Assembly (NCBI RefSeq): GCF_003863355.1
Contig: NZ_QQWG01000002.1
Span: 124,001 to 188,000, forward strand
Source: Ancylomarina euxina
Lineage (GTDB): Bacteria; Bacteroidota; Bacteroidia; Bacteroidales; Marinifilaceae
Length of the DNA: 64,000 nt
Direction of reading: 5' to 3'
A model generated the notes under the pieces. The model worked only from the letters and a program-made list of their open reading frames with translations. It was not told where the DNA came from and made no database searches. Shown here piece after piece: positions 1 through 64,000 of this stretch. The position numbers and the translations under genes were made by a program. Each line of letters begins with the position of its first letter. Within the stretch, counting starts at the first letter, position 1.

Positions 1-729
1 ACAGGCTACTGATACGTTTAATGATTCTGATGTAGCTTGATCGCTAGGGAAATTTGGAATAAATAATTTTTGGCTCACAAGGGGTTTCAATACCGCAGAG
101 ATACCTTTGCCTTCGTTGCCCATAATAATAAAACCTTTTGTACTGAGATCACTTTTATAAATTGTTTCTCCTTCAAGAAAAGTCCCATATACAGGGAAAT
201 TTGAAGATCCGAATTCATCTACAAGTAGTTGTAAATCTGTGTAGATGACTTTGACACGAGCTAATGCCCCCATAGTCGCTTGAATAACTTTTGGGTTGTA
301 TAAATCGACTGTATTTTTGGAGCAGAAAATATGCTGAATACCAAACCAATCAGCGATTCGAACAATCGTTCCTAAATTACCAGGGTCTTGCACATCATCA
401 AGCAAAATAGATAAAGACTGATTAATCTCTTTTTTATCAAAGTCTGAATTTGGAATCTTGAAAACCCCGATGATATCAGAAGGTGTTTTTAGACTACTAA
501 TTTTTTTAAGATCTGAAGCATCACATTCAATGATTTCAGTTTTTATATTGTACTCTGGAAGATCACTTATAATCGCTTGTTTAGTGTGAATGATATACTT
601 GGTTTCAAGTTTCGATTCTAATAAATCTGTGATTAATTTATATCCCTCAGCAACAAAAAGTTGATGTTGATCTCTAAATTTCTTTTTCTGTAAACTACTA
701 ATGAGTTTAATCTGATTTTTTGAAAGCAC
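1..729 (-). CDS. TrmH/SpoU-family RNA methyltransferase (partial, 3' end beyond window start)
   Basis: Minus-strand reading frame translates to (V)LSKNQIKLISSLQKKKFRDQHQLFVAEGYKLITDLL...LLDDVQDPGNLGTIVRIADWFGI...IMGNEGKGIS, matching SpoU motifs (DPGNLGTIVRIADW, NEGKGIS). Probable GTG start at 729; absent from the ORF track because it is truncated. Confidence 0.85.
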   Translation of the reverse strand, partial: MLSKNQIKLISSLQKKKFRDQHQLFVAEGYKLITDLLESKLETKYIIHTKQAIISDLPEYNIKTEIIECDASDLKKISSLKTPSDIIGVFKIPNSDFDKKEINQSLSILLDDVQDPGNLGTIVRIADWFGIQHIFCSKNTVDLYNPKVIQATMGALARVKVIYTDLQLLVDEFGSSNFPVYGTFLEGETIYKSDLSTKGFIIMGNEGKGISAVLKPLVSQKLFIPNFPSDQATSESLNVSVAC

Positions 730-775
730 AATAATTGGATTGAATTTTTATCTTTGAAATACGATTCAGGCTAAA

Positions 776-3223
776 ATGTTCTTGAAGATAAGTATCTTTG
801 TAAAATTCGTAACTACTAATACAATACTCTACTTGAAACCTAATCATAAATACAAAAATAGTTATTTTTTTCTATCCTTAATCTTTGCCATATTTTTACT
901 TATGGGAGCCGTGTCTTGCTCTACCACTAAGTATGTGGGGGATAATGAATATCTTTTAAGTAAGGTGAGTGTTAAAGTTGATGATAAAAATATTTCATCA
1001 AGCGAACTTAATCAAAATATTAAACAACAACCGAATATTAAGATTCTTGGTATCTGGAAGTTCCATCTGGGTTTATATAATCTTTCCGGGAAAAATAAAA
1101 AGAAAGGCATTAATAAGTGGTTAAGTCGAATTGGAGAGGAACCCGTTATTTATGAAGACTATCAAACTCAGAGATCAAAAGTTCAACTGGGTATTTATTT
1201 GAGAAAAAAAGGGTACTATAATGCAACTATTGAAGATACTGTAGTTTTTCGCAGAAAAAAGGCTAAGCTAAGATTCAAAATTACATCAGGAGAACCTTAT
1301 CGATTTGGAAGTATTTTCAATGAAAAGGCAGCTTTACCTCGTAATTTTATTTCTCCATATCAAAATATTAAAGAAATAAGTGATAGTTCGCTCATTAGAC
1401 AATATTTGGTTGCAGCCTCTGTTAATAGTAAAATTAAAACTGGGCAGAACGTAGATTCTGATATTTTGGGAAAAGAACGCGATCGCATTTCAAAGTTAAT
1501 GAAGAATAAAGGGTATTTCAACTTTTCAAAGGAATACATCCATTTTATGATGGATAGTGTGGGGAAGGATCATCAGATGGATGTTTTTGTTGGGATTAAG
1601 AAGCCTCAGTCTTCCAATGTTGAGCGTAAGTACCGCATTAGATCTATCATCGTTAATTCCGATTACGATCCTAAGCCTATGTTATTGAACGACTCAGTAT
1701 ATTTAAGTAAGCTTGATACATTGAATCTAGGTAATTGCCAATTTATTTATACAGAGAAACTGAATATTAAACCCGATGTTATTATTAACTCATTGGGCTT
1801 TCAACCTGGCAGTCTCTATAATTTATCAGAGGTTGAGTACTCATACAGAAGATTGCAGGCCTTAAATCAATACAAGTTTGTAAATATTCGATTTGAAGTT
1901 GATACTGAAGCGGAAAATGAACTTGAAGGTAGTTTGAACTGTTTTATTCAACTATCGCCTCATAAAAGACAAGCTTATACGGTTGAACTTGAAGGAACCA
2001 ACTCTTCGGGTAATATTGGTTTTGCAGGGAAAGTTAATTACCAACATAAAAATTTGTTGCGTGGTGCTGAGATCTTGGATATCCGTTTGTCGAATGCCAC
2101 CGAAACGGTTAAGTCAAATGATAATAGAAATTTCTTTTCAAAAGAATATGGGGGTGAAATAAGCTTAAATACTCCTAAGTTTTTGTTCCCTTTTCTTACA
2201 GCGAATCGTTTTAGAAAGAAATATAATCCAAAATCAAGATTATCTTTAGCTTATAGTTATCAAAAACGTCCTGATTATACAAGGACACAGGCTGATGCCA
2301 GTTTTGGATATAATTGGAGATCATCAAGATATCTTACGCATACGCTTAATCTAATTGAGTTGAGTTTTGTTGAGGTTAAGAATTTGAGTCAAGATTTTAT
2401 TGATGATATAAATAATCTATATATCGCCAATTCTTTTACTGATCACGTGATATCTACAACTCGATATTCCTTAGTTTTTAATAATCAAAATCTGAATAAG
2501 CTTAGTAATTATAATTATTTACGATTTAGTTTTGAAACAGCAGGGAATACATTGAACACCTTTGATAAACTTCTCGGTTCAAAGAAGAATATGGATTACA
2601 ATGATAACGGCGAGTTAGAGGGAACTTATTATGATCTTTTGGGAATTCGATACGCACAATATATAAAAGCAGATATTGACTATCGATACAATTGGCACCT
2701 GAATAAGGCAAATACATTTGTTGGGCGCTTATTTATGGGTTTGGGATATGCCTATGGAAATCTTAAAGTTCTTCCTTTCGAGAAAAGTTACTTTTCTGGA
2801 GGTGCTAATGGCATTCGTGCTTGGCAAGTTCGCTCTCTCGGACCAGGTTCTTATTCTAATGATGAAGCTGTCTATCCTAATAATACTGCCGATTTTAAAT
2901 TGGAAGGTAATTTAGAATACCGCTTTAAGTTGGTTTGGAAATTTGAAGGCGCTATGTTTATTGATGCTGGAAATATATGGGCTATTTCATCTAAAGATGA
3001 TCGTCCTGGAGCTAAATTTGATATGAAGAACTTCTATAAAGAGGTTGCAGTTGGAACTGGTGTAGGAGCCCGTGTTGACCTGAATTTTATTCTTTTCAGA
3101 TTGGATTTAGGGCTTAAATTAAGAGATCCATCATTGGCAGGGGATAAACGCTGGATTATTGGAAATCGCCCATTTAGCTTCTCTCAACTGACCTATAATA
3201 TCGGTATCGGCTATCCATTTTAA
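776..3223 (+). CDS. tamL: BamA/TamA-like outer-membrane lipoprotein (TamL type), POTRA + beta-barrel
   Basis: Lipobox MGAVSC; N-terminal CSTTKYVGDNEYLLSKVSVKVD; POTRA-like GYYNATIEDTV; C-terminal barrel with SYFSGGANGIRAW...LGPGSY and terminal aromatic GIGYPF. Confidence 0.85.
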   Translation: MFLKISIFVKFVTTNTILYLKPNHKYKNSYFFLSLIFAIFLLMGAVSCSTTKYVGDNEYLLSKVSVKVDDKNISSSELNQNIKQQPNIKILGIWKFHLGLYNLSGKNKKKGINKWLSRIGEEPVIYEDYQTQRSKVQLGIYLRKKGYYNATIEDTVVFRRKKAKLRFKITSGEPYRFGSIFNEKAALPRNFISPYQNIKEISDSSLIRQYLVAASVNSKIKTGQNVDSDILGKERDRISKLMKNKGYFNFSKEYIHFMMDSVGKDHQMDVFVGIKKPQSSNVERKYRIRSIIVNSDYDPKPMLLNDSVYLSKLDTLNLGNCQFIYTEKLNIKPDVIINSLGFQPGSLYNLSEVEYSYRRLQALNQYKFVNIRFEVDTEAENELEGSLNCFIQLSPHKRQAYTVELEGTNSSGNIGFAGKVNYQHKNLLRGAEILDIRLSNATETVKSNDNRNFFSKEYGGEISLNTPKFLFPFLTANRFRKKYNPKSRLSLAYSYQKRPDYTRTQADASFGYNWRSSRYLTHTLNLIELSFVEVKNLSQDFIDDINNLYIANSFTDHVISTTRYSLVFNNQNLNKLSNYNYLRFSFETAGNTLNTFDKLLGSKKNMDYNDNGELEGTYYDLLGIRYAQYIKADIDYRYNWHLNKANTFVGRLFMGLGYAYGNLKVLPFEKSYFSGGANGIRAWQVRSLGPGSYSNDEAVYPNNTADFKLEGNLEYRFKLVWKFEGAMFIDAGNIWAISSKDDRPGAKFDMKNFYKEVAVGTGVGARVDLNFILFRLDLGLKLRDPSLAGDKRWIIGNRPFSFSQLTYNIGIGYPF

Positions 3224-3424
3224 ATTGCATTCGATTGCGGAATTTTCTTCGTAAAAAAAGGAGGTAAGTTCTATTATTTCTTTTTAACTTCGTACTTAAA
3301 TTGAGTATATATCTAGTTGATATTACTAAATTTTATGAAAATCCGAACCATTTAATAAAATTAGATTACAAGAATTTAATCTTGTTTCGATACTGAAATT
3401 TGAGTAAATTCTATTCAATGTTTA

Positions 3425-4531
3425 TTGAGTAAATCTTATCAAAAATTATCACATATGAAAAAAGTATTAGAAGTAGTTAAGCCAGGTGTAATCACGGGTG
3501 ACGATGTACAAAAATTATTTCAGGTTGCGAAACAAGAAGGATTCGCTATTCCTGCTGTAAATGTAGTAAATACAAATTCGATCAATGCAGCTCTTGAAGC
3601 TGGACGCGAAGCTAACTCTCCTATTATTATTCAATTCTCAAATGGTGGAGCTTCTTTCTTTTCAGGTAAAGGAATTGGTGCTACAGGTCATGATGCTGCA
3701 ATTATTGGTGCTGTTGCAGGTGCTAAGTATGTTCACGCCGTAGCTGAGCATTATGGTATTCCAGTTATTTTGCATACTGATCACGCTGCTAAAAAATTAT
3801 TACCTTGGATCGACGGTCTTTTGGCTGCTGGGGAAGAATTTTTTGCTCAAACAGGTAAGCCATTGTTTAGTTCTCATATGTTAGACTTATCAGAAGAGTC
3901 TTTAGAAGAAAATATTGGTACTTGTGCTAAGTATTTAGAGCGTATGAGTAAAATCAATATGACTATTGAAATTGAATTGGGTTGTACTGGTGGAGAAGAA
4001 GATGGTGTTGATAACACTGATATGGATAACTCATTATTGTATACTCAGCCTGCAGATGTTGCATTAGCTTATGAAACATTGTTGAAAGTATCTCCTCGTT
4101 TCACGATCGCGGCTTCTTTTGGTAATGTACATGGTGTATACAAGCCAGGTAATGTTGTCTTGACTCCAAAGATTCTTTTAAACTCACAGTCATTTATTTC
4201 AGAGAAATATGGCGTTGCTGAGAACACAGTTGATTTCGTATTCCATGGTGGATCGGGTTCTTCTCTAGAAGAAATTCGTGAAGCAATTTCATATGGTGTT
4301 GTTAAAATGAATATCGATACTGATACACAGTGGGCATGTTGGAATGGCGTTCGTGAGTATGAAGCTGCTAACCGCGAATACTTGCAAGGACAAATTGGTA
4401 ACCCTGATGGTGAAGAGAAACCAAACAAGAAATATTACGATCCACGTGTATGGTTACGTTCTGGTGAGGTTTCAATGAAAGATCGTTTAGTTGTTGCATG
4501 TAATGACTTAAATTCAGTTGGACGTAACTAA
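3425..4531 (+). CDS. fbaA: class II fructose-bisphosphate aldolase (likely start at the internal ATG 3455)
   Basis: Motifs HTDHAAKKLLPWIDG, EIELGCTGGEEDGVDN, FGNVHGVYKPGNV, VFHGGSGSS. Confidence 0.93.
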   Translation: MSKSYQKLSHMKKVLEVVKPGVITGDDVQKLFQVAKQEGFAIPAVNVVNTNSINAALEAGREANSPIIIQFSNGGASFFSGKGIGATGHDAAIIGAVAGAKYVHAVAEHYGIPVILHTDHAAKKLLPWIDGLLAAGEEFFAQTGKPLFSSHMLDLSEESLEENIGTCAKYLERMSKINMTIEIELGCTGGEEDGVDNTDMDNSLLYTQPADVALAYETLLKVSPRFTIAASFGNVHGVYKPGNVVLTPKILLNSQSFISEKYGVAENTVDFVFHGGSGSSLEEIREAISYGVVKMNIDTDTQWACWNGVREYEAANREYLQGQIGNPDGEEKPNKKYYDPRVWLRSGEVSMKDRLVVACNDLNSVGRN

Positions 4532-4554
4532 TAGCTTCCATACTATAAATTTCA

Positions 4555-4581
4555 AAACCCGGACAATCTCCGGGTTTTTTT
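4555..4581 (+). terminator. intrinsic terminator of fbaA
   Basis: AAACCCGGA-caatc-TCCGGGTTTTTTT. Confidence 0.85.
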
Positions 4582-4695
4582 GTGCCCACATAATAATGAT
4601 GATCAAATAACTTGTCAGATTTTGAGAATTTGGTTTCTTTATAGACTGATTATTCTAATCAGCTAATCCTAAATTGATAAAAGCCCCAATTCTAT

Positions 4696-6057
4696 ATGAA
4701 ATCAGATAAAATACCCCAGATAAGAGATGTCTTTTCAAGTAAAATAGGTGTGATAGCCGCTGCTGCAGGATCTGCTGTAGGCTTGGGGAATATATGGAAA
4801 TTCCCCTATATCACAGGTGTGTACGGTGGAGCAGCGTTTCTTTTTGTATATCTTGGTTTTATTGCACTTATTGGTTTGCCCATTATGCTTTCTGAGTTTA
4901 TGATTGGTCGTAAGTCTAGGAGTAATGTATTTGGCGCATTCAAAAACTTAGCACCCAATTCTCCATGGAAATATGTGGGGCTCTTAGGTGTTGCAGCAGC
5001 TGTTATGATTCTTTCATTTTATGGGGTAGTTGCTGGTTGGAGTATTGATTATATCGTAAAATCTTTGACCGATGGTTTCGCTTCAAAAAGCCCTGATGAA
5101 CTGGGGATAATGTTTACTCAATTTATTGAGACGCCAGGCTTGCCTATTTTTTATCAGCTCTTATTTATGCTGATGACAATGGCTATTGTTATTATTGGAG
5201 TGAAAGATGGTATTGAGAAATATGCAAAGATTCTAATGCCAATTTTGATTTTGATTATAATTGTTCTCGATATTAGAGCGGTTACCCTTGATGGTGCTAA
5301 AGAAGGTTTGAATTTTTTATTTCATCCAGATTTCTCTAAGCTGACTGCTGATGGCGTTTTAAGTGCTTTGGGACATGCCTTCTTTTCTTTGAGTCTAGGG
5401 ATGGGAACTTTGATTACGTATGGTTCCTATATAGGAAAGCAGAATAATTTAGCAAAAACAGCTTTAATAGTAACTGTGTCCGATACACTCATTGCTATTC
5501 TTGCAGGTATAGCAATTTTCCCTGCGGTATTTGCTTTTGGTATCGAACCCAGCAGTGGACCTGGACTTGTTTTTATAACCCTACCTAATGTGTTTCAGCA
5601 AATGCCTGGCGGTTTCTTCTTTTCAATCTTATTCTTCCTTTTATTAACAGTGGCTGCGCTCACCTCATCGATTTCTATTCTCGAGGTGGTTGGGGCTTAT
5701 TTTAGAGAAGAATTAAAGATAAAAAGAAATTTGGCGACGGTTTTGGCAACCGTAATGATTTCTATTGTTGGGATTTTTTGCTCTCTATCGATGGGTATGT
5801 TTAAAGAGCAGACTTTATTTGGTTTAAATTTCTTTGATTTGCTCGATTGGATATCTGCCAATATGCTCTTGCCTTTAGGTGGCCTTTTTATTTCACTATT
5901 TATGGGTTGGTATTGGGGACGTAAAATGATAGAAGATGAGTTGGCAAATGGATCAAAACTTTCCCGAGGATTGATTTCAGCTTTTATTTTTGTGCTTAAA
6001 TTTATTGCTCCTGGTGCAATTGCTATCGTCTTTTTAAATGGTTTAGGTGTTTTCTAA
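4696..6057 (+). CDS. sodium-dependent transporter, neurotransmitter:sodium symporter (SNF) family
   Basis: SKIGVIAAAAGSAVGLGNIWKFPYITGVYGGAAFLFVYL is the NSS signature; about 11-12 TM segments. Confidence 0.9.
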   Translation: MKSDKIPQIRDVFSSKIGVIAAAAGSAVGLGNIWKFPYITGVYGGAAFLFVYLGFIALIGLPIMLSEFMIGRKSRSNVFGAFKNLAPNSPWKYVGLLGVAAAVMILSFYGVVAGWSIDYIVKSLTDGFASKSPDELGIMFTQFIETPGLPIFYQLLFMLMTMAIVIIGVKDGIEKYAKILMPILILIIIVLDIRAVTLDGAKEGLNFLFHPDFSKLTADGVLSALGHAFFSLSLGMGTLITYGSYIGKQNNLAKTALIVTVSDTLIAILAGIAIFPAVFAFGIEPSSGPGLVFITLPNVFQQMPGGFFFSILFFLLLTVAALTSSISILEVVGAYFREELKIKRNLATVLATVMISIVGIFCSLSMGMFKEQTLFGLNFFDLLDWISANMLLPLGGLFISLFMGWYWGRKMIEDELANGSKLSRGLISAFIFVLKFIAPGAIAIVFLNGLGVF

Positions 6058-6394
6058 ATTAATTTAGATTCTATTTAGGCTATAGGGAGGACTTCATAAT
6101 TACTCTACTCTTGTATATACTGTATATTACTGCACTTTTACAGTCAATTTGATTATTGACAAAAATATTTTTTAGGACGTCGAAAATAGATTTTTTTTGG
6201 TGGACGTAAATATAGCATTTCCTTTGATTTAGGGTAGGGTTTGTACCCGTTATTCAAGCCCTAAAATATGATGTAAAACACATGTTTTTCTGAATCGTGT
6301 AATTATAAAAACTCTATGTTTGTTACGAATAAAGGAATAATTCTTCATTCTAAATACGTAGGTTACTAAACTAACATAACCGTATCAAACAACA

Positions 6395-8947
6395 ATGATT
6401 GACGCATATTTAAAACACGAAGCAGCCCGCGCTACCAAAGGTATCCCGGCTTTGCCATTGAACGCAGAACAGACTGCTGAACTTTGCAAATTATTAATAA
6501 ATCCTCCTGCTGGAAAAGAGGATTTTCTTTTGCATTTATTCAAAGAAAGAATCGCTCCTGGAGTTGACGAGTCAACAGAAGTAAAAGCTGAGTTTTTAGG
6601 ACAGCTTTTAAGAAGTGAGTTGAGTTCTCCATTGATCTCTAAATCCGATGCTATCGAGATATTGGGTACTATGATGGGTGGATACAACGTAACGATGTTG
6701 GTTGAAGCACTTCAAGACCCTGCTTTAGCTGAAGAAGCTGCAGAAGCGCTTAAGGGGATTATCTTAGTTTATGATTCTTATTACACCATTTTGGAGCTTT
6801 CTAAAACCAATGCAGCTGCAAAAAGTGTTATTGAATCTTGGGCTAATGCTGAGTGGTTCACTAAACGTGAAGAATTAGCTGAAGAAATCAAATTAAAAGT
6901 TTATAAGGTAGAAGGTGAAATCAATACTGATGATTTCTCTCCTGCTTCTCAGGCGTTTACTCGTCCTGATATTCCATTGCACGCTTTGGCTATGGGAGCT
7001 GGTCGTTTCGAAGATGGTAACGAAACGATTGCTCAGTACCGTAAAGATGGTCATAAGGTTGCCTTTGTAGGTGATGTGGTGGGAACTGGTTCTTCTCGTA
7101 AATCTGCTGCGAACTCTTTGTTATGGCATATTGGTGAGGATATTCCTTGTGTTCCTAACAAGCGTACTGCTGGTGTTGTTATTGGTGGTGCTATCGCTCC
7201 AATTTTCTACAATACTTGTCAGGATTCTGGTGGACTTCCTATTATTACCGATGTGTCTCAGTTGAATACTGGTGACGAAATTGTTATCAATAATGTTAAA
7301 GGTGAGATTACTCGCAATGGTGAAGTGATTTCTACTTATTCTTTAGCACCTGATACGATGACTGATGAGTACCGTGCTGGTGGTCGTATCCCTTTGATTA
7401 TTGGAAAAGCACTTACCGAAAAATCACGTGCTGCTTTAGGTTTACCTGCTACTGATATTTTTACTGTTGCTAATAACCCTCAGCCTAAGGCTAACCAAGG
7501 TTATACTATGGCTCAGAAAATAGTAGGTAAGGCTTGTGGTGTTGAAGGTGTATTACCAGGATCATCATGTGCGCCTAAAATGACGACTGTAGGTTCTCAG
7601 GATACAACTGGTCCTATGACTCGTGATGAAATCAAGGAATTAGCTTGTTTGAGTTTCGAAGCGCCTATGTTTATGCAATCTTTCTGTCATACTGCAGCTT
7701 ATCCAAAAGCGACTGACGTGGCAATGCACAAATCTATGCCTAAGTTCATGTCTGAGCGTAAAGGTGTGCCTTTGAAGCAAGGTGATGGTGTTATCCATTC
7801 ATGGTTGAACCGTTTATTGGTTCCTGATACTGTTGGTACAGGTGGTGACTCTCATACACGTTTCCCATTGGGTATTTCTTTCCCAGCTGGTTCAGGTTTG
7901 GTTGCTTTTGCAGGAGCTCTAGGTTTCATGCCTTTGGATATGCCAGAATCTGTATTAATCAAATTTAAAGGCAAGCTTAACCCAGGTATCACTTTACGTG
8001 ATGTGGTAAATGCGATTCCATATTTTGCGATTCAAAACGGACAATTAACTGTTCCTAAGAAAAACAAAATCAATATTTTCAACGGTAAAATTATCGAGAT
8101 GGAAGGTCTTGAAGATATTACAGTTGAGCAAGCTTTCGAATTAACTGATGCAACTGCTGAGCGTTCTGCTGCTGCAGGTTGTATTAAGTTATCCGAAGAG
8201 CGTGTTATCGAGTATGTGAAGTCTAACGTTGCCTTGATGGAATCAATGATCAAGATGGGCTACGATGATGCAACAACGATTCAGAATCGTATTGATGCTT
8301 GTAACGAGTGGTTGGCTAACCCAGTGTTGCTTTCTAGAGACGAGAATGCTGAATATGCTGAGGTAATCGAAATCGATCTTTCTGAAATTACTGAGCCTAT
8401 CCTTTGTTGTCCTAACGACCCGGATGATGTGAAGTTGCTTTCTGAAGTTCAAGGTGCTGAAATTCAGGATGTATTCATCGGTTCTTGTATGACAAACATT
8501 GGTCACTTCCGTGCTTGTGAAAAAGTTTGGAGTGGATTAACTCCTAGCGATAAAGTAAGAACATATATGGCTCCTCCTACACGTATGGATGCTGCTGTAT
8601 TGAAAGAAGAAGCTACTTTTGCGACTTTCTCTCAGTTGGGTGTTCGTATCGAAACGCCAGGATGTTCATTATGTATGGGGAACCAACTTCGTGTTCCAGA
8701 TAAGGTGAATGTATATTCTACTTCAACTCGTAACTTCAACAACCGTATGGGTACTGGTGCTCAAGTTTACTTGGGTTCTGCCGAACTTGGTGCTATTGTA
8801 GCTGTTTTAGGTAAATTACCTTCTCCTGCTGAGTATATGGAAATATACAATGAGAAAATTGCTGATCACGAAGAGGAAGTATATAAATACATGCAGTTTG
8901 ACGAAATGGATATGGAGGATGCTCTATATCAGCGTCGCGATCTGTAA
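6395..8947 (+). CDS. acnB: bifunctional aconitate hydratase 2 / 2-methylisocitrate dehydratase
   Basis: 850 aa; swivel domain GDVVGTGSSRKSAANS, VGTGGDSHTRFPLGISFPAGSGLVAFA, TPGCSLCMGNQ. Confidence 0.95.
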   Translation: MIDAYLKHEAARATKGIPALPLNAEQTAELCKLLINPPAGKEDFLLHLFKERIAPGVDESTEVKAEFLGQLLRSELSSPLISKSDAIEILGTMMGGYNVTMLVEALQDPALAEEAAEALKGIILVYDSYYTILELSKTNAAAKSVIESWANAEWFTKREELAEEIKLKVYKVEGEINTDDFSPASQAFTRPDIPLHALAMGAGRFEDGNETIAQYRKDGHKVAFVGDVVGTGSSRKSAANSLLWHIGEDIPCVPNKRTAGVVIGGAIAPIFYNTCQDSGGLPIITDVSQLNTGDEIVINNVKGEITRNGEVISTYSLAPDTMTDEYRAGGRIPLIIGKALTEKSRAALGLPATDIFTVANNPQPKANQGYTMAQKIVGKACGVEGVLPGSSCAPKMTTVGSQDTTGPMTRDEIKELACLSFEAPMFMQSFCHTAAYPKATDVAMHKSMPKFMSERKGVPLKQGDGVIHSWLNRLLVPDTVGTGGDSHTRFPLGISFPAGSGLVAFAGALGFMPLDMPESVLIKFKGKLNPGITLRDVVNAIPYFAIQNGQLTVPKKNKINIFNGKIIEMEGLEDITVEQAFELTDATAERSAAAGCIKLSEERVIEYVKSNVALMESMIKMGYDDATTIQNRIDACNEWLANPVLLSRDENAEYAEVIEIDLSEITEPILCCPNDPDDVKLLSEVQGAEIQDVFIGSCMTNIGHFRACEKVWSGLTPSDKVRTYMAPPTRMDAAVLKEEATFATFSQLGVRIETPGCSLCMGNQLRVPDKVNVYSTSTRNFNNRMGTGAQVYLGSAELGAIVAVLGKLPSPAEYMEIYNEKIADHEEEVYKYMQFDEMDMEDALYQRRDL

Positions 8948-8955
8948 TTTTTTAT

Positions 8956-9067
8956 TGATCCGATCAATCATCTCAAATGAAGTGAATTGATCGGATCACT
9001 TTTGAGCTTTAAGATTGGACAACCTTAAAGCTTCAACCCAAAGCCGAAGATTTATTCTTCGGCTTTT
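8956..9067. terminator. series of three hairpins between convergent acnB and the LuxR-type gene
   Basis: TGATCCGATCAAT/ATTGATCGGATCA (8956-8998), AGCTTTAAG/CTTAAAGCT (9005-9032), AAAGCCGAAGA/TCTTCGGCTTT + T run (9040-9067). Confidence 0.75.
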
Positions 9068-9829
9068 TTATACAAGCTTATTTATAGTAGCCACATAAAC
9101 GGCTTCCATAGCGCTTTTTACATTTAACTTTTTTATGATATTTCGTTTATGAAATTTAACGGTTTCTTCTGAGATAAATAATTTTTGAGACATTTCACAA
9201 GCTGAATTACCTTTAATCATCAGATGCAAAACATCTTTCTCTCTTTTTGAAAGATGTTTAATTATTGTTGGTTTAAATTGTTTCCGGAGAAAGTCATAAT
9301 CAAATCTCTCATCTTTATCATTAAAGGTAATAAAGACATTACCTGATTTTTCGGCTACCGATAAAGAGACTAGGCAAAGTGCGAACCAAATATTACCCGT
9401 ATCTGTTAATATGAGTGGAGTGAGTTTTTGATTTACCAGTATTTCACTTCCCGTATCTTTTCGTTTTAATCTAAAATCATATGAAATAGAGGCTTTATCT
9501 CTTCTGTTAACAGGTAGATTGTAAAAAAAATCAAAACCTTTTTGATTCATCTCTAAAAGCATGTCTAAGTCTTCATTAGGAACCACTTTCTCATAGAATT
9601 CGTAGCCCATCTTTAATACTTCTTCTTGCTCATATCCAGACAAAAATAAGGGATCATCAGATACGTACAAAAATTCTTGTTTATTATAGTCGATGATATA
9701 AAAACCGAGGTTAATCAATTTTGAAACCGCTCTAAGAGCAAGCATATATTGCTTAATCAGTTGGTAATTATCATCGCCTAAATAACCATCTTTTCTTATT
9801 GGATCAAAAAATTTCTCTATTGCTATCAT
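9068..9829 (-). CDS. PAS-like sensor domain + LuxR-type HTH transcriptional regulator
   Basis: N-terminal PAS-like region (GFYIIDYNKQEFLYVSDDPLFLSGY); C-terminal HLSKREKDVLHLMIKGNSACEMSQKLFISEETVKFHKRNIIKKLNVKSAMEAV is a canonical LuxR/FixJ HTH. Confidence 0.88.
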   Translation of the reverse strand: MIAIEKFFDPIRKDGYLGDDNYQLIKQYMLALRAVSKLINLGFYIIDYNKQEFLYVSDDPLFLSGYEQEEVLKMGYEFYEKVVPNEDLDMLLEMNQKGFDFFYNLPVNRRDKASISYDFRLKRKDTGSEILVNQKLTPLILTDTGNIWFALCLVSLSVAEKSGNVFITFNDKDERFDYDFLRKQFKPTIIKHLSKREKDVLHLMIKGNSACEMSQKLFISEETVKFHKRNIIKKLNVKSAMEAVYVATINKLV

Positions 9830-9882
9830 ATCCTTTCTTTTTTTGATTTAATAACCTTATAATTTATACTGTCAATAATTAA

Positions 9883-9902
9883 AACTACACTTTTGAGTAG
9901 TT
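9883..9902. promoter_or_regulatory. lux-box-like palindrome 1 (AACTAC-ACTTTTGA-GTAGTT)
   Basis: 20-bp inverted repeat, 6-bp arms, 8-bp spacer, in the divergent LuxR/GNAT intergenic region; 22/24 identical to 11456-11479. Confidence 0.7.
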
Positions 9903-9956
9903 GTATGCAAGACTGAGAACACCAATATTAGGCTATACTTAAAATTTATAATCGAT

Positions 9957-10628
9957 ATGGATATTCTCTTAAACGACTTTCAAGATTTTTCGCTGTGGTT
10001 AGTATCCCACGACCACTTAAACGAGGTAAGTAGTTTCATTTTACGAGTCAATCATCAAGTGCATTTGAATTCAAACATTATTAATTATTCCGATCTACTT
10101 AAAACCAGAAAATTAGATTTGGATAGTTATTCGAGTTCTTTCTTTTATGCCATCAAAAATCGAAAACATGAAATTGTAGGAACTATAAAAGCTCAAAAGT
10201 GGGATGGAAATAGTAGGCTTCCAATTGAGGATGACTTTGATGTAAAAGTTGTTGATGTGTTAAATGAGTTAAGTTATACGCCTCATGAAGTATGGCATAT
10301 TGGGCGATTTGCTATTGATCAGCAAAGAATAAAAACTGACCCTTTTTTAAGAAAAAACAGAGTTGTAATTCTAAAATTATTGATGGTAAATGCATTGCAG
10401 CACATCTATGCTAACCTAACCAATATTCTAATTGCCGAATGTGATAAAAAACTGTTTGATAAATTGCGATTGATGGAAATTTACTCATCTCAAATTGGAG
10501 ATTCTAAATTTTATTTAGGATCGGAAACAGTACCCATGTTTAATACTGCTATAGGAGTGAAAAAATTTGTGGAACAGCATATTGCTTTATGTTATTCTTA
10601 TCAGCAGCAAGATTTATATACAGCCTAA
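9957..10628 (+). CDS. GNAT-fold acyltransferase resembling LuxI autoinducer synthases / FeeM N-acyl amino acid synthases
   Basis: DLDSYSSSFFYAIKNRKHEIVGTIKAQKWDGNSRLPIEDDF... and EVWHIGRFAID...(E..RFavd-like) with C-terminal LGSETVPMFNTAIGVKKF; architecture of autoinducer-synthase-like GNATs. Confidence 0.6.
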   Translation: MDILLNDFQDFSLWLVSHDHLNEVSSFILRVNHQVHLNSNIINYSDLLKTRKLDLDSYSSSFFYAIKNRKHEIVGTIKAQKWDGNSRLPIEDDFDVKVVDVLNELSYTPHEVWHIGRFAIDQQRIKTDPFLRKNRVVILKLLMVNALQHIYANLTNILIAECDKKLFDKLRLMEIYSSQIGDSKFYLGSETVPMFNTAIGVKKFVEQHIALCYSYQQQDLYTA

Positions 10629-10681
10629 ATTATTAATCAACTAAAATCAAGCTAACAAGACAAAAGTATATCGTATTAGAA

Positions 10682-11455
10682 TTGATGAATTTAGCTCTTT
10701 ATGTTAGTTGTAATTATATTATGTATCAAAGAAATCGAATTTATATATCATCCGAAGAACAAGAGATAATTAAGAATACCAAAATCCTTATCGCAGGCGC
10801 TGGCTTAGGAAGTAATATTGCAGAATGTGTTTTGCGAATGGGATTTGAAAATTTAACCATTTGTGACATGGATAATGTCGAGAATTCTAATCTTAACCGT
10901 CAGAATTATACTTCCAGTGATATAGAAAAACCCAAAGTTGATAGTCTATATCATAGACTTAAATCAATTAACCCCGAAGCTGAAATCAACTATCACAATG
11001 TCTTTTTAACTGAGACTAATTGTTGTGAATATATTGAGAACATTGATATAGCTATAAATACAATTGATTTTACATCAGATGCTCCATTTGTTTTTGATGA
11101 AATATGTCGGGAAAATAATATACCAGTATTACATCCTTTTAATTTTGGTTGGGCAGGATGTGTTTTTATTATTAATAAGTGGAGTGAAAGTCTTCTCAAT
11201 ATTATTCAAGGTGACGATCAACCTGAAGTAAGTATTGTTGAGCATATTATTCAAAATAGTAAATCAGATGTTGATTTATTTTGGTTACGCGATGTGTTAA
11301 AATCTTATAAAGATGAAAATGCGAAAAATTCACCACCTCAATTAGCTCCTGCATCATGGATTACTGCTGGCATTTGTGCAAATCTGTTATTTAAGCTTGC
11401 CAATAACAAATCGATAAAGGTTTTCCCAAATTTTTATCTCTTAACAGCTAATTAG
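10682..11455 (+). CDS. ThiF/MoeB/E1-like adenylyltransferase (probable start ATG 10721, MYQRNRIY...; 10685 also possible)
   Basis: ILIAGAGLGSNIAECVLRMGFENLTICDMDNVENSNLNRQNYTSSDIEKPKVDSL is the E1-like nucleotide-binding signature; no CxxC zinc pairs visible. Confidence 0.88.
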   Translation: MMNLALYVSCNYIMYQRNRIYISSEEQEIIKNTKILIAGAGLGSNIAECVLRMGFENLTICDMDNVENSNLNRQNYTSSDIEKPKVDSLYHRLKSINPEAEINYHNVFLTETNCCEYIENIDIAINTIDFTSDAPFVFDEICRENNIPVLHPFNFGWAGCVFIINKWSESLLNIIQGDDQPEVSIVEHIIQNSKSDVDLFWLRDVLKSYKDENAKNSPPQLAPASWITAGICANLLFKLANNKSIKVFPNFYLLTAN

Positions 11456-11457
11456 AA

Positions 11458-11477
11458 AACTACACTTTAGGGTAGTT
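11458..11477. promoter_or_regulatory. lux-box-like palindrome 2 (AACTAC-ACTTTAGG-GTAGTT)
   Basis: Same 6-8-6 geometry as 9883-9902; begins 3 nt after the ThiF-like stop codon. Confidence 0.65.
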
Positions 11478-11586
11478 GTTCGGTGCTACAATGAAAATTA
11501 CTTTTAGATTATAACAAAAGTCACTCAAATAAATCGATAAGCCACTAAATAATTTTGTGTATGTAGTTGTAAATGAGATTGTCTTA

Positions 11587-11631
11587 ATGATGAGTGAAAT
11601 AGATTTAAGAATGGCGATGTTGTTTATGTGA
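11587..11631 (+). CDS. possible 14-aa micro-ORF MMSEIDLRMAMLFM
   Basis: ATGATGAGTGAAATAGATTTAAGAATGGCGATGTTGTTTATGTGA lies between palindrome 2 and the hairpin at 11631; coding status unproven. Confidence 0.2.
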   Translation: MMSEIDLRMAMLFM

Positions 11632-11658
11632 AAGACTATTCCTCACGGAATAGTCTTT
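11631..11658 (+). terminator. terminator-like hairpin
   Basis: Perfect 12-bp stem AAAGACTATTCC-TCAC-GGAATAGTCTTT; downstream tract only moderately T-rich (CATTTGTTATGTTTT). Confidence 0.65.
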
Positions 11659-11736
11659 CATTTGTTATGTTTTGTCCGAGTATAACAGGACAGTTATCTG
11701 CTAAATAAATGAGAATTATTTTTAATTATTCCACAT

Positions 11737-12402
11737 ATGATTAAGCTAAATGAGAAAATTGAAGATTTTCTAGATGGTGCCAAACTACTCCTTAATAAAA
11801 GTATTATGGATAGTACTATAAAGAGTTCTGTAGCATTATTGGGTTATGATGAGGTTAAGCTTACTGAGGCTAAATCTTTATTATTAATATTGGAAGAATT
11901 ATACGATAGTTCGAAAAAAGAGAGTACTAATCAGTATCAAGACGAATATTGGATTAAACGTGAAGCTGTAAATAAAGATTATTTGGATTTGATCACCATT
12001 TCTAAAATAGCCTTTAAAAATGATCTTTATGCTTTTCAAACTTTAGGCCTTAATAATATCCGTAAAAAAAGTTTTAGTGGTTGGTTCTCTCAAGCTCTTG
12101 AGTTTTGTAGTACCTTAATTTCAAATCTTAATTATATAACAAGCCTTGAAGTTTTTAAGCAGAGTATTGTTGAGGTACAAGTAATAAAGGAGAAAATTTT
12201 AGAAACCAAGAACTTTTATAAAGTCTACCAAGGAGAAATAGAGGCTGAGTGGCGAACTCTTCAAATGCAAGATGAAATATTTGACCTACTGGCAGAATGG
12301 GTTTGTGATTACCAAAAGATTTTAAGAATAGCATTAAAAGATAAACCACACTTATTGGAGACAGTTGGTTTAGCTAAGAATTCGTTTCAAGAATGTTTAT
12401 AA
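11737..12402 (+). CDS. uncharacterised mostly helical protein
   Basis: Clean 221-aa ORF; no recognised domain. Confidence 0.6.
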   Translation: MIKLNEKIEDFLDGAKLLLNKSIMDSTIKSSVALLGYDEVKLTEAKSLLLILEELYDSSKKESTNQYQDEYWIKREAVNKDYLDLITISKIAFKNDLYAFQTLGLNNIRKKSFSGWFSQALEFCSTLISNLNYITSLEVFKQSIVEVQVIKEKILETKNFYKVYQGEIEAEWRTLQMQDEIFDLLAEWVCDYQKILRIALKDKPHLLETVGLAKNSFQECL

Positions 12403-12490
12403 ATTTTGGTATCTAATATATTTTGCCTAATTAATTAAGTTTAAGATATTATTTCACAACTTTACTGCTTATCAACTTTTCAATTAAGTT

Positions 12491-13270
12491 ATGCCATATT
12501 TAAATTCAATCAGTATTCTGTCTTGTGGATGGTTAGGAGAATCTTTAGCAGTAAACATGCTAGAAAAAGGGTTTAATGTAAAGGGAGCTACAACTAGCTT
12601 AGATAAGAAAGAACGTTTAGCTGAGAAGGGAATTGACGCATTTCAATTAAGATTTGAAGACTTGAATGATGAGATGAAAAAGTTTCTGAATTCCGAAATT
12701 CTGATTTTAAACCTGACCATAAAAGATATTGAACTCTACAAGCAATTTTTACCCCTATTAGAGCAATCACCTATAAAGAAGTTGATTTTGATTAGCTCAA
12801 CAGGTGTTTATAAAAACTCAGTAAAACCAGTTGATGAAAATTCAGAATTGAGTGAATCGGTTTGGGTTTCTATTGAGAATTTGATGAAAGACAATTTGAA
12901 TTACCAGACGACTATTCTAAGATTCTCGGGTCTCTTTGGAGGGAACAGAAAGCCAGGTAATTTTTTATCGGGAAAAACAGTGAAAAATGCTGATGCACCG
13001 GTCAATCTTATTCATCGTGATGATTGCATGCAAATTATCAATGAAATTATTAAACAAGATGTGTGGGAGGAATGTTTCAATTGCACCGCTGATACCCACC
13101 CTTCAAAAAAAGAGTTTTATACAAAAGCTTCTGATATAATTGCGGTTGAACATCCCATTTTCGATGAAGAAGAGGGAAGTCTATCTTCTTTTAAACTTAT
13201 CACGAATGAGAAGCTCAAAAGAAGATTGAATTATGAATTTATTCATCCTGATCTGATGAAAGCCTTATGA
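12491..13270 (+). CDS. NAD(P)-binding SDR/epimerase-like protein
   Basis: ISILSCGWLGESLAVNMLEKGFNVKGATTS (Rossmann start), LILISSTGVYKNS, LRFSGLFGGNRKPGNFL. Confidence 0.75.
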   Translation: MPYLNSISILSCGWLGESLAVNMLEKGFNVKGATTSLDKKERLAEKGIDAFQLRFEDLNDEMKKFLNSEILILNLTIKDIELYKQFLPLLEQSPIKKLILISSTGVYKNSVKPVDENSELSESVWVSIENLMKDNLNYQTTILRFSGLFGGNRKPGNFLSGKTVKNADAPVNLIHRDDCMQIINEIIKQDVWEECFNCTADTHPSKKEFYTKASDIIAVEHPIFDEEEGSLSSFKLITNEKLKRRLNYEFIHPDLMKAL

Positions 13271-14038
13271 TTTACTTGCCTTTATTTTTGATAAAATCTC
13301 TTTGAGCTTCGGATTTTTTTTGAAGCTATTAATATATCTCTGTTTACCTCTTTGTTCTTGTGTCCATTGTTCCTCAGTTAGAATATCTTTACTAGTGAAG
13401 TAGGCATTTGTTGTACTGTCTTGTTGAAGTAGAGTTTCGAAATTGGTTTTGTGTTTCTGAATAAATTTGGTGTAGTCAACAACATGAATATTGCCCCAGC
13501 TGGCTTGTTGCCAAACATAGAGTTCAGCAATGTTATAGGCGATTTTGGATTTCTTGCTGTCGAAATTTAGATCGCTATACATCAGTTCAATTATTTGATT
13601 GTTGTGTGTCATCAAATGTTTGTTGAAGTTATATAAAGCATGTGCATCTTCAATATACACTACCGGCATTAGGTTACCGATTTTAGAGTCGCAGATGCGA
13701 TTCCAGCTGGCATCGCTAAAGCTGACGTTTTGAAAACCATTAAACACAGGAATATAGTCGTTGAATTTGTATCCTGATTCGAGTATATCTTCAATGTCTT
13801 GCATTTTTATTAGTCTTTTTTCGACTTGATGGTTGAAGTTGATAAGGTTTTTGTAGTTTTGAAATATCTCTTGATTAAGCCTTTCTTTAGCCAGTTTTGT
13901 TTCTATTTCTTCTTTATGATTTTCACGCCATTCGGTGATGAGAAATGCAAGGTAGACACTTAAAAGGACGGTAAGGAATTCGAAGAAATAGGGCCATAAG
14001 CTTTTATTCTCCTTTAATTTAGAGATTAAGTTAAACAT
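13265..14038 (-). CDS. DUF6090-like membrane-anchored protein
   Basis: SLWPYFFEFLTVLLSVYLAFLITEWRENHKEEIETK... N-terminal TM followed by helical region; family name by resemblance only. Confidence 0.5.
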   Translation of the reverse strand: MFNLISKLKENKSLWPYFFEFLTVLLSVYLAFLITEWRENHKEEIETKLAKERLNQEIFQNYKNLINFNHQVEKRLIKMQDIEDILESGYKFNDYIPVFNGFQNVSFSDASWNRICDSKIGNLMPVVYIEDAHALYNFNKHLMTHNNQIIELMYSDLNFDSKKSKIAYNIAELYVWQQASWGNIHVVDYTKFIQKHKTNFETLLQQDSTTNAYFTSKDILTEEQWTQEQRGKQRYINSFKKNPKLKEILSKIKASKS

Positions 14039-14144
14039 GGTAGTAAAGGATGTTTTTAGAATGAAATTAACATTTGATTAATTCCAAAGTTAAGAAGTTA
14101 GTAAAGAGATTATATTGATCAAAATCAGGTTTACTGAATTATTC

Positions 14145-15011
14145 CTACGATTTTTGAGCGATTATCCCTATCCAGGGACTCTCAATTTCGTAAGGTTTTC
14201 CACAAAGATCACTCCAAAAATCCTTGAGATTAAATTGATGTTGTTTCATCATTTCTTTGGCACGTTTAAGAGAGAAATAATGTTTCCAGATATGGTAGCT
14301 CTGCATCTGTCCATCATTCATAATCATCGTGTATTTTTCAAGGCGCACCTTATCTTTTTTATATTTGAAATGCTCATGTAGGAGCAGGTGTTCTTCCTCT
14401 TTCCAAAAGCCTTCTTCCTGACTTAAATACCAGGTTTGTTTCTCATGTCCATCTTTGAAGTATTGCTTGGTAAACAAATCGAATATTAAGTAACCACCAG
14501 GTTTAAGAGCCTTACGTACTTTTGTGAGAAGCAGATCTCTTTCCTGATGAGATAATACACATAAATCACCATAAATAAGCGTAATTACATCAAATTCATT
14601 ATTGTAGTCTATCTCCAAATAATTTTGGCAAATGTATTCGATATCGTATTGTGAAGCTTTGGCTTCTTCCTTAGCATAGTCGATTGAGCTTTGTGAAAAA
14701 TCAATTCCAGTGACCTTAAATCCTTGACCATGGAAATGTTCACTATACAAACCTGGCCCACAACCTAGGTCGAGTAAGCGAGAGCCTTGTGGCATATTCA
14801 TATATTCCGAAAGCCATAATACTGATTTGATTACTGTTTCGTATTTTCTTGAACCTTCATCACTTTCATCATCTAAATGAGCGTACAAAATGTGCTCTGA
14901 GATGTATGGATCCTGCCAAAAGTTAACTTTATCCTTTGTGAAAAGTTTAGGTTTTTTGATAATGCTTTCCAACTGGGAAAAGTCAAGTTTCCCATTATTT
15001 ATTAGGTTCAT
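14145..15011 (-). CDS. class I SAM-dependent methyltransferase
   Basis: SRLLDLGCGPGLYSEHFHGQGFKVTGIDFSQSSIDYAKEEA motif I/post-I. Confidence 0.85.
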   Translation of the reverse strand: MNLINNGKLDFSQLESIIKKPKLFTKDKVNFWQDPYISEHILYAHLDDESDEGSRKYETVIKSVLWLSEYMNMPQGSRLLDLGCGPGLYSEHFHGQGFKVTGIDFSQSSIDYAKEEAKASQYDIEYICQNYLEIDYNNEFDVITLIYGDLCVLSHQERDLLLTKVRKALKPGGYLIFDLFTKQYFKDGHEKQTWYLSQEEGFWKEEEHLLLHEHFKYKKDKVRLEKYTMIMNDGQMQSYHIWKHYFSLKRAKEMMKQHQFNLKDFWSDLCGKPYEIESPWIGIIAQKS

Positions 15012-15042
15012 ATATAGCTTGTGTAAATTTAAAAAGTTGATT

Positions 15043-15774
15043 CTAAACGATTTGGTTTAGTTTGATTTTCTGTACACCTTCAATTTCTCCAATCTCTTCA
15101 GATAGAGTATTAATCTTCACTTTTTCACTAATCTGAATAACAAAATAGAGGCTGGTACGCTTTTCATCGAATGATTGCTCTATATCGATAGTTCTAACAT
15201 TGGCCTTGTGTTTCTTCAAAAGCTCTAGAATAGGATCGGTTTTTAAATTAAAACCAGCTGATGAGTAGACACTTAAGTGCTTGATGAATTTAGATGGAAA
15301 TATCCACTTTTCGAATAAATCGAGAAATATAAGTGCAAACAATAAAATACCAGTAGCTATTGCCGTAGCCCAATACATACCGGCACCAATGGCCAATCCG
15401 ATAGCGGCAATTACCCAAATAGAAGCAGCAGTGGTTAATCCTTTAACATTAAAACCAAATTTCATGATGGCGCCTGCACCCAAAAAACCAATACCTGATA
15501 CTACTTGCGCTGCCAATCGACCAGGGTCTGCAGGTTTATATTGGCTAAATGTTTGAGGAATATAAATTGAAAGAAGCATAATTAAAGTTGCACCCATACT
15601 AATAAGAATATGTGTACGCAATCCTGCTGGTTGTTTGTGATATTCTCTTTCTATACCGACAATAGCGCTCACAACGACACTCAGAAGCATTCTAAAAGCC
15701 ACTGTTCCCGTAGTAATACTCTTCTCATTTATGATTTCTTCAATTAATGTCATTTTTGAATATTTGGTGCGCAA
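15043..15774 (-). CDS. MgtC/SapB family membrane protein
   Basis: RMLLSVVVSAIVGIEREYHKQPAGLRTHILISMGATLIMLLS...RLAAQVVSGIGFLGAGAIMKFG. Confidence 0.92.
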   Translation of the reverse strand: MRTKYSKMTLIEEIINEKSITTGTVAFRMLLSVVVSAIVGIEREYHKQPAGLRTHILISMGATLIMLLSIYIPQTFSQYKPADPGRLAAQVVSGIGFLGAGAIMKFGFNVKGLTTAASIWVIAAIGLAIGAGMYWATAIATGILLFALIFLDLFEKWIFPSKFIKHLSVYSSAGFNLKTDPILELLKKHKANVRTIDIEQSFDEKRTSLYFVIQISEKVKINTLSEEIGEIEGVQKIKLNQIV

Positions 15775-15860
15775 AGATAGGGATTAAGATTTAAGGATAA
15801 AGGTTAAAGAATCAAGTGAAAAGAATAACATACAATTTTCAATTACTCAAATGAGAAATG

Positions 15861-17276
15861 CTATTCATTGTCACTTTTCATCACATAGACTTGCCCCGTT
15901 TCGTATCGAAGAACAAGCACTTCAGTTCCTTTGTTTATAAATCCATCTTCTGATTTTGCATCATAAATTTCATCATTAATAATTACTTTGCCCGAAGGAC
16001 GAAGATCTGTTCCACAAAAACCTTTTTGGCCCACAAGTCTTTTGGGGCTCATGTCTACACCAATAAATCCTTCTTCAATTTTGCCTTCAGTCTGAAGTGC
16101 TAATCTGCCAAGAAAACCACTTCCTGCAAAAAGTCTTTTACTAAGGTTGATAGAGATGATAATAGAAGCCAGCATGGAAAACGTGACCATAAGAATGGCT
16201 CCTAATAGGGCTTTTATATGACGGGGTTCAAAATTAAAGTTCACATTATCAATCAAACTTAAGCTAAGACCCGAGATGATGAAAACAATACCTGAAATAC
16301 CAGCAACTCCAAATCCTGGAATAACAAATATTTCGACACCGAGCAGGGCAACACCTATAATGAAAAGAATAATTTCCCAATTGGCAGCCAAACCTTCAAG
16401 GTACAGGGGAGAAAAGTACAGAAATGCTCCAATAATTGCTGCAAGTAAAGGAAATCCAATTCCCGGAGATTGCAATTCGAAATAAATACCACCCACTATT
16501 AGCATGATAAACAGGCCCTGCAGCATAGGATTCAACATGAAATCGACAACTTTTTCGATACCAGAAGGTTCGTACTTCTTAATGATATATTCTTTGATAT
16601 GTAATTGTTTTAAAACTTCTTCTACAGAGTTGGCAATGCCTTCACAGTACCCATTCTTAATGGCTTCATTAGGCGTAAAAGTTAATACTTTTCCCGTATC
16701 GATTACATTTTCAATATAGGTTCTGGGATCCACCATAGCTTCTGCAATAAGCGGGTCACGTTTCCACTTAATGATTGTATCACCATTCTGTATCAGGGTA
16801 TCTTTGCCATGAGATTCTGCGGTGGCACGCATCGTAGATCGCATATAGGATTGGTACTTATCTGGCATAGCTTCTCCAGTCTGATTGACAACTGTAGCGG
16901 CTCCAATATTAGCACCTGTTCGCATGTATATACCATCGCAAGCAATAGAGATTAAGGCACCAGCTGATGCTGCATTATTATCAATATAGACATAAACAGG
17001 TATCTCGGAGTTCAATATTGCTGTTCGGATGGAATCTGCATGAACCACCATACCGCCATATGTATTCATATGAATGAGGAATATATCAGCATTCCATTCC
17101 TTTGCCTCTGAAAAAGCATCTTTGGTTTGTCTCCAAATTGGAGGACCAATATCTCGCTTGATATCAAACTTATAAACCTTTGTTTTTGATATATCAAGAC
17201 TATCACTTGTTTCTTGTGAAAATGAAACAAATGGAAAAATGAACAAGAGGAATAAATAAAGTATGTTAGTCTTCAT
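15861..17276 (-). CDS. long-form NfeD protein (ClpP-like serine protease + NfeD domains)
   Basis: IHMNTYGGMVVHADSIRTAILNSEIPVYVYIDNNAASAGALISIACDGIYMRTGANIGAA; C-terminal NfeD OB domain. Confidence 0.9.
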   Translation of the reverse strand: MKTNILYLFLLFIFPFVSFSQETSDSLDISKTKVYKFDIKRDIGPPIWRQTKDAFSEAKEWNADIFLIHMNTYGGMVVHADSIRTAILNSEIPVYVYIDNNAASAGALISIACDGIYMRTGANIGAATVVNQTGEAMPDKYQSYMRSTMRATAESHGKDTLIQNGDTIIKWKRDPLIAEAMVDPRTYIENVIDTGKVLTFTPNEAIKNGYCEGIANSVEEVLKQLHIKEYIIKKYEPSGIEKVVDFMLNPMLQGLFIMLIVGGIYFELQSPGIGFPLLAAIIGAFLYFSPLYLEGLAANWEIILFIIGVALLGVEIFVIPGFGVAGISGIVFIISGLSLSLIDNVNFNFEPRHIKALLGAILMVTFSMLASIIISINLSKRLFAGSGFLGRLALQTEGKIEEGFIGVDMSPKRLVGQKGFCGTDLRPSGKVIINDEIYDAKSEDGFINKGTEVLVLRYETGQVYVMKSDNE

Positions 17277-17491
17277 ATCTTAAAAGAGTTGAGTTCTGAT
17301 GATATAATACTTATTAAAGATAATCATGAATTCAAATTAAAAAAATGATAGCCATGAATTCACGAATTAAATTGATGAATTCGGGGTTCTTTTTTATTTA
17401 TTTCTTTGAATTTGTGTTTTTACGTTTAAAAGCTTTTGTATTTTCGAAGCTGATTAAAATTCGACCTAAATAGAAACGACAAAAAACAAAC

Positions 17492-18850
17492 ATGGAAAAT
17501 TTGAGAAGAACCCTTAGAGATAACGCCTGGATACGTTGGGGAATGCTAATAATGGTAGGCTTTGTTTTAGCTGCTAACTATTATTTCTACGATGCATTAT
17601 CACCATTAAAATCAAAGTTAACCGAAGAGTTTGGTTTTACATCAACTGATTTTGGTCTTTTTGTTTCTGTTTATTCTATTCCCAATGTATTTCTTTTAAT
17701 GGCCGTATTAGGAGGGGTTATTTTAGATAAATTAGGAATTCGTCGTACAGGTTTCATGTTTGTATCTTTCATGACCTTTGGTGCATTGCTCACGGCTTAC
17801 GGGGCAAGTGATATGTATACTAGTGGTGGTTGGGGATATTCATTCATGTCTTCGTTTATGCCATCCTATTCACCTGAATTGAAGATGATGCTTTTGGGCC
17901 GATTTTTATTTGGATTAGGTGCTGAAACTAGTATTGTTGTCATTTCTAAAATCATTGTAAAATGGTTTAAAGGAAAAGAATTGGCTCTTGCCTTTGGGGT
18001 TAAATTAGGTTTGGCACGTACGGGATCATTTCTAGCATTTAATCTTTCGCCAATATTAATCGAATCACCTTCAGGATGGACCACAGCGATTTGGTTTGCT
18101 GCCTTCTTTGTGACTTCATCACTTCTGGTATTCATGATTTATATGATGCTTGATCTAAAGCTTGACAGACAGAGTAAGCAGGATGGTGTGGTTGCTAAAA
18201 GTGATCCATTCAGATTATCTGACTTGAAAGAACTTATCATGAATCCTTCTTTCATGTATGTGACTTTATTGTGTTTGACTTTCTATTCCGCAGTTTTTCC
18301 ATTTCTCTCATTCTCAGCAGATTTCTTTTTGAATAAATTTGATTTAAGTGTGAAAGAATCAGGTTTTATATCATCCATGTTGCCCGTTGGGACTATGATT
18401 TTCACACCATTATTCGGTTTTGTTGTTGATAAATATGGGCGTGCTGCTAGTTTGATGATCTATGGTTCATTGATCCTAGTTCTGGTACATACCTGTTTCG
18501 CATTTACTACGATTAATCCTTATGTTTTGATGGTGATTTTGGGAATTGCATTCTCATTGGTTCCAGCATCAATGTGGCCTTCTGTTGCTAAAATTGTCGA
18601 TGAGAAACGTATTGGTTCTGCATATGGATTTATGTTTTCGATACAGAATATTGGGCTCTGGATTTTCCCTATACTAGCAGGTTTAGTTTTAGACAAGACG
18701 AATGGTGAAGGAACAGAGAGTTTGGATTATACCTTTACCATGATCATGTTTGCAGCTCTAGGTATATTAGGTCTCGTCTTCGCAATTTTGTTAAAACGAG
18801 AAGATAAGGTTTCTGGTTACGGTCTTGAATTACCATCGAACGCAAAATAG
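17492..18850 (+). CDS. MFS transporter
   Basis: 12-TM pattern; LGGVILDKLGIRRTGFMF, FGFVVDKYGRAASLM. Confidence 0.85.
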   Translation: MENLRRTLRDNAWIRWGMLIMVGFVLAANYYFYDALSPLKSKLTEEFGFTSTDFGLFVSVYSIPNVFLLMAVLGGVILDKLGIRRTGFMFVSFMTFGALLTAYGASDMYTSGGWGYSFMSSFMPSYSPELKMMLLGRFLFGLGAETSIVVISKIIVKWFKGKELALAFGVKLGLARTGSFLAFNLSPILIESPSGWTTAIWFAAFFVTSSLLVFMIYMMLDLKLDRQSKQDGVVAKSDPFRLSDLKELIMNPSFMYVTLLCLTFYSAVFPFLSFSADFFLNKFDLSVKESGFISSMLPVGTMIFTPLFGFVVDKYGRAASLMIYGSLILVLVHTCFAFTTINPYVLMVILGIAFSLVPASMWPSVAKIVDEKRIGSAYGFMFSIQNIGLWIFPILAGLVLDKTNGEGTESLDYTFTMIMFAALGILGLVFAILLKREDKVSGYGLELPSNAK

Positions 18851-18852
18851 AA

Positions 18853-19329
18853 GTGAATATGCAAGAAGTTAAGAGTATTCAAAAGCTAGAGTGGAAAGTT
18901 TTGAAATTTAATGAGTTTACTTTAGATGAACTATACGATTTAATGCAATTGCGTTCACAGGTTTTTGTTGTAGAGCAAGATTGTGTTTATCTCGATCAGG
19001 ATGGTAAGGATAAGAAAGCTTTACATGTACTAGGTTTTAAAGGCAAGAAAATTTGCGCTTATGCTCGTCTATTCAATAAGGGGGATTATTTTGATGCCTG
19101 TAGTATTGGCCGTGTAATTGTTGCAGAAGATGAACGTCGATATGCTTATGGACATACTCTGATGGATGAGAGCATTAAAGCCATAAAGGAATACTATGGA
19201 GAGGATATAATTAAAATATCAGCCCAGAAGTATTTGAAGAAGTTTTATGAAAGCCATGGCTTTGTCCAAAATGGAGACGAATATCTCGAAGACGAAATTC
19301 CTCATGTCGGAATGATAAAAGAGAATTAG
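18853..19329 (+). CDS. GNAT N-acetyltransferase (ElaA-like)
   Basis: FTLDELYDLMQLRSQVFVVEQDCVYLDQDGKDKKALHVLGF...IGRVIVAEDERRYAYGHTLMDES. Confidence 0.85.
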   Translation: MNMQEVKSIQKLEWKVLKFNEFTLDELYDLMQLRSQVFVVEQDCVYLDQDGKDKKALHVLGFKGKKICAYARLFNKGDYFDACSIGRVIVAEDERRYAYGHTLMDESIKAIKEYYGEDIIKISAQKYLKKFYESHGFVQNGDEYLEDEIPHVGMIKEN

Positions 19330-19348
19330 ATTCGTAGAGTCTTAAAAA

Positions 19349-19455
19349 CTTAACCGCTAAGATCACAAAGTAAATCGCTAAGAGTGTAGAGTTTATTTAT
19401 AATTCTTCTACTCTTTGCGTCCTTAGCGTTTAGCTTGGCGGCTTTGCGTTAAAAT
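19349..19455. repeat. imperfect inverted intergenic repeat (cgctaag / cttagcg words)
   Basis: taaccgctaagatcacaaagtaaatcgctaagagtgtagag ... ctactctttgcgtccttagcgtttagcttggcggctttgcgttaaaa. Confidence 0.5.
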
Positions 19456-19769
19456 TTGATTATCCTTAATCCAGAATAGCTTATTAGTCAGTTTCTCAAT
19501 TCGAAAAAAATCATAACTTTACAGAGTTGATAAAAGTCTGTAAGAATGATGACTAATACCGTAATACAAAAACCTTCCTACAAAGGTCTTTATGAATGTT
19601 GGATTTGCTGATCCCACAAGCATTCTTTTACCTTACTTTTTAAAGTAAGAATCGGCCGTATCCTACCTGGTCGAAGAATTGAGTTCACACTTTATTAATT
19701 GAATTAAGAATACCAAGGCAGTTCCTTAATGGGCATGTTGCAACTTGTTGGTTATTCGTATTCGAAAGT

Positions 19770-20573
19770 TTGAAAATAATGCAAGCCATTGTATTTGATA
19801 TTAAGCGTTATGCGGTGCACGACGGCCCTGGTATTCGCACATCCGTATTTTTTAAGGGCTGTCCATTGCGCTGTGTTTGGTGCCATAATCCTGAATCCTA
19901 TAAGGCAGGAATTGAGTCCATATGTCGAAATAACCGTCTGGGTGATGTGGAAGTTGCCGGTCAAGCAGAAATTGGTAAAGCCTATACGATAAACCAACTG
20001 ATTTCAGAAATTGAAAATGATCAGCTTTTTTTTGATGAATCTGGTGGCGGCGTAACCTTTAGCGGAGGTGAACCTCTGATGCAAATTGATTTTCTTGAAG
20101 CGATACTAAAAGCTTGCAAGCAAAGAGAGATTCATACGGCTTTGGATACCACGGCTTACGCACCGAAGGATAAGATTGATCGCATTGTTAATTATGTGGA
20201 CTTGTTTCTTTTTGACCTGAAGCACATGCTTGATGCCGATCACCTGAAAAGTACAGGCGTCTCTAATAAATTGATACTTGATAATCTGAGGTACTTATCG
20301 GAAAAAGGCAAACAAATAATCATTCGTTTTCCAATGATTCCAGGCTTCAACGATTCTAAGGAAAACATCAATTTAATGCTGGATTTTCTGAATGAATTAC
20401 CCAGGAAACCTGAATTTCATATTCTACCTTATCATCGAACCGGACAGGATAAATTCCGACGCTTTGGTATTGAGAGTACGATGCCTGATATTCCATCTTT
20501 ATTAGAAGAGGATACAGAATGGGTTCAGTCTATTTTCAAAGAATCGGGATATAAAGTAAGTGTAGGCGGCTAA
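19770..20573 (+). CDS. glycyl-radical enzyme activating protein (radical SAM)
   Basis: VHDGPGIRTSVFFKGCPLRCVWCHNPESY (CxxxCxxC) and GVTFSGGEPLMQ; sits directly 5' of a glycyl radical enzyme. Confidence 0.92.
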   Translation: MKIMQAIVFDIKRYAVHDGPGIRTSVFFKGCPLRCVWCHNPESYKAGIESICRNNRLGDVEVAGQAEIGKAYTINQLISEIENDQLFFDESGGGVTFSGGEPLMQIDFLEAILKACKQREIHTALDTTAYAPKDKIDRIVNYVDLFLFDLKHMLDADHLKSTGVSNKLILDNLRYLSEKGKQIIIRFPMIPGFNDSKENINLMLDFLNELPRKPEFHILPYHRTGQDKFRRFGIESTMPDIPSLLEEDTEWVQSIFKESGYKVSVGG

Positions 20574-20616
20574 ACAATTGATAATTATTAATTACCAATT
20601 ATTAATTCAAAAAATC

Positions 20617-22980
20617 ATGAACACCAGAATACAAAAATTAAGAGAACAAAGTTTAAATGCTATCAACTGCATATCGCCAGAGCGTGCTTTGTTAATGACA
20701 GAATTTTATAAATCAGATGAGGCACAAATGGTTTCTACACCTGTGAAACGTGCCCTTTCTTTCCAACATTTTTTTGCCAACAAGAAGATCTGTATCAATC
20801 CAAATGAATTGATCGTTGGTGAGCGTGGACCAGCCCCAAAGGCCTGTCCTACATATCCAGAGATTTGTATTCACTCTTTGGATGATCTTAAGATTTTGAA
20901 CGAAAGAGAGAAGGTTTCATTCAAGGTTGATGAGGAAACATTTAAGATTTACGAGGAAAGCATCATTCCTTTCTGGACAGGGAAAACCAATCGTGATAAA
21001 CTGATTGGCAATATGACTCCTGAGTGGTTGAATGCTTACGAGGCAGGTATTTTTACCGAGTTTCAAGAGCAGCGTGCTCCCGGTCATACTGTTTTGGGTA
21101 AGAAAATGTTCCAAAGAGGTTTCCTTGATGTGAAAAAGGATATCGCTTCAGCCATTGAAGCTTTGGATTTTTTTAACGATAATGAAGCCTACGATAAGCA
21201 GGAAGAGTTGAAGGCCATGGACATTGTTTGCGATGGTATTATTCATTTTGCAGAGCGTCATGCGGAAGAATTGGAGAGCCTATCAAAGACAGAAACGAAT
21301 ACTGAAAGAAAAGCTGAATTAGAGCAGATGGCTAAGGTGTGTCGTCGCGTACCAGCACATGCACCGGAAACCTTTCACGAAGCCTTGCAGCACTATTGGT
21401 TTATACATTTAGGCGTAATCTCAGAGTTAAACCCTTGGGATTCTTTCAATCCAGGTCGATTAGATCAGCACCTTTTGCCTTTTTATGAGAAGGAAGTGAA
21501 AACGGGTGAGCTAGCTGAAGATGCTATGTATGAATTGCTACAAGCTTTCTGGATCAAATTCAATAATCATCCGGCCCCACCTAAAATGGGTGTGACGGCT
21601 AAAGAAAGTAATACATATACTGACTTCTGCTTAATTAATGTGGGAGGTTTAAAGGAAGATGGTTCGGATGCGGTGAATGAGATGTCTTATATCATTCTAA
21701 ATGTGATAGAGGAAATGCGTTTGTTACAGCCTAGTTCAATGGTGCAGTTGAGCAAGAAAAATCCAGATCGTTTTATCAAACGAGCACTTAGAATTGTGAA
21801 AACTGGATTCGGACAACCTTCTATTTTTAATACCGATGCGGTTATTCAGGAAATGCTGCGACAAGGAAAAAGCATCGAAGATGCGCGTAATGGTGGCTGC
21901 TCGGGTTGTGTTGAAACGGGTGCTTTTGGAACAGAGAATTACAGTCTGAGTGGTTACTTCAATTTGGCAAAAATACTTGAAATAACCATGAACAATGGTG
22001 TTGATCCCCGTAAGGGTAAACTGATTGGTTTACAAACGGGCGAATTGTCAAGCTTCAATTCTTACGAAGACTTATTTGCTGCCTGGCAGAAGCAGGTGAA
22101 ACACTTTGCCGATATCAAACTTAGAGGCAATAACGTCATCGAGCGTTTATATGCGACTTATCTACCTGTGCCATTCCTTTCGGTTTTGGTTGACGATTGC
22201 ATCAGTAAAGGGAAAGATTATAATGCAGGTGGTGCTCGTTATAATACCTCATACGTTCAAGGTGTTGGATTGGGGAGTTTGAGCGATATGCTGGCTTCTA
22301 TTAAGCTGAATGTTTTCGAAAATAAAATGCTGAGCCTGACGGATTTGAAAAAAGCGATGGACGCCAATTTCGAAGGCTACGATCAGCTGCGAAGCGATTT
22401 AATTTATAAGACACCTAAATATGGTAATGACGATGATTACGCTGATGAGTTAGCTGTCGATATTTTCGAAACCTTCTATGAAGCCATTAATGGTAGGCCA
22501 ACCGCAAAAGGTGGGGTATTTCGCATTAATATGCTTCCGACCACTTGCCACGTTTATTTTGGGAATATTATGGGGGCAACGCCAGATGGTCGTTTGGCTG
22601 AAATGCCATTGTCCGAAGGGATTTCACCTTATCAAGGCGCTGACACAAAAGGACCATCAGCAGTTGTAAAGTCAGCGGCAAAGATTGATCATCTTCGAAC
22701 AGGAGGAACTCTTTTGAATCAGAAGTTCAGCCCACAGTTTATGGATGATGAAGCGGGTATTACACAAGTGATGAATCTGGTTCGTTCTTATTTCCGTATG
22801 GATGGGCATCACATTCAATTCAATGTGGTTAGTGCTGATACCCTTCGCGATGCACAAAAAAATCCGGAATCGTATAAAGATCTGATTGTGCGTGTGGCAG
22901 GTTATAGCGATTATTTCAACGACTTGGGCGAGGATCTGCAGAACGAGATTATCCGAAGAAATGAGCATACTGAATTTTAA
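20617..22980 (+). CDS. hypD: glycyl radical enzyme, trans-4-hydroxy-L-proline dehydratase (HypD) type
   Basis: ELIVGERGPAPKACPTYPEICIHS, GGCSGCVETGAFG active-site Cys loop, C-terminal RVAGYSDYFNDLGEDLQNEIIRR glycyl loop; strong remembered resemblance to HypD over the whole length. Confidence 0.78.
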   Translation: MNTRIQKLREQSLNAINCISPERALLMTEFYKSDEAQMVSTPVKRALSFQHFFANKKICINPNELIVGERGPAPKACPTYPEICIHSLDDLKILNEREKVSFKVDEETFKIYEESIIPFWTGKTNRDKLIGNMTPEWLNAYEAGIFTEFQEQRAPGHTVLGKKMFQRGFLDVKKDIASAIEALDFFNDNEAYDKQEELKAMDIVCDGIIHFAERHAEELESLSKTETNTERKAELEQMAKVCRRVPAHAPETFHEALQHYWFIHLGVISELNPWDSFNPGRLDQHLLPFYEKEVKTGELAEDAMYELLQAFWIKFNNHPAPPKMGVTAKESNTYTDFCLINVGGLKEDGSDAVNEMSYIILNVIEEMRLLQPSSMVQLSKKNPDRFIKRALRIVKTGFGQPSIFNTDAVIQEMLRQGKSIEDARNGGCSGCVETGAFGTENYSLSGYFNLAKILEITMNNGVDPRKGKLIGLQTGELSSFNSYEDLFAAWQKQVKHFADIKLRGNNVIERLYATYLPVPFLSVLVDDCISKGKDYNAGGARYNTSYVQGVGLGSLSDMLASIKLNVFENKMLSLTDLKKAMDANFEGYDQLRSDLIYKTPKYGNDDDYADELAVDIFETFYEAINGRPTAKGGVFRINMLPTTCHVYFGNIMGATPDGRLAEMPLSEGISPYQGADTKGPSAVVKSAAKIDHLRTGGTLLNQKFSPQFMDDEAGITQVMNLVRSYFRMDGHHIQFNVVSADTLRDAQKNPESYKDLIVRVAGYSDYFNDLGEDLQNEIIRRNEHTEF

Positions 22981-23136
22981 TTGCATTTAGTTATCTGTTT
23001 GTCAGTTTTCGGTTATCAGCTATTGACAACCGAGAACCGATAACTTTAACCTTTCTATTCCAGCTTTGCTGGTCCCGAGAATCGGGATTAATCTTATTAC
23101 TTTACACTTTATTTACTTTATCCTTTAACCTTATAT

Positions 23137-25323
23137 ATGAAACGTTTATTATTAATTCCCCTTCTTTTGATAGCTTGTCTGGTAGGGGCACAAAATGGCA
23201 ATAAGGCCTTTACTCTCGAAAATGTGAGTATTGATGGCACTTTTAATGCAAAATCTGTTTACGGCTTACGTTCTATGAATGACGGTTTGCATTATACTAT
23301 TCTAAAGGAAGGACAACGCGTAGAAAAATATGCTTATGCAACCGGCCAATTGATTGAGGTTCTATTCGATTTGTCTAAGATGGAGAATAAAGATATCAAG
23401 CGAATTGATAGCTACCAGTTTTCATCTGACGAGAAGAAGATCTTGTTGGCAAGTAATCGAATTGACATTTACAGACATTCCTATTCGGCTGAATTTTTTG
23501 TGTTCGATAGAACGAATAAAAAGTTGGATGTTCTTTCTACAGGACGTCAGCAATTGGCGGATTTTTCCCCTGCAGGTGATCAGGTTTGTTTCTTCCGTGA
23601 GAACAATTTGTTTATTAAAGATCTGAAGACCAATAAGGAGAAACAATTCACCTTCGATGGTAAATATAATCACATTATTAATGGTGCACCAGATTGGGTT
23701 TACGAAGAAGAATTCTCTTTCTGGAAAGGATTCCAATGGTCGCCCGATGGCAAGCGCGTTGCTTTTATGCGTTTCGACGAATCTCGTGTGAAGCAGTTTA
23801 ATATGACGGTTTTTAAAGGAACTTATCCTGAAAAAAAGGCGAATGCTTTATACCCTGAAAATTACACATTCAAATACCCAAAAGCAGGTGAAGATAACTC
23901 TGTGGTGAGTATTCATGTTTATGATTTGGCTTCTGAGAAAACTCGGACCATGAATGTGGGAGATGAAACCGATCAGTATATTCCAAGAATCAAGTGGACA
24001 CGCAATCCTGAAGTTTTGAGCATAGTTCGTATGAGTCGTCATCAAAATCATTATGAGCTTTTATTTGCTGATGTTAATACAGGTGACACGAAGCTGATTT
24101 ATGAAGAGAAGAATAAGGCCTGGATTGATGTGAATGATGATTTGACTTTCACAGAAGATGGTAAGTCTATTATTCTAACGAGTGAGAAATCAGGTTTCAA
24201 TCACATTTACCTTTATGATATAGATGGAAAGTTTAAGCGTCAAATTACCAAAGGTGATTGGGAAGTGACTCAATTCTTAGGTTACGACGAAGCTCACAAG
24301 CTATTCTATTATCAGGCAGCAGCCGTATCACCACTTCAGCGTGAGATTTACGCAGTAGATATCAAAGGAAAGCGTACTAAAAAAATGAGTACAGATATGG
24401 GAACGAACTCTGCTGTTTTCTCTTGGGGATTCAAGTACTATATTAACTATTTCTCCAATGTAAAGACACCAACCTTAGTGACTTTGCACAATGCAAAAGG
24501 GAAACAAATTCGTGTCCTTGAGGATAATGCCTCTCTTAAAAAGAGAATGGCCGATTATCAATTACCAGAGCGTGAGTTCTTCTCTTTCAAAACGTCAGAA
24601 GATGTGGAGCTGAATGCTTTTATGATTAAGCCTACGAACTTTGATGCTTCGAAGAACTACCCAGCAGTATTGACTTTTTATGGAGGTCCGGGATCTCAGC
24701 TCGTTCTTGATCGCTACCGTTTCGAATGGTTCGAATATTTAGCTCAGGAGGGGTTTGTTGTGGTTTGTGTTGACAATCGCGGAACAGGGGCACGAGGCGA
24801 AGCATTCAAAAAATGCACCTATATGCAGGTTCAAAATCTGGAAGCTATCGATTTGATCGAAACAGGTAAATATATGGCTGGATTAGATTATGTAGATGGA
24901 TCGAAGATTGGGGTTTATGGTTGGAGTTTTGGAGGTCAAATGTCTTCGCTTTGTATGTTTCGTGGCGCTGATGTTTTCTCGGCTGGAATTGCTGTGGCTC
25001 CTGTAACCACCTATCGTTATTACGATAGTATCTATTCGGAACGCTACCTGCGCACACCACAGGAAAACCCTGAAGGTTACGATAAATATGCGCCTATCGC
25101 TTTTGCTGATCAGTTAAAAGGCAAGTTCCTTTTGATACACGGTACTTCAGATGATAACGTGCACATGCAGAACAGTCTGGAGCTTTCTGAAGAGCTGGTT
25201 CAGAACAATAAGAAATTTCAAATGCACATGTATACCAATCGTAATCATGGCATTTATGGAGGTAAAACTCGCTTGCATCTTTATGGGATGATGACTGATT
25301 TTTTTAACGAGAATTTGAAATAA
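23137..25323 (+). CDS. dipeptidyl peptidase IV family S9 serine peptidase
   Basis: Signal peptide; propeller; GVYGWSFGGQMSS (GxSxGG), HGTSDDNVH and NHGIYGG catalytic context. Confidence 0.92.
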   Translation: MKRLLLIPLLLIACLVGAQNGNKAFTLENVSIDGTFNAKSVYGLRSMNDGLHYTILKEGQRVEKYAYATGQLIEVLFDLSKMENKDIKRIDSYQFSSDEKKILLASNRIDIYRHSYSAEFFVFDRTNKKLDVLSTGRQQLADFSPAGDQVCFFRENNLFIKDLKTNKEKQFTFDGKYNHIINGAPDWVYEEEFSFWKGFQWSPDGKRVAFMRFDESRVKQFNMTVFKGTYPEKKANALYPENYTFKYPKAGEDNSVVSIHVYDLASEKTRTMNVGDETDQYIPRIKWTRNPEVLSIVRMSRHQNHYELLFADVNTGDTKLIYEEKNKAWIDVNDDLTFTEDGKSIILTSEKSGFNHIYLYDIDGKFKRQITKGDWEVTQFLGYDEAHKLFYYQAAAVSPLQREIYAVDIKGKRTKKMSTDMGTNSAVFSWGFKYYINYFSNVKTPTLVTLHNAKGKQIRVLEDNASLKKRMADYQLPEREFFSFKTSEDVELNAFMIKPTNFDASKNYPAVLTFYGGPGSQLVLDRYRFEWFEYLAQEGFVVVCVDNRGTGARGEAFKKCTYMQVQNLEAIDLIETGKYMAGLDYVDGSKIGVYGWSFGGQMSSLCMFRGADVFSAGIAVAPVTTYRYYDSIYSERYLRTPQENPEGYDKYAPIAFADQLKGKFLLIHGTSDDNVHMQNSLELSEELVQNNKKFQMHMYTNRNHGIYGGKTRLHLYGMMTDFFNENLK

Positions 25324-25432
25324 TAATTTTAATAAACCAGTCTTTGCGAAGCCGAGTAACGAGGCTGTGGCACTCTCATGAAAAAGGAACTATTAGTATT
25401 TGGCTTATCGGTCAAAACAAGCAGATATATAT

Positions 25433-25466
25433 AGCCGAGGGATATGAATCCTTCGGCTTTTTTTTT
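25433..25466 (+). terminator. intrinsic terminator
   Basis: AGCCGAGGGAT-atga-ATCCTTCGGCT + T9. Confidence 0.8.
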
Positions 25467-25529
25467 ATTTCAATCGAATAGTCATTAACTTAGGTAGTAA
25501 TTAGTTTAACTGTTACTATTCAGTTTGAT

Positions 25530-28331
25530 ATGGATGATTCCTGCCACTTTAAAGCTAAATGGTTCGTTTGGGTTCTTGTCTTTCTACTGGGTTTCCTCAG
25601 TAGCCCTATTCTTATTGCCCAGGATGACGAAACCTGTATGATGTGTCATGATGATCCTTATATTGTAAGAGAAGGGAAAAACAAAAAACAATCGGTATGG
25701 GTGGATCACCCTCTTTTACTTAGGTCTATCCACCAAAAAGTAACTTGTATAGCTTGTCATCCTGAATCTGCCGTTGGGAGCGACTGGCCTCACCCAGCTG
25801 AGATGTCACCAGTAAACTGTGGGACTTGTCACGAAGAGGCTCAGACTAAATTTGAAATGGGTATTCATGGTCAGGCATTAAAAAAAAGAGCGAGGTACGC
25901 TCCTGATTGTAAGGAATGTCATGGTTGGCACGATATTTTATCCCATACCAATCCTGCTTGCCGAACTTATAAAATGAATATTCCCATACTTTGTGGAAAG
26001 TGCCATCGGGAAGGGGCTCCTGTCGCTCGAACCTACAAAATTACAGAACACAATATATTACAGAATTATAGTCAAAGTATACATGGGAAGGGTTTGTATA
26101 AGAGTGGTTTAATTGTTACGGCTACTTGTAATAATTGTCATGGGAACCATTTGATATTACCTCATAATAATCGTCTTTCCAGTATTTCTCTTAAGAATAT
26201 TGCTGCTACCTGTATGAAATGTCATGCAAGAATTGAACAGGTACATACCAAAGTCATAAACGAACAACAGTGGGAGAAAAAGCCAGGATCGATACCTGCA
26301 TGTACTGATTGTCACCCACCTCATATCGTAAATATCCAGAATATTCTTGAAAGCATATCCGACCGATCTTGTCTTGCATGCCACGAAAAGAAAGAGATCC
26401 ATAAAATTGTTGGACTGGATACTATTTCTCTTCAGGTTGATGTCAAGTATCTGACAACTTCAGCTCATAATAATATCACTTGTGTAAAATGTCACTCCGA
26501 TGTTTCTGCAAGAAAAAAACGCCCCTGCGAAACGGCTGGTAAAGTTGATTGTTCTTCTTGTCATGCTGAAATATCTGAGATCTATGCGATAAGTGGGCAT
26601 GGCGTGGCCCATCTTGAGGGAAAAGAATCTGCTCCCTATTGCACCGATTGTCATGGGAAGCATCTGGTTAAGTCAAAAAAAGATGAGACATCACCCGTGT
26701 ATCGTCTTTCTATTCCTGCTCTTTGTGGTGGATGTCATCGTGAAGATGGCAGGGCAATTCAGCAAAGCACGCTTAAGGAAGTGGATGCCTATCACGATTA
26801 TTCTTCAAGTGTTCATGGGAAGGGGATGATTAAAAAGGGCCTTTTATCAAGTGCCGTTTGTACGGATTGTCATACCACCCATTTCATGCTAAAAGATAGT
26901 GATGAAAGATCTTCTGTTTATCCAGAAAATATACCCGCGACTTGTGGAACTTGTCATAGAGGGATTTACAATACATACATAAAAAGTGATCATGGCATTA
27001 CGAATAATAAGGATAAGGAAATATATCCCACTTGCACCGTTTGCCATTCGGCTCATTTGATATCCGAAATCGACAAGGATGAATTTATGAATGAAATCAC
27101 CCATCAATGTGGTCTCTGTCATAAGCAATTATCTGATAGTTATTTGGAAACCTACCATGGTAAGGCCTATCAGCTTGGCTATTTACAAGCAGCCAGGTGT
27201 TCCGATTGCCATGGTGCGCATTCCGATATGAATATTAAGCATCCGAACTCAGCTGTGGGATACGACAATATTGTGGCTACCTGCCAGAAATGTCACGAGG
27301 GTGCCAACATGCAATTCACGGGATTTTTAACTCACGCGACTCATAATAATCGGGATAAGTATCCCGTTTTGTATTACACCTTTTGGGGCATGTCTTCTTT
27401 ACTGATCGCGGTTTTCGGATTCTTTGGTTTGCACACACTTCTGTGGTTACCTCAATCTTTGCGGGAAAGAAGAAAAAAGAAGCTTCATAAACCTAAGGGC
27501 AAGGCGATTTATATTCGTCGATTTACCGATAGCCAACGTTATACCCATATCTTCGTTATTCTAAGTTTTGTGATCCTAGCTTTAACGGGCATGCTACTTA
27601 AATTTGCCAATATGCAATGGGCCAGATATTTGGTTGATTTCTTAGGAGGTGTAAAAGTGGCTGGTATTTTGCACCGTTTAGGAGCTGTTGTGACATTCGG
27701 CTACTTTATTTATCACCTTTTTTCACTTATAAGAGGGAAAAGAAAGATGGGACTTCGCTGGTCTGAATTCATTTTTGGTAGCCATTCCATCATGTTCAAT
27801 CGTCAGGATCTTAAAGATTTTTGGGCAAGTGTAAAATGGTTTGTAGGCAGAGGTGAACGGCCTAACTATGGACGATGGACCTATTGGGAAAAATTCGACT
27901 ATCTAGCTGTATTTTGGGGTGTTGCTATTATTGGTTTCACGGGTTTAGTATTGTGGTTCCCCGAAATGTTTACCAAGTTCTTACCCGGATGGCTGATTAA
28001 TGTTGCTCAAATCATACATAGCGACGAAGCCTTGTTGGCTGTCGGCTTTATCTTTACCATTCACTTTTTTAACACCCACTTCCGTCCCGAATCATTCCCT
28101 ATGGATACGGTGATCTTTACCGGGCACGTTTTGCTTGAGGAATATAAGAAAGAGCGCCCCAGAGATTATCAGGAATTGAAAAATTCAGGCAAGTTGGATG
28201 AATGTATCGTCGAAATGGAAATCACAAAAGAAAGAAGTCGATCTGTCAAACTCTTTGGTTTCTTATTTCTGTTTATCGGATTCCTATTAATTGCTCTGAT
28301 TATCTATTCATTATTGTTTGGAGTGAAATAA
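25530..28331 (+). CDS. multiheme c-type cytochrome (19 CxxCH) fused to C-terminal b-type cytochrome membrane domain
   Basis: Nineteen CxxCH motifs counted in the translation (CMMCH ... CQKCH), then multiple TM helices with paired His (ILHRLGAVVTFGYFIYHLFS, AQIIHSDEALLAVGFIFTIHFFNTHF). Confidence 0.88.
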   Translation: MDDSCHFKAKWFVWVLVFLLGFLSSPILIAQDDETCMMCHDDPYIVREGKNKKQSVWVDHPLLLRSIHQKVTCIACHPESAVGSDWPHPAEMSPVNCGTCHEEAQTKFEMGIHGQALKKRARYAPDCKECHGWHDILSHTNPACRTYKMNIPILCGKCHREGAPVARTYKITEHNILQNYSQSIHGKGLYKSGLIVTATCNNCHGNHLILPHNNRLSSISLKNIAATCMKCHARIEQVHTKVINEQQWEKKPGSIPACTDCHPPHIVNIQNILESISDRSCLACHEKKEIHKIVGLDTISLQVDVKYLTTSAHNNITCVKCHSDVSARKKRPCETAGKVDCSSCHAEISEIYAISGHGVAHLEGKESAPYCTDCHGKHLVKSKKDETSPVYRLSIPALCGGCHREDGRAIQQSTLKEVDAYHDYSSSVHGKGMIKKGLLSSAVCTDCHTTHFMLKDSDERSSVYPENIPATCGTCHRGIYNTYIKSDHGITNNKDKEIYPTCTVCHSAHLISEIDKDEFMNEITHQCGLCHKQLSDSYLETYHGKAYQLGYLQAARCSDCHGAHSDMNIKHPNSAVGYDNIVATCQKCHEGANMQFTGFLTHATHNNRDKYPVLYYTFWGMSSLLIAVFGFFGLHTLLWLPQSLRERRKKKLHKPKGKAIYIRRFTDSQRYTHIFVILSFVILALTGMLLKFANMQWARYLVDFLGGVKVAGILHRLGAVVTFGYFIYHLFSLIRGKRKMGLRWSEFIFGSHSIMFNRQDLKDFWASVKWFVGRGERPNYGRWTYWEKFDYLAVFWGVAIIGFTGLVLWFPEMFTKFLPGWLINVAQIIHSDEALLAVGFIFTIHFFNTHFRPESFPMDTVIFTGHVLLEEYKKERPRDYQELKNSGKLDECIVEMEITKERSRSVKLFGFLFLFIGFLLIALIIYSLLFGVK

Positions 28332-28367
28332 ATAAGCAGAAGGCTAAAATAGTGCTGATATCATTTG

Positions 28368-28395
28368 CCGGGGGATTTATCCTCCGGTTTTTTTT
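28368..28395 (+). terminator. intrinsic terminator of cytochrome gene
   Basis: CCGGGGGA-ttta-TCCTCCGG + T8. Confidence 0.8.
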
Positions 28396-28493
28396 GTTTG
28401 AATATCAAATGAAAGGAGCTTGCAATTGGGAATGGATTAGCAAAAAACTTAAAAAAATCGTATTTTATAGAGAATGCAAAAAAACAAGAACAA

Positions 28494-30688
28494 TGAGTTC
28501 GAAAGTACATCAGCTGGATCATATCGCTATAACAGTAAAATCGCACATGCTTTTAAAGCAACTTTTAAAAGTAAGTCCGGTTTTAGAAGAGATTATGCGA
28601 AATGCCAAAAATTCAACTGAAGCTTTGGTTGGTGTTAGGAATTGGGTGCTCGAAGAGTTGAAAAAACACGATGAAGCCTACCAGTTTTACAAGGGGATAG
28701 TCAAAGGACGGGAAGCTTATGAGAAACTAACTTGGCGAGATTTTGCATCTATTAGAATACTCGATTATATTGACAATGCGGGGCGTGAATTTGATGATCC
28801 AAATATTGGAGGTGAAAAAGCGGTCAGTAATCCTATCAAATTAATTTGGCTTGCCGTCAATTTTGGAACCGGTGGAGCTAAACCTTATTTCTTCAACGAC
28901 ATGCTTTATTTATTTCGTCAGTTTTGTGGCGATTACAAGCGTGAAATGCCAAGTCGTAAAAAGCTTGAAGAGTGGATGAATCGTTGGAGTACAGGACTTG
29001 ATCCCCGAATTATAAAACTCAGGGAAGAAAATCGTGAACGTATTATCAAAGTATTCATTAAAAAAATTGATTCGGGTGAGATAAAAACGAAGAGCTATGT
29101 GTTTCCTCTCAATTTGAGCGAAGAGCAAAAATACCTTATGATGCTTAAATGGTGGGATGATTATAGGTTTCATTTAAGTTTTGCAGTTCGTACCCCCGAT
29201 TTGTTAAACGAGCTATTGGATGATTCTCTTGATCCCGATTCAATGAAGATTCTTTATGAGGCTGAAAAGAAGGGAATCCCTTTTTTTATCAACCCCTATT
29301 ATTTATCCTTGCTTCATGTACGGGTTCCCTATTTTGCTATTGGTGCTGATTTGGCAATTAGGTATTATGTGGTGTATAGCCAGCAATTAATTGATGAATA
29401 TGGTCATATTGTGGCCTGGGAAAAGGAAGATTTGGTTGAGCCCGGAAAACCCAATGCGGCGGGTTGGATTTTGCCGTCGATTCATAATATTCATCGTCGT
29501 TATCCTGAGGTGGCTATTTTAATCCCCGATACCATGGGGCGAGCTTGTGCGGGGCTTTGTGCTTCCTGCCAGCGTATGTTCGATTTTCAACGAGGTAATT
29601 TGAATTTTAATCTAGATAAATTAAAACCCCAAGAAAGTTGGCCTGGGAAATTAAACCGTTTGCTTGAATATTTTGAATTCGATTCTCAATTGCGCGATAT
29701 TTTAATTACCGGAGGAGATGCTTTTATGTGTTCGAATCGCTCCTTGGAACAAATTTTGGATGCCGTTTATGAGATGGCTGCACGAAAAAAGAAAGCGAAT
29801 GAAAAACGCAAGGAGGGGGAGAAATATGCTGAGATTTTAAGGGTACGTTTAGGGACAAGAATACCGGTTTATTTACCACAAAGAGTTAGCTCGGAATTTG
29901 TGCAGGTTCTGAAAGACTTTAAACACAAAGCATCGCAACTAGGGGTAAAAAAGTTTATTGTTCAAACGCATTTTGAATCCTCCATGGAGCTTACGCCCGA
30001 AGCCCGAGAAGCAGTGCGCTTACTCAATATGGCGGGCTGGACCGTAACCAATCAATTGGTATTAACATCGGCAGCATCGCGCCGGGGGCATTCATCAAAA
30101 CTTCGTCAAGTCCTGAATGAAATTGGGGTTTTGAATTACTATACCTTTAGTGTAAAGGGGTATATGGAAAACAGCTTCAATTTTGCTACCAATGAGCGAT
30201 CGGTTCAGGAGTTAACAGAGGAGAAAAGAATTGGACAGATTCCGCCAAAGTATGAGGATGAAATAAGTGATTTTCCAACTCATGCTGAGGTACTGGTTGA
30301 TAATATTCATGATTTAATGCGAAAAGCAGCTTTGCCATTTCTTGCAACGGATCGAAATGTTTTGAACTTACCTGGGGTTGGAAAGAGTATGACATTCAGG
30401 ACGATTGGTATTACACGTTACGGACGAAGAATACTGGAGTTTGAGTTGGACAAAACCCGTGCCCATAGCCCGGCTGTGCACGAGATGGATAAGGTTATTA
30501 TTATTGAATCGAAGTCGATAGGTGAGTATCTAAACCAATTAGATGAAATAGGTGAAGACATTGTCAATTATGAAAGCATTTGGGGCTATTCCATAGGTGA
30601 AACCGAACCCCGAATGAGTTTGTTTGAATACCCCGAATACGATTATAAACTGACCGATGAGGTGACCAATTTGGGAGAGATTGAATAG
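28494..30688 (+). CDS. KamA-family (lysine 2,3-aminomutase-like) radical SAM protein
   Basis: RACAGLCASCQRMF (CxxxCxxC), DILITGGDAF; start set to ATG 28494 because the tracked ORF start (28202) overlaps the cytochrome gene and its terminator. Confidence 0.82.
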
Positions 30689-30690
30689 CT

Positions 30691-30715
30691 AGCCCCATGA
30701 TTTATCATGGGGGCT
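30691..30715 (+). terminator. hairpin after kamA-like gene
   Basis: AGCCCCATGA-tttA-TCATGGGGGCT; weak T tract. Confidence 0.4.
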
Positions 30716-30794
30716 TAAAAGATGAATATCAATATAATTTACTGGAGGATTTACCCTTCGGTTTTTTTTGATGTTTGAAACTTCTTTAAGAAAT

Positions 30795-30878
30795 AGTAAA
30801 GCTATTATTTCTTTCAGCAGCCCTAATATTTGTTCCAGCAGAGCCGCTATTATTTACAGTAGTGCTAATTGATCTTTT
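30795..30878 (+). repeat. four degenerate 21-nt tandem units
   Basis: AGTAAAGCTATTATTTCTTTC / AGCAGCCCTAATATTTGTTCC / AGCAGAGCCGCTATTATTTAC / AGTAGTGCTAATTGATCTTTT. Confidence 0.5.
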
Positions 30879-31308
30879 AGTTGTGGATTTATTCATGGAA
30901 CTGTGTCTGACCATTTTTTTTTAAAGTGTTATCTATTGACGGACAAAACCTATATTGAAAGGTGGCGATAAAGGGACTATTTTATCAAGAACTTGCCGCT
31001 TGGTTAATATCTCTTGGGTTTTAAGCGTTAAGCCTATCAGTTAGAAGCACGTAGGGGGCTTATTGTAACAGATGAAACGTTGATTCTTATTATTGAGTTT
31101 ATACTAGAAACTGCAGGAGAATCTGAATTGATTGAAGTGTAAACTTTACCAATTAGTAGAACTCTGACGAATGAAACCCACATAATTTGAATTTTAGTAT
31201 TTTTTTATGTTGATAATTATTTAAAATGATCCTAAGTGTTTGTTTAAATATTATGTTTTGATTTATAATATATAATGTTTAATTTTATAGATAAATTAAA
31301 ATAATATA

Positions 31309-32454
31309 ATGAAAAGGATAATTTCACTAATTCTGATAATTGGTTTTTCTTTTACTTTAAAGGCACAGAAGAGTCGTAAGCTTTCACATGTTGATAAAAT
31401 TATGCATCAAATTTCTGATTCATCTAGTCATTATACTCAAAGTATTGCAGATTATGTTAATACGGAGTTTGTTACTCAGAAAGAAAAGGCTAGAGCAATA
31501 TTTTTCTGGATAGCTAAAAATATTTATTATGATTGTGATAGTATGTTTTCTTATTCAAATTTGAAAAGTGATGAAATTCTTAAAACAAGGAAAGGAGTTT
31601 GTCGTGATTTTACAAATCTGTATTCAGAGATTGCCAATAAAGTTGGTATTAAAACTTATATTATAACAGGGTATACAAGGGAATTGAAACTAGTCAATTA
31701 TAATATGCATGCGTGGTGCGCTTCAATGATTGATTCTACTTGGTATTTGATTGATCCAACTTGGGGTTCAGGTTCTATCAAAAATAACCTTTACATCAAA
31801 GATCTAAATAATGATTATTTTATGATGAGACCTGAGCGCTTTATAAAAACACATATACCTTTTGACCCTCTATGGCAATTTTCAAATTATCCAATTACTA
31901 AAAGAGAGTTTCATGAAAGTAAATCAAAAGCAAGTAAAAGAGTGGTGTCTTTCAATTTTATAAACACCCTAAAAGCATACGAAAAACAAACAGAAATTGA
32001 GAGATTAATTAGTATATGTTCCAGAATAAAAAGTAATGGTATTTCTTGCTATTTAGATTATGATAATCTTCAGCATTTAAGGGCTGAAATACAAAAGAGT
32101 TATGATAAAATAAATACGGAATATTATAATTTAGCTTTGAAGAATTTTAATGAAGGAATAATCTTATCAAATGAGTATATTGATTATAAGAATAAATATT
32201 ATATACCTTACAAGAGTGATGAAGAGATAAAAGAAATGCTTGATGAAGTTGATCAATTGTTCAATTTATCGTTAAGTCAATTAAAACTTGTTAAAAATGT
32301 ATCATCAAATTTGAAAATTAATGTTGATTATTTATATATATCAATTGATAAAGCACTTAATGATTTAAATGACACCAAAATGAAATTGGGAAAGTATCTT
32401 AAAATTGCAAAAGAATACAGGAAATCATTATCTACAAATAAGGAATTTAAATGA
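31309..32454 (+). CDS. secreted transglutaminase-like (Cys-His-Asp) domain protein
   Basis: Signal peptide; TRKGVCRDFTNLYSEIANKVGI ... YNMHAWCASMIDSTWYLIDPTWG. Confidence 0.82.
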   Translation: MKRIISLILIIGFSFTLKAQKSRKLSHVDKIMHQISDSSSHYTQSIADYVNTEFVTQKEKARAIFFWIAKNIYYDCDSMFSYSNLKSDEILKTRKGVCRDFTNLYSEIANKVGIKTYIITGYTRELKLVNYNMHAWCASMIDSTWYLIDPTWGSGSIKNNLYIKDLNNDYFMMRPERFIKTHIPFDPLWQFSNYPITKREFHESKSKASKRVVSFNFINTLKAYEKQTEIERLISICSRIKSNGISCYLDYDNLQHLRAEIQKSYDKINTEYYNLALKNFNEGIILSNEYIDYKNKYYIPYKSDEEIKEMLDEVDQLFNLSLSQLKLVKNVSSNLKINVDYLYISIDKALNDLNDTKMKLGKYLKIAKEYRKSLSTNKEFK

Positions 32455-32732
32455 GTAGTGCAGGCCATGTTTTAGATATGATTATTAGGATGAGGCAGAA
32501 TCGTGCTATTAGAACATCTAATAAGCAAAAGTTCAGATCAAATAATCGAGAGGCAGCACATAGAGATAATGGTGCTGAAGCTTTGCATTATAAAGTAGTG
32601 CCTAAAGAGAGGCTTAAGAACATTAAAGCTAAGATTCGATTGAAAGCTCGTTTCGAACAAAGAAAGGAAATAATCGTGATTTTTATTTTTTTTATGCTTG
32701 TTATATTTATCGTCTATACTTATATGATTTAG
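32451..32732 (+). CDS. small basic protein with C-terminal TM helix
   Basis: ATGA overlap with upstream gene; EIIVIFIFFMLVIFIVYTYMI TM tail. Confidence 0.65.
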   Translation: MSSAGHVLDMIIRMRQNRAIRTSNKQKFRSNNREAAHRDNGAEALHYKVVPKERLKNIKAKIRLKARFEQRKEIIVIFIFFMLVIFIVYTYMI

Positions 32733-32972
32733 GACTTGAAAATGAATTTTTCATTCTAAGAAGAGATCGGGAAATAGCTAATCTATATTATTTTCACCAG
32801 TGAAAAAAGCTGTGAAAGTAATATGAACCTGAAAATATTTTAAAAATAAGAAAGCCCATAAATACTGCTGTTGTGGATTCTTATTTAGAATGAAGAATGC
32901 GGATAAAATCAGGTTTGGAAATCGTAGGATTTGGAAATAAAAGATTTTATAAGCTATATTTGTCGCATAGAT

Positions 32973-33021
32973 TTGTCAACGTAATCAGATCGAAAGAGAG
33001 ATTGTAAAGGTTCGTTGACAA
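32973..33021. promoter_or_regulatory. inverted repeat upstream of ilv leader
   Basis: TTGTCAACG (32973-32981) / CGTTGACAA (33013-33021). Confidence 0.4.
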
Positions 33022-33079
33022 GATTAAATAAAAAGGATTTCAATGAATTATTGAGGAATCCGAAAATAGAAAAAGCAAT

Positions 33080-33163
33080 ATGCAATTTAATACAATCATT
33101 ATTATCAACGTCATTATTCGCGTCCTAATTGGACATGAATCGAGGTTGTGCATATTTAATTAA
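33080..33163 (+). CDS. ilv leader peptide 1 (MQFNTIIIINVIIRVLIGHESRLCIFN)
   Basis: 27-aa Ile/Val/Leu-rich ORF immediately 5' of an intrinsic terminator upstream of ilvD. Confidence 0.82.
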   Translation: MQFNTIIIINVIIRVLIGHESRLCIFN

Positions 33164-33189
33164 ACGAAACAAGTTTTACAAAATATTCA

Positions 33190-33222
33190 AAAGCCTCTTC
33201 CGAAACGAAGGGGCTTTTTTTT
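33190..33222 (+). terminator. attenuator terminator 1 of ilv leader
   Basis: AAGCCTCTTC-cgaaac-GAAGGGGCTT + T tract (one U.G). Confidence 0.85.
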
Positions 33223-33237
33223 AGATCAGATTATTAT

Positions 33238-33327
33238 ATGTTATCAAGTAAGCTAGTCATTATTATCATTATTATGGTCATCGTCATTATTAGAATGAGG
33301 ATGAGGGAAGGCATGCACACACAATAA
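33238..33327 (+). CDS. ilv leader peptide 2 (MLSSKLVIIIIIMVIVIIRMRMREGMHTQ)
   Basis: 29-aa Ile/Val-rich ORF between two terminators. Confidence 0.85.
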   Translation: MLSSKLVIIIIIMVIVIIRMRMREGMHTQ

Positions 33328-33349
33328 TTCGAACTAACGAAATTATGAG

Positions 33350-33381
33350 CGCTCTTCCCTAAACGGAAGGGCGTTTTTTTT
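33350..33381 (+). terminator. attenuator terminator 2 of ilv leader
   Basis: CGCTCTTCC-ctaaac-GGAAGGGCG + T8; AGGGAAG (33304-33310) can pair with CTTCCCT (33354-33360) as antiterminator. Confidence 0.88.
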
Positions 33382-33483
33382 GCTGGTTCCTGAGTGGAGT
33401 CGAAGTAAGGATAACAGAAAACTGACAACCGATCACTGAGAATTGAATAAAAGAAAAACGACAACAATAAAATATTAACCAAG

Positions 33484-35319
33484 ATGTATAAAAACCAATT
33501 ACGCAGTAGCCAAACCACAGAGGGCAGACGCATGGCAGGAGCCAGAAGCCTTTGGCGTGCGAATGGCATGAAAGAAGAGATGTTCGGAAAGCCTGTGATT
33601 GCTATAGTGAATTCATTCTCCCAGTTTGTACCTGGTCATGCACATCTGCAAGATGTTGGGCAAATGGTGAAAAAGCAGATCGAGAAGTCAGGCTATTTTG
33701 CTGCAGAGTTCAATACGATAGCCATTGACGATGGTATCGCCATGGGGCACGACGGCATGTTGTATTCGCTTCCATCGCGCGAGCTGATTGCTGATAGTGT
33801 GGAGTATGTGTGTAATGCACACAAGGTGGATGCGATGATTTGTATATCGAATTGCGACAAGATTACACCGGGCATGATGATGGCCGCCATGCGATTGAAT
33901 ATTCCCACCGTTTTTGTGTCGGGAGGCCCAATGGAGGCAGGCGAATCAAAAGGCGAAAAGCTCGATTTAGTTGACGCCATGGTAAAAGCTGGCGACGATA
34001 GCGTGAGTGATGAACGTCTTCAGGAGATCGAAGAATCAGCTTGCCCAACTTGTGGTTCCTGTTCAGGCATGTTTACTGCTAACTCGATGAACTGTTTGAA
34101 TGAAGCATTAGGCTTAGCTCTACCAGGAAATGGAACTTTGCTAGCCACTCATAAGTTGCGTCAAGATCTTTTTTTGGAAGCTGCGGATTGTCTTGTGAAG
34201 ATAACAGATGTCTACTACAAGCACGGAGATGATTCTGTTTTGCCAAGATCGGTTGCTACACTTGATGCATTCAAGAATGCTATGACATTGGATATTGCCA
34301 TGGGCGGTTCGACCAATACGGTGCTTCACCTTTTGGCTATTGCTCACGAGGCAGAGCTTGATTTTACAATGAAAGACATGGATGACTTGTCGCGCAAAAC
34401 ACCAAACCTGTGTAAGGTAGCTCCCAATTCTGATAAATATTATATTGAAGATGTGAACCGTGCAGGGGGTATTATGAGTATTCTGGCTGAGCTTTCTAAG
34501 TGTGGGCTTTTGAATACTGAAGTAGGACGAGTTGATCAGAAAAGTTTGAAGACAGTTATAGAAGAATTCGATTTGACATCAGATAAACTCTCCGAAAAGG
34601 CGAAAGTACTTTACCTCTCGGCACCAGGCAGAAGTGGTCGTAACCTGAGCTTTGCTTCTCAAAATTCACAGTACAAGCAGGTGGATGCCGACAGAGAAAA
34701 GGGTTGTATAAGAAGCATAGACAATGCTTATTCTCAGGATGGTGGACTTGCTGTTCTCTTCGGAAATATTGCTCCTGATGGTTGTGTGGTGAAAACGGCA
34801 GGTGTAGCCGAAGAGGTTTTCAACTTCACAGGAACAGCCAAGGTTTATTATTCACAGCGAGATGCTTGTGAAGCGATTCTCACAAAGCAAGTTAATGCAG
34901 GTGATGTGGTGGTGATTAAGTTCGAAGGCCCATCTGGTGGACCAGGCATGCAAGAGATGTTGTATCCAACCTCTTACCTGAAAGCTATGGGATTGGGAGC
35001 CCAATGTGCTCTGATTACCGATGGTCGCTTTTCGGGAGGCACCTCAGGCTTATCAATTGGCCATGTTTCACCGGAAGCTTCAGCGGCTGGTGCCATTGCT
35101 TTGATTAAGGAAGGAGATAAAATCGAAATTAGCATACCAAATCGAAGCTTGAATATTTGCATCTCCGATTCAGAACTGGAGGCCAGAAGAAAAGAAGAAG
35201 AAGCTTTTGGCGATAAGGCTTTCACTCCAAGAGGGAGAAATCGGGTTGTCTCGAAAGCCTTACAAGCCTATTCGAAACTAGTAAGTTCCGCAGATAAAGG
35301 AGCCATACGACAAGTTTAA
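33484..35319 (+). CDS. ilvD: dihydroxy-acid dehydratase
   Basis: [65 protein letters not shown]. Confidence 0.96.
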
Positions 35320-35428
35320 AGTACACAAGGATAAAGTTTAAAGTTGATTTGGTGATGTGTTGGAACGATGATGTGAGGTGAAAATCATATCAGTAGTCAC
35401 TATTGACCAATGACAAATAACAAACAGG

Positions 35429-37165
35429 ATGGAAGTAGCAACAAAAGTTCAAAATACAAATACTATGTGTAAAACCAAAGAGCATATATCGGGGGCTGAG
35501 GTATTGGTTCGAAGCTTGATTGAAGAAGATGTAGATAGCATATTTGGATATATCGGTGGAGCGATAATGCCAGTTTACGATGCCTTATACGATCATCAGG
35601 AAGAACTACAGCATTACCAGGCGCGTCATGAGCAAGGGGCAACTCATGCAGCACAGGCCTATGCACGAATCAGTAAAAAGCCGGGTGTTTGTTTCACAAC
35701 ATCGGGGCCGGGAGCAACGAATGTCTTAACTGGATTGGCTGATGCTTATCTGGATTCAACCCCACTTGTAATCATTACAGGTCAGGTAGCTAGTGGTTTT
35801 TTGGGGTCGGATGCTTTTCAGGAAACCAACATGATAGGTTTGTCTATGCCAGTTACGAAGTGGAATTTTCAGATCACCAAAGCTGAAGAAATTGCAGAGG
35901 TGATGGCTAAAGCATTTTATATTGCACGTTCGGGTCGTCCAGGTCCTGTATTGATTGATATCACAAAGGATGCACAGATTGCGACAACGGATTATGAATA
36001 TAAAAAGTGTGAGCACATCCGTTCGTATCAGCCTATGCCTGAGCTAGACTTTAGTCAGCTTGAAGCGGCAGCCAAACTAATCAATGGGGCAAAGAAACCT
36101 TTATTAGTTGCCGGACAGGGAATCCTCTTGTCAGGAGCAGAAAAGGAGTTGATGGCTTTTGTTGAGAAGACCCAGACACCTGTTGCTTGTACCTTGTTAG
36201 GCTTATCATCTTTTCCAACAGATCATCCTCTGTATGTTGGGATGTTGGGAATGCATGGTAATTACGGACCGAATAAAAATACCAACGAATGTGATGTGTT
36301 GATTGCTGTGGGGATGCGTTTCGATGATAGGGTAACGGGCGATACTGCGAAATATGCCAAACAGGCTAAGATCATCCATATTGATATCGACCGATCGGAG
36401 CATAATAAAAATATAAAGGTTGATGTGCCCGTATGGGCTGATGCCAAGCAAGCTTTGACTGCTTTGAATGAATTGGTTCGTGGAAATGTTAAGCCTGAGT
36501 GGATGAAGAGTTTCAAGGATTTTTATCAGCTTGAATTTGATAAGGTGATAAAGAAACAGACTTATTCTGACAGAGAGCAAATTAATATGGCTGAAGTTGT
36601 TCGTTTAGTATCGGAACAAACCAATGGTGAAGCCATTTTGTGTACCGATGTTGGTCAACATCAAATGACTTCAGCGCGTTACTACGAGTTTAAAAAGCCG
36701 AATACGCAGATTACTTCGGGTGGTTTGGGTACCATGGGATTTGGTTTGCCAGCGGCCATTGGAGCACAGATTGGTGATAAAAATGCTCAAGTGATATCCA
36801 TATCTGGAGATGGTGGCTTTCAGATGACTTTGCAGGAATTGGCTGTAATCCGACAATACAATTTGCCAGTTAAAACCATTGTTTTGAACAATTCATTCCT
36901 GGGTATGGTGCGACAGTGGCAAGACTTATTTTTCGATCAGCGTTTTTCTTGTACTCGACTAGAGAATCCTGATTTCGTGAAGATTGTTGAAGGTTATGGT
37001 ATACAAGCCATAAGAGTAAGTAAGCGTGAAGATTTGGAATCAGCGATTAAGGAAATGTTGGAATCGCCAAACGCTTACTTTTTGGAAGTTGTTGTAGAAA
37101 CAGAATCTAATGTATTGCCAATGATTGAGCCCGGAGCAGCCGTTTCAGAAATGAGACTGGAATAA
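35429..37165 (+). CDS. ilvB: acetolactate synthase large subunit
   Basis: [74 protein letters not shown]. Confidence 0.96.
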
Positions 37166-37279
37166 TATGATTTGTGATTATCGATCGATGATTTACGATT
37201 AAAATAAAGAAACCTAAAATTTATAATGGATTCGAGTTTAGATAATAAGAATTCTAAAGTCTGAAATCAAAAATAAAAA

Positions 37280-37804
37280 ATGATGAAAGAATATACAATA
37301 ACAGTTTTTTCAGAAAACAATATCGGTTTGCTGAATGAAGTAACCATCGTTTTTTCAAGAAGGAAAATCAATATAGAGAGTTTAACCGTTTCGGAATCCG
37401 AAGTGAAAGGTGTCTCACGATATACCATTGTAGCCTATATGGATGAGAGCAAGGTTGAGAATGTGGTGCTGCAAATTGAAAAGATTATTGGCGTTTTTAA
37501 AGCCCTTTATTTTGAAGCAGAAGAAATCGTTCATCAGGAAGTGGCACTGTTTAAGATTGCGAATTCAACCCGATTAAATGGGAATTTAGAGGCCTTGGTG
37601 AGAAATCAGAATGCTAAAATTCTAACCGTAAGTCCTGACTTTTTAGTTATTGAGCGAGTCGGTTACAAGGCCGATAATCAAGCTTTGTTTCATGAGTTGG
37701 AACAGTATGGCGTTTTGCAGTTTGCACGATCTGGCCGAGTAGCGGTTTCAAGCCTGCAGAAAGATTTCACCTCGTATCTTAAGGAATTAGGAGAAGCTAG
37801 TTAA
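37280..37804 (+). CDS. ilvN: acetolactate synthase small subunit (ACT domain)
   Basis: YTITVFSENNIGLLNEVTIVFSRRKINIESLTVS; adjacent to ilvB. Confidence 0.92.
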   Translation: MMKEYTITVFSENNIGLLNEVTIVFSRRKINIESLTVSESEVKGVSRYTIVAYMDESKVENVVLQIEKIIGVFKALYFEAEEIVHQEVALFKIANSTRLNGNLEALVRNQNAKILTVSPDFLVIERVGYKADNQALFHELEQYGVLQFARSGRVAVSSLQKDFTSYLKELGEAS

Positions 37805-37927
37805 TAATCAATTAATGATTATCGATTTATAATTAATGATAAAAAAATAACAATTAAGATTTTGGGTTTAGTTTGGGTGAAAATAAATCCCAAATCTAAG
37901 ATCTCGAATCTCAAATCTACAAGAAAG

Positions 37928-38974
37928 ATGGCAACAATAAATTTTGGAGGAACAGAAGAACAAGTTGTAACACGTGAAGAATTCTCATTGGAAAAAGCGC
38001 GTGAAGTAATGAAAGACGAAACCATTGCTGTAATTGGTTATGGTGTTCAAGGCCCAGGTCAGTCTTTAAATTTGAAAGATAATGGCTTCAACGTAATTGT
38101 TGGTCAACGTAAAAGTTCTAAAACCTGGGACAAAGCTGTCGCGGATGGTTGGGTTCCTGGTAAAGATCTTTTTGAGATTGAAGAAGCATTGGATAAGGCA
38201 ACTGTCATTCAATACCTATTGTCAGATGCAGGACAGATAGCTGTTTGGCCAACTGTTCAGAAATATCTAAAGCCTGGTAAGGCGCTTTATTTCTCACATG
38301 GATTCGGTATCACTTACAAAGAGCGCACTGGTATTGTACCTCCAGCTGATGTTGATGTTATCCTTGTTGCACCTAAGGGATCAGGAACAAGTTTACGTCG
38401 TATGTTCCTTGAGGGACGTGGATTGAATTCATCTTATGCCATATTCCAGGACGCAACAGGTCGTGCTTTCGATCGTGTTGTTGCTTTGGGAATTGGTGTT
38501 GGTTCAGGGTATCTTTTTGAAACCACATTTAAACGTGAGGTGTATTCTGACTTAACAGGCGAACGTGGAACCCTAATGGGATGTATTCAGGGAATCTTTG
38601 CTGCTCAGTACGATGTATTACGTGCCAATGGCCACTCACCATCAGAGGCTTTCAATGAAACAGTTGAGGAATTAACTCAGAGTTTGATGCCTTTGGTTGC
38701 TGAGAATGGTATGGATTGGATGTATGCCAATACCTCAACAACGGCACAACGTGGTGCTTTAGATTGGTGGAAGCCTTTTCGTGATGCAACGAAACCAGTT
38801 TTCGAAAAACTTTATAAGGAAGTTGCAGCAGGAAAAGAAGCACAACGTTCAATTGATTCGAATTCTCAGAACGATTACCGAGTAAAATTGGATGCAGAAT
38901 TAGAAGAACTTCGCGAAAGCGAAATGTGGCAAGCTGGAACTGCGGTTCGTAAGCTTCGTCCGGAAAACAACTAG
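37928..38974 (+). CDS. ilvC: ketol-acid reductoisomerase (start at internal ATG 37928)
   Basis: IAVIGYGVQGPGQSLNLKDNGFNVIVGQR; ILVAPKGSGTSLRRMFLEGRG. Confidence 0.95.
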   Translation: MATINFGGTEEQVVTREEFSLEKAREVMKDETIAVIGYGVQGPGQSLNLKDNGFNVIVGQRKSSKTWDKAVADGWVPGKDLFEIEEALDKATVIQYLLSDAGQIAVWPTVQKYLKPGKALYFSHGFGITYKERTGIVPPADVDVILVAPKGSGTSLRRMFLEGRGLNSSYAIFQDATGRAFDRVVALGIGVGSGYLFETTFKREVYSDLTGERGTLMGCIQGIFAAQYDVLRANGHSPSEAFNETVEELTQSLMPLVAENGMDWMYANTSTTAQRGALDWWKPFRDATKPVFEKLYKEVAAGKEAQRSIDSNSQNDYRVKLDAELEELRESEMWQAGTAVRKLRPENN

Positions 38975-39032
38975 GCAATAAGCTTAGCTGTTAGGTGTAA
39001 GACATATTTACACCATGTTAATTTGCAATCAG

Positions 39033-39067
39033 CTATTAGTACCTCACCCATTACGGGGTGCTAATAG
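39033..39067 (+). other. bulged hairpin downstream of ilvC
   Basis: CTATTAG-TACCT-CACCC / GGGTG-CTAATAG. Confidence 0.45.
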
Positions 39068-39319
39068 TTCTAATATGACATGATTTATTTGTAAAAAAGA
39101 AGGTTGAATAACCCATTCTATTTCAAATAAATCTGAGTTTTAAGTTGCAGTTTGTCAGGTGATTGGTTGGTGTCTGTTATCTGGAATCTGAATAATGATT
39201 TGATTTGAAGATCGTAGTTGAATCGGATAAATTGTTTTCACTCAACTCTTATAGTTTATAGGTTTGTTCAGCAATTGAGAAATGGTCTCGATTGGTCATA
39301 TCACAATAAATAAAATATC

Positions 39320-39403
39320 ATGAATATGAATACGATTCTTATTGGTTTAATTCTCATTATCGATCTCATTATTATGAGTTCGACAAGGAAGACTGTGCTA
39401 TAA
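39320..39403 (+). CDS. leu leader peptide (MNMNTILIGLILIIDLIIMSSTRKTVL)
   Basis: 27-aa Ile/Leu-rich ORF followed by a terminator just 5' of leuA. Confidence 0.83.
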   Translation: MNMNTILIGLILIIDLIIMSSTRKTVL

Positions 39404-39432
39404 TTTGAATCAGAACAAATGATCATTATACG

Positions 39433-39462
39433 AAGTTCTTCCCATAAGGAAGGGCTTTTTTT
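39433..39462 (+). terminator. attenuator terminator of leuA leader
   Basis: AAGTTCTTCC-cataa-GGAAGGGCTT + T tract; GGAAGA (39387-39392) complementary to TCTTCC (39437-39442). Confidence 0.83.
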
Positions 39463-39506
39463 GTGCTATTAATCGAATAATACTTAACCACAAATTATAT
39501 AAAAAG

Positions 39507-41000
39507 ATGAGTGATAGAATATTTATTTTCGACACCACACTGCGCGACGGAGAACAAGTCCCTGGTTGCCAATTGAACACAATTGAAAAGATTGAAGTCG
39601 CAAGAACATTAGAAGCTCTAGGGGTAGATGTGATTGAAGCTGGATTCCCTGTTTCAAGCCCTGGAGACTTTCAGTCGGTGGTCGAAATTGCCAAGGCTGT
39701 AAGTAATCCTACTATTTGCGCACTAACCCGCGCCGTTGAAAAGGATATTGACGTGGCAGCTCAAGCTCTGAAATTTGCAAAAAGAGGCCGTATCCATACG
39801 GGTATTGGAACATCTCCCTATCACATACAATCTAAATTGAATTCGAATCCTGATGAGATTCTGCAGCGCGCCGTTCGTGCGGTAAAGTATGCCAAGCGCT
39901 ATGTTGAGGACGTTGAATTTTACGCTGAAGATGCTGGACGCTCGGATAATGAATATTTGGCTCGAGTTGTTGAGGCTGTTATTAAAGCCGGGGCAACTGT
40001 CATCAATATTCCCGATACAACAGGCTATTGTTTGCCTGGCGAGTATGGTGCCAAAATCAAATACTTGATGGAGAATGTGTCCAATATGCATAAAGCGATT
40101 TTATCAACCCATTGTCATAACGATCTGGGAATGGCAACAGCTAATTCTTTGAGTGGAGTGATCAATGGAGCTCGTCAGGTTGAAGTCACCCTAAATGGAA
40201 TAGGTGAAAGAGCAGGAAATACGTCTCTGGAAGAAGTGGTGATGGCGGTTAAAACGCATCATGACTTGCCATTCTATACCGAAATTAATACAAAGGGAAT
40301 TTATGAGGCAAGTCGATTGGTTTCTTCCTTGATGAATATGCCCGTTCAAGCCAACAAGGCTATTGTTGGACGAAATGCTTTTGCACATTCATCGGGTATT
40401 CATCAGGATGGTGTTTTGAAGAATCGTGAAAATTATGAAATCATTGATCCAGCCGATGTAGGGATTAAGGAATCAGCCATCATTTTGTCAGCAAGAAGTG
40501 GGCGTGCAGCATTGAATCATCACTTGACTGAAATGGGATATAGCCTTTCGAAGGAAGATTTGGATGATGCCTACACAAGATTCCTGTTGATGGCAGATGA
40601 GAGAAAAAATGTGAATGAAGGTGATTTGTCTGAATTAATGGGTGATCATGAATCGGAAACCCAATCCGTTGAATTGGAATTGTTACAAGTGGTTGCAGGA
40701 AAATCAACGATTCCTATGGCGACGGTTCATCTTAAAATTAGAGGTGAATCCTGTGCAGCTACTGCTGAAGGAAATGGTCCTATTGATGCTTGTTTTAATG
40801 CGGTTAAGAAGCTGATTAAACAGAAGTTTTCTTTGGAAGAATTTCTTGTTCAAACTTTGACTCGTGGCAGCGACGATTTAGGGAAAGTGCACGTTCAATT
40901 GGAGCATCAAGGCAAAATGTATTACGGCTTTGGAGCCAATATCGATATTATTACTGCTTCTGTAGAAGCTTTGGTTAATGCTTTGGCTAAGCTGGTTTAA
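39507..41000 (+). CDS. leuA: 2-isopropylmalate synthase
   Basis: [59 protein letters not shown]. Confidence 0.95.
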
Positions 41001-41002
41001 GG

Positions 41003-41030
41003 AAAGGTTAAAGGTTAAAGGTTAAAGGTT
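41003..41030 (+). repeat. (AAAGGTT)4 heptamer repeat
   Basis: aaaggttaaaggttaaaggttaaaggtt in leuA-leuC intergenic region. Confidence 0.8.
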
Positions 41031-41089
41031 GCTGAGCGGAGTAGAAGCGGACTTTTCGACCTGATTACACACTTACAAAATAAGACACA

Positions 41090-42490
41090 TTGAAAGCAAA
41101 AACATTATTTGATAAGGTCTGGGATGCACATGTGGTAGAGCATGTTGAAGGTGGCCCAAACATCGTTTATATCGATAAGCATTTAATTCACGAGGTAACT
41201 AGCCCACAGGCTTTTTCAGGATTGGAGAGTAGAGGTTTAAAGGTCTTAAGACCTGAGAAAACATTGGGGACTCCCGATCATAATATCCCAACTGTGAATC
41301 AACATCTGCCAATAAAAGATGAACAGTCGCGCAAGCAGATTGAAACTTTAAGCGCAAACTGCGAGAAAAACAAGATTGAACTTTATGGTTTAAATCATCC
41401 CAATAATGGGATTGTGCATGTGGTTGGGCCAGAGATGGGACATACACAACCAGGCATGACATTAGTTTGTGGTGATAGTCACACATCAACTCATGGAGCT
41501 TTTGGAGCTGTGGCTTTTGGGATTGGAACTTCCGAGGTTGAAATGGTATTGGCAACGCAGTGTATCATGCAATCCAAACCTAAAAAGATGAGGATAACTA
41601 TTGATGGAGATTTGGCAAAAGGTGTTACGGCTAAAGATTTAACCCTATATGTGATTGCTCAATTGGGAACAGGTGGAGCTACAGGCTATTTCGTTGAGTA
41701 TGCTGGGGCAGCAGTTCGAAACCTTAGTATGGAAGGTCGAATGACGGTTTGTAATATGAGTATCGAGATGGGAGCTCGTGGGGGAATGATTGCTCCGGAT
41801 GATGCAACGTTTGAGTATGTGAAAGGTAGAGAGCATGCACCTAAAGGAGAGGCTTGGGAACAAGCTTTAGCAAAATGGAAGACTTTAAAAACCGATGAAG
41901 GTGCTGAGTTTGACATGGAATACACCTATAAGGCTGAAGATATTGAACCTAGGATTACTTATGGAACCAACCCTGGTATGGGAATGGGGATTACGGCTTT
42001 TATTCCTGCTGAATCTGATATTCAAGCTTCGGAGTTGCCGTCGTTTAAAAAGTCATTGGCTTATATGAACTATGAACTTGGAGAGCAAATTCTGGGTAAA
42101 AAGGTTGATTACGTTTTCGTTGGGTCTTGTACTAATGGTCGAATTGAAGATTTAAGAGCTTTTGCTTCTTTGGTGGCTGGTCGCAAAAAGGCCGATTCAA
42201 TCACGGCATGGATTGTTCCTGGTTCTAAAAAGGTCGAAAAGCAAGCAATTGAAGAAGGTTTAGTTGAAATTTTAGAAAAGGCTGGATTTGAAATGAGACA
42301 GCCTGGATGTTCGGCTTGTTTGGCAATGAATGAGGATAAGGTGCCTGCAAACAAATATTGTGTGTCAACTTCGAATCGAAATTTTGAAGGAAGACAAGGA
42401 CCAGGCTCAAGAACTTTATTGGCAAGTCCCCTCACTGCTGCCGCCGCAGCCATTACAGGTGTGATTAGTGATCCAAGAGAGTTCGTATAG
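41090..42490 (+). CDS. leuC: 3-isopropylmalate dehydratase large subunit (TTG start)
   Basis: [49 protein letters not shown]. Confidence 0.95.
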
Positions 42491-42597
42491 TGAATTAGTC
42501 ATTGGTCAATAGTCACTAGAGTCTTTATGTTTTTTGACTTTTCGACTCTTTAACCTTTCAACTTTTAAACCTTTTTACTCATTATAAAACACAAACA

Positions 42598-43188
42598 ATG
42601 TCCGTAGATAAATTTACATTATTAGAATCATCTTGTGTACCACTTCCCATCGAGAATGTAGATACAGATCAAATTATACCCGCTCGTTTCCTAAAAGCCA
42701 CTAGTCGCGATGGCTTTGGAGAAAACCTATTTCGCGATTGGCGTTTTTCACCTTCAGGAGAGCCAGTGAAAGATTTCGTATTAAATCAATCTGAATATTC
42801 AGGAAAAGTCTTGGTTGCTGGAAAGAATTTTGGATCTGGTTCATCAAGAGAACATGCCGCCTGGGCAATTGCTGACTATGGTTTTAAAGTTGTAATCAGT
42901 AGTTTTTTTGCCGATATTTTCAGAAATAATGCCTTGAATAATGGTGTTTTACCAGTTCAAGTTTCTGCTGAATTCCTGAAAAAACTATTCAAGGTTGTCG
43001 AGAGTGATCATTCTCAGAAAGTAATTGTTGATCTGGAAAAACAAGAGCTCAAATATAATGATGAAGCTTGTCAGTTTGAGATTAATCCCTATAAAAAAGA
43101 CTGTTTATTAAATGGATTCGATGATATTGATTATCTCCTTAATAAAAAGAATAAAATTCAAGCCTTTGAGGAATCAAGCTTAAAGTAA
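42598..43188 (+). CDS. leuD: 3-isopropylmalate dehydratase small subunit
   Basis: [60 protein letters not shown]. Confidence 0.95.
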
Positions 43189-43285
43189 AGATGGTTAAAG
43201 GTTAAAGATCACGTTGAAGTTTGTCTGATAACCGATAACTTCTTTTTACTCATTTAAAATAAACTCATTCACAAATAAACAAAAC

Positions 43286-44362
43286 ATGTCTTATAAAATT
43301 GCAGTTTTAGCCGGTGATGGTATTGGACCCGAAATAGTTGCACAAGCACGTAAAGTCATTGAAGCAATAGCAGAAAAATACAAGCATCAAATTGAATATA
43401 CTGAAGCTCTTGTTGGGGCTGTTGCCATTGATGAAGTAGGCAATCCCTATCCTGATGATACACACGAGATTTGTATGAATTCGGATGCTGTTTTATTTGG
43501 AGCCATTGGTCATCCAAAGTTCGACAACGATCCATCAGCAAAAGTGCGTCCCGAACAAGGCTTGTTGGCAATGCGCCAAAAGCTGGGTTTGTATGCCAAT
43601 CTTCGCCCGGTAAACACATTCAAATCTTTGATTCATAAGTCGCCATTGAAAACAGAACTTGTTGATGGAGCAGATTTTATGTGCATACGAGAGCTAACAG
43701 GGGGGATTTATTTTGGTCGCCCACAAGGACGTTCTGAAGATGGACAAACAGCCTACGACACCTGCGTTTATGCCGTGGAAGAAATCGAGCGTATTGTTCG
43801 TTTGGGATTCGAGTTTGCAGGTAAACGTCGAAAGAGGTTGACTATTGTTGATAAGGCTAATGTTTTGGCAACGTCTCGATTGTGGAGAGAAACTGCACAA
43901 CGAATCGAACCAGAATATCCTGAAATAGAGGTCGAGTATATGTTTGTTGATAATGCGGCTATGCAAATTATCACCTGGCCTAAGCGTTTCGATGTGATGG
44001 TAACGGAGAATATGTTTGGAGATATTCTGACTGATGAGGCCAGTGTTATTTCCGGTTCAATGGGTATGTTGCCCTCAGCATCTATTGGTGTGAACACCTC
44101 TGTTTTTGAGCCAATTCACGGTTCATATCCTCAGGCCGCAGGCAAGAATATTGCCAACCCATGTGCTACTGTCCTTTCGGCTGCTATGATGTTTGAGTAT
44201 GCATTTGGCATGATGAAGGAGGGGGCTTTAATTCGTAAAGCAGTTGATGAGGCGCTCGAAGCAGGAGTCGTAACTGAAGATATTGCCGATGGTAAAAAAG
44301 CATATAGTACTGACCAAGTTGGTGATTGGTTGGCTGATTTTGTAAAGAACTATAGTTTGTAG
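43286..44362 (+). CDS. leuB: 3-isopropylmalate dehydrogenase
   Basis: [67 protein letters not shown]. Confidence 0.95.
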
Positions 44363-44412
44363 TTAGTCTTGATATTGAGGATTGGTTAGCCTTATAAACA
44401 GGACGAAGTTAG

Positions 44413-44439
44413 TTGCTCAGAGATTTAATCTCTGAGCAA
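44413..44439 (+). other. perfect hairpin between leuB and ilvA
   Basis: TTGCTCAGAGATT-t-AATCTCTGAGCAA; no downstream T run. Confidence 0.6.
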
Positions 44440-44461
44440 ACTTAAATTAAAAGGGAAAATT

Positions 44462-45727
44462 GTGTCAGAAAATAAGAAAGAATATTATCCGAAAATGTCG
44501 GAGATAGTCAAGGCGAATCAAAAGGTTCAGGATGTCGTCGTGGTATCGCCTTTGCTCAAGAATTTGAATCTATCTAGTAGATATCAAGCAAATATCCACC
44601 TAAAAAGGGAAGATTTGCAATTGGTTCGATCCTATAAGATAAGAGGTGCTTATAATAAAATATCAAGCCTAGGTAAAGCTTGTTTAGATAAAGGGATTGT
44701 TTGTGCAAGTGCAGGAAATCATGCTCAAGGTGTGGCATACTCTTGTCAGAAATTGAAATGTTTTGGAAGTATCTATATGCCCGAAACAACGCCTCGACAG
44801 AAGATTAAGCAGGTGAAAATGTTTGGGGGAGATTATGTGGAAGTTTTCCTTACTGGAGATACTTTCGACGATGCTTCCTCAAAGGCCATAGCAGATGCTG
44901 CAGAACTTGGCAAAACCTTTATTCATCCCTTTGATGACCCTAAAACCATTGAGGGGCAGGGAACAATTGGTTTGGAAATATTGCAACAATTCAATGAGCC
45001 GATTGATTACTTAATTCTGCCTATAGGAGGTGGAGGACTGGCTTCAGGTGTAGGGGCATGGATTAAAGAATTTAGTCCCAATACCAAAATTATAGGTGTA
45101 GAACCTCAAGGAGCTCCATCTATGAAATTGGCTTTGGATAACAAGTGTAATATCGCTCTTGAAAGTATCGATCGTTTTGTGGATGGAGCGGCGGTTCAGA
45201 AAGTGGGTAACCTCACATGGAAAATCTGTGAAAAGGTTTTGGATGATATTTTGGTTGTTCCCGAAGGTCTGATTTGCTCAACGATATTGCGCTTATATAA
45301 TGAGGATGCCATAGTTGCAGAACCGGCAGGTGTCTTATCAATTGCTGCTTTGGAGTTAATGGGCGATAAGATTCAAAGCAAAAATGTGGTTTGTGTGCTG
45401 AGTGGAAGCAATAACGATATAACCCGAATGGAAGAAATAAAGGAGAGAAGTCTCTTGTACGAAGGTTTGAAACATTATTTCATTGTTCGATTTCCACAAC
45501 GCTCAGGAGCTTTAAAAGAATTTGTAAACGATGTGCTCGATTCGGGTGATGATATCACTCATTTCGAATATTATAAAAAGAGTAGCCGTGAAAAGGGCCC
45601 AGCAGTGATAGGAATAGAGGTGCAGAAACCTGATGATTTACAACGATTACAGAATAGAATGACGGATCGCAACTTTGTTTTCGAATACCTGAATGATAAA
45701 ACAGATCTGTTTCAGTTTATAGTTTAA
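44462..45727 (+). CDS. ilvA: threonine dehydratase (GTG start)
   Basis: LKREDLQLVRSYKIRGAYNKIS, ASAGNHAQGVAYSCQKL, LPIGGGGLASGVG, C-terminal ACT-like. Confidence 0.93.
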   Translation: MSENKKEYYPKMSEIVKANQKVQDVVVVSPLLKNLNLSSRYQANIHLKREDLQLVRSYKIRGAYNKISSLGKACLDKGIVCASAGNHAQGVAYSCQKLKCFGSIYMPETTPRQKIKQVKMFGGDYVEVFLTGDTFDDASSKAIADAAELGKTFIHPFDDPKTIEGQGTIGLEILQQFNEPIDYLILPIGGGGLASGVGAWIKEFSPNTKIIGVEPQGAPSMKLALDNKCNIALESIDRFVDGAAVQKVGNLTWKICEKVLDDILVVPEGLICSTILRLYNEDAIVAEPAGVLSIAALELMGDKIQSKNVVCVLSGSNNDITRMEEIKERSLLYEGLKHYFIVRFPQRSGALKEFVNDVLDSGDDITHFEYYKKSSREKGPAVIGIEVQKPDDLQRLQNRMTDRNFVFEYLNDKTDLFQFIV

Positions 45728-45803
45728 GTATGTTTAGTTTAGAGAATAGGAGATTGGCCTAAAAGCAATCTCCTATTTATATGTCTTGATATTTGTCTAT
45801 TTT

Positions 45804-47876
45804 TTATTTTAGGTATTCAAGTATAAATCCATACATGTCTGCCTTCTGTCTGTATCTTTCGATGTGATTAATGGGACCATTATGGCCAGCGGACTTTTCA
45901 ACTCTTAAAAGGATAGGATTGATTTGTGCAGTTCTGTTTTGTAATCGTGCAACAAATTTGTACGAATGGAAAGGAGGAACTCGATCGTCATTTTCTGATG
46001 TCATCACCAACATGCAAGGATAATTCACATCTTCTTTAATATTATGAAGAGGAGAATAACTTAATAAATTTACGAAAGCTGTCGAGTCATTTACTGTGCC
46101 GTATTCATCGTGATGCATAACGCCAACAGTAAATTGTTCGAATCTAATCATATCCATTACGCCAACAACCGGCACAACGGCTGCGTATAGGTCGGGGCGT
46201 TGAATTGCTGCAGCTGCAACCACCAATCCTCCATTTGAAGCACCTGTTGCTGCTAATTTCTTTGGATTAGTATATCCTTCTTTTATTAAATATTCGGCAG
46301 CTGCATTAAAATCATCAAAAGAATTTTGTTTATGAAGTTTTCTTCCAGATAAAACCCAATGTTTTCCCAAATCACCACCTCCTCTAATATTGGCATATGC
46401 AAAAACACCCCCTTGCTCAAGAAAATAAACCAAGCCAGGATCAAATGATGGTGATGTTACTGATCCAAATCCACCATAAGCTTTAAGAAGTGTTGGGTTA
46501 TTCCCATCAAGTTTAATACCTTTTTTGTAAACGATATTCATCGGAACCTCTATGCCATCTTTTGATAAATAAGTAACCGATTTAGTTTCATGATTTTTGA
46601 AGTTATAGGTGATTTGAACATCTTCACCTGACTTGCGTTTGAATGTTTTAGTGTTGAATTCGTAAGAAAGTTGTGGTATGGTATATGAACTGATTCGGAA
46701 CAAGAGATTATCATCATCTTTCTCACCATAAAAACCATTGGCTGAATGACCTGCAGGCATTTCCAAAGCATATAGTTCTTTCCCCTGAAAATCAAAAATC
46801 TTAAGAATGGGGTGTTGATTGCTCTGGTAGATACAAATAATTCTATCTGATTTTATTCTGGTTGATAAAATTATTCCATATGGATACTCCGGTATGATTT
46901 CTCGCCATTGAAGAGGATGAGCCGGATCTATTTCTACAATACTACCATTATTGTTTTTAAGGGTATTTTTAATAATCAATTTACCATTGTGACTGTCTAG
47001 CAACCCAAAGCCCGATTTTTGTTTCATCAGAAGAGGACGTAAATAAGGCTGCTTTGCAAAATAGTCTATATAGAAGTAATTAAAATGATACTTGGTTTCT
47101 TCTCTCAGTAACAGAAATTGTTCATCTGAACTGACATAATAGCTAAACTGAATAGTTGGATCTTTTCTCTTAAAAATCAATTGATCCTGACTTTGTTCAT
47201 CGCCCAGTTTGTGGTAATAAATTTCTTCGCCAATAGTTTCGTTAAATTCGCCATGGTTGGGATAGCGCGAATAGAAGAAACCTTTGCCTTTCCACTCGAT
47301 TGATGAAAATTTAATGCCAGATAAATGATCTTTCAATTTATTGCCTGAAGGTAGTTTTACCACATTAATTTCACACCAATCACTACCGTTTCTATTGAAT
47401 TGATAAGCTAGATATTCAGAGTCTTTTGATAAGGAAAATCCGCGAATGTTTACCTTATCTTTTGATGAGATAAAATTTGGATCTACAAGGCAGGATTCAT
47501 GACCGTTGATCGTTTCCTGAAGATATAATCCTGGTGTTGCATGATTGTTGCGACGTGCGTAGAAAAAATAATACTTGCCTCGTTTTTGAACATTTTCGCT
47601 TAAAACAGTGCCGTATTTTTCAATCATATTTAGACTATTGTTCTTAATAGATGCTTTTTTCGTATATTTTCGTGTAAGTCTATTCTGATATTCAATCCAT
47701 TGCTTAACACGATCTGTTCTCACATCTTCCAGCCATCTGTAATCATCATGAATGATATAGTTATGGAAAAATGTATCAATTACTTTGTGTCTTGGAGATT
47801 CAGGATATTCAATTTGTTGAGCGTTTAATATTGTAAATAGGAATACAATGTGAAATGTAAGAATTAGTTTTTTCAT
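45804..47876 (-). CDS. prolyl oligopeptidase family S9A
   Basis: YDWLEDVR-like YRWLEDVRTDRVKQWIEYQNRLT; AYGGFGSVTSPSFDPGL; LAATGASNGGLVVAAAAIQRPDLY. Confidence 0.93.
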   Translation of the reverse strand: MKKLILTFHIVFLFTILNAQQIEYPESPRHKVIDTFFHNYIIHDDYRWLEDVRTDRVKQWIEYQNRLTRKYTKKASIKNNSLNMIEKYGTVLSENVQKRGKYYFFYARRNNHATPGLYLQETINGHESCLVDPNFISSKDKVNIRGFSLSKDSEYLAYQFNRNGSDWCEINVVKLPSGNKLKDHLSGIKFSSIEWKGKGFFYSRYPNHGEFNETIGEEIYYHKLGDEQSQDQLIFKRKDPTIQFSYYVSSDEQFLLLREETKYHFNYFYIDYFAKQPYLRPLLMKQKSGFGLLDSHNGKLIIKNTLKNNNGSIVEIDPAHPLQWREIIPEYPYGIILSTRIKSDRIICIYQSNQHPILKIFDFQGKELYALEMPAGHSANGFYGEKDDDNLLFRISSYTIPQLSYEFNTKTFKRKSGEDVQITYNFKNHETKSVTYLSKDGIEVPMNIVYKKGIKLDGNNPTLLKAYGGFGSVTSPSFDPGLVYFLEQGGVFAYANIRGGGDLGKHWVLSGRKLHKQNSFDDFNAAAEYLIKEGYTNPKKLAATGASNGGLVVAAAAIQRPDLYAAVVPVVGVMDMIRFEQFTVGVMHHDEYGTVNDSTAFVNLLSYSPLHNIKEDVNYPCMLVMTSENDDRVPPFHSYKFVARLQNRTAQINPILLRVEKSAGHNGPINHIERYRQKADMYGFILEYLK

Positions 47877-48073
47877 GTTTATATTAAAGGAAATGTAAAT
47901 TATTGATCATCATTCATTATTTAACAGAAAGTAAAGTTAAGTAATTATATTGTGAAAATAACTTTATGTATAGTTCGATAGGATTTCAAGATCAGATTTT
48001 TTTTAATTTTAAATTAGTTTACTTTTATGCTTTATTTTGTATTCTACATTTATTTCAATACTTACAGTTCGAT

Positions 48074-49657
48074 ATGCTAAAGTTTCTCTTTTCTATATTA
48101 TTCATTCAGTTTATTCTTTGTGAGACTTCAATTGCCCAGACAGACTGGTCTAAGCAGCTGGATCATTATATCTCGAAACGCGATGAGATAGATGCAGCTA
48201 AGAAGGAAACTATTAAAAACCTTTTGAAGGATTTACGATTTACCAGGGAAGAAAAAAATAGAGACAAGGAATTCTCAGCTTTAATGAAATCAGTAAAGGC
48301 TTACGAGTATTTTGTTTACGATTCAGCATTCAAATATGCACAAGCTGCTAATCTTTTGGCTTATCGTTTAAAAGATGAGTCGAAAATTGCAGAATCCAAG
48401 TCGAAGCTTAGCCTGATTATGCTTTTAAAAGGTTTGTATACTTCGTCAATTGATACATTAAATACGGTTGAATATCAATATTTGTCGAAAGATAAAAGGA
48501 AGGAGTTCTACAGCACTGCCTATCGGGCTTATTACGATTTATCGGGTTATTCACGAGACAAACATTATAGTGAGGCTTATAAAAAATTGGGGCATTATTA
48601 CAGTCGAAAATTGATTGACGAATTCCCCAAACCCTCTTTTGAGAAAGTCTTAGGAATGGCACTTCAGGAGATGGTTAGTGGAGAACTCTCAAAAGCTGAA
48701 AATCATTATTTCGATCTCTTGAATAACTTTAAATTGAATGATCATGAGACGGCTATTGTCACTTCAGGTTTGGGTTTTATTTATTCGGACAAGAATGAAA
48801 GCGAAAAGGCTAAGGAATTTCTGATGAGAGCTAGTATTGGCGACATTAAAGCGGGAATTAAGGAAACAACCGCTTGTCGATCCTTAGCTGAACTTTTCTA
48901 TAGAGAAGGCGATATTGATAAGGCATATCAGTACATCCTTTTGGCCAAAGCCGATGCTGACTTTTATGGTTCAGAGCAGCGTAAATTTGAAATTTCATAT
49001 ACGCTACCATTAATTGAATCGGCTCGTTTCCAAAAAGAGAATAAACAGAAGAAAATGATTGGTTTGATCAGCCTTTTGGTATTGACATTCTCATTGATAA
49101 TCCTTCGCCAATTGCAAAAGCTGAGACAAGCACGAAAGGAAATTGTAAATAGTAATGAGAATTTAACTTGTGTAAATGAATTGCTTCGTGAGGCTAGTCG
49201 TATTAAAGAAGAATATATTGGTTATTATTTCAACTTTAGTTCGCAATACATCGATAAGCTTGAAGATTTTAAGAAAAGTATTTCCCGACAGTTGATGACC
49301 AAATCCTATGATAATATTGAACAGGAGTTAAAGAAATACAATCCCAGGAATGAGCGTCAACGCCTTTTTGAGGACTTTGATCGGATTTTCCTAAAACTCT
49401 TTCCAGATTTTGTAAAGCGATTCAATCAGCTTTTTGATGAAAAGGATCGCATCGTTTTAAAAGACGATTTATCTCTGAATACCGACCTCCGAATTTTTGC
49501 TTTAATTCGAATTGGAGTGACTGACAGTGAGAAAATCGCCGGCATTCTCAATCTTTCGGTCAATACCATTTATACTTACAAAACTAAGATCAGGAATCGT
49601 TCCATCTACCCCAACGAAGCCTTTGATTTAAAGGTGATGGCGATAAAGTCGGTTTAA
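48074..49657 (+). CDS. DUF6377-type TPR / TM / C-terminal HTH regulatory protein
   Basis: Signal sequence, TPR-like repeats, central TM (MIGLISLLVLTFSLIILRQL), C-terminal LFPDFVKRFNQLF...RIGVTDSEKIAGILNLSVNTIYTYKTKIRNRS. Confidence 0.8.
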   Translation: MLKFLFSILFIQFILCETSIAQTDWSKQLDHYISKRDEIDAAKKETIKNLLKDLRFTREEKNRDKEFSALMKSVKAYEYFVYDSAFKYAQAANLLAYRLKDESKIAESKSKLSLIMLLKGLYTSSIDTLNTVEYQYLSKDKRKEFYSTAYRAYYDLSGYSRDKHYSEAYKKLGHYYSRKLIDEFPKPSFEKVLGMALQEMVSGELSKAENHYFDLLNNFKLNDHETAIVTSGLGFIYSDKNESEKAKEFLMRASIGDIKAGIKETTACRSLAELFYREGDIDKAYQYILLAKADADFYGSEQRKFEISYTLPLIESARFQKENKQKKMIGLISLLVLTFSLIILRQLQKLRQARKEIVNSNENLTCVNELLREASRIKEEYIGYYFNFSSQYIDKLEDFKKSISRQLMTKSYDNIEQELKKYNPRNERQRLFEDFDRIFLKLFPDFVKRFNQLFDEKDRIVLKDDLSLNTDLRIFALIRIGVTDSEKIAGILNLSVNTIYTYKTKIRNRSIYPNEAFDLKVMAIKSV

Positions 49658-49728
49658 CGATATTCGTCAGCCCCTAGTACCTAATAAGGGCTTGATCGTT
49701 TGTGTAAAGCTCAGAAAGCTCTAAGTAA

Positions 49729-49789
49729 AGTAATTATAATTTTATAATGCCACCAAATAGCTTTATGTGGAGTAATTATAATTTTATAA
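49729..49789 (+). repeat. two 19-bp direct repeats agtaattataattttataa, 42-bp period
   Basis: 49729-49747 and 49771-49789 identical; each contains ATTATAA-TT-TTATAA palindrome. Confidence 0.7.
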
Positions 49790-50163
49790 CGCCGTCAATC
49801 ACTCCTAGTTGAAGGCCTGGAGGTTTATCCAAGACAATGTTCATAACTTCGTGTAGGGGTGAAAAAAAACAATAACACAAGTCCGAGGAGGTGAACAAAG
49901 CATGCAAATTAATCTATTCCGTAATTGTTTTTAGAAGTGGAATTTCTGCAGATATGTTTGTTTTATGATATAAATCCTATTGGTAGCCTTTAGATCTTAT
50001 CTATATTTTAATGCATTTAAGTCTTGTTTAACTCGTCGTATATTAATGGTTTAGGTTTTTGTTTTGTCTTTATTCGTCTATATATTGCTTTATATTTTAG
50101 TTATTGGAAATTGAATGCTCTTATTTTGATTATCGAAAACAGTCAAAAACAAATTATAAAATC

Positions 50164-52242
50164 ATGAACATTAAAAGACTTTTATTTGGCTTGCTCATCC
50201 TGACAATGGCTATGGTTTCTTGTAATGGCAATATGCAAAAACAAGAACTTAAATCACCTGATGGTAAAATTGCCATTTCAATTAATCTTGAGACTGGTCA
50301 GCCAACTTATCAAGTTAACTTCAATGGGAAATCAGTTATTGATCCTTCAACATTGGGTTTCGATTTTACCAATATGCCAGCCATCAAGTCGGGCTGGGAA
50401 ATTGTATCAGTAAAACACACCAGTAGTAAGTCTACATGGGAAATGCCTTGGGGCGAAAAGCGCATGGTTGAAGATCACTTTAATCAACTTATTGTGTTTT
50501 TAGTAGAGAAAGAAGCACCCAACAGAAAAATGAATCTGGAGTTAAAAGCTTATAATGATGGGGTGGGGTTCAGATACGAATTCCCTGAGCAAGATGCTAT
50601 GAAAGAGGTATTGATTGCTGAAGAGAATACAGAGTTTAAGTTAACTGGCGACCATAAGGTCTGGTGGATTCCTGGAGACTGGGATATCTATGAACATCTT
50701 TATCATACGACCAAGTTCTCAGAGATTGATGCGACTAAATTGCGTGGTCATGCGAGTTTGGCACAAACATCAATACCTAATAATGCAGTGAACACACCGG
50801 TGAGTATGAAAACGGCTGAGGGAATCTATTTGAGTTTTCATGAAGCTAACCTGACGGATTATTCAGGAATGACACTGAAAGTTGATACTTCGAATATGAA
50901 GATGGTTTCTACTTTGGTAGGATCAGAAAGAACGGATTATAAGGTTAAGCGTAGTTTACCATTTCACACGCCTTGGAGAACCATTCAAATTGCTGAGAAA
51001 GCAGGTGATTTAATCCAATCAGACTTAATTGTAAATTTGAACGAACCGAACAAGATTGGAGATGTATCGTATTTCACCCCGATGAAGTATGTGGGTATAT
51101 GGTGGGATATGCACTTGGGAACCAAGACCTGGGATAAAGCCAGTGGAAGACATGGAGCTACTACTGAATATGCCAAGGAATTGATCGATTTTGCATCAGA
51201 AAATAATATCGGTGGTCTTTTGGTTGAAGGCTGGAACACAGGTTGGGAACACTGGATTGGTTTTGAAGATCGAGAAGGCGTTTTTGATTTTGTGACTTCG
51301 TATGATGATTACGATCTACCTGAAGTGGTACGCTATGGTAAAGAAAAAGGAGTAGAGTTGATTATGCACCATGAGACTTCTGCTGCACCTCGCACATACG
51401 ATCAACAATTGGATACGGCTTATCATTTGATGAATTCATTGGGTATCCATTCTGTTAAGACGGGTTATGTGGGCAAACTAATTCCTAAAGGGGAATATCA
51501 CCATGGACAGTGGATGGTGAATCATTACCGTCGTGCTTTGGAAATGGGAGCGAAGTATAAGGTGGCTGTGAATGCTCACGAACCAATTAAAGCAACGGGT
51601 TTACGCAGAACTTACCCCAATGCTATTGCTCGTGAAGGTTTGCGTGGACAGGAGTTTAACGCTTGGTCAAGTGATGGAGGTAATCCTGCAGAACACCTGC
51701 CAATTGTGGCTTTCACTCGTATGTTAGCAGGACCTATCGATTATACGCCGGGTATTTTCAATATTAAATTGAAGCCTTATAAAGAGAATAACCAGGTGAA
51801 TACGACTTTGGCGCATCAGTTAGCTCTATATGTTGTATTAAATAGCCCAATTCAGATGGTACCAGATTTAATTGAGAATTATAAAGGACATCCAGCTTTT
51901 CAGTTTATCCGCGATGTTGTGGTTAACTGGGAACAATCTAAAGTACTTAATGGTGAAATTGGTGACTTTGTGACCATTGCTCGACAAGACAGAGCTTCAA
52001 ACAACTGGTTTGTGGGTGCCATTAGCGATGAAAATGCCAGGGATATGAGCATTAATTTGGATTTCCTTCCAGCAGGGAAAAAGTATCAAGCTGTTCTTTA
52101 TTTGGATGGTGACAAAGCACATTGGGATAAAAACCCTACCGATTATAAGATTGAAAAGCTAATTGTAGACGCTAAGTCAACACTTGACTTACATCTTGCT
52201 GCAGGTGGTGGTGCAGCAATCTCTTTGATTGAAGTGAAATAA
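50164..52242 (+). CDS. glycoside hydrolase family 97 (SusB-like) lipoprotein
   Basis: LPSDGKIAISINLETGQPTYQVNFNGKSVIDPSTLGF-type N-terminus; KYVGIWWDMHLG; LIMHHETSAAPRTYDQQLDTAYHLMNSLGIHSVKTGYVG; VNAHEPIKATGLRRTYPN. Confidence 0.92.
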   Translation: MNIKRLLFGLLILTMAMVSCNGNMQKQELKSPDGKIAISINLETGQPTYQVNFNGKSVIDPSTLGFDFTNMPAIKSGWEIVSVKHTSSKSTWEMPWGEKRMVEDHFNQLIVFLVEKEAPNRKMNLELKAYNDGVGFRYEFPEQDAMKEVLIAEENTEFKLTGDHKVWWIPGDWDIYEHLYHTTKFSEIDATKLRGHASLAQTSIPNNAVNTPVSMKTAEGIYLSFHEANLTDYSGMTLKVDTSNMKMVSTLVGSERTDYKVKRSLPFHTPWRTIQIAEKAGDLIQSDLIVNLNEPNKIGDVSYFTPMKYVGIWWDMHLGTKTWDKASGRHGATTEYAKELIDFASENNIGGLLVEGWNTGWEHWIGFEDREGVFDFVTSYDDYDLPEVVRYGKEKGVELIMHHETSAAPRTYDQQLDTAYHLMNSLGIHSVKTGYVGKLIPKGEYHHGQWMVNHYRRALEMGAKYKVAVNAHEPIKATGLRRTYPNAIAREGLRGQEFNAWSSDGGNPAEHLPIVAFTRMLAGPIDYTPGIFNIKLKPYKENNQVNTTLAHQLALYVVLNSPIQMVPDLIENYKGHPAFQFIRDVVVNWEQSKVLNGEIGDFVTIARQDRASNNWFVGAISDENARDMSINLDFLPAGKKYQAVLYLDGDKAHWDKNPTDYKIEKLIVDAKSTLDLHLAAGGGAAISLIEVK

Positions 52243-52350
52243 TATGATGATACGAGAATGTGTTGATGTGATGATTTACTGATCCCATTCACAACTATTG
52301 TCAATATTAAGATTCTAAAGATCTCGTTCGATCCGATAACTATCGGATTT

Positions 52351-52387
52351 AATCCCAACTGTATGTCATGTGCAGTTGGGATTTTTT
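52351..52387 (+). terminator. intrinsic terminator downstream of GH97
   Basis: AATCCCAACTG...CAGTTGGGATT + T run. Confidence 0.8.
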
Positions 52388-52409
52388 GTTGCAGGTTGAT
52401 ACATAAAAA

Positions 52410-52436
52410 AAAGTCCCTCGATAATTGAGGGACTTT
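52410..52436 (-). terminator. intrinsic terminator of flavodiiron gene
   Basis: AAAGTCCCTC-gataatt-GAGGGACTTT; A run on + strand gives U tract on - transcript. Confidence 0.78.
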
Positions 52437-52501
52437 ATATATCAATTGATAAGCTCTAAGATGAATGCATAAATCTCAGATCTAAAATCTCAAATCTTTT
52501 T

Positions 52502-53701
52502 TTAGCTGTATAATTCTTTCAAACGATTCGCCATGCTTTCAGCAATTTCTTCACACTGGTTGTAATCCTTGTTAGCAGGAGCACAAAGTGCTTCAGCAGG
52601 TTCTGCAACAACTTCCCACTTAATTGCTTCGGCAAATTTACTTAGTGTACGAACACCACCGCCACCCCAGGCTTTCGATCCGAAAATACCTAGAATATGG
52701 TTCTTAACAGCCATATTCTGTAGCTCGTGAATAAGTGTTTCCATAGCTGGGAATAATCCACCATTGTAGGCACAAGATCCTAAAATGACACCACGGAAAC
52801 GGAAGATATCGTTGATGATATATGAAGGATGTGTTTTAGAAGCATCATGAATTCTGATCTTCTTAATACCACGCTTAACCAATTGGCGAGCAATATTGTC
52901 AGCCATCTTTTCAGTATTACCATACATCGAAGAGAATACAATCACAACCCCTTCGTCAGTTTCGTACTTACTCCATTTGTCGTATTTAGCAATGATTTCA
53001 GCAATATGTGTTCTCCAGATAGGACCGTGAGTTGCACAGATCATTTTAATATCTAAACCACCTAATTTCTTAAGTGCCTGCTGTGTTGGGCTACCGTATT
53101 TTCCTACGATATTCGAGTAGTAACGGCTGATTTCTTCTTCAAGATAATCAAGATCCAACTCATCGTCGAAAATACTACCATCTAAAGTACCAAAAGCACC
53201 AAAAGCATCACCAGAGAAAAGAATTCCTTTTGTTGATTCAAAAGTGACCATAGTCTCAGGCCAGTGCAACATTGGAACCATTGCAAAGTTTAGCTTGTGC
53301 TCACCTAAATCAATAGAATCACCTTCTTTAACTTCTAATAGATTTTCTGAGATACCATAAAAACCTTTCAACATTGGGAAAGTCTTCTTGTTACCAACAA
53401 TCTGCATATTTGGGTAACGCTCCGTTAATGAACGAATAGATCCTGAATGATCAGGCTCCATATGGTTCACAATTAGGTAATCTGCCTGACGACCATCTAA
53501 TACCGCTTCGATATTATCAAGGTACTCATCCATAGCCCCTTTTTCAACGGTATCAACAATTGCTATTTTTTCGTCAACAATAACATACGAATTGTATGCG
53601 ACTCCCTTAGGAATAGGCCAATAATTTTCGAAAAGATGAGTTCTTCTGTCATTACATCCTACCCAATAAATTTTATCGCTAATGTTAACTCTGTTGTGCA
53701 T
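52502..53701 (-). CDS. FprA-family A-type flavoprotein (flavodiiron protein)
   Basis: NHMEPDHSGSI (HxExDH), MVPMLHWPETM, GDAFGAFGTLDG, CATHGPIWR; flavodoxin FSSMYGNTEKMAD. Confidence 0.93.
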   Translation of the reverse strand: MHNRVNISDKIYWVGCNDRRTHLFENYWPIPKGVAYNSYVIVDEKIAIVDTVEKGAMDEYLDNIEAVLDGRQADYLIVNHMEPDHSGSIRSLTERYPNMQIVGNKKTFPMLKGFYGISENLLEVKEGDSIDLGEHKLNFAMVPMLHWPETMVTFESTKGILFSGDAFGAFGTLDGSIFDDELDLDYLEEEISRYYSNIVGKYGSPTQQALKKLGGLDIKMICATHGPIWRTHIAEIIAKYDKWSKYETDEGVVIVFSSMYGNTEKMADNIARQLVKRGIKKIRIHDASKTHPSYIINDIFRFRGVILGSCAYNGGLFPAMETLIHELQNMAVKNHILGIFGSKAWGGGGVRTLSKFAEAIKWEVVAEPAEALCAPANKDYNQCEEIAESMANRLKELYS

Positions 53702-53944
53702 GCTTAAAGATTTATATGTTTTGAATATTGTTTTCGTTTCTCAGTTGAAATTGGGCATGAATGAGGTGATTATAAGACCTCTTAAGTCATGCTTGCTTTC
53801 GAGCACAAAAGTAATATTATTTTTTTTTCTTAAAAGGATAAAAATGTCTTTTATCAAGAATGGAATGAAGGATGGTTAGTGTAAAGTGTTGATAATTAGT
53901 GTGTGTTTGTTGCTTGCTCTTATTTATAAGCTTAATGAATAAGT

Positions 53945-54616
53945 TTACTGCTGCATTAAGCGCATTAGGTCTTGTCTATTTAGGATTTTAATTTCACGAC
54001 GATTCACTTCTATCATGCCTTCTTGTTCCATTTCTTTTAGACTTCGAGCAAAGGATGGGCGAGTCACGCCAAAGAACTGTGCCATCTCTGCCTGAGATTT
54101 TGGAAGTTCTATTTTTTCTTTATCTGGAGCTGCTTGTTTTAATATGAAGTTCGCAAGCTTTCCTTTAATGGTCTTAAAACTTAAAAAGAGAAGTTTCTGA
54201 GCTAAGAATTGAGAGCGATTTGATATGGAATTAAGATAGTTAACCAAGAAAACCTTGTTGTCCTGAAAAAGCTCAATCACTGCTTGTTTATCAAGGAAAA
54301 ATATTTCTACATCAGCATTGGCAGTAACATTCACCGGAAACTGATTTTTCTGTCCAAAAAGAAAAGCTGAAGCAATAGGGTAGGGCGCCATAATATCTTC
54401 AATCTTAATTGTTTTTCCTGAAGGATCGAGCATCTCACCTTTTACACTTCCTTTAAGAACAATCATTAAGTTTTCGCAACGATCTTCACGAAAAGCTACC
54501 ATATCTCCCTTTTGATATTTTCGTATACGGTATTGAATCTTTTCGATAATAAGATCCATTTCGTCGGCAGTTATGCCCCTAAAAACGGGTGATTGTATGA
54601 GTTGTTGACTTAGCAT
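53945..54616 (-). CDS. Crp/Fnr family transcriptional regulator
   Basis: cNMP-binding-like N-terminus; C-terminal LPKSQAEMAQFFGVTRPSFARSLKEMEQEGMIEVNRREIKIL HTH. Confidence 0.88.
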   Translation of the reverse strand: MLSQQLIQSPVFRGITADEMDLIIEKIQYRIRKYQKGDMVAFREDRCENLMIVLKGSVKGEMLDPSGKTIKIEDIMAPYPIASAFLFGQKNQFPVNVTANADVEIFFLDKQAVIELFQDNKVFLVNYLNSISNRSQFLAQKLLFLSFKTIKGKLANFILKQAAPDKEKIELPKSQAEMAQFFGVTRPSFARSLKEMEQEGMIEVNRREIKILNRQDLMRLMQQ

Positions 54617-54679
54617 TTTCTATTTTATAAATTCAAGACTAAGATATCTTTATTTTTTTATTTGTAAGCTTGATGGAAT

Positions 54680-54712
54680 GAAAAAAGCGACTCATTTTAA
54701 ATGAATCGCTTT
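54680..54712 (-). terminator. intrinsic terminator of M64 peptidase gene
   Basis: gaaaaaAGCGACTCATTT...AAATGAATCGCT on + strand; T tract on - strand. Confidence 0.65.
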
Positions 54713-54736
54713 AGATATCTTGTTTCGAGTAGAATT

Positions 54737-56146
54737 CTAGTTAGAATACTGATCAATAATCATCTTAATTGCTCTTTGGCAAGCCGGGCAGAATTCGTCG
54801 TGACGTGTAAACATGATACAGTTTGCTGCACTACGATATAAACCCTTCGACTTATACTGAGCTCCCTCAAAAGCACCAACTTTACCACTGTGCTTCATAT
54901 TAGCTAATAGTTTATCATCCCAGGTTCTTTTCTTGATAAAGAATTCTTCCATAACTTTTTCGTCAACTTTAGCTTTACGCATTTCTACACGTTTTTTCTG
55001 AATAGCTATACTGTGCTCGTCATATTTCTCTTTTTCCCAAGGTGTAGGAATTGGCGTGCCAGGTGTTACAATATCTTTCCACTTGATGGTTTCAGGATCA
55101 GTATTAGCCGTTACATTTAACTCCCAGGGTTCCATATGCTCAGCATCCATTTCGTAGGCAGTTGCCGATGTATAATATTCATCAGCCAAGTCAGCAAAGT
55201 GATGACCAAATTCGTGTACAAATAAATATTCCTGGAAAGCATTATTAACGGCTGCAGTTATATATAAGTTATAAATACCGCCACCGCCATAAATGGAATC
55301 ATTCATTAGAATGGCTGTAAATTCGTAAGGAACGGCAGCTGCAGCATTGCGAATGGTTTTGTTATCGTATCCTAAAGCATATCGTTCAGAATCAAAAGCA
55401 CCATAAGTTACTGAAAGGGCAGAACGCGTATGAATATCCTGATGAGGATGGTTAACACCTGAATCTGGAGACGGTGTTTCTACCGCTCTGATTGAGAATT
55501 TGTCTTTAAAAGAAGCGTATGGTTCAGTGTTTAAAAGAACCTCTGCAAAACGCTGAGCATCTTTCTTGAATTTAGCCATATCTTTCTTGGCATAACCTTC
55601 ACCCAATACCACAATGTCGACTTGCTTTTCAGGTTTCCCATTCACAACAATATCAATTGTATTGTAATGATTTGTTACAGGATTGGTAAATGCACGATGA
55701 TGTTTAGGATTTACCTTATAAGTCCAAACTGGATCGAAACCATTTTTGATGTTTCTTTTTAAGATGGTAACATTTACTTCACTCTTGGGCCATGGAAAAC
55801 GTAGCGACTCGTGAAAGCTTCCCCACTCAGTATCCGCTTCAGGGGTTGTTTCCCACTCCCCATAAATACTTGCAAAACCACGAGAGTAAAGCAATTTCCC
55901 TGACTTAGGATCTTTTACTTCGAAAAAATATTTTCCTAATTTCAATTCATCAATCAATACAGTCTTACTTCCTGCCCATTCACCATCATTTACCATTTGA
56001 TCGAAAGCAAAATGTTCTTCTTCTGAGTTGCCAACATGATTGTAATCCAATCGCATGGTAGCAGAAGTAAAATAATCTGCATATTGTGCCTGAGCAAAAG
56101 TGGAAAAGCCCACTAGGATTAAGGCAAATACAAAAATCTTTTTCAT
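54737..56146 (-). CDS. M64 (IgA-peptidase-like) metallopeptidase
   Basis: FVHEFGHHFADLADEYYTSATAYE (HExGH) and N-terminal M64-type domain; start set at signal-peptide Met 56146. Confidence 0.88.
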   Translation of the reverse strand: MKKIFVFALILVGFSTFAQAQYADYFTSATMRLDYNHVGNSEEEHFAFDQMVNDGEWAGSKTVLIDELKLGKYFFEVKDPKSGKLLYSRGFASIYGEWETTPEADTEWGSFHESLRFPWPKSEVNVTILKRNIKNGFDPVWTYKVNPKHHRAFTNPVTNHYNTIDIVVNGKPEKQVDIVVLGEGYAKKDMAKFKKDAQRFAEVLLNTEPYASFKDKFSIRAVETPSPDSGVNHPHQDIHTRSALSVTYGAFDSERYALGYDNKTIRNAAAAVPYEFTAILMNDSIYGGGGIYNLYITAAVNNAFQEYLFVHEFGHHFADLADEYYTSATAYEMDAEHMEPWELNVTANTDPETIKWKDIVTPGTPIPTPWEKEKYDEHSIAIQKKRVEMRKAKVDEKVMEEFFIKKRTWDDKLLANMKHSGKVGAFEGAQYKSKGLYRSAANCIMFTRHDEFCPACQRAIKMIIDQYSN

Positions 56147-56412
56147 AGTATTAGTGTTTAGCTTGTTTTTCTTTAAGCTCACAAGATAAGGAATATCTCC
56201 TTTAGGAAAGATGCTTAATGTCATAAACCCATTTGTCACAATTTTCATGGTATTATGAATTTGCTGAGTTAAAATATAGATATTCTTATAAATTATGATG
56301 GATATTTTTGAGGATATTTTAATTTTGTCGAATATTGGATTGACTCGTATAAATTATCATACTTTTATATGAAATTGATCTGATACTGATCTTTAAATGA
56401 CTTATTGAAAAA

Positions 56413-57165
56413 ATGAAATACATTTTATTCCCTTTTAAACTGATATACAAAATTTACTTTTTACTTTATTTTGTATTGACTTTAGTGCTATTTTACCCAC
56501 TATTCAAGTTTTTCCTATCTAAGAAAGAACGCTTCCCGGCTGCTTTTAAAATAATTAGAGTCTATGCCAGAGTCTGGTTATATGGGTCGGGTATTTATTT
56601 ACGAGTTAAGGGGAAAGAGAATATTCTTAGAGATCAACCCTTTTTAATTTGTTCCAATCATACTTCATTTCTCGATCCAGCACCTTTATATGCGATTTTC
56701 GATCAGCATTTTGTTTTTACAGGTAAAAAGGAAATTGAAAAGTGGCCTTTATTCCATATTTTCTATACTTCAGGTATGAATATATTGGTTGATAGACATA
56801 ACAGATTAGGAGCCTTAAAGAGTTTTAAAGCTATGATGGATGTCGTAAAAGAAGGTCACCCTTTGGTTATTTTACCAGAAGGAACTATTCCAACTCATGC
56901 ACCAAAATTAGGAGAGTTTAAGTCTGGGGCGGTATCAATTGCGATTCAAATGGGCATTCCAATTTTACCAGTTACTCAAACTACTAATTGGAAAAGACTT
57001 CAGCGTGCTAGTTTGTTTAAAGGAAATGCATGTCCAGGTGTTGCTGAGGTTGTCATCCATCCTCCTATATCTACCGAAGGATATATTAAGAAAGATGCAG
57101 ATGCTTTACAAGAAAAACTTAAGGCAATTATAAATCAGCCTTTACAAGAAAAATATGGCGTATAA
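56413..57165 (+). CDS. plsC: 1-acyl-sn-glycerol-3-phosphate acyltransferase
   Basis: CSNHTSFLDPAPLYA (HX4D-type), LPEGTIPTHAPKLGEFKSGAVSIA. Confidence 0.9.
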   Translation: MKYILFPFKLIYKIYFLLYFVLTLVLFYPLFKFFLSKKERFPAAFKIIRVYARVWLYGSGIYLRVKGKENILRDQPFLICSNHTSFLDPAPLYAIFDQHFVFTGKKEIEKWPLFHIFYTSGMNILVDRHNRLGALKSFKAMMDVVKEGHPLVILPEGTIPTHAPKLGEFKSGAVSIAIQMGIPILPVTQTTNWKRLQRASLFKGNACPGVAEVVIHPPISTEGYIKKDADALQEKLKAIINQPLQEKYGV

Positions 57166-57200
57166 AGCAAAGTCATATTTTAGAAATTAAAGAAAATATA

Positions 57201-57245
57201 AAAGGCTTGCCCTTAAGTGAAAACTTAGGGGCAAGCCTTTTTTAT
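57201..57245 (+). terminator. intrinsic terminator of plsC
   Basis: AAAGGCTTGCCCTTAAGT-gaaa-ACTTAGGGGCAAGCCTTTTTT. Confidence 0.9.
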
Positions 57246-57260
57246 CTTTTAAGGAGATAT

Positions 57261-58112
57261 TTAATCTTGATTAACCTTGATCAGGTGGATGTCAAAAATT
57301 AGAGTAGCTCCTCCAGGAATAGGTCCTGTTCCTCTTGATCCGTAAGCCAAATGTGATGGAATTAAAAGTTTGCCTTTACCGCCTTCTTTAAAATAGGGGA
57401 TGCCTTCTGTCCAGCCTTTAATTACTTTTTGTAAATCAAAAGAAATGCCATCTGATTTACTGCTGTCGAATTCAGAGTCATTTATGAAATAACCTTTGTA
57501 GGCAACGGTAACATTTGAACTGGCCGTAGGTTGTGTACCAGTTCCTTCTTCTTCAATGACGTAATATAAACCCGATTCGGTTTTTTGTGCATTGAGATCA
57601 TTTTCTGCTATATATGTTGTGATCTCGTACTCATTTTTACTTTCATAAAGTGAGTCTATATCATCGAATACTTCTATCAATTTAATATCAAAAATAAGGA
57701 CGGAACCTGCAGGAATGGAACCATTACTAGAATTTCCATATGCAAGGTGAGCAGGTATTAAAAGCTTACCACTGCCACCTTCTTTAAAATGGCTTATCCC
57801 TTCTGCCCATCCCGGAATTACTTGTTGTAAGTAGGTATAAATACCATTTGAATCACTTTCATCAAATACGTCCCCATTTGTAAGATAACCTTTGTATGAT
57901 GCATTGACGTACGAATCTGGATTTGCTTCTTTACCAGTCCCAGCCTCGTCAATCACATAATACAAACCTGTGCTACTCTTTTTTGCATCTAGCTTATGTG
58001 TTTGGACATATTCAATAATATCTTTCTCGTTTTCTTCGATGTAATTTGTTTCTTCGTTTTTGCTACAAGAAGCAAAAAGACAAATTGCTAAAATAAATAG
58101 GGTGTATTTCAT
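57261..58112 (-). CDS. lipoprotein with two tandem FKBP-type peptidyl-prolyl isomerase domains
   Basis: Lipobox LFASC; two copies of GLYYVI(D/E)E.GTG...V(I/N)..W.EGI.(H/Y)FKEGG.GKLLIP(A/S)HLAYG....G(S/P)IP.G..LIFDI.LI.V. Confidence 0.93.
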   Translation of the reverse strand: MKYTLFILAICLFASCSKNEETNYIEENEKDIIEYVQTHKLDAKKSSTGLYYVIDEAGTGKEANPDSYVNASYKGYLTNGDVFDESDSNGIYTYLQQVIPGWAEGISHFKEGGSGKLLIPAHLAYGNSSNGSIPAGSVLIFDIKLIEVFDDIDSLYESKNEYEITTYIAENDLNAQKTESGLYYVIEEEGTGTQPTASSNVTVAYKGYFINDSEFDSSKSDGISFDLQKVIKGWTEGIPYFKEGGKGKLLIPSHLAYGSRGTGPIPGGATLIFDIHLIKVNQD

Positions 58113-58302
58113 ATCTCATTTTTTTTGTTGCGGTCAAATATAGTAAAAACTACAAGTTTTAAAAGGGTATAGTATCTCACTCTTTATATACATCATCAGG
58201 CTTTTAAAAAATACTTTTAAAAAAGATTTTTAAAGATGATGCATCTTTTAAAAATATTTATACTTTTATCACGAAAATTAATCCAAACTAAAAAAAGTCA
58301 GA

Positions 58303-59529
58303 TTGAGACCAGAATTCAAATATGAGAAAGAGGTTGCTGGAACAGCAAATGCCAGAAAACGAAAATTGGAGCAATACCGTAAAATTGTTTCCCATGTTTA
58401 CCAGAATGGAAAAGCCTCTATTGCCGAAATTGTGAAGTATTCAAAAATGAGTCAGCCTTTGGTTGCTGCATTGGTTGATGATTTGATTGGTTTCGGAATC
58501 TTACTTGATGATGGTATCGGTGAGTCTATAGGTGGTAGACGACCAAATTTATATTGCATAAATCCAGAATATCAATATGTGATTGGTGTTGATATCAATT
58601 TACATACGCTTAATATTGCTCTATTTGATTTAAATAATAAGCTTGTTTGCAGGGAAGAATACAAAAACTGTGAACTGGAAAATTCACCTAAGTATACTGA
58701 TGATTTAGTTATTAGGGTTAATCAGATGCTCACAAAAATGAATTTAACCGCAGGAAAAATTCTTTCCATGGGCGTTTCAATACCGGGTTTAGTTGATGCT
58801 AAAAACGGTATTTCGTTTACGCATTTGTCTTTTACAAAAGAAGGCTTGAGTGCTTATTTGAGTGAGAAACTTGGTTTTTCTGTTGTATTAGATAATGATG
58901 CTAGAATGATGGCTTTGGGGGAAAAAGCATTTGGAAAGGCAAAAGGTAAGAAGGATGTTCTGTGTCTCAATCTTAGTAACGGGATAGGTCTTGGTGTCAT
59001 ATTAAATGGGCAGTTATATTGTGGAAAGAATGGTTTTGCAGGTGAATTTGGACACATACTAATTGATCCGGATGGCGACCTCTGTTATTGCGGGAAAATA
59101 GGCTGTTTAGAAACTTTAATCTCCGGAACAATTTTGGTCAAAAATATCAGAGAGGCTGTAGATAAAGGACAACCAAGTTTATTAAGCCAATATAAAGAAG
59201 AAGGTCATAATATTGATTTAAGAGCAGTGGTAAGTGCTATTATTAACGGTGATCAGTTTGCTATTGATCAGCTGAATAAGATGAGTGAATATTTGGGTAA
59301 AGGACTGGTGACTTTAATTCACCTTCTCAATCCGGAAATGATCATCCTGGGAGGACGATTGGCTCATACTGGAAAATATATTGTAGACCCTGTAAATATG
59401 GTTCTGAATAAATATGCAATGGAAAGGATTAGTTCTGAAACAGAGGTGGTTTGTTCTGATTTATTGGATGATGCAGCCTTAATGGGAACCCTGTCCAATG
59501 TTATGAAAGAAGTTTTAAGAATAAGTTAA
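58303..59529 (+). CDS. ROK family transcriptional regulator/kinase (TTG start)
   Basis: N-terminal HTH; VIGVDINLHTLNIALFD; GFAGEFGHILIDPDGDLCYCGKIGCLETLISG. Confidence 0.92.
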   Translation: MRPEFKYEKEVAGTANARKRKLEQYRKIVSHVYQNGKASIAEIVKYSKMSQPLVAALVDDLIGFGILLDDGIGESIGGRRPNLYCINPEYQYVIGVDINLHTLNIALFDLNNKLVCREEYKNCELENSPKYTDDLVIRVNQMLTKMNLTAGKILSMGVSIPGLVDAKNGISFTHLSFTKEGLSAYLSEKLGFSVVLDNDARMMALGEKAFGKAKGKKDVLCLNLSNGIGLGVILNGQLYCGKNGFAGEFGHILIDPDGDLCYCGKIGCLETLISGTILVKNIREAVDKGQPSLLSQYKEEGHNIDLRAVVSAIINGDQFAIDQLNKMSEYLGKGLVTLIHLLNPEMIILGGRLAHTGKYIVDPVNMVLNKYAMERISSETEVVCSDLLDDAALMGTLSNVMKEVLRIS

Positions 59530-59636
59530 GATATAAATAGATAAGTTTTAGAAAGAAGTTATTTGGGGCATTCGAAGAACTAATGAGTGATTGTCTACTG
59601 ACTTACTTGTGACAGACATATAAAATTTAAAATCAT

Positions 59637-60536
59637 ATGAAACCGACATTATTAGTACTTGCAGCAGGAATGGGAAGCCGATATGGTGGATTAAAACAAA
59701 TTGATCCAATTGGCCCATCTCAAGAAACGATTATTGATTATTCAATTCATGATGCTATTGCAGCAGGATTTGGTAAAATCGTTTTTGTCATAAGAGAAGG
59801 ATTTGAAAAAGAATTTAAAGAGCTCTTTGATTCAAAACTTGCAGGGAAAATAGAAGTGGGCTATGTGAATCAAGAAATTGAAAAAGTACCAGAAGGTTCA
59901 TCTTATAATTTAGATAGAGAGAAGCCTTGGGGAACTGGTCATGCAATTTTAATGGCCAAGGAATGCATTAACGAGCCATTTGCAGTTATTAATGCTGACG
60001 ACTATTATGGTGTAGAGGCATTTATGACTATGGCAGATTTCTTAAAGAACTCGATTTCAGAACAAGAATATGCTATGGTTGGGTACAAGCTTGCCAATAC
60101 CATTTCCGAAAATGGGTCTGTTTCTCGTGGTGTTTGTTCTACGAATGTAATTGAGCATTTAGAGACAGTTGTTGAACGAATTCATATCGAAAAACTTTCA
60201 GAAGGAATTGCTTATAAAGAAGATGATAAATGGATTCCTCTTGCTGGAGACACAACGGTTTCAATGAATTTCTGGGGTTTTAAACCTCAACTTTTTGAGC
60301 ATTTAGAAGACCAATTTAGAAGCTTTTTAGCAGAAGCTGGACAGGAGTTAAAATCAGAATTTTTTATTCCTTCCGTTGTTGCTAAGATAATTGATGGTGG
60401 TAATACAAGTGTTAAAGTGTTAAAGTCAGATGCTCAATGGTTTGGTGTGACTTATCGTGAGGACAAGGAAAAAGCGGCTAAAGCTATTTTAGAACTGGTT
60501 GAACAAGGTGTATACCCAGCAAAATTATGGAATTAA
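59637..60536 (+). CDS. sugar-phosphate nucleotidyltransferase
   Basis: LLVLAAGMGSRYGGLKQIDPIG; VINADDYYG. Confidence 0.9.
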   Translation: MKPTLLVLAAGMGSRYGGLKQIDPIGPSQETIIDYSIHDAIAAGFGKIVFVIREGFEKEFKELFDSKLAGKIEVGYVNQEIEKVPEGSSYNLDREKPWGTGHAILMAKECINEPFAVINADDYYGVEAFMTMADFLKNSISEQEYAMVGYKLANTISENGSVSRGVCSTNVIEHLETVVERIHIEKLSEGIAYKEDDKWIPLAGDTTVSMNFWGFKPQLFEHLEDQFRSFLAEAGQELKSEFFIPSVVAKIIDGGNTSVKVLKSDAQWFGVTYREDKEKAAKAILELVEQGVYPAKLWN

Positions 60537-60596
60537 TTAATGCCTTAACGTAGGTGTTTGCTAAATAGAATGAAATTACCCTAAAGAAGAATTACA

Positions 60597-61976
60597 ATGA
60601 CTTTAATTAAATCAATATCTGGAATTAGAGGCACAATAGGAGGCAGACCTGGTCAGGCTCTAACACCTATGGATGTAGTAAGTATTGCTGGAGCTTTTGG
60701 TATGTGGCTTCAAAAAAGTGGTGCTTCAAAAAAGCTAGTGATTGGTCGTGATGCGAGAATCAGTGGTGAAATGGTAAACCAACTTGTTGTAGGTTCTTTA
60801 ATTTCAGTTGGGATTGAAGTCATTGATCTTGGCTTAGCAACAACTCCAACTGTGGAAATGGCTGTGACCGACATGAATGCTGGTGGCGGTATTATTATTA
60901 CAGCGAGCCACAATCCTAAGAACTGGAATGCACTGAAATTATTGAATAGTAAAGGTGAATTTATCTCTGATCAGGATGGAAAGGATTTACTTAAGTTGGT
61001 TGAAGATAAAAATTACACCTATAACGAGGTTGATGATCTGGGTTCCTATTCAAAAGACGAAAGTTATTTAGATAAGCATATCCAACACATACTTGATTTG
61101 GATTTAGTAGATGCTGATGCTATTGCTGCCTCTGATTTTTCAGTAGCAGTTGATGCTGTAAACTCCGTGGGTGGGATTGCTATTCCTCGCCTTTTAAAAG
61201 CTCTGGGTGTTAATAAAGTGACCGAAATCAATTGTGTGCCCGATGGGAATTTTGCTCATAATCCAGAACCACTTCCTGAAAACATCGTGGAGATTAGTGA
61301 ACTGGTAAAGAAGGAAAAGCTAGATCTGGGAATCATCGTCGATCCTGATGTAGACCGTTTAGCTCTTGTTTGTAATGATGGAACTCCCTTTGGTGAAGAA
61401 TATACGTTAGTATCTGTTGCTGACTATGTGCTTCAGCATACCAAAGGGGCTTTAGTTGCCAATTTATCATCGACTATGGCTTTACGCGAGATTGCAGAAA
61501 AGCATGGCGTTGAATTTTTCGAATCAGCAGTTGGTGAAGTTAATGTGGTGAGAGAAATGAACAAGCAAACTGCTGCCATTGGTGGCGAAGGTAACGGAGG
61601 CGTGATATATCCAGAATTGCATAACGGTCGAGATGCTCTTGTTGGTGTAGCTTTATTTCTGACTTACTTGGCTAAGAGTAAGATGACTTCTGCTGAATTG
61701 CGAGCGACTTATCCTGATTATAAGATTGAAAAACAGAAAATTGAACTAGAAGGAGTTGCAGACTTAGATAGTATTTTGGAACAAGTTCGTAGAAAATTTA
61801 TCGATTACCCAAGCAATACGATTGACGGATTAAAAATCACTTTCCCAGAAGGGTGGGTACATATGAGAAAATCGAATACCGAACAAATCATACGAATTTA
61901 TGCGGAAGCAACAACTGCAAAATATGCAAAGGACTTGGCTGAATGTGTCAAGCAATTAATGGCAGTTACAGCTTAA
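60597..61976 (+). CDS. glmM: phosphohexomutase (phosphoglucosamine/phosphomannomutase family)
   Basis: SISGIRGTIG; IITASHNPKNWNALKLLN; VDPDVDRLALV; RKSNTEQIIRIYAEA. Confidence 0.85.
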   Translation: MTLIKSISGIRGTIGGRPGQALTPMDVVSIAGAFGMWLQKSGASKKLVIGRDARISGEMVNQLVVGSLISVGIEVIDLGLATTPTVEMAVTDMNAGGGIIITASHNPKNWNALKLLNSKGEFISDQDGKDLLKLVEDKNYTYNEVDDLGSYSKDESYLDKHIQHILDLDLVDADAIAASDFSVAVDAVNSVGGIAIPRLLKALGVNKVTEINCVPDGNFAHNPEPLPENIVEISELVKKEKLDLGIIVDPDVDRLALVCNDGTPFGEEYTLVSVADYVLQHTKGALVANLSSTMALREIAEKHGVEFFESAVGEVNVVREMNKQTAAIGGEGNGGVIYPELHNGRDALVGVALFLTYLAKSKMTSAELRATYPDYKIEKQKIELEGVADLDSILEQVRRKFIDYPSNTIDGLKITFPEGWVHMRKSNTEQIIRIYAEATTAKYAKDLAECVKQLMAVTA

Positions 61977-62039
61977 ATGTGTCTTTTTCAGACATAAAGA
62001 ATATGAAATCGAATTATTAACTTAAATAAACCCATCATT

Positions 62040-63263
62040 ATGACTAACACACACAATGTAAATATTCAATCAAAGAACTTTGTCCTTCCTTTGATTATCG
62101 TGGGAGTGATGTTCTTTGCAATTGGTTTTGCATTAGGTATCAACTCTTATATTATCCCACTGCTAAATACAGCTTTGGATATTTCTTCAGGTGAATCTTA
62201 TTTAGTGATAGCGGCGACTTTTTCAGCCTTTCTGATTTTTGGCTATCCAGCTTCATTAGTGATTGGCAAAATAGGATATAAACGAACAATGGCTTTGTCT
62301 TTCCTGATGTTTGCTCTTGGTTTTTATTTATTTATCCCATCGGCGCAAATGGAGAGTTTACCTCTTTTCTTAGTGGCTTCGTTTATTAGTGGTATGGGAA
62401 ATACCTTTTTGCAGGCTTCAGTGAATCCATATATTACCATATTAGGACCCATGGAGAGTGCGGCAAAGCGTATGAGTTATATGGGTATTGCGAATAAATT
62501 AGCCTGGCCAATTGCTCCCTTATTTTTAGCCTTGATCATAGGTAAAGATGTAGAGAATGTTTCACTTACTGATATCAACATACCTTTTTACATTATAATC
62601 GGCGTATTTGTTCTTTTAGGTGTATTGGCACTTCTTGCAAAACTTCCTGAGGTAAAAGCTGTTGGTGAAGATGAAGATTCTGATGATGTCTGTTTATATG
62701 CAGAAAGCAAAACGTCTATTTGGCAGTTCCCACACTTATTGTTAGGTGTACTTGCACTTTTCTTATATGTTGGTGTTGAAACGGTATCCTTAGGAACTCT
62801 TGTTGATTATGCAACCAGTTTGGGTTTAGCTAATGCTGAATATTATGCATGGATTGCTCCAATAGGCATGGTTCTGGGCTATATCTGTGGAGCTGCTTTG
62901 ATACCTAAGTATCTAGGTCAGGCTACAGCCTTGAGAATTTGTGCTGTTACAGCTTTGTTTGGATCACTAATGGTTGTTTTCTCTCCTGAAGAATACTCTA
63001 TTTACTTTATTGCATTCATGGCCTTAGGTTGTTCGTTAATGTGGCCAGCATTGTGGCCTTTAGCAATGACTGACTTAGGTAAGTTTACCAAGACAGGATC
63101 ATCTTTAATGGTTATAGCCATTGTAGGTGGGGCTTTAATTCCAACCGTTTATGGTTTTATGAAAGATGTTATTGGAGCACAAGACGCCTATTGGATCTGT
63201 GTTCCTTGTTTCCTTTATATTCTTTATTACGGATTGAAAGGACATAAAATCAGAACAAAATAA
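62040..63263 (+). CDS. sugar MFS transporter (FucP/GluP-like)
   Basis: FFAIGFALGINSYIIPLLNTALDIS; SFISGMGNTFLQASVNPYITILGP. Confidence 0.88.
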   Translation: MTNTHNVNIQSKNFVLPLIIVGVMFFAIGFALGINSYIIPLLNTALDISSGESYLVIAATFSAFLIFGYPASLVIGKIGYKRTMALSFLMFALGFYLFIPSAQMESLPLFLVASFISGMGNTFLQASVNPYITILGPMESAAKRMSYMGIANKLAWPIAPLFLALIIGKDVENVSLTDINIPFYIIIGVFVLLGVLALLAKLPEVKAVGEDEDSDDVCLYAESKTSIWQFPHLLLGVLALFLYVGVETVSLGTLVDYATSLGLANAEYYAWIAPIGMVLGYICGAALIPKYLGQATALRICAVTALFGSLMVVFSPEEYSIYFIAFMALGCSLMWPALWPLAMTDLGKFTKTGSSLMVIAIVGGALIPTVYGFMKDVIGAQDAYWICVPCFLYILYYGLKGHKIRTK

Positions 63264-63322
63264 AATATGATCATTGAGATATGTTCAATTTTGTTGAGCA
63301 TACTCTTATTTACAGATAGATT

Positions 63323-64000
63323 ATGACTAATAAATTAACATCTATAGCTTCGAAATTTTCGATTGAAGGAAATATCGTAGAAATTAAACCTCTTGGCGAA
63401 GGTTTTATTAATGACACTTATATTGTTAAAACTGATAGTGAAAGCAATTATTTGTTTCAACGTAAAAACAAAAATATTTTTCAGGATGTACCATCAATGA
63501 TGGATAATATCCTTAAGGTATGTAATCATATTAAAGCCAAAGTGAATGCTAATGGTGGTGATGTGAATCGCGAAGCAATGACTTTGACTTCAACTCACGA
63601 AGGTGCTTTATACTTTAAAGATGAGGATGGCGAATATTGGGCAATGTGTCTTTTTATTAAAGATAGTGTGAGTTATGAATCTGCTGATACCCCTGAGTTG
63701 TCATATGCTGGTGGTAAAGGTATTGGTAAATTTCAGTCGATGTTAGCTGATATGAAAGAACCCTTGGTTGATATCCTTCCAGGTTTTCACAATATCCGAT
63801 TCCGTTTTTCTCAGTGGGATGAGATCTTGAAAAATGACCCAGTAGGTCGTAAGAAAGATTTAAGTACGGAGATTGCCTGGGTTGAGGATAGAAGAGAAGA
63901 AATGCTCGAATTCTGGAAATTGGTAGAGAATGGTACCATTCCAACCCGAGTAACTCATAACGATACGAAAATCAATAATATTTTATTTGATAAGAAGGGT
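63323..64000 (+). CDS. APH-fold sugar kinase, N-acetylhexosamine 1-kinase-like (partial, runs off window)
   Basis: MTNKLTSIASKFSIEGNIVEIKPLGEGFINDTYIVKTDSESNYLFQRKNKNIF...RVTHNDTKINNILFDKKG (catalytic HND.K.NN). Confidence 0.8.
   Translation, partial: MTNKLTSIASKFSIEGNIVEIKPLGEGFINDTYIVKTDSESNYLFQRKNKNIFQDVPSMMDNILKVCNHIKAKVNANGGDVNREAMTLTSTHEGALYFKDEDGEYWAMCLFIKDSVSYESADTPELSYAGGKGIGKFQSMLADMKEPLVDILPGFHNIRFRFSQWDEILKNDPVGRKKDLSTEIAWVEDRREEMLEFWKLVENGTIPTRVTHNDTKINNILFDKKG

Follow-up and report, generated by a model that had tools for sequence, protein, structure and literature searches.

A cassette of three genes lies in the window, by which we mean the whole 64,000-nucleotide stretch of Ancylomarina euxina DNA that was analysed. 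A luxR-type regulator gene on the minus strand is followed on the plus strand by gnat and thiF, and two perfect copies of a palindrome with the core AACTAC-N8-GTAGTT flank the gnat-thiF pair (Table 1). The three genes had been described in an initial annotation; the open reading frames are where it placed them, and we rate its case as stronger than first stated. The conserved palindrome was not among the features that it listed and is an addition to it.

Table 1. Positions of the cassette genes and associated features in the window
Feature	Position	Strand	Evidence
PAS-LuxR (GerE) transcription regulator, putative receptor for the cassette product	9068..9829	-	GerE E 2.8e-19; Foldseek
Operator 1 (putative), AACTACACTTTTGAGTAGTT, between luxR and gnat	9883..9902	.	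0 mismatches
FeeM/AHL-synthase-like GNAT, putative synthase of an N-acyl amino acid (signal precursor)	9957..10628	+	Family HMM; Foldseek
Zn-less ThiF/MoeB/E1-like adenylating enzyme (start uncertain: listed TTG 10682, alternatives ATG 10685 or ATG 10721)	10682..11455	+	ThiF E 6e-37; PDB 9egb/9egc E 1.4e-76
Operator 2 (putative), AACTACACTTTAGGGTAGTT, immediately past the thiF stop	11458..11477	.	0 mismatches
Intrinsic-terminator-like hairpin, downstream of operator 2	11628..11661	+	15-pair stem, then T-rich tail

The regulator carries a full GerE domain. Its PAS part is weak by Pfam (PAS_3, E 0.017); comparison of structures supports the PAS fold. Besides GerE and this single PAS_3 match, the domain scan gave other HTH-type models and unrelated weak matches, and Autoind_bind was not among them. 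When the AF2 model of the regulator (pLDDT 84) was compared with known structures by Foldseek, the top match was 3clo, a protein from a Bacteroides, followed by VqmA-DPO (6ugl and 7dwm), with the AHL receptors CviR, RhlR and SdiA lower in the order. The match to VqmA 6ugl has a Foldseek E-value of 6.9e-7; the whole-chain TM-scores are low (0.31), and therefore the domain arrangement differs. VqmA of Vibrio cholerae is a PAS-HTH quorum-sensing receptor, and the regulator shares this receptor fold; thus, there is a precedent for a PAS-LuxR protein acting as a receptor, and on the strength of the modelled fold we propose this role for the regulator, with the cassette product as its ligand. The pathway that makes the VqmA ligand DPO differs from that of the cassette, and we know of no linkage between VqmA and either an acyl synthase or a ThiF.

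To which family does the GNAT protein belong? Single-protein searches of Pfam, NCBIfam and the PDB with the window protein gave nothing useful and reached no family threshold, and no plasmid matches were found. Relatives were collected from other Bacteroidota genomes, and 49 family members were scanned individually. TIGR03694 (exosortase-associated acyltransferase) was matched by 42 of the 49 (best E 2e-8) and the FeeM family PF21926 by 30 (best E 1.3e-5), the window protein itself not being among the latter; it is a divergent member, with a mean identity of 29% to the others. For the 49-member alignment, Autoind_synth was not among the 25 families listed of 26 in all. Against PDB sequences the family profile gave one weak match, LasI (E 0.43), in which HiGRfAi of the family stands opposite wElsRFAI. 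The AF2 model of the window protein (pLDDT 90) has FeeM (2g0b) as its top PDB match by Foldseek (E 3.4e-8), followed by TofI, BjaI, LasI, MesI and EsaI, interspersed with ordinary acetyltransferases of similar E-values. Because of the family HMM matches and the fold of the model, we read the protein as a FeeM/AHL-synthase-type acyltransferase, and it is predicted to synthesise N-acyl amino acids. The initial annotation had pointed to autoinducer-synthase or N-acyl amino acid synthase features, quoting the motif VWHIGRFAID, which is present. HMM and structure comparison place the family with FeeM and the AHL synthases and not with ordinary N-acetyltransferases. We know of no FeeM that occurs in linkage with a LuxR regulator and an E1-like enzyme.

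The third gene encodes a ThiF protein of 257 amino acids. In an alignment with Escherichia coli MoeB and TcdA, the E1 adenylation residues (GxGxG, D-x-D, N..RQ, K and D) are invariant, so that the intact nucleotide-binding region noted earlier holds up. The absence of zinc CxxC pairs is likewise upheld: the MoeB region bearing them has no counterpart, which distinguishes the protein from the ThiF/MoeB sulfur-transfer enzymes. An invariant cysteine of the family is common to MoeB and TcdA, and therefore no family-specific catalytic cysteine is evident. The closest solved relative, a ThiF-fold protein of the same family (9egb/9egc/9egd), is about 97% identical to the ThiF copy of Tenacibaculum larymnensis. 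These entries cover the enzyme only, under a name without a function, and no paper on them was found. Partial PADLOC matches to the E1 part of an anti-phage E1-E2 system were also obtained; this assignment was rejected, with no E2 or ubiquitin-like gene seen adjoining.

Are the three genes found together elsewhere? A search for related loci with the window ThiF alone as query found nothing. Among the first relatives, luxR adjoins gnat in seven of eight clear cassette loci. Seeding with the ThiF family alignment yielded 80 named public loci, 65 of which have the full trio, all as thiF(+) luxR(-) gnat(+) and unlike the window, where the order is luxR(-) gnat(+) thiF(+). In both sets the grouping is far above chance, and the co-occurrence that the initial annotation had asked about proves to be wide. 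The hosts include Tenacibaculum, Kordia, Flavobacterium, Chryseobacterium, Sphingobacterium and Aquimarina, among others, and the window regulator has a mean identity of 40% to the regulators of the 65 other cassettes. In some Flavobacterium loci, a cluster sits between thiF and luxR. Where gnat was absent from the ThiF locus or distant, GNAT was present in nine of ten genomes; in Chryseobacterium indologenes AA5, gnat lies just outside the stretch covered, across an NHLP-type cluster. The pairwise distances of each of the three genes correlate with those of the others (Mantel r 0.81-0.89), as species phylogeny alone would also make them do.

A contig labelled Candidatus Zambryskibacteria (L051) has a cassette whose ThiF is 76% identical to a Tenacibaculum copy, and it is probably a misbinned flavobacterial contig. 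At L039/L059 and L045, inspection by eye indicates that cassettes adjoin genes resembling conjugative transfer genes; the unit may therefore travel with integrative elements.

The interval between luxR and gnat contains a 20-bp palindrome, AACTACaCTTTaGtGTAGTT (equal to AACTACNCTTTNGNGTAGTT, also AACTACACTTTAGTGTAGTT). With the strict pattern ACTACNCTTTNGNGTAGT and at most one mismatch, there are just two sites in the 4.4 Mb genome from which the window comes, namely operators 1 and 2; a looser pattern adds sites that all have two mismatches and are fewer than in the control. A site with at most one mismatch occurs in the luxR-gnat interval of 62 of the 65 other cassettes, where shuffles lead one to expect 0.45. 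The density of perfect cores is 1.5/kb in this interval and 1.4/kb at the gnat end, compared with 0.0025/kb elsewhere in the same loci. Across 21 whole genomes, the strict pattern was found at 18 places, every one of which maps by coordinates to a cassette. The palindrome also stands upstream of thiF in 28 of the 80 loci, mostly about 47 bp before the start. In other cassettes, the gnat 3' end has sites in tandem, spaced 38 bp apart, and these stand ahead of the first gene of the adjoining unit, which is often biosynthetic. Since the sites were chosen by their core, conservation of the core letters is partly by construction; position 13, which lies outside the selection, is G in 99 of 101 sites.

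Which protein binds this palindrome? Two gnat-thiF pairs that lack luxR also lack the palindrome. A diverged cassette (L046, G230), whose LuxR is 36% identical, has another palindrome, AATACCCAATTGGGTAATT-like, before luxR and thiF (at 9154 and 10897). The absence of the palindrome without luxR and its alteration with a diverged LuxR argue, at the level of sequence, for binding by the LuxR protein. The diverged cassette has its gnat reduced to a fragment.

The operator at the gnat end also accounts for a conserved feature of the protein, as its GNAT tail NYSLV is what AACTACTCTTTAGTGTAG encodes when translated (AAC TAC TCT TTA GTG TAG). A GNAT C-terminal peptide had been considered as a ThiF substrate; with the tail explained by operator codons, this candidate was set aside.

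The cassettes are associated with antibiotic-type biosynthesis genes. In 41 of the 65 loci these are found on the downstream side of gnat, and in two on the upstream side of thiF. The gene types include NRPS, NHLP peptides, NHLM exporters, lanthipeptide enzymes and UpxY/RfaH-type antiterminators. No biosynthetic cluster was seen near the window cassette in the stretch read (5-16 kb). Downstream of operator 2 lie a 221-amino-acid ORF without a family and the terminator-like hairpin, which is weak evidence for a terminator because one was found and 0.8 expected. Between operator 2 and the hairpin (11458-11661) there are small ORFs, for example one of 24 amino acids at 11557-11631, and an Rfam match near 11625 is below the family threshold; this interval may encode a small RNA or a peptide controlled by the operator. 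Elsewhere, three loci (L047, L075 and L126) have small secreted peptides downstream of gnat, in tandem in L075 and L126, and then an HTTM-domain protein. These peptide-HTTM arrays, which stand behind the same operator, are reminiscent of Sdp-type toxin clusters. The cassette neighbours in Kordia algicida OT-1 (L064) are an outer-membrane receptor-type gene and genes that, inspected by eye, resemble those for an ATP-grasp peptide system and for a peptidase-type exporter.

Pairs of an acyltransferase and a ThiF homologue have been characterised elsewhere. In Mycobacterium tuberculosis, which has TyzA/TyzB/TyzC, TyzA acylates tyrosine and TyzB cyclises with ATP, making acyl-oxazolones, and OxzA/OxzB do likewise in Pseudoalteromonas rubra (PMC10404671). 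As in the cassette, an N-acyltransferase of AHL-synthase-like fold is linked there to a ThiF homologue. The third activity of those pathways is a nitroreductase-type desaturase, whereas the cassette has a PAS-LuxR regulator and a conserved palindrome; no nitroreductase was seen among the genes inspected by eye near the window cassette. To our knowledge, the Oxz and Tyz pathways have neither a LuxR nor an operator. The cassette also resembles LuxI/LuxR systems: a GNAT-fold acyl synthase adjoins a LuxR-type regulator, a 20-bp dyad stands before the synthase gene in nearly all cassettes (its sequence is unlike the lux box), and linkage to secondary-metabolite genes is frequent. By contrast with LuxI/LuxR, the synthase is FeeM-like and has HxGR where LasI has ExSR, the sensor is PAS-like and not Autoind_bind, and an E1-like enzyme belongs to the unit.

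We consider it probable that the cassette is an autoregulated small-molecule switch, in which, by analogy with the Oxz and Tyz acyltransferase-ThiF pairs, the E1-like enzyme cyclises an acylated product of the GNAT protein and the PAS-LuxR protein senses the resulting acyl signal. The GNAT protein would N-acylate an amino acid, and the ThiF enzyme would adenylate the free carboxylate of the N-acyl amino acid, with ring closure to follow. The ring product would be an acyl-oxazolone or, more speculatively, an acyl-lactone in the case of an amino acid with a hydroxyl on its side chain. The cyclic product, presumably diffusible, would match the PAS-LuxR protein as its ligand, and the liganded regulator would act at AACTACNCTTTNGNGTAGTT in front of gnat and of the neighbouring unit, which in most relatives comprises thiF and an antibiotic-type biosynthetic cluster; action before gnat would amount to positive feedback. 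The initial annotation had proposed that the GNAT protein acylates and the E1-like enzyme activates or cyclises the product. This chemistry is supported by the precedent of OxzA/OxzB and TyzA/TyzB (PMC10404671), and the part of the proposal that made the regulator the sensor is strengthened by the conserved operator. A more specific version, in which this two-enzyme route yields a cyclic acyl signal by E1-like ring closure, where LuxI would use SAM-based lactonisation, is put forward tentatively, as a possibility that we doubt more than we believe.

Cassettes adjoin NRPS, NHLP, lanthipeptide and other clusters, as would be expected if the GNAT and ThiF proteins were tailoring or self-protection enzymes of adjacent natural-product pathways and the LuxR protein were an ordinary pathway-specific regulator with another ligand. 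We regard this as unlikely, however: the same enzymes stand beside chemically unrelated clusters and occur without a cluster in the stretch of the window that was read (5-16 kb), and gnat and thiF share one operator with the cluster. It could also be asked whether the signal is a free N-acyl amino acid that the GNAT protein makes by itself, with ThiF serving some other purpose, for instance sulfur transfer or the activation of a protein. FeeM products are free N-acyl amino acids, and thiF is at times distant from gnat. Linkage of ThiF to luxR-gnat in the great majority of ThiF-seeded loci, often with the same operator, nevertheless makes such a division of labour quite improbable, as do the missing zinc site and the trio's lack of a ThiS/MoaD gene. 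A pathway like that of microcin C, in which ThiF would adenylate a peptide in the manner of MccB and the GNAT protein would be an MccE-type immunity acetyltransferase, would have in its favour that MccB is related to ThiF, albeit more distantly (E about 8e-7). It is very improbable given that ThiF lacks the N-terminal part of MccB, the alignment beginning no earlier than MccB residue 109, that the GNAT protein is FeeM/AHL-synthase-like, and that the trio has no conserved small peptide gene.

The cassette looks like a self-regulating chemical signalling system, and no earlier description of it was found in a literature search whose coverage excluded bioRxiv and most subscription journals. Its novelty is provisional, because the PDB entries for ThiF show earlier work by others and the literature coverage was partial.

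Quorum sensing has been reported in Bacteroidota without identified genes. An AHL was reported in Tenacibaculum maritimum, in whose genome an AHL synthase gene was not found (PMC5561996). Kordia algicida releases protease in a density-dependent, quorum-like manner and AHL was not detected (PMC3117869); strain OT-1 has the cassette. If the amino acid were homoserine, the two-enzyme route put forward tentatively above would yield AHLs with no need of a LuxI homologue and could explain the AHL of T. maritimum (PMC5561996); if the product were not an AHL, it could explain density-dependent behaviour without detectable AHL in K. algicida (PMC3117869). The cassette offers a concrete gene set with a diagnostic operator, and a means of finding antibiotic-type clusters that are silent in the phylum and perhaps of activating them.
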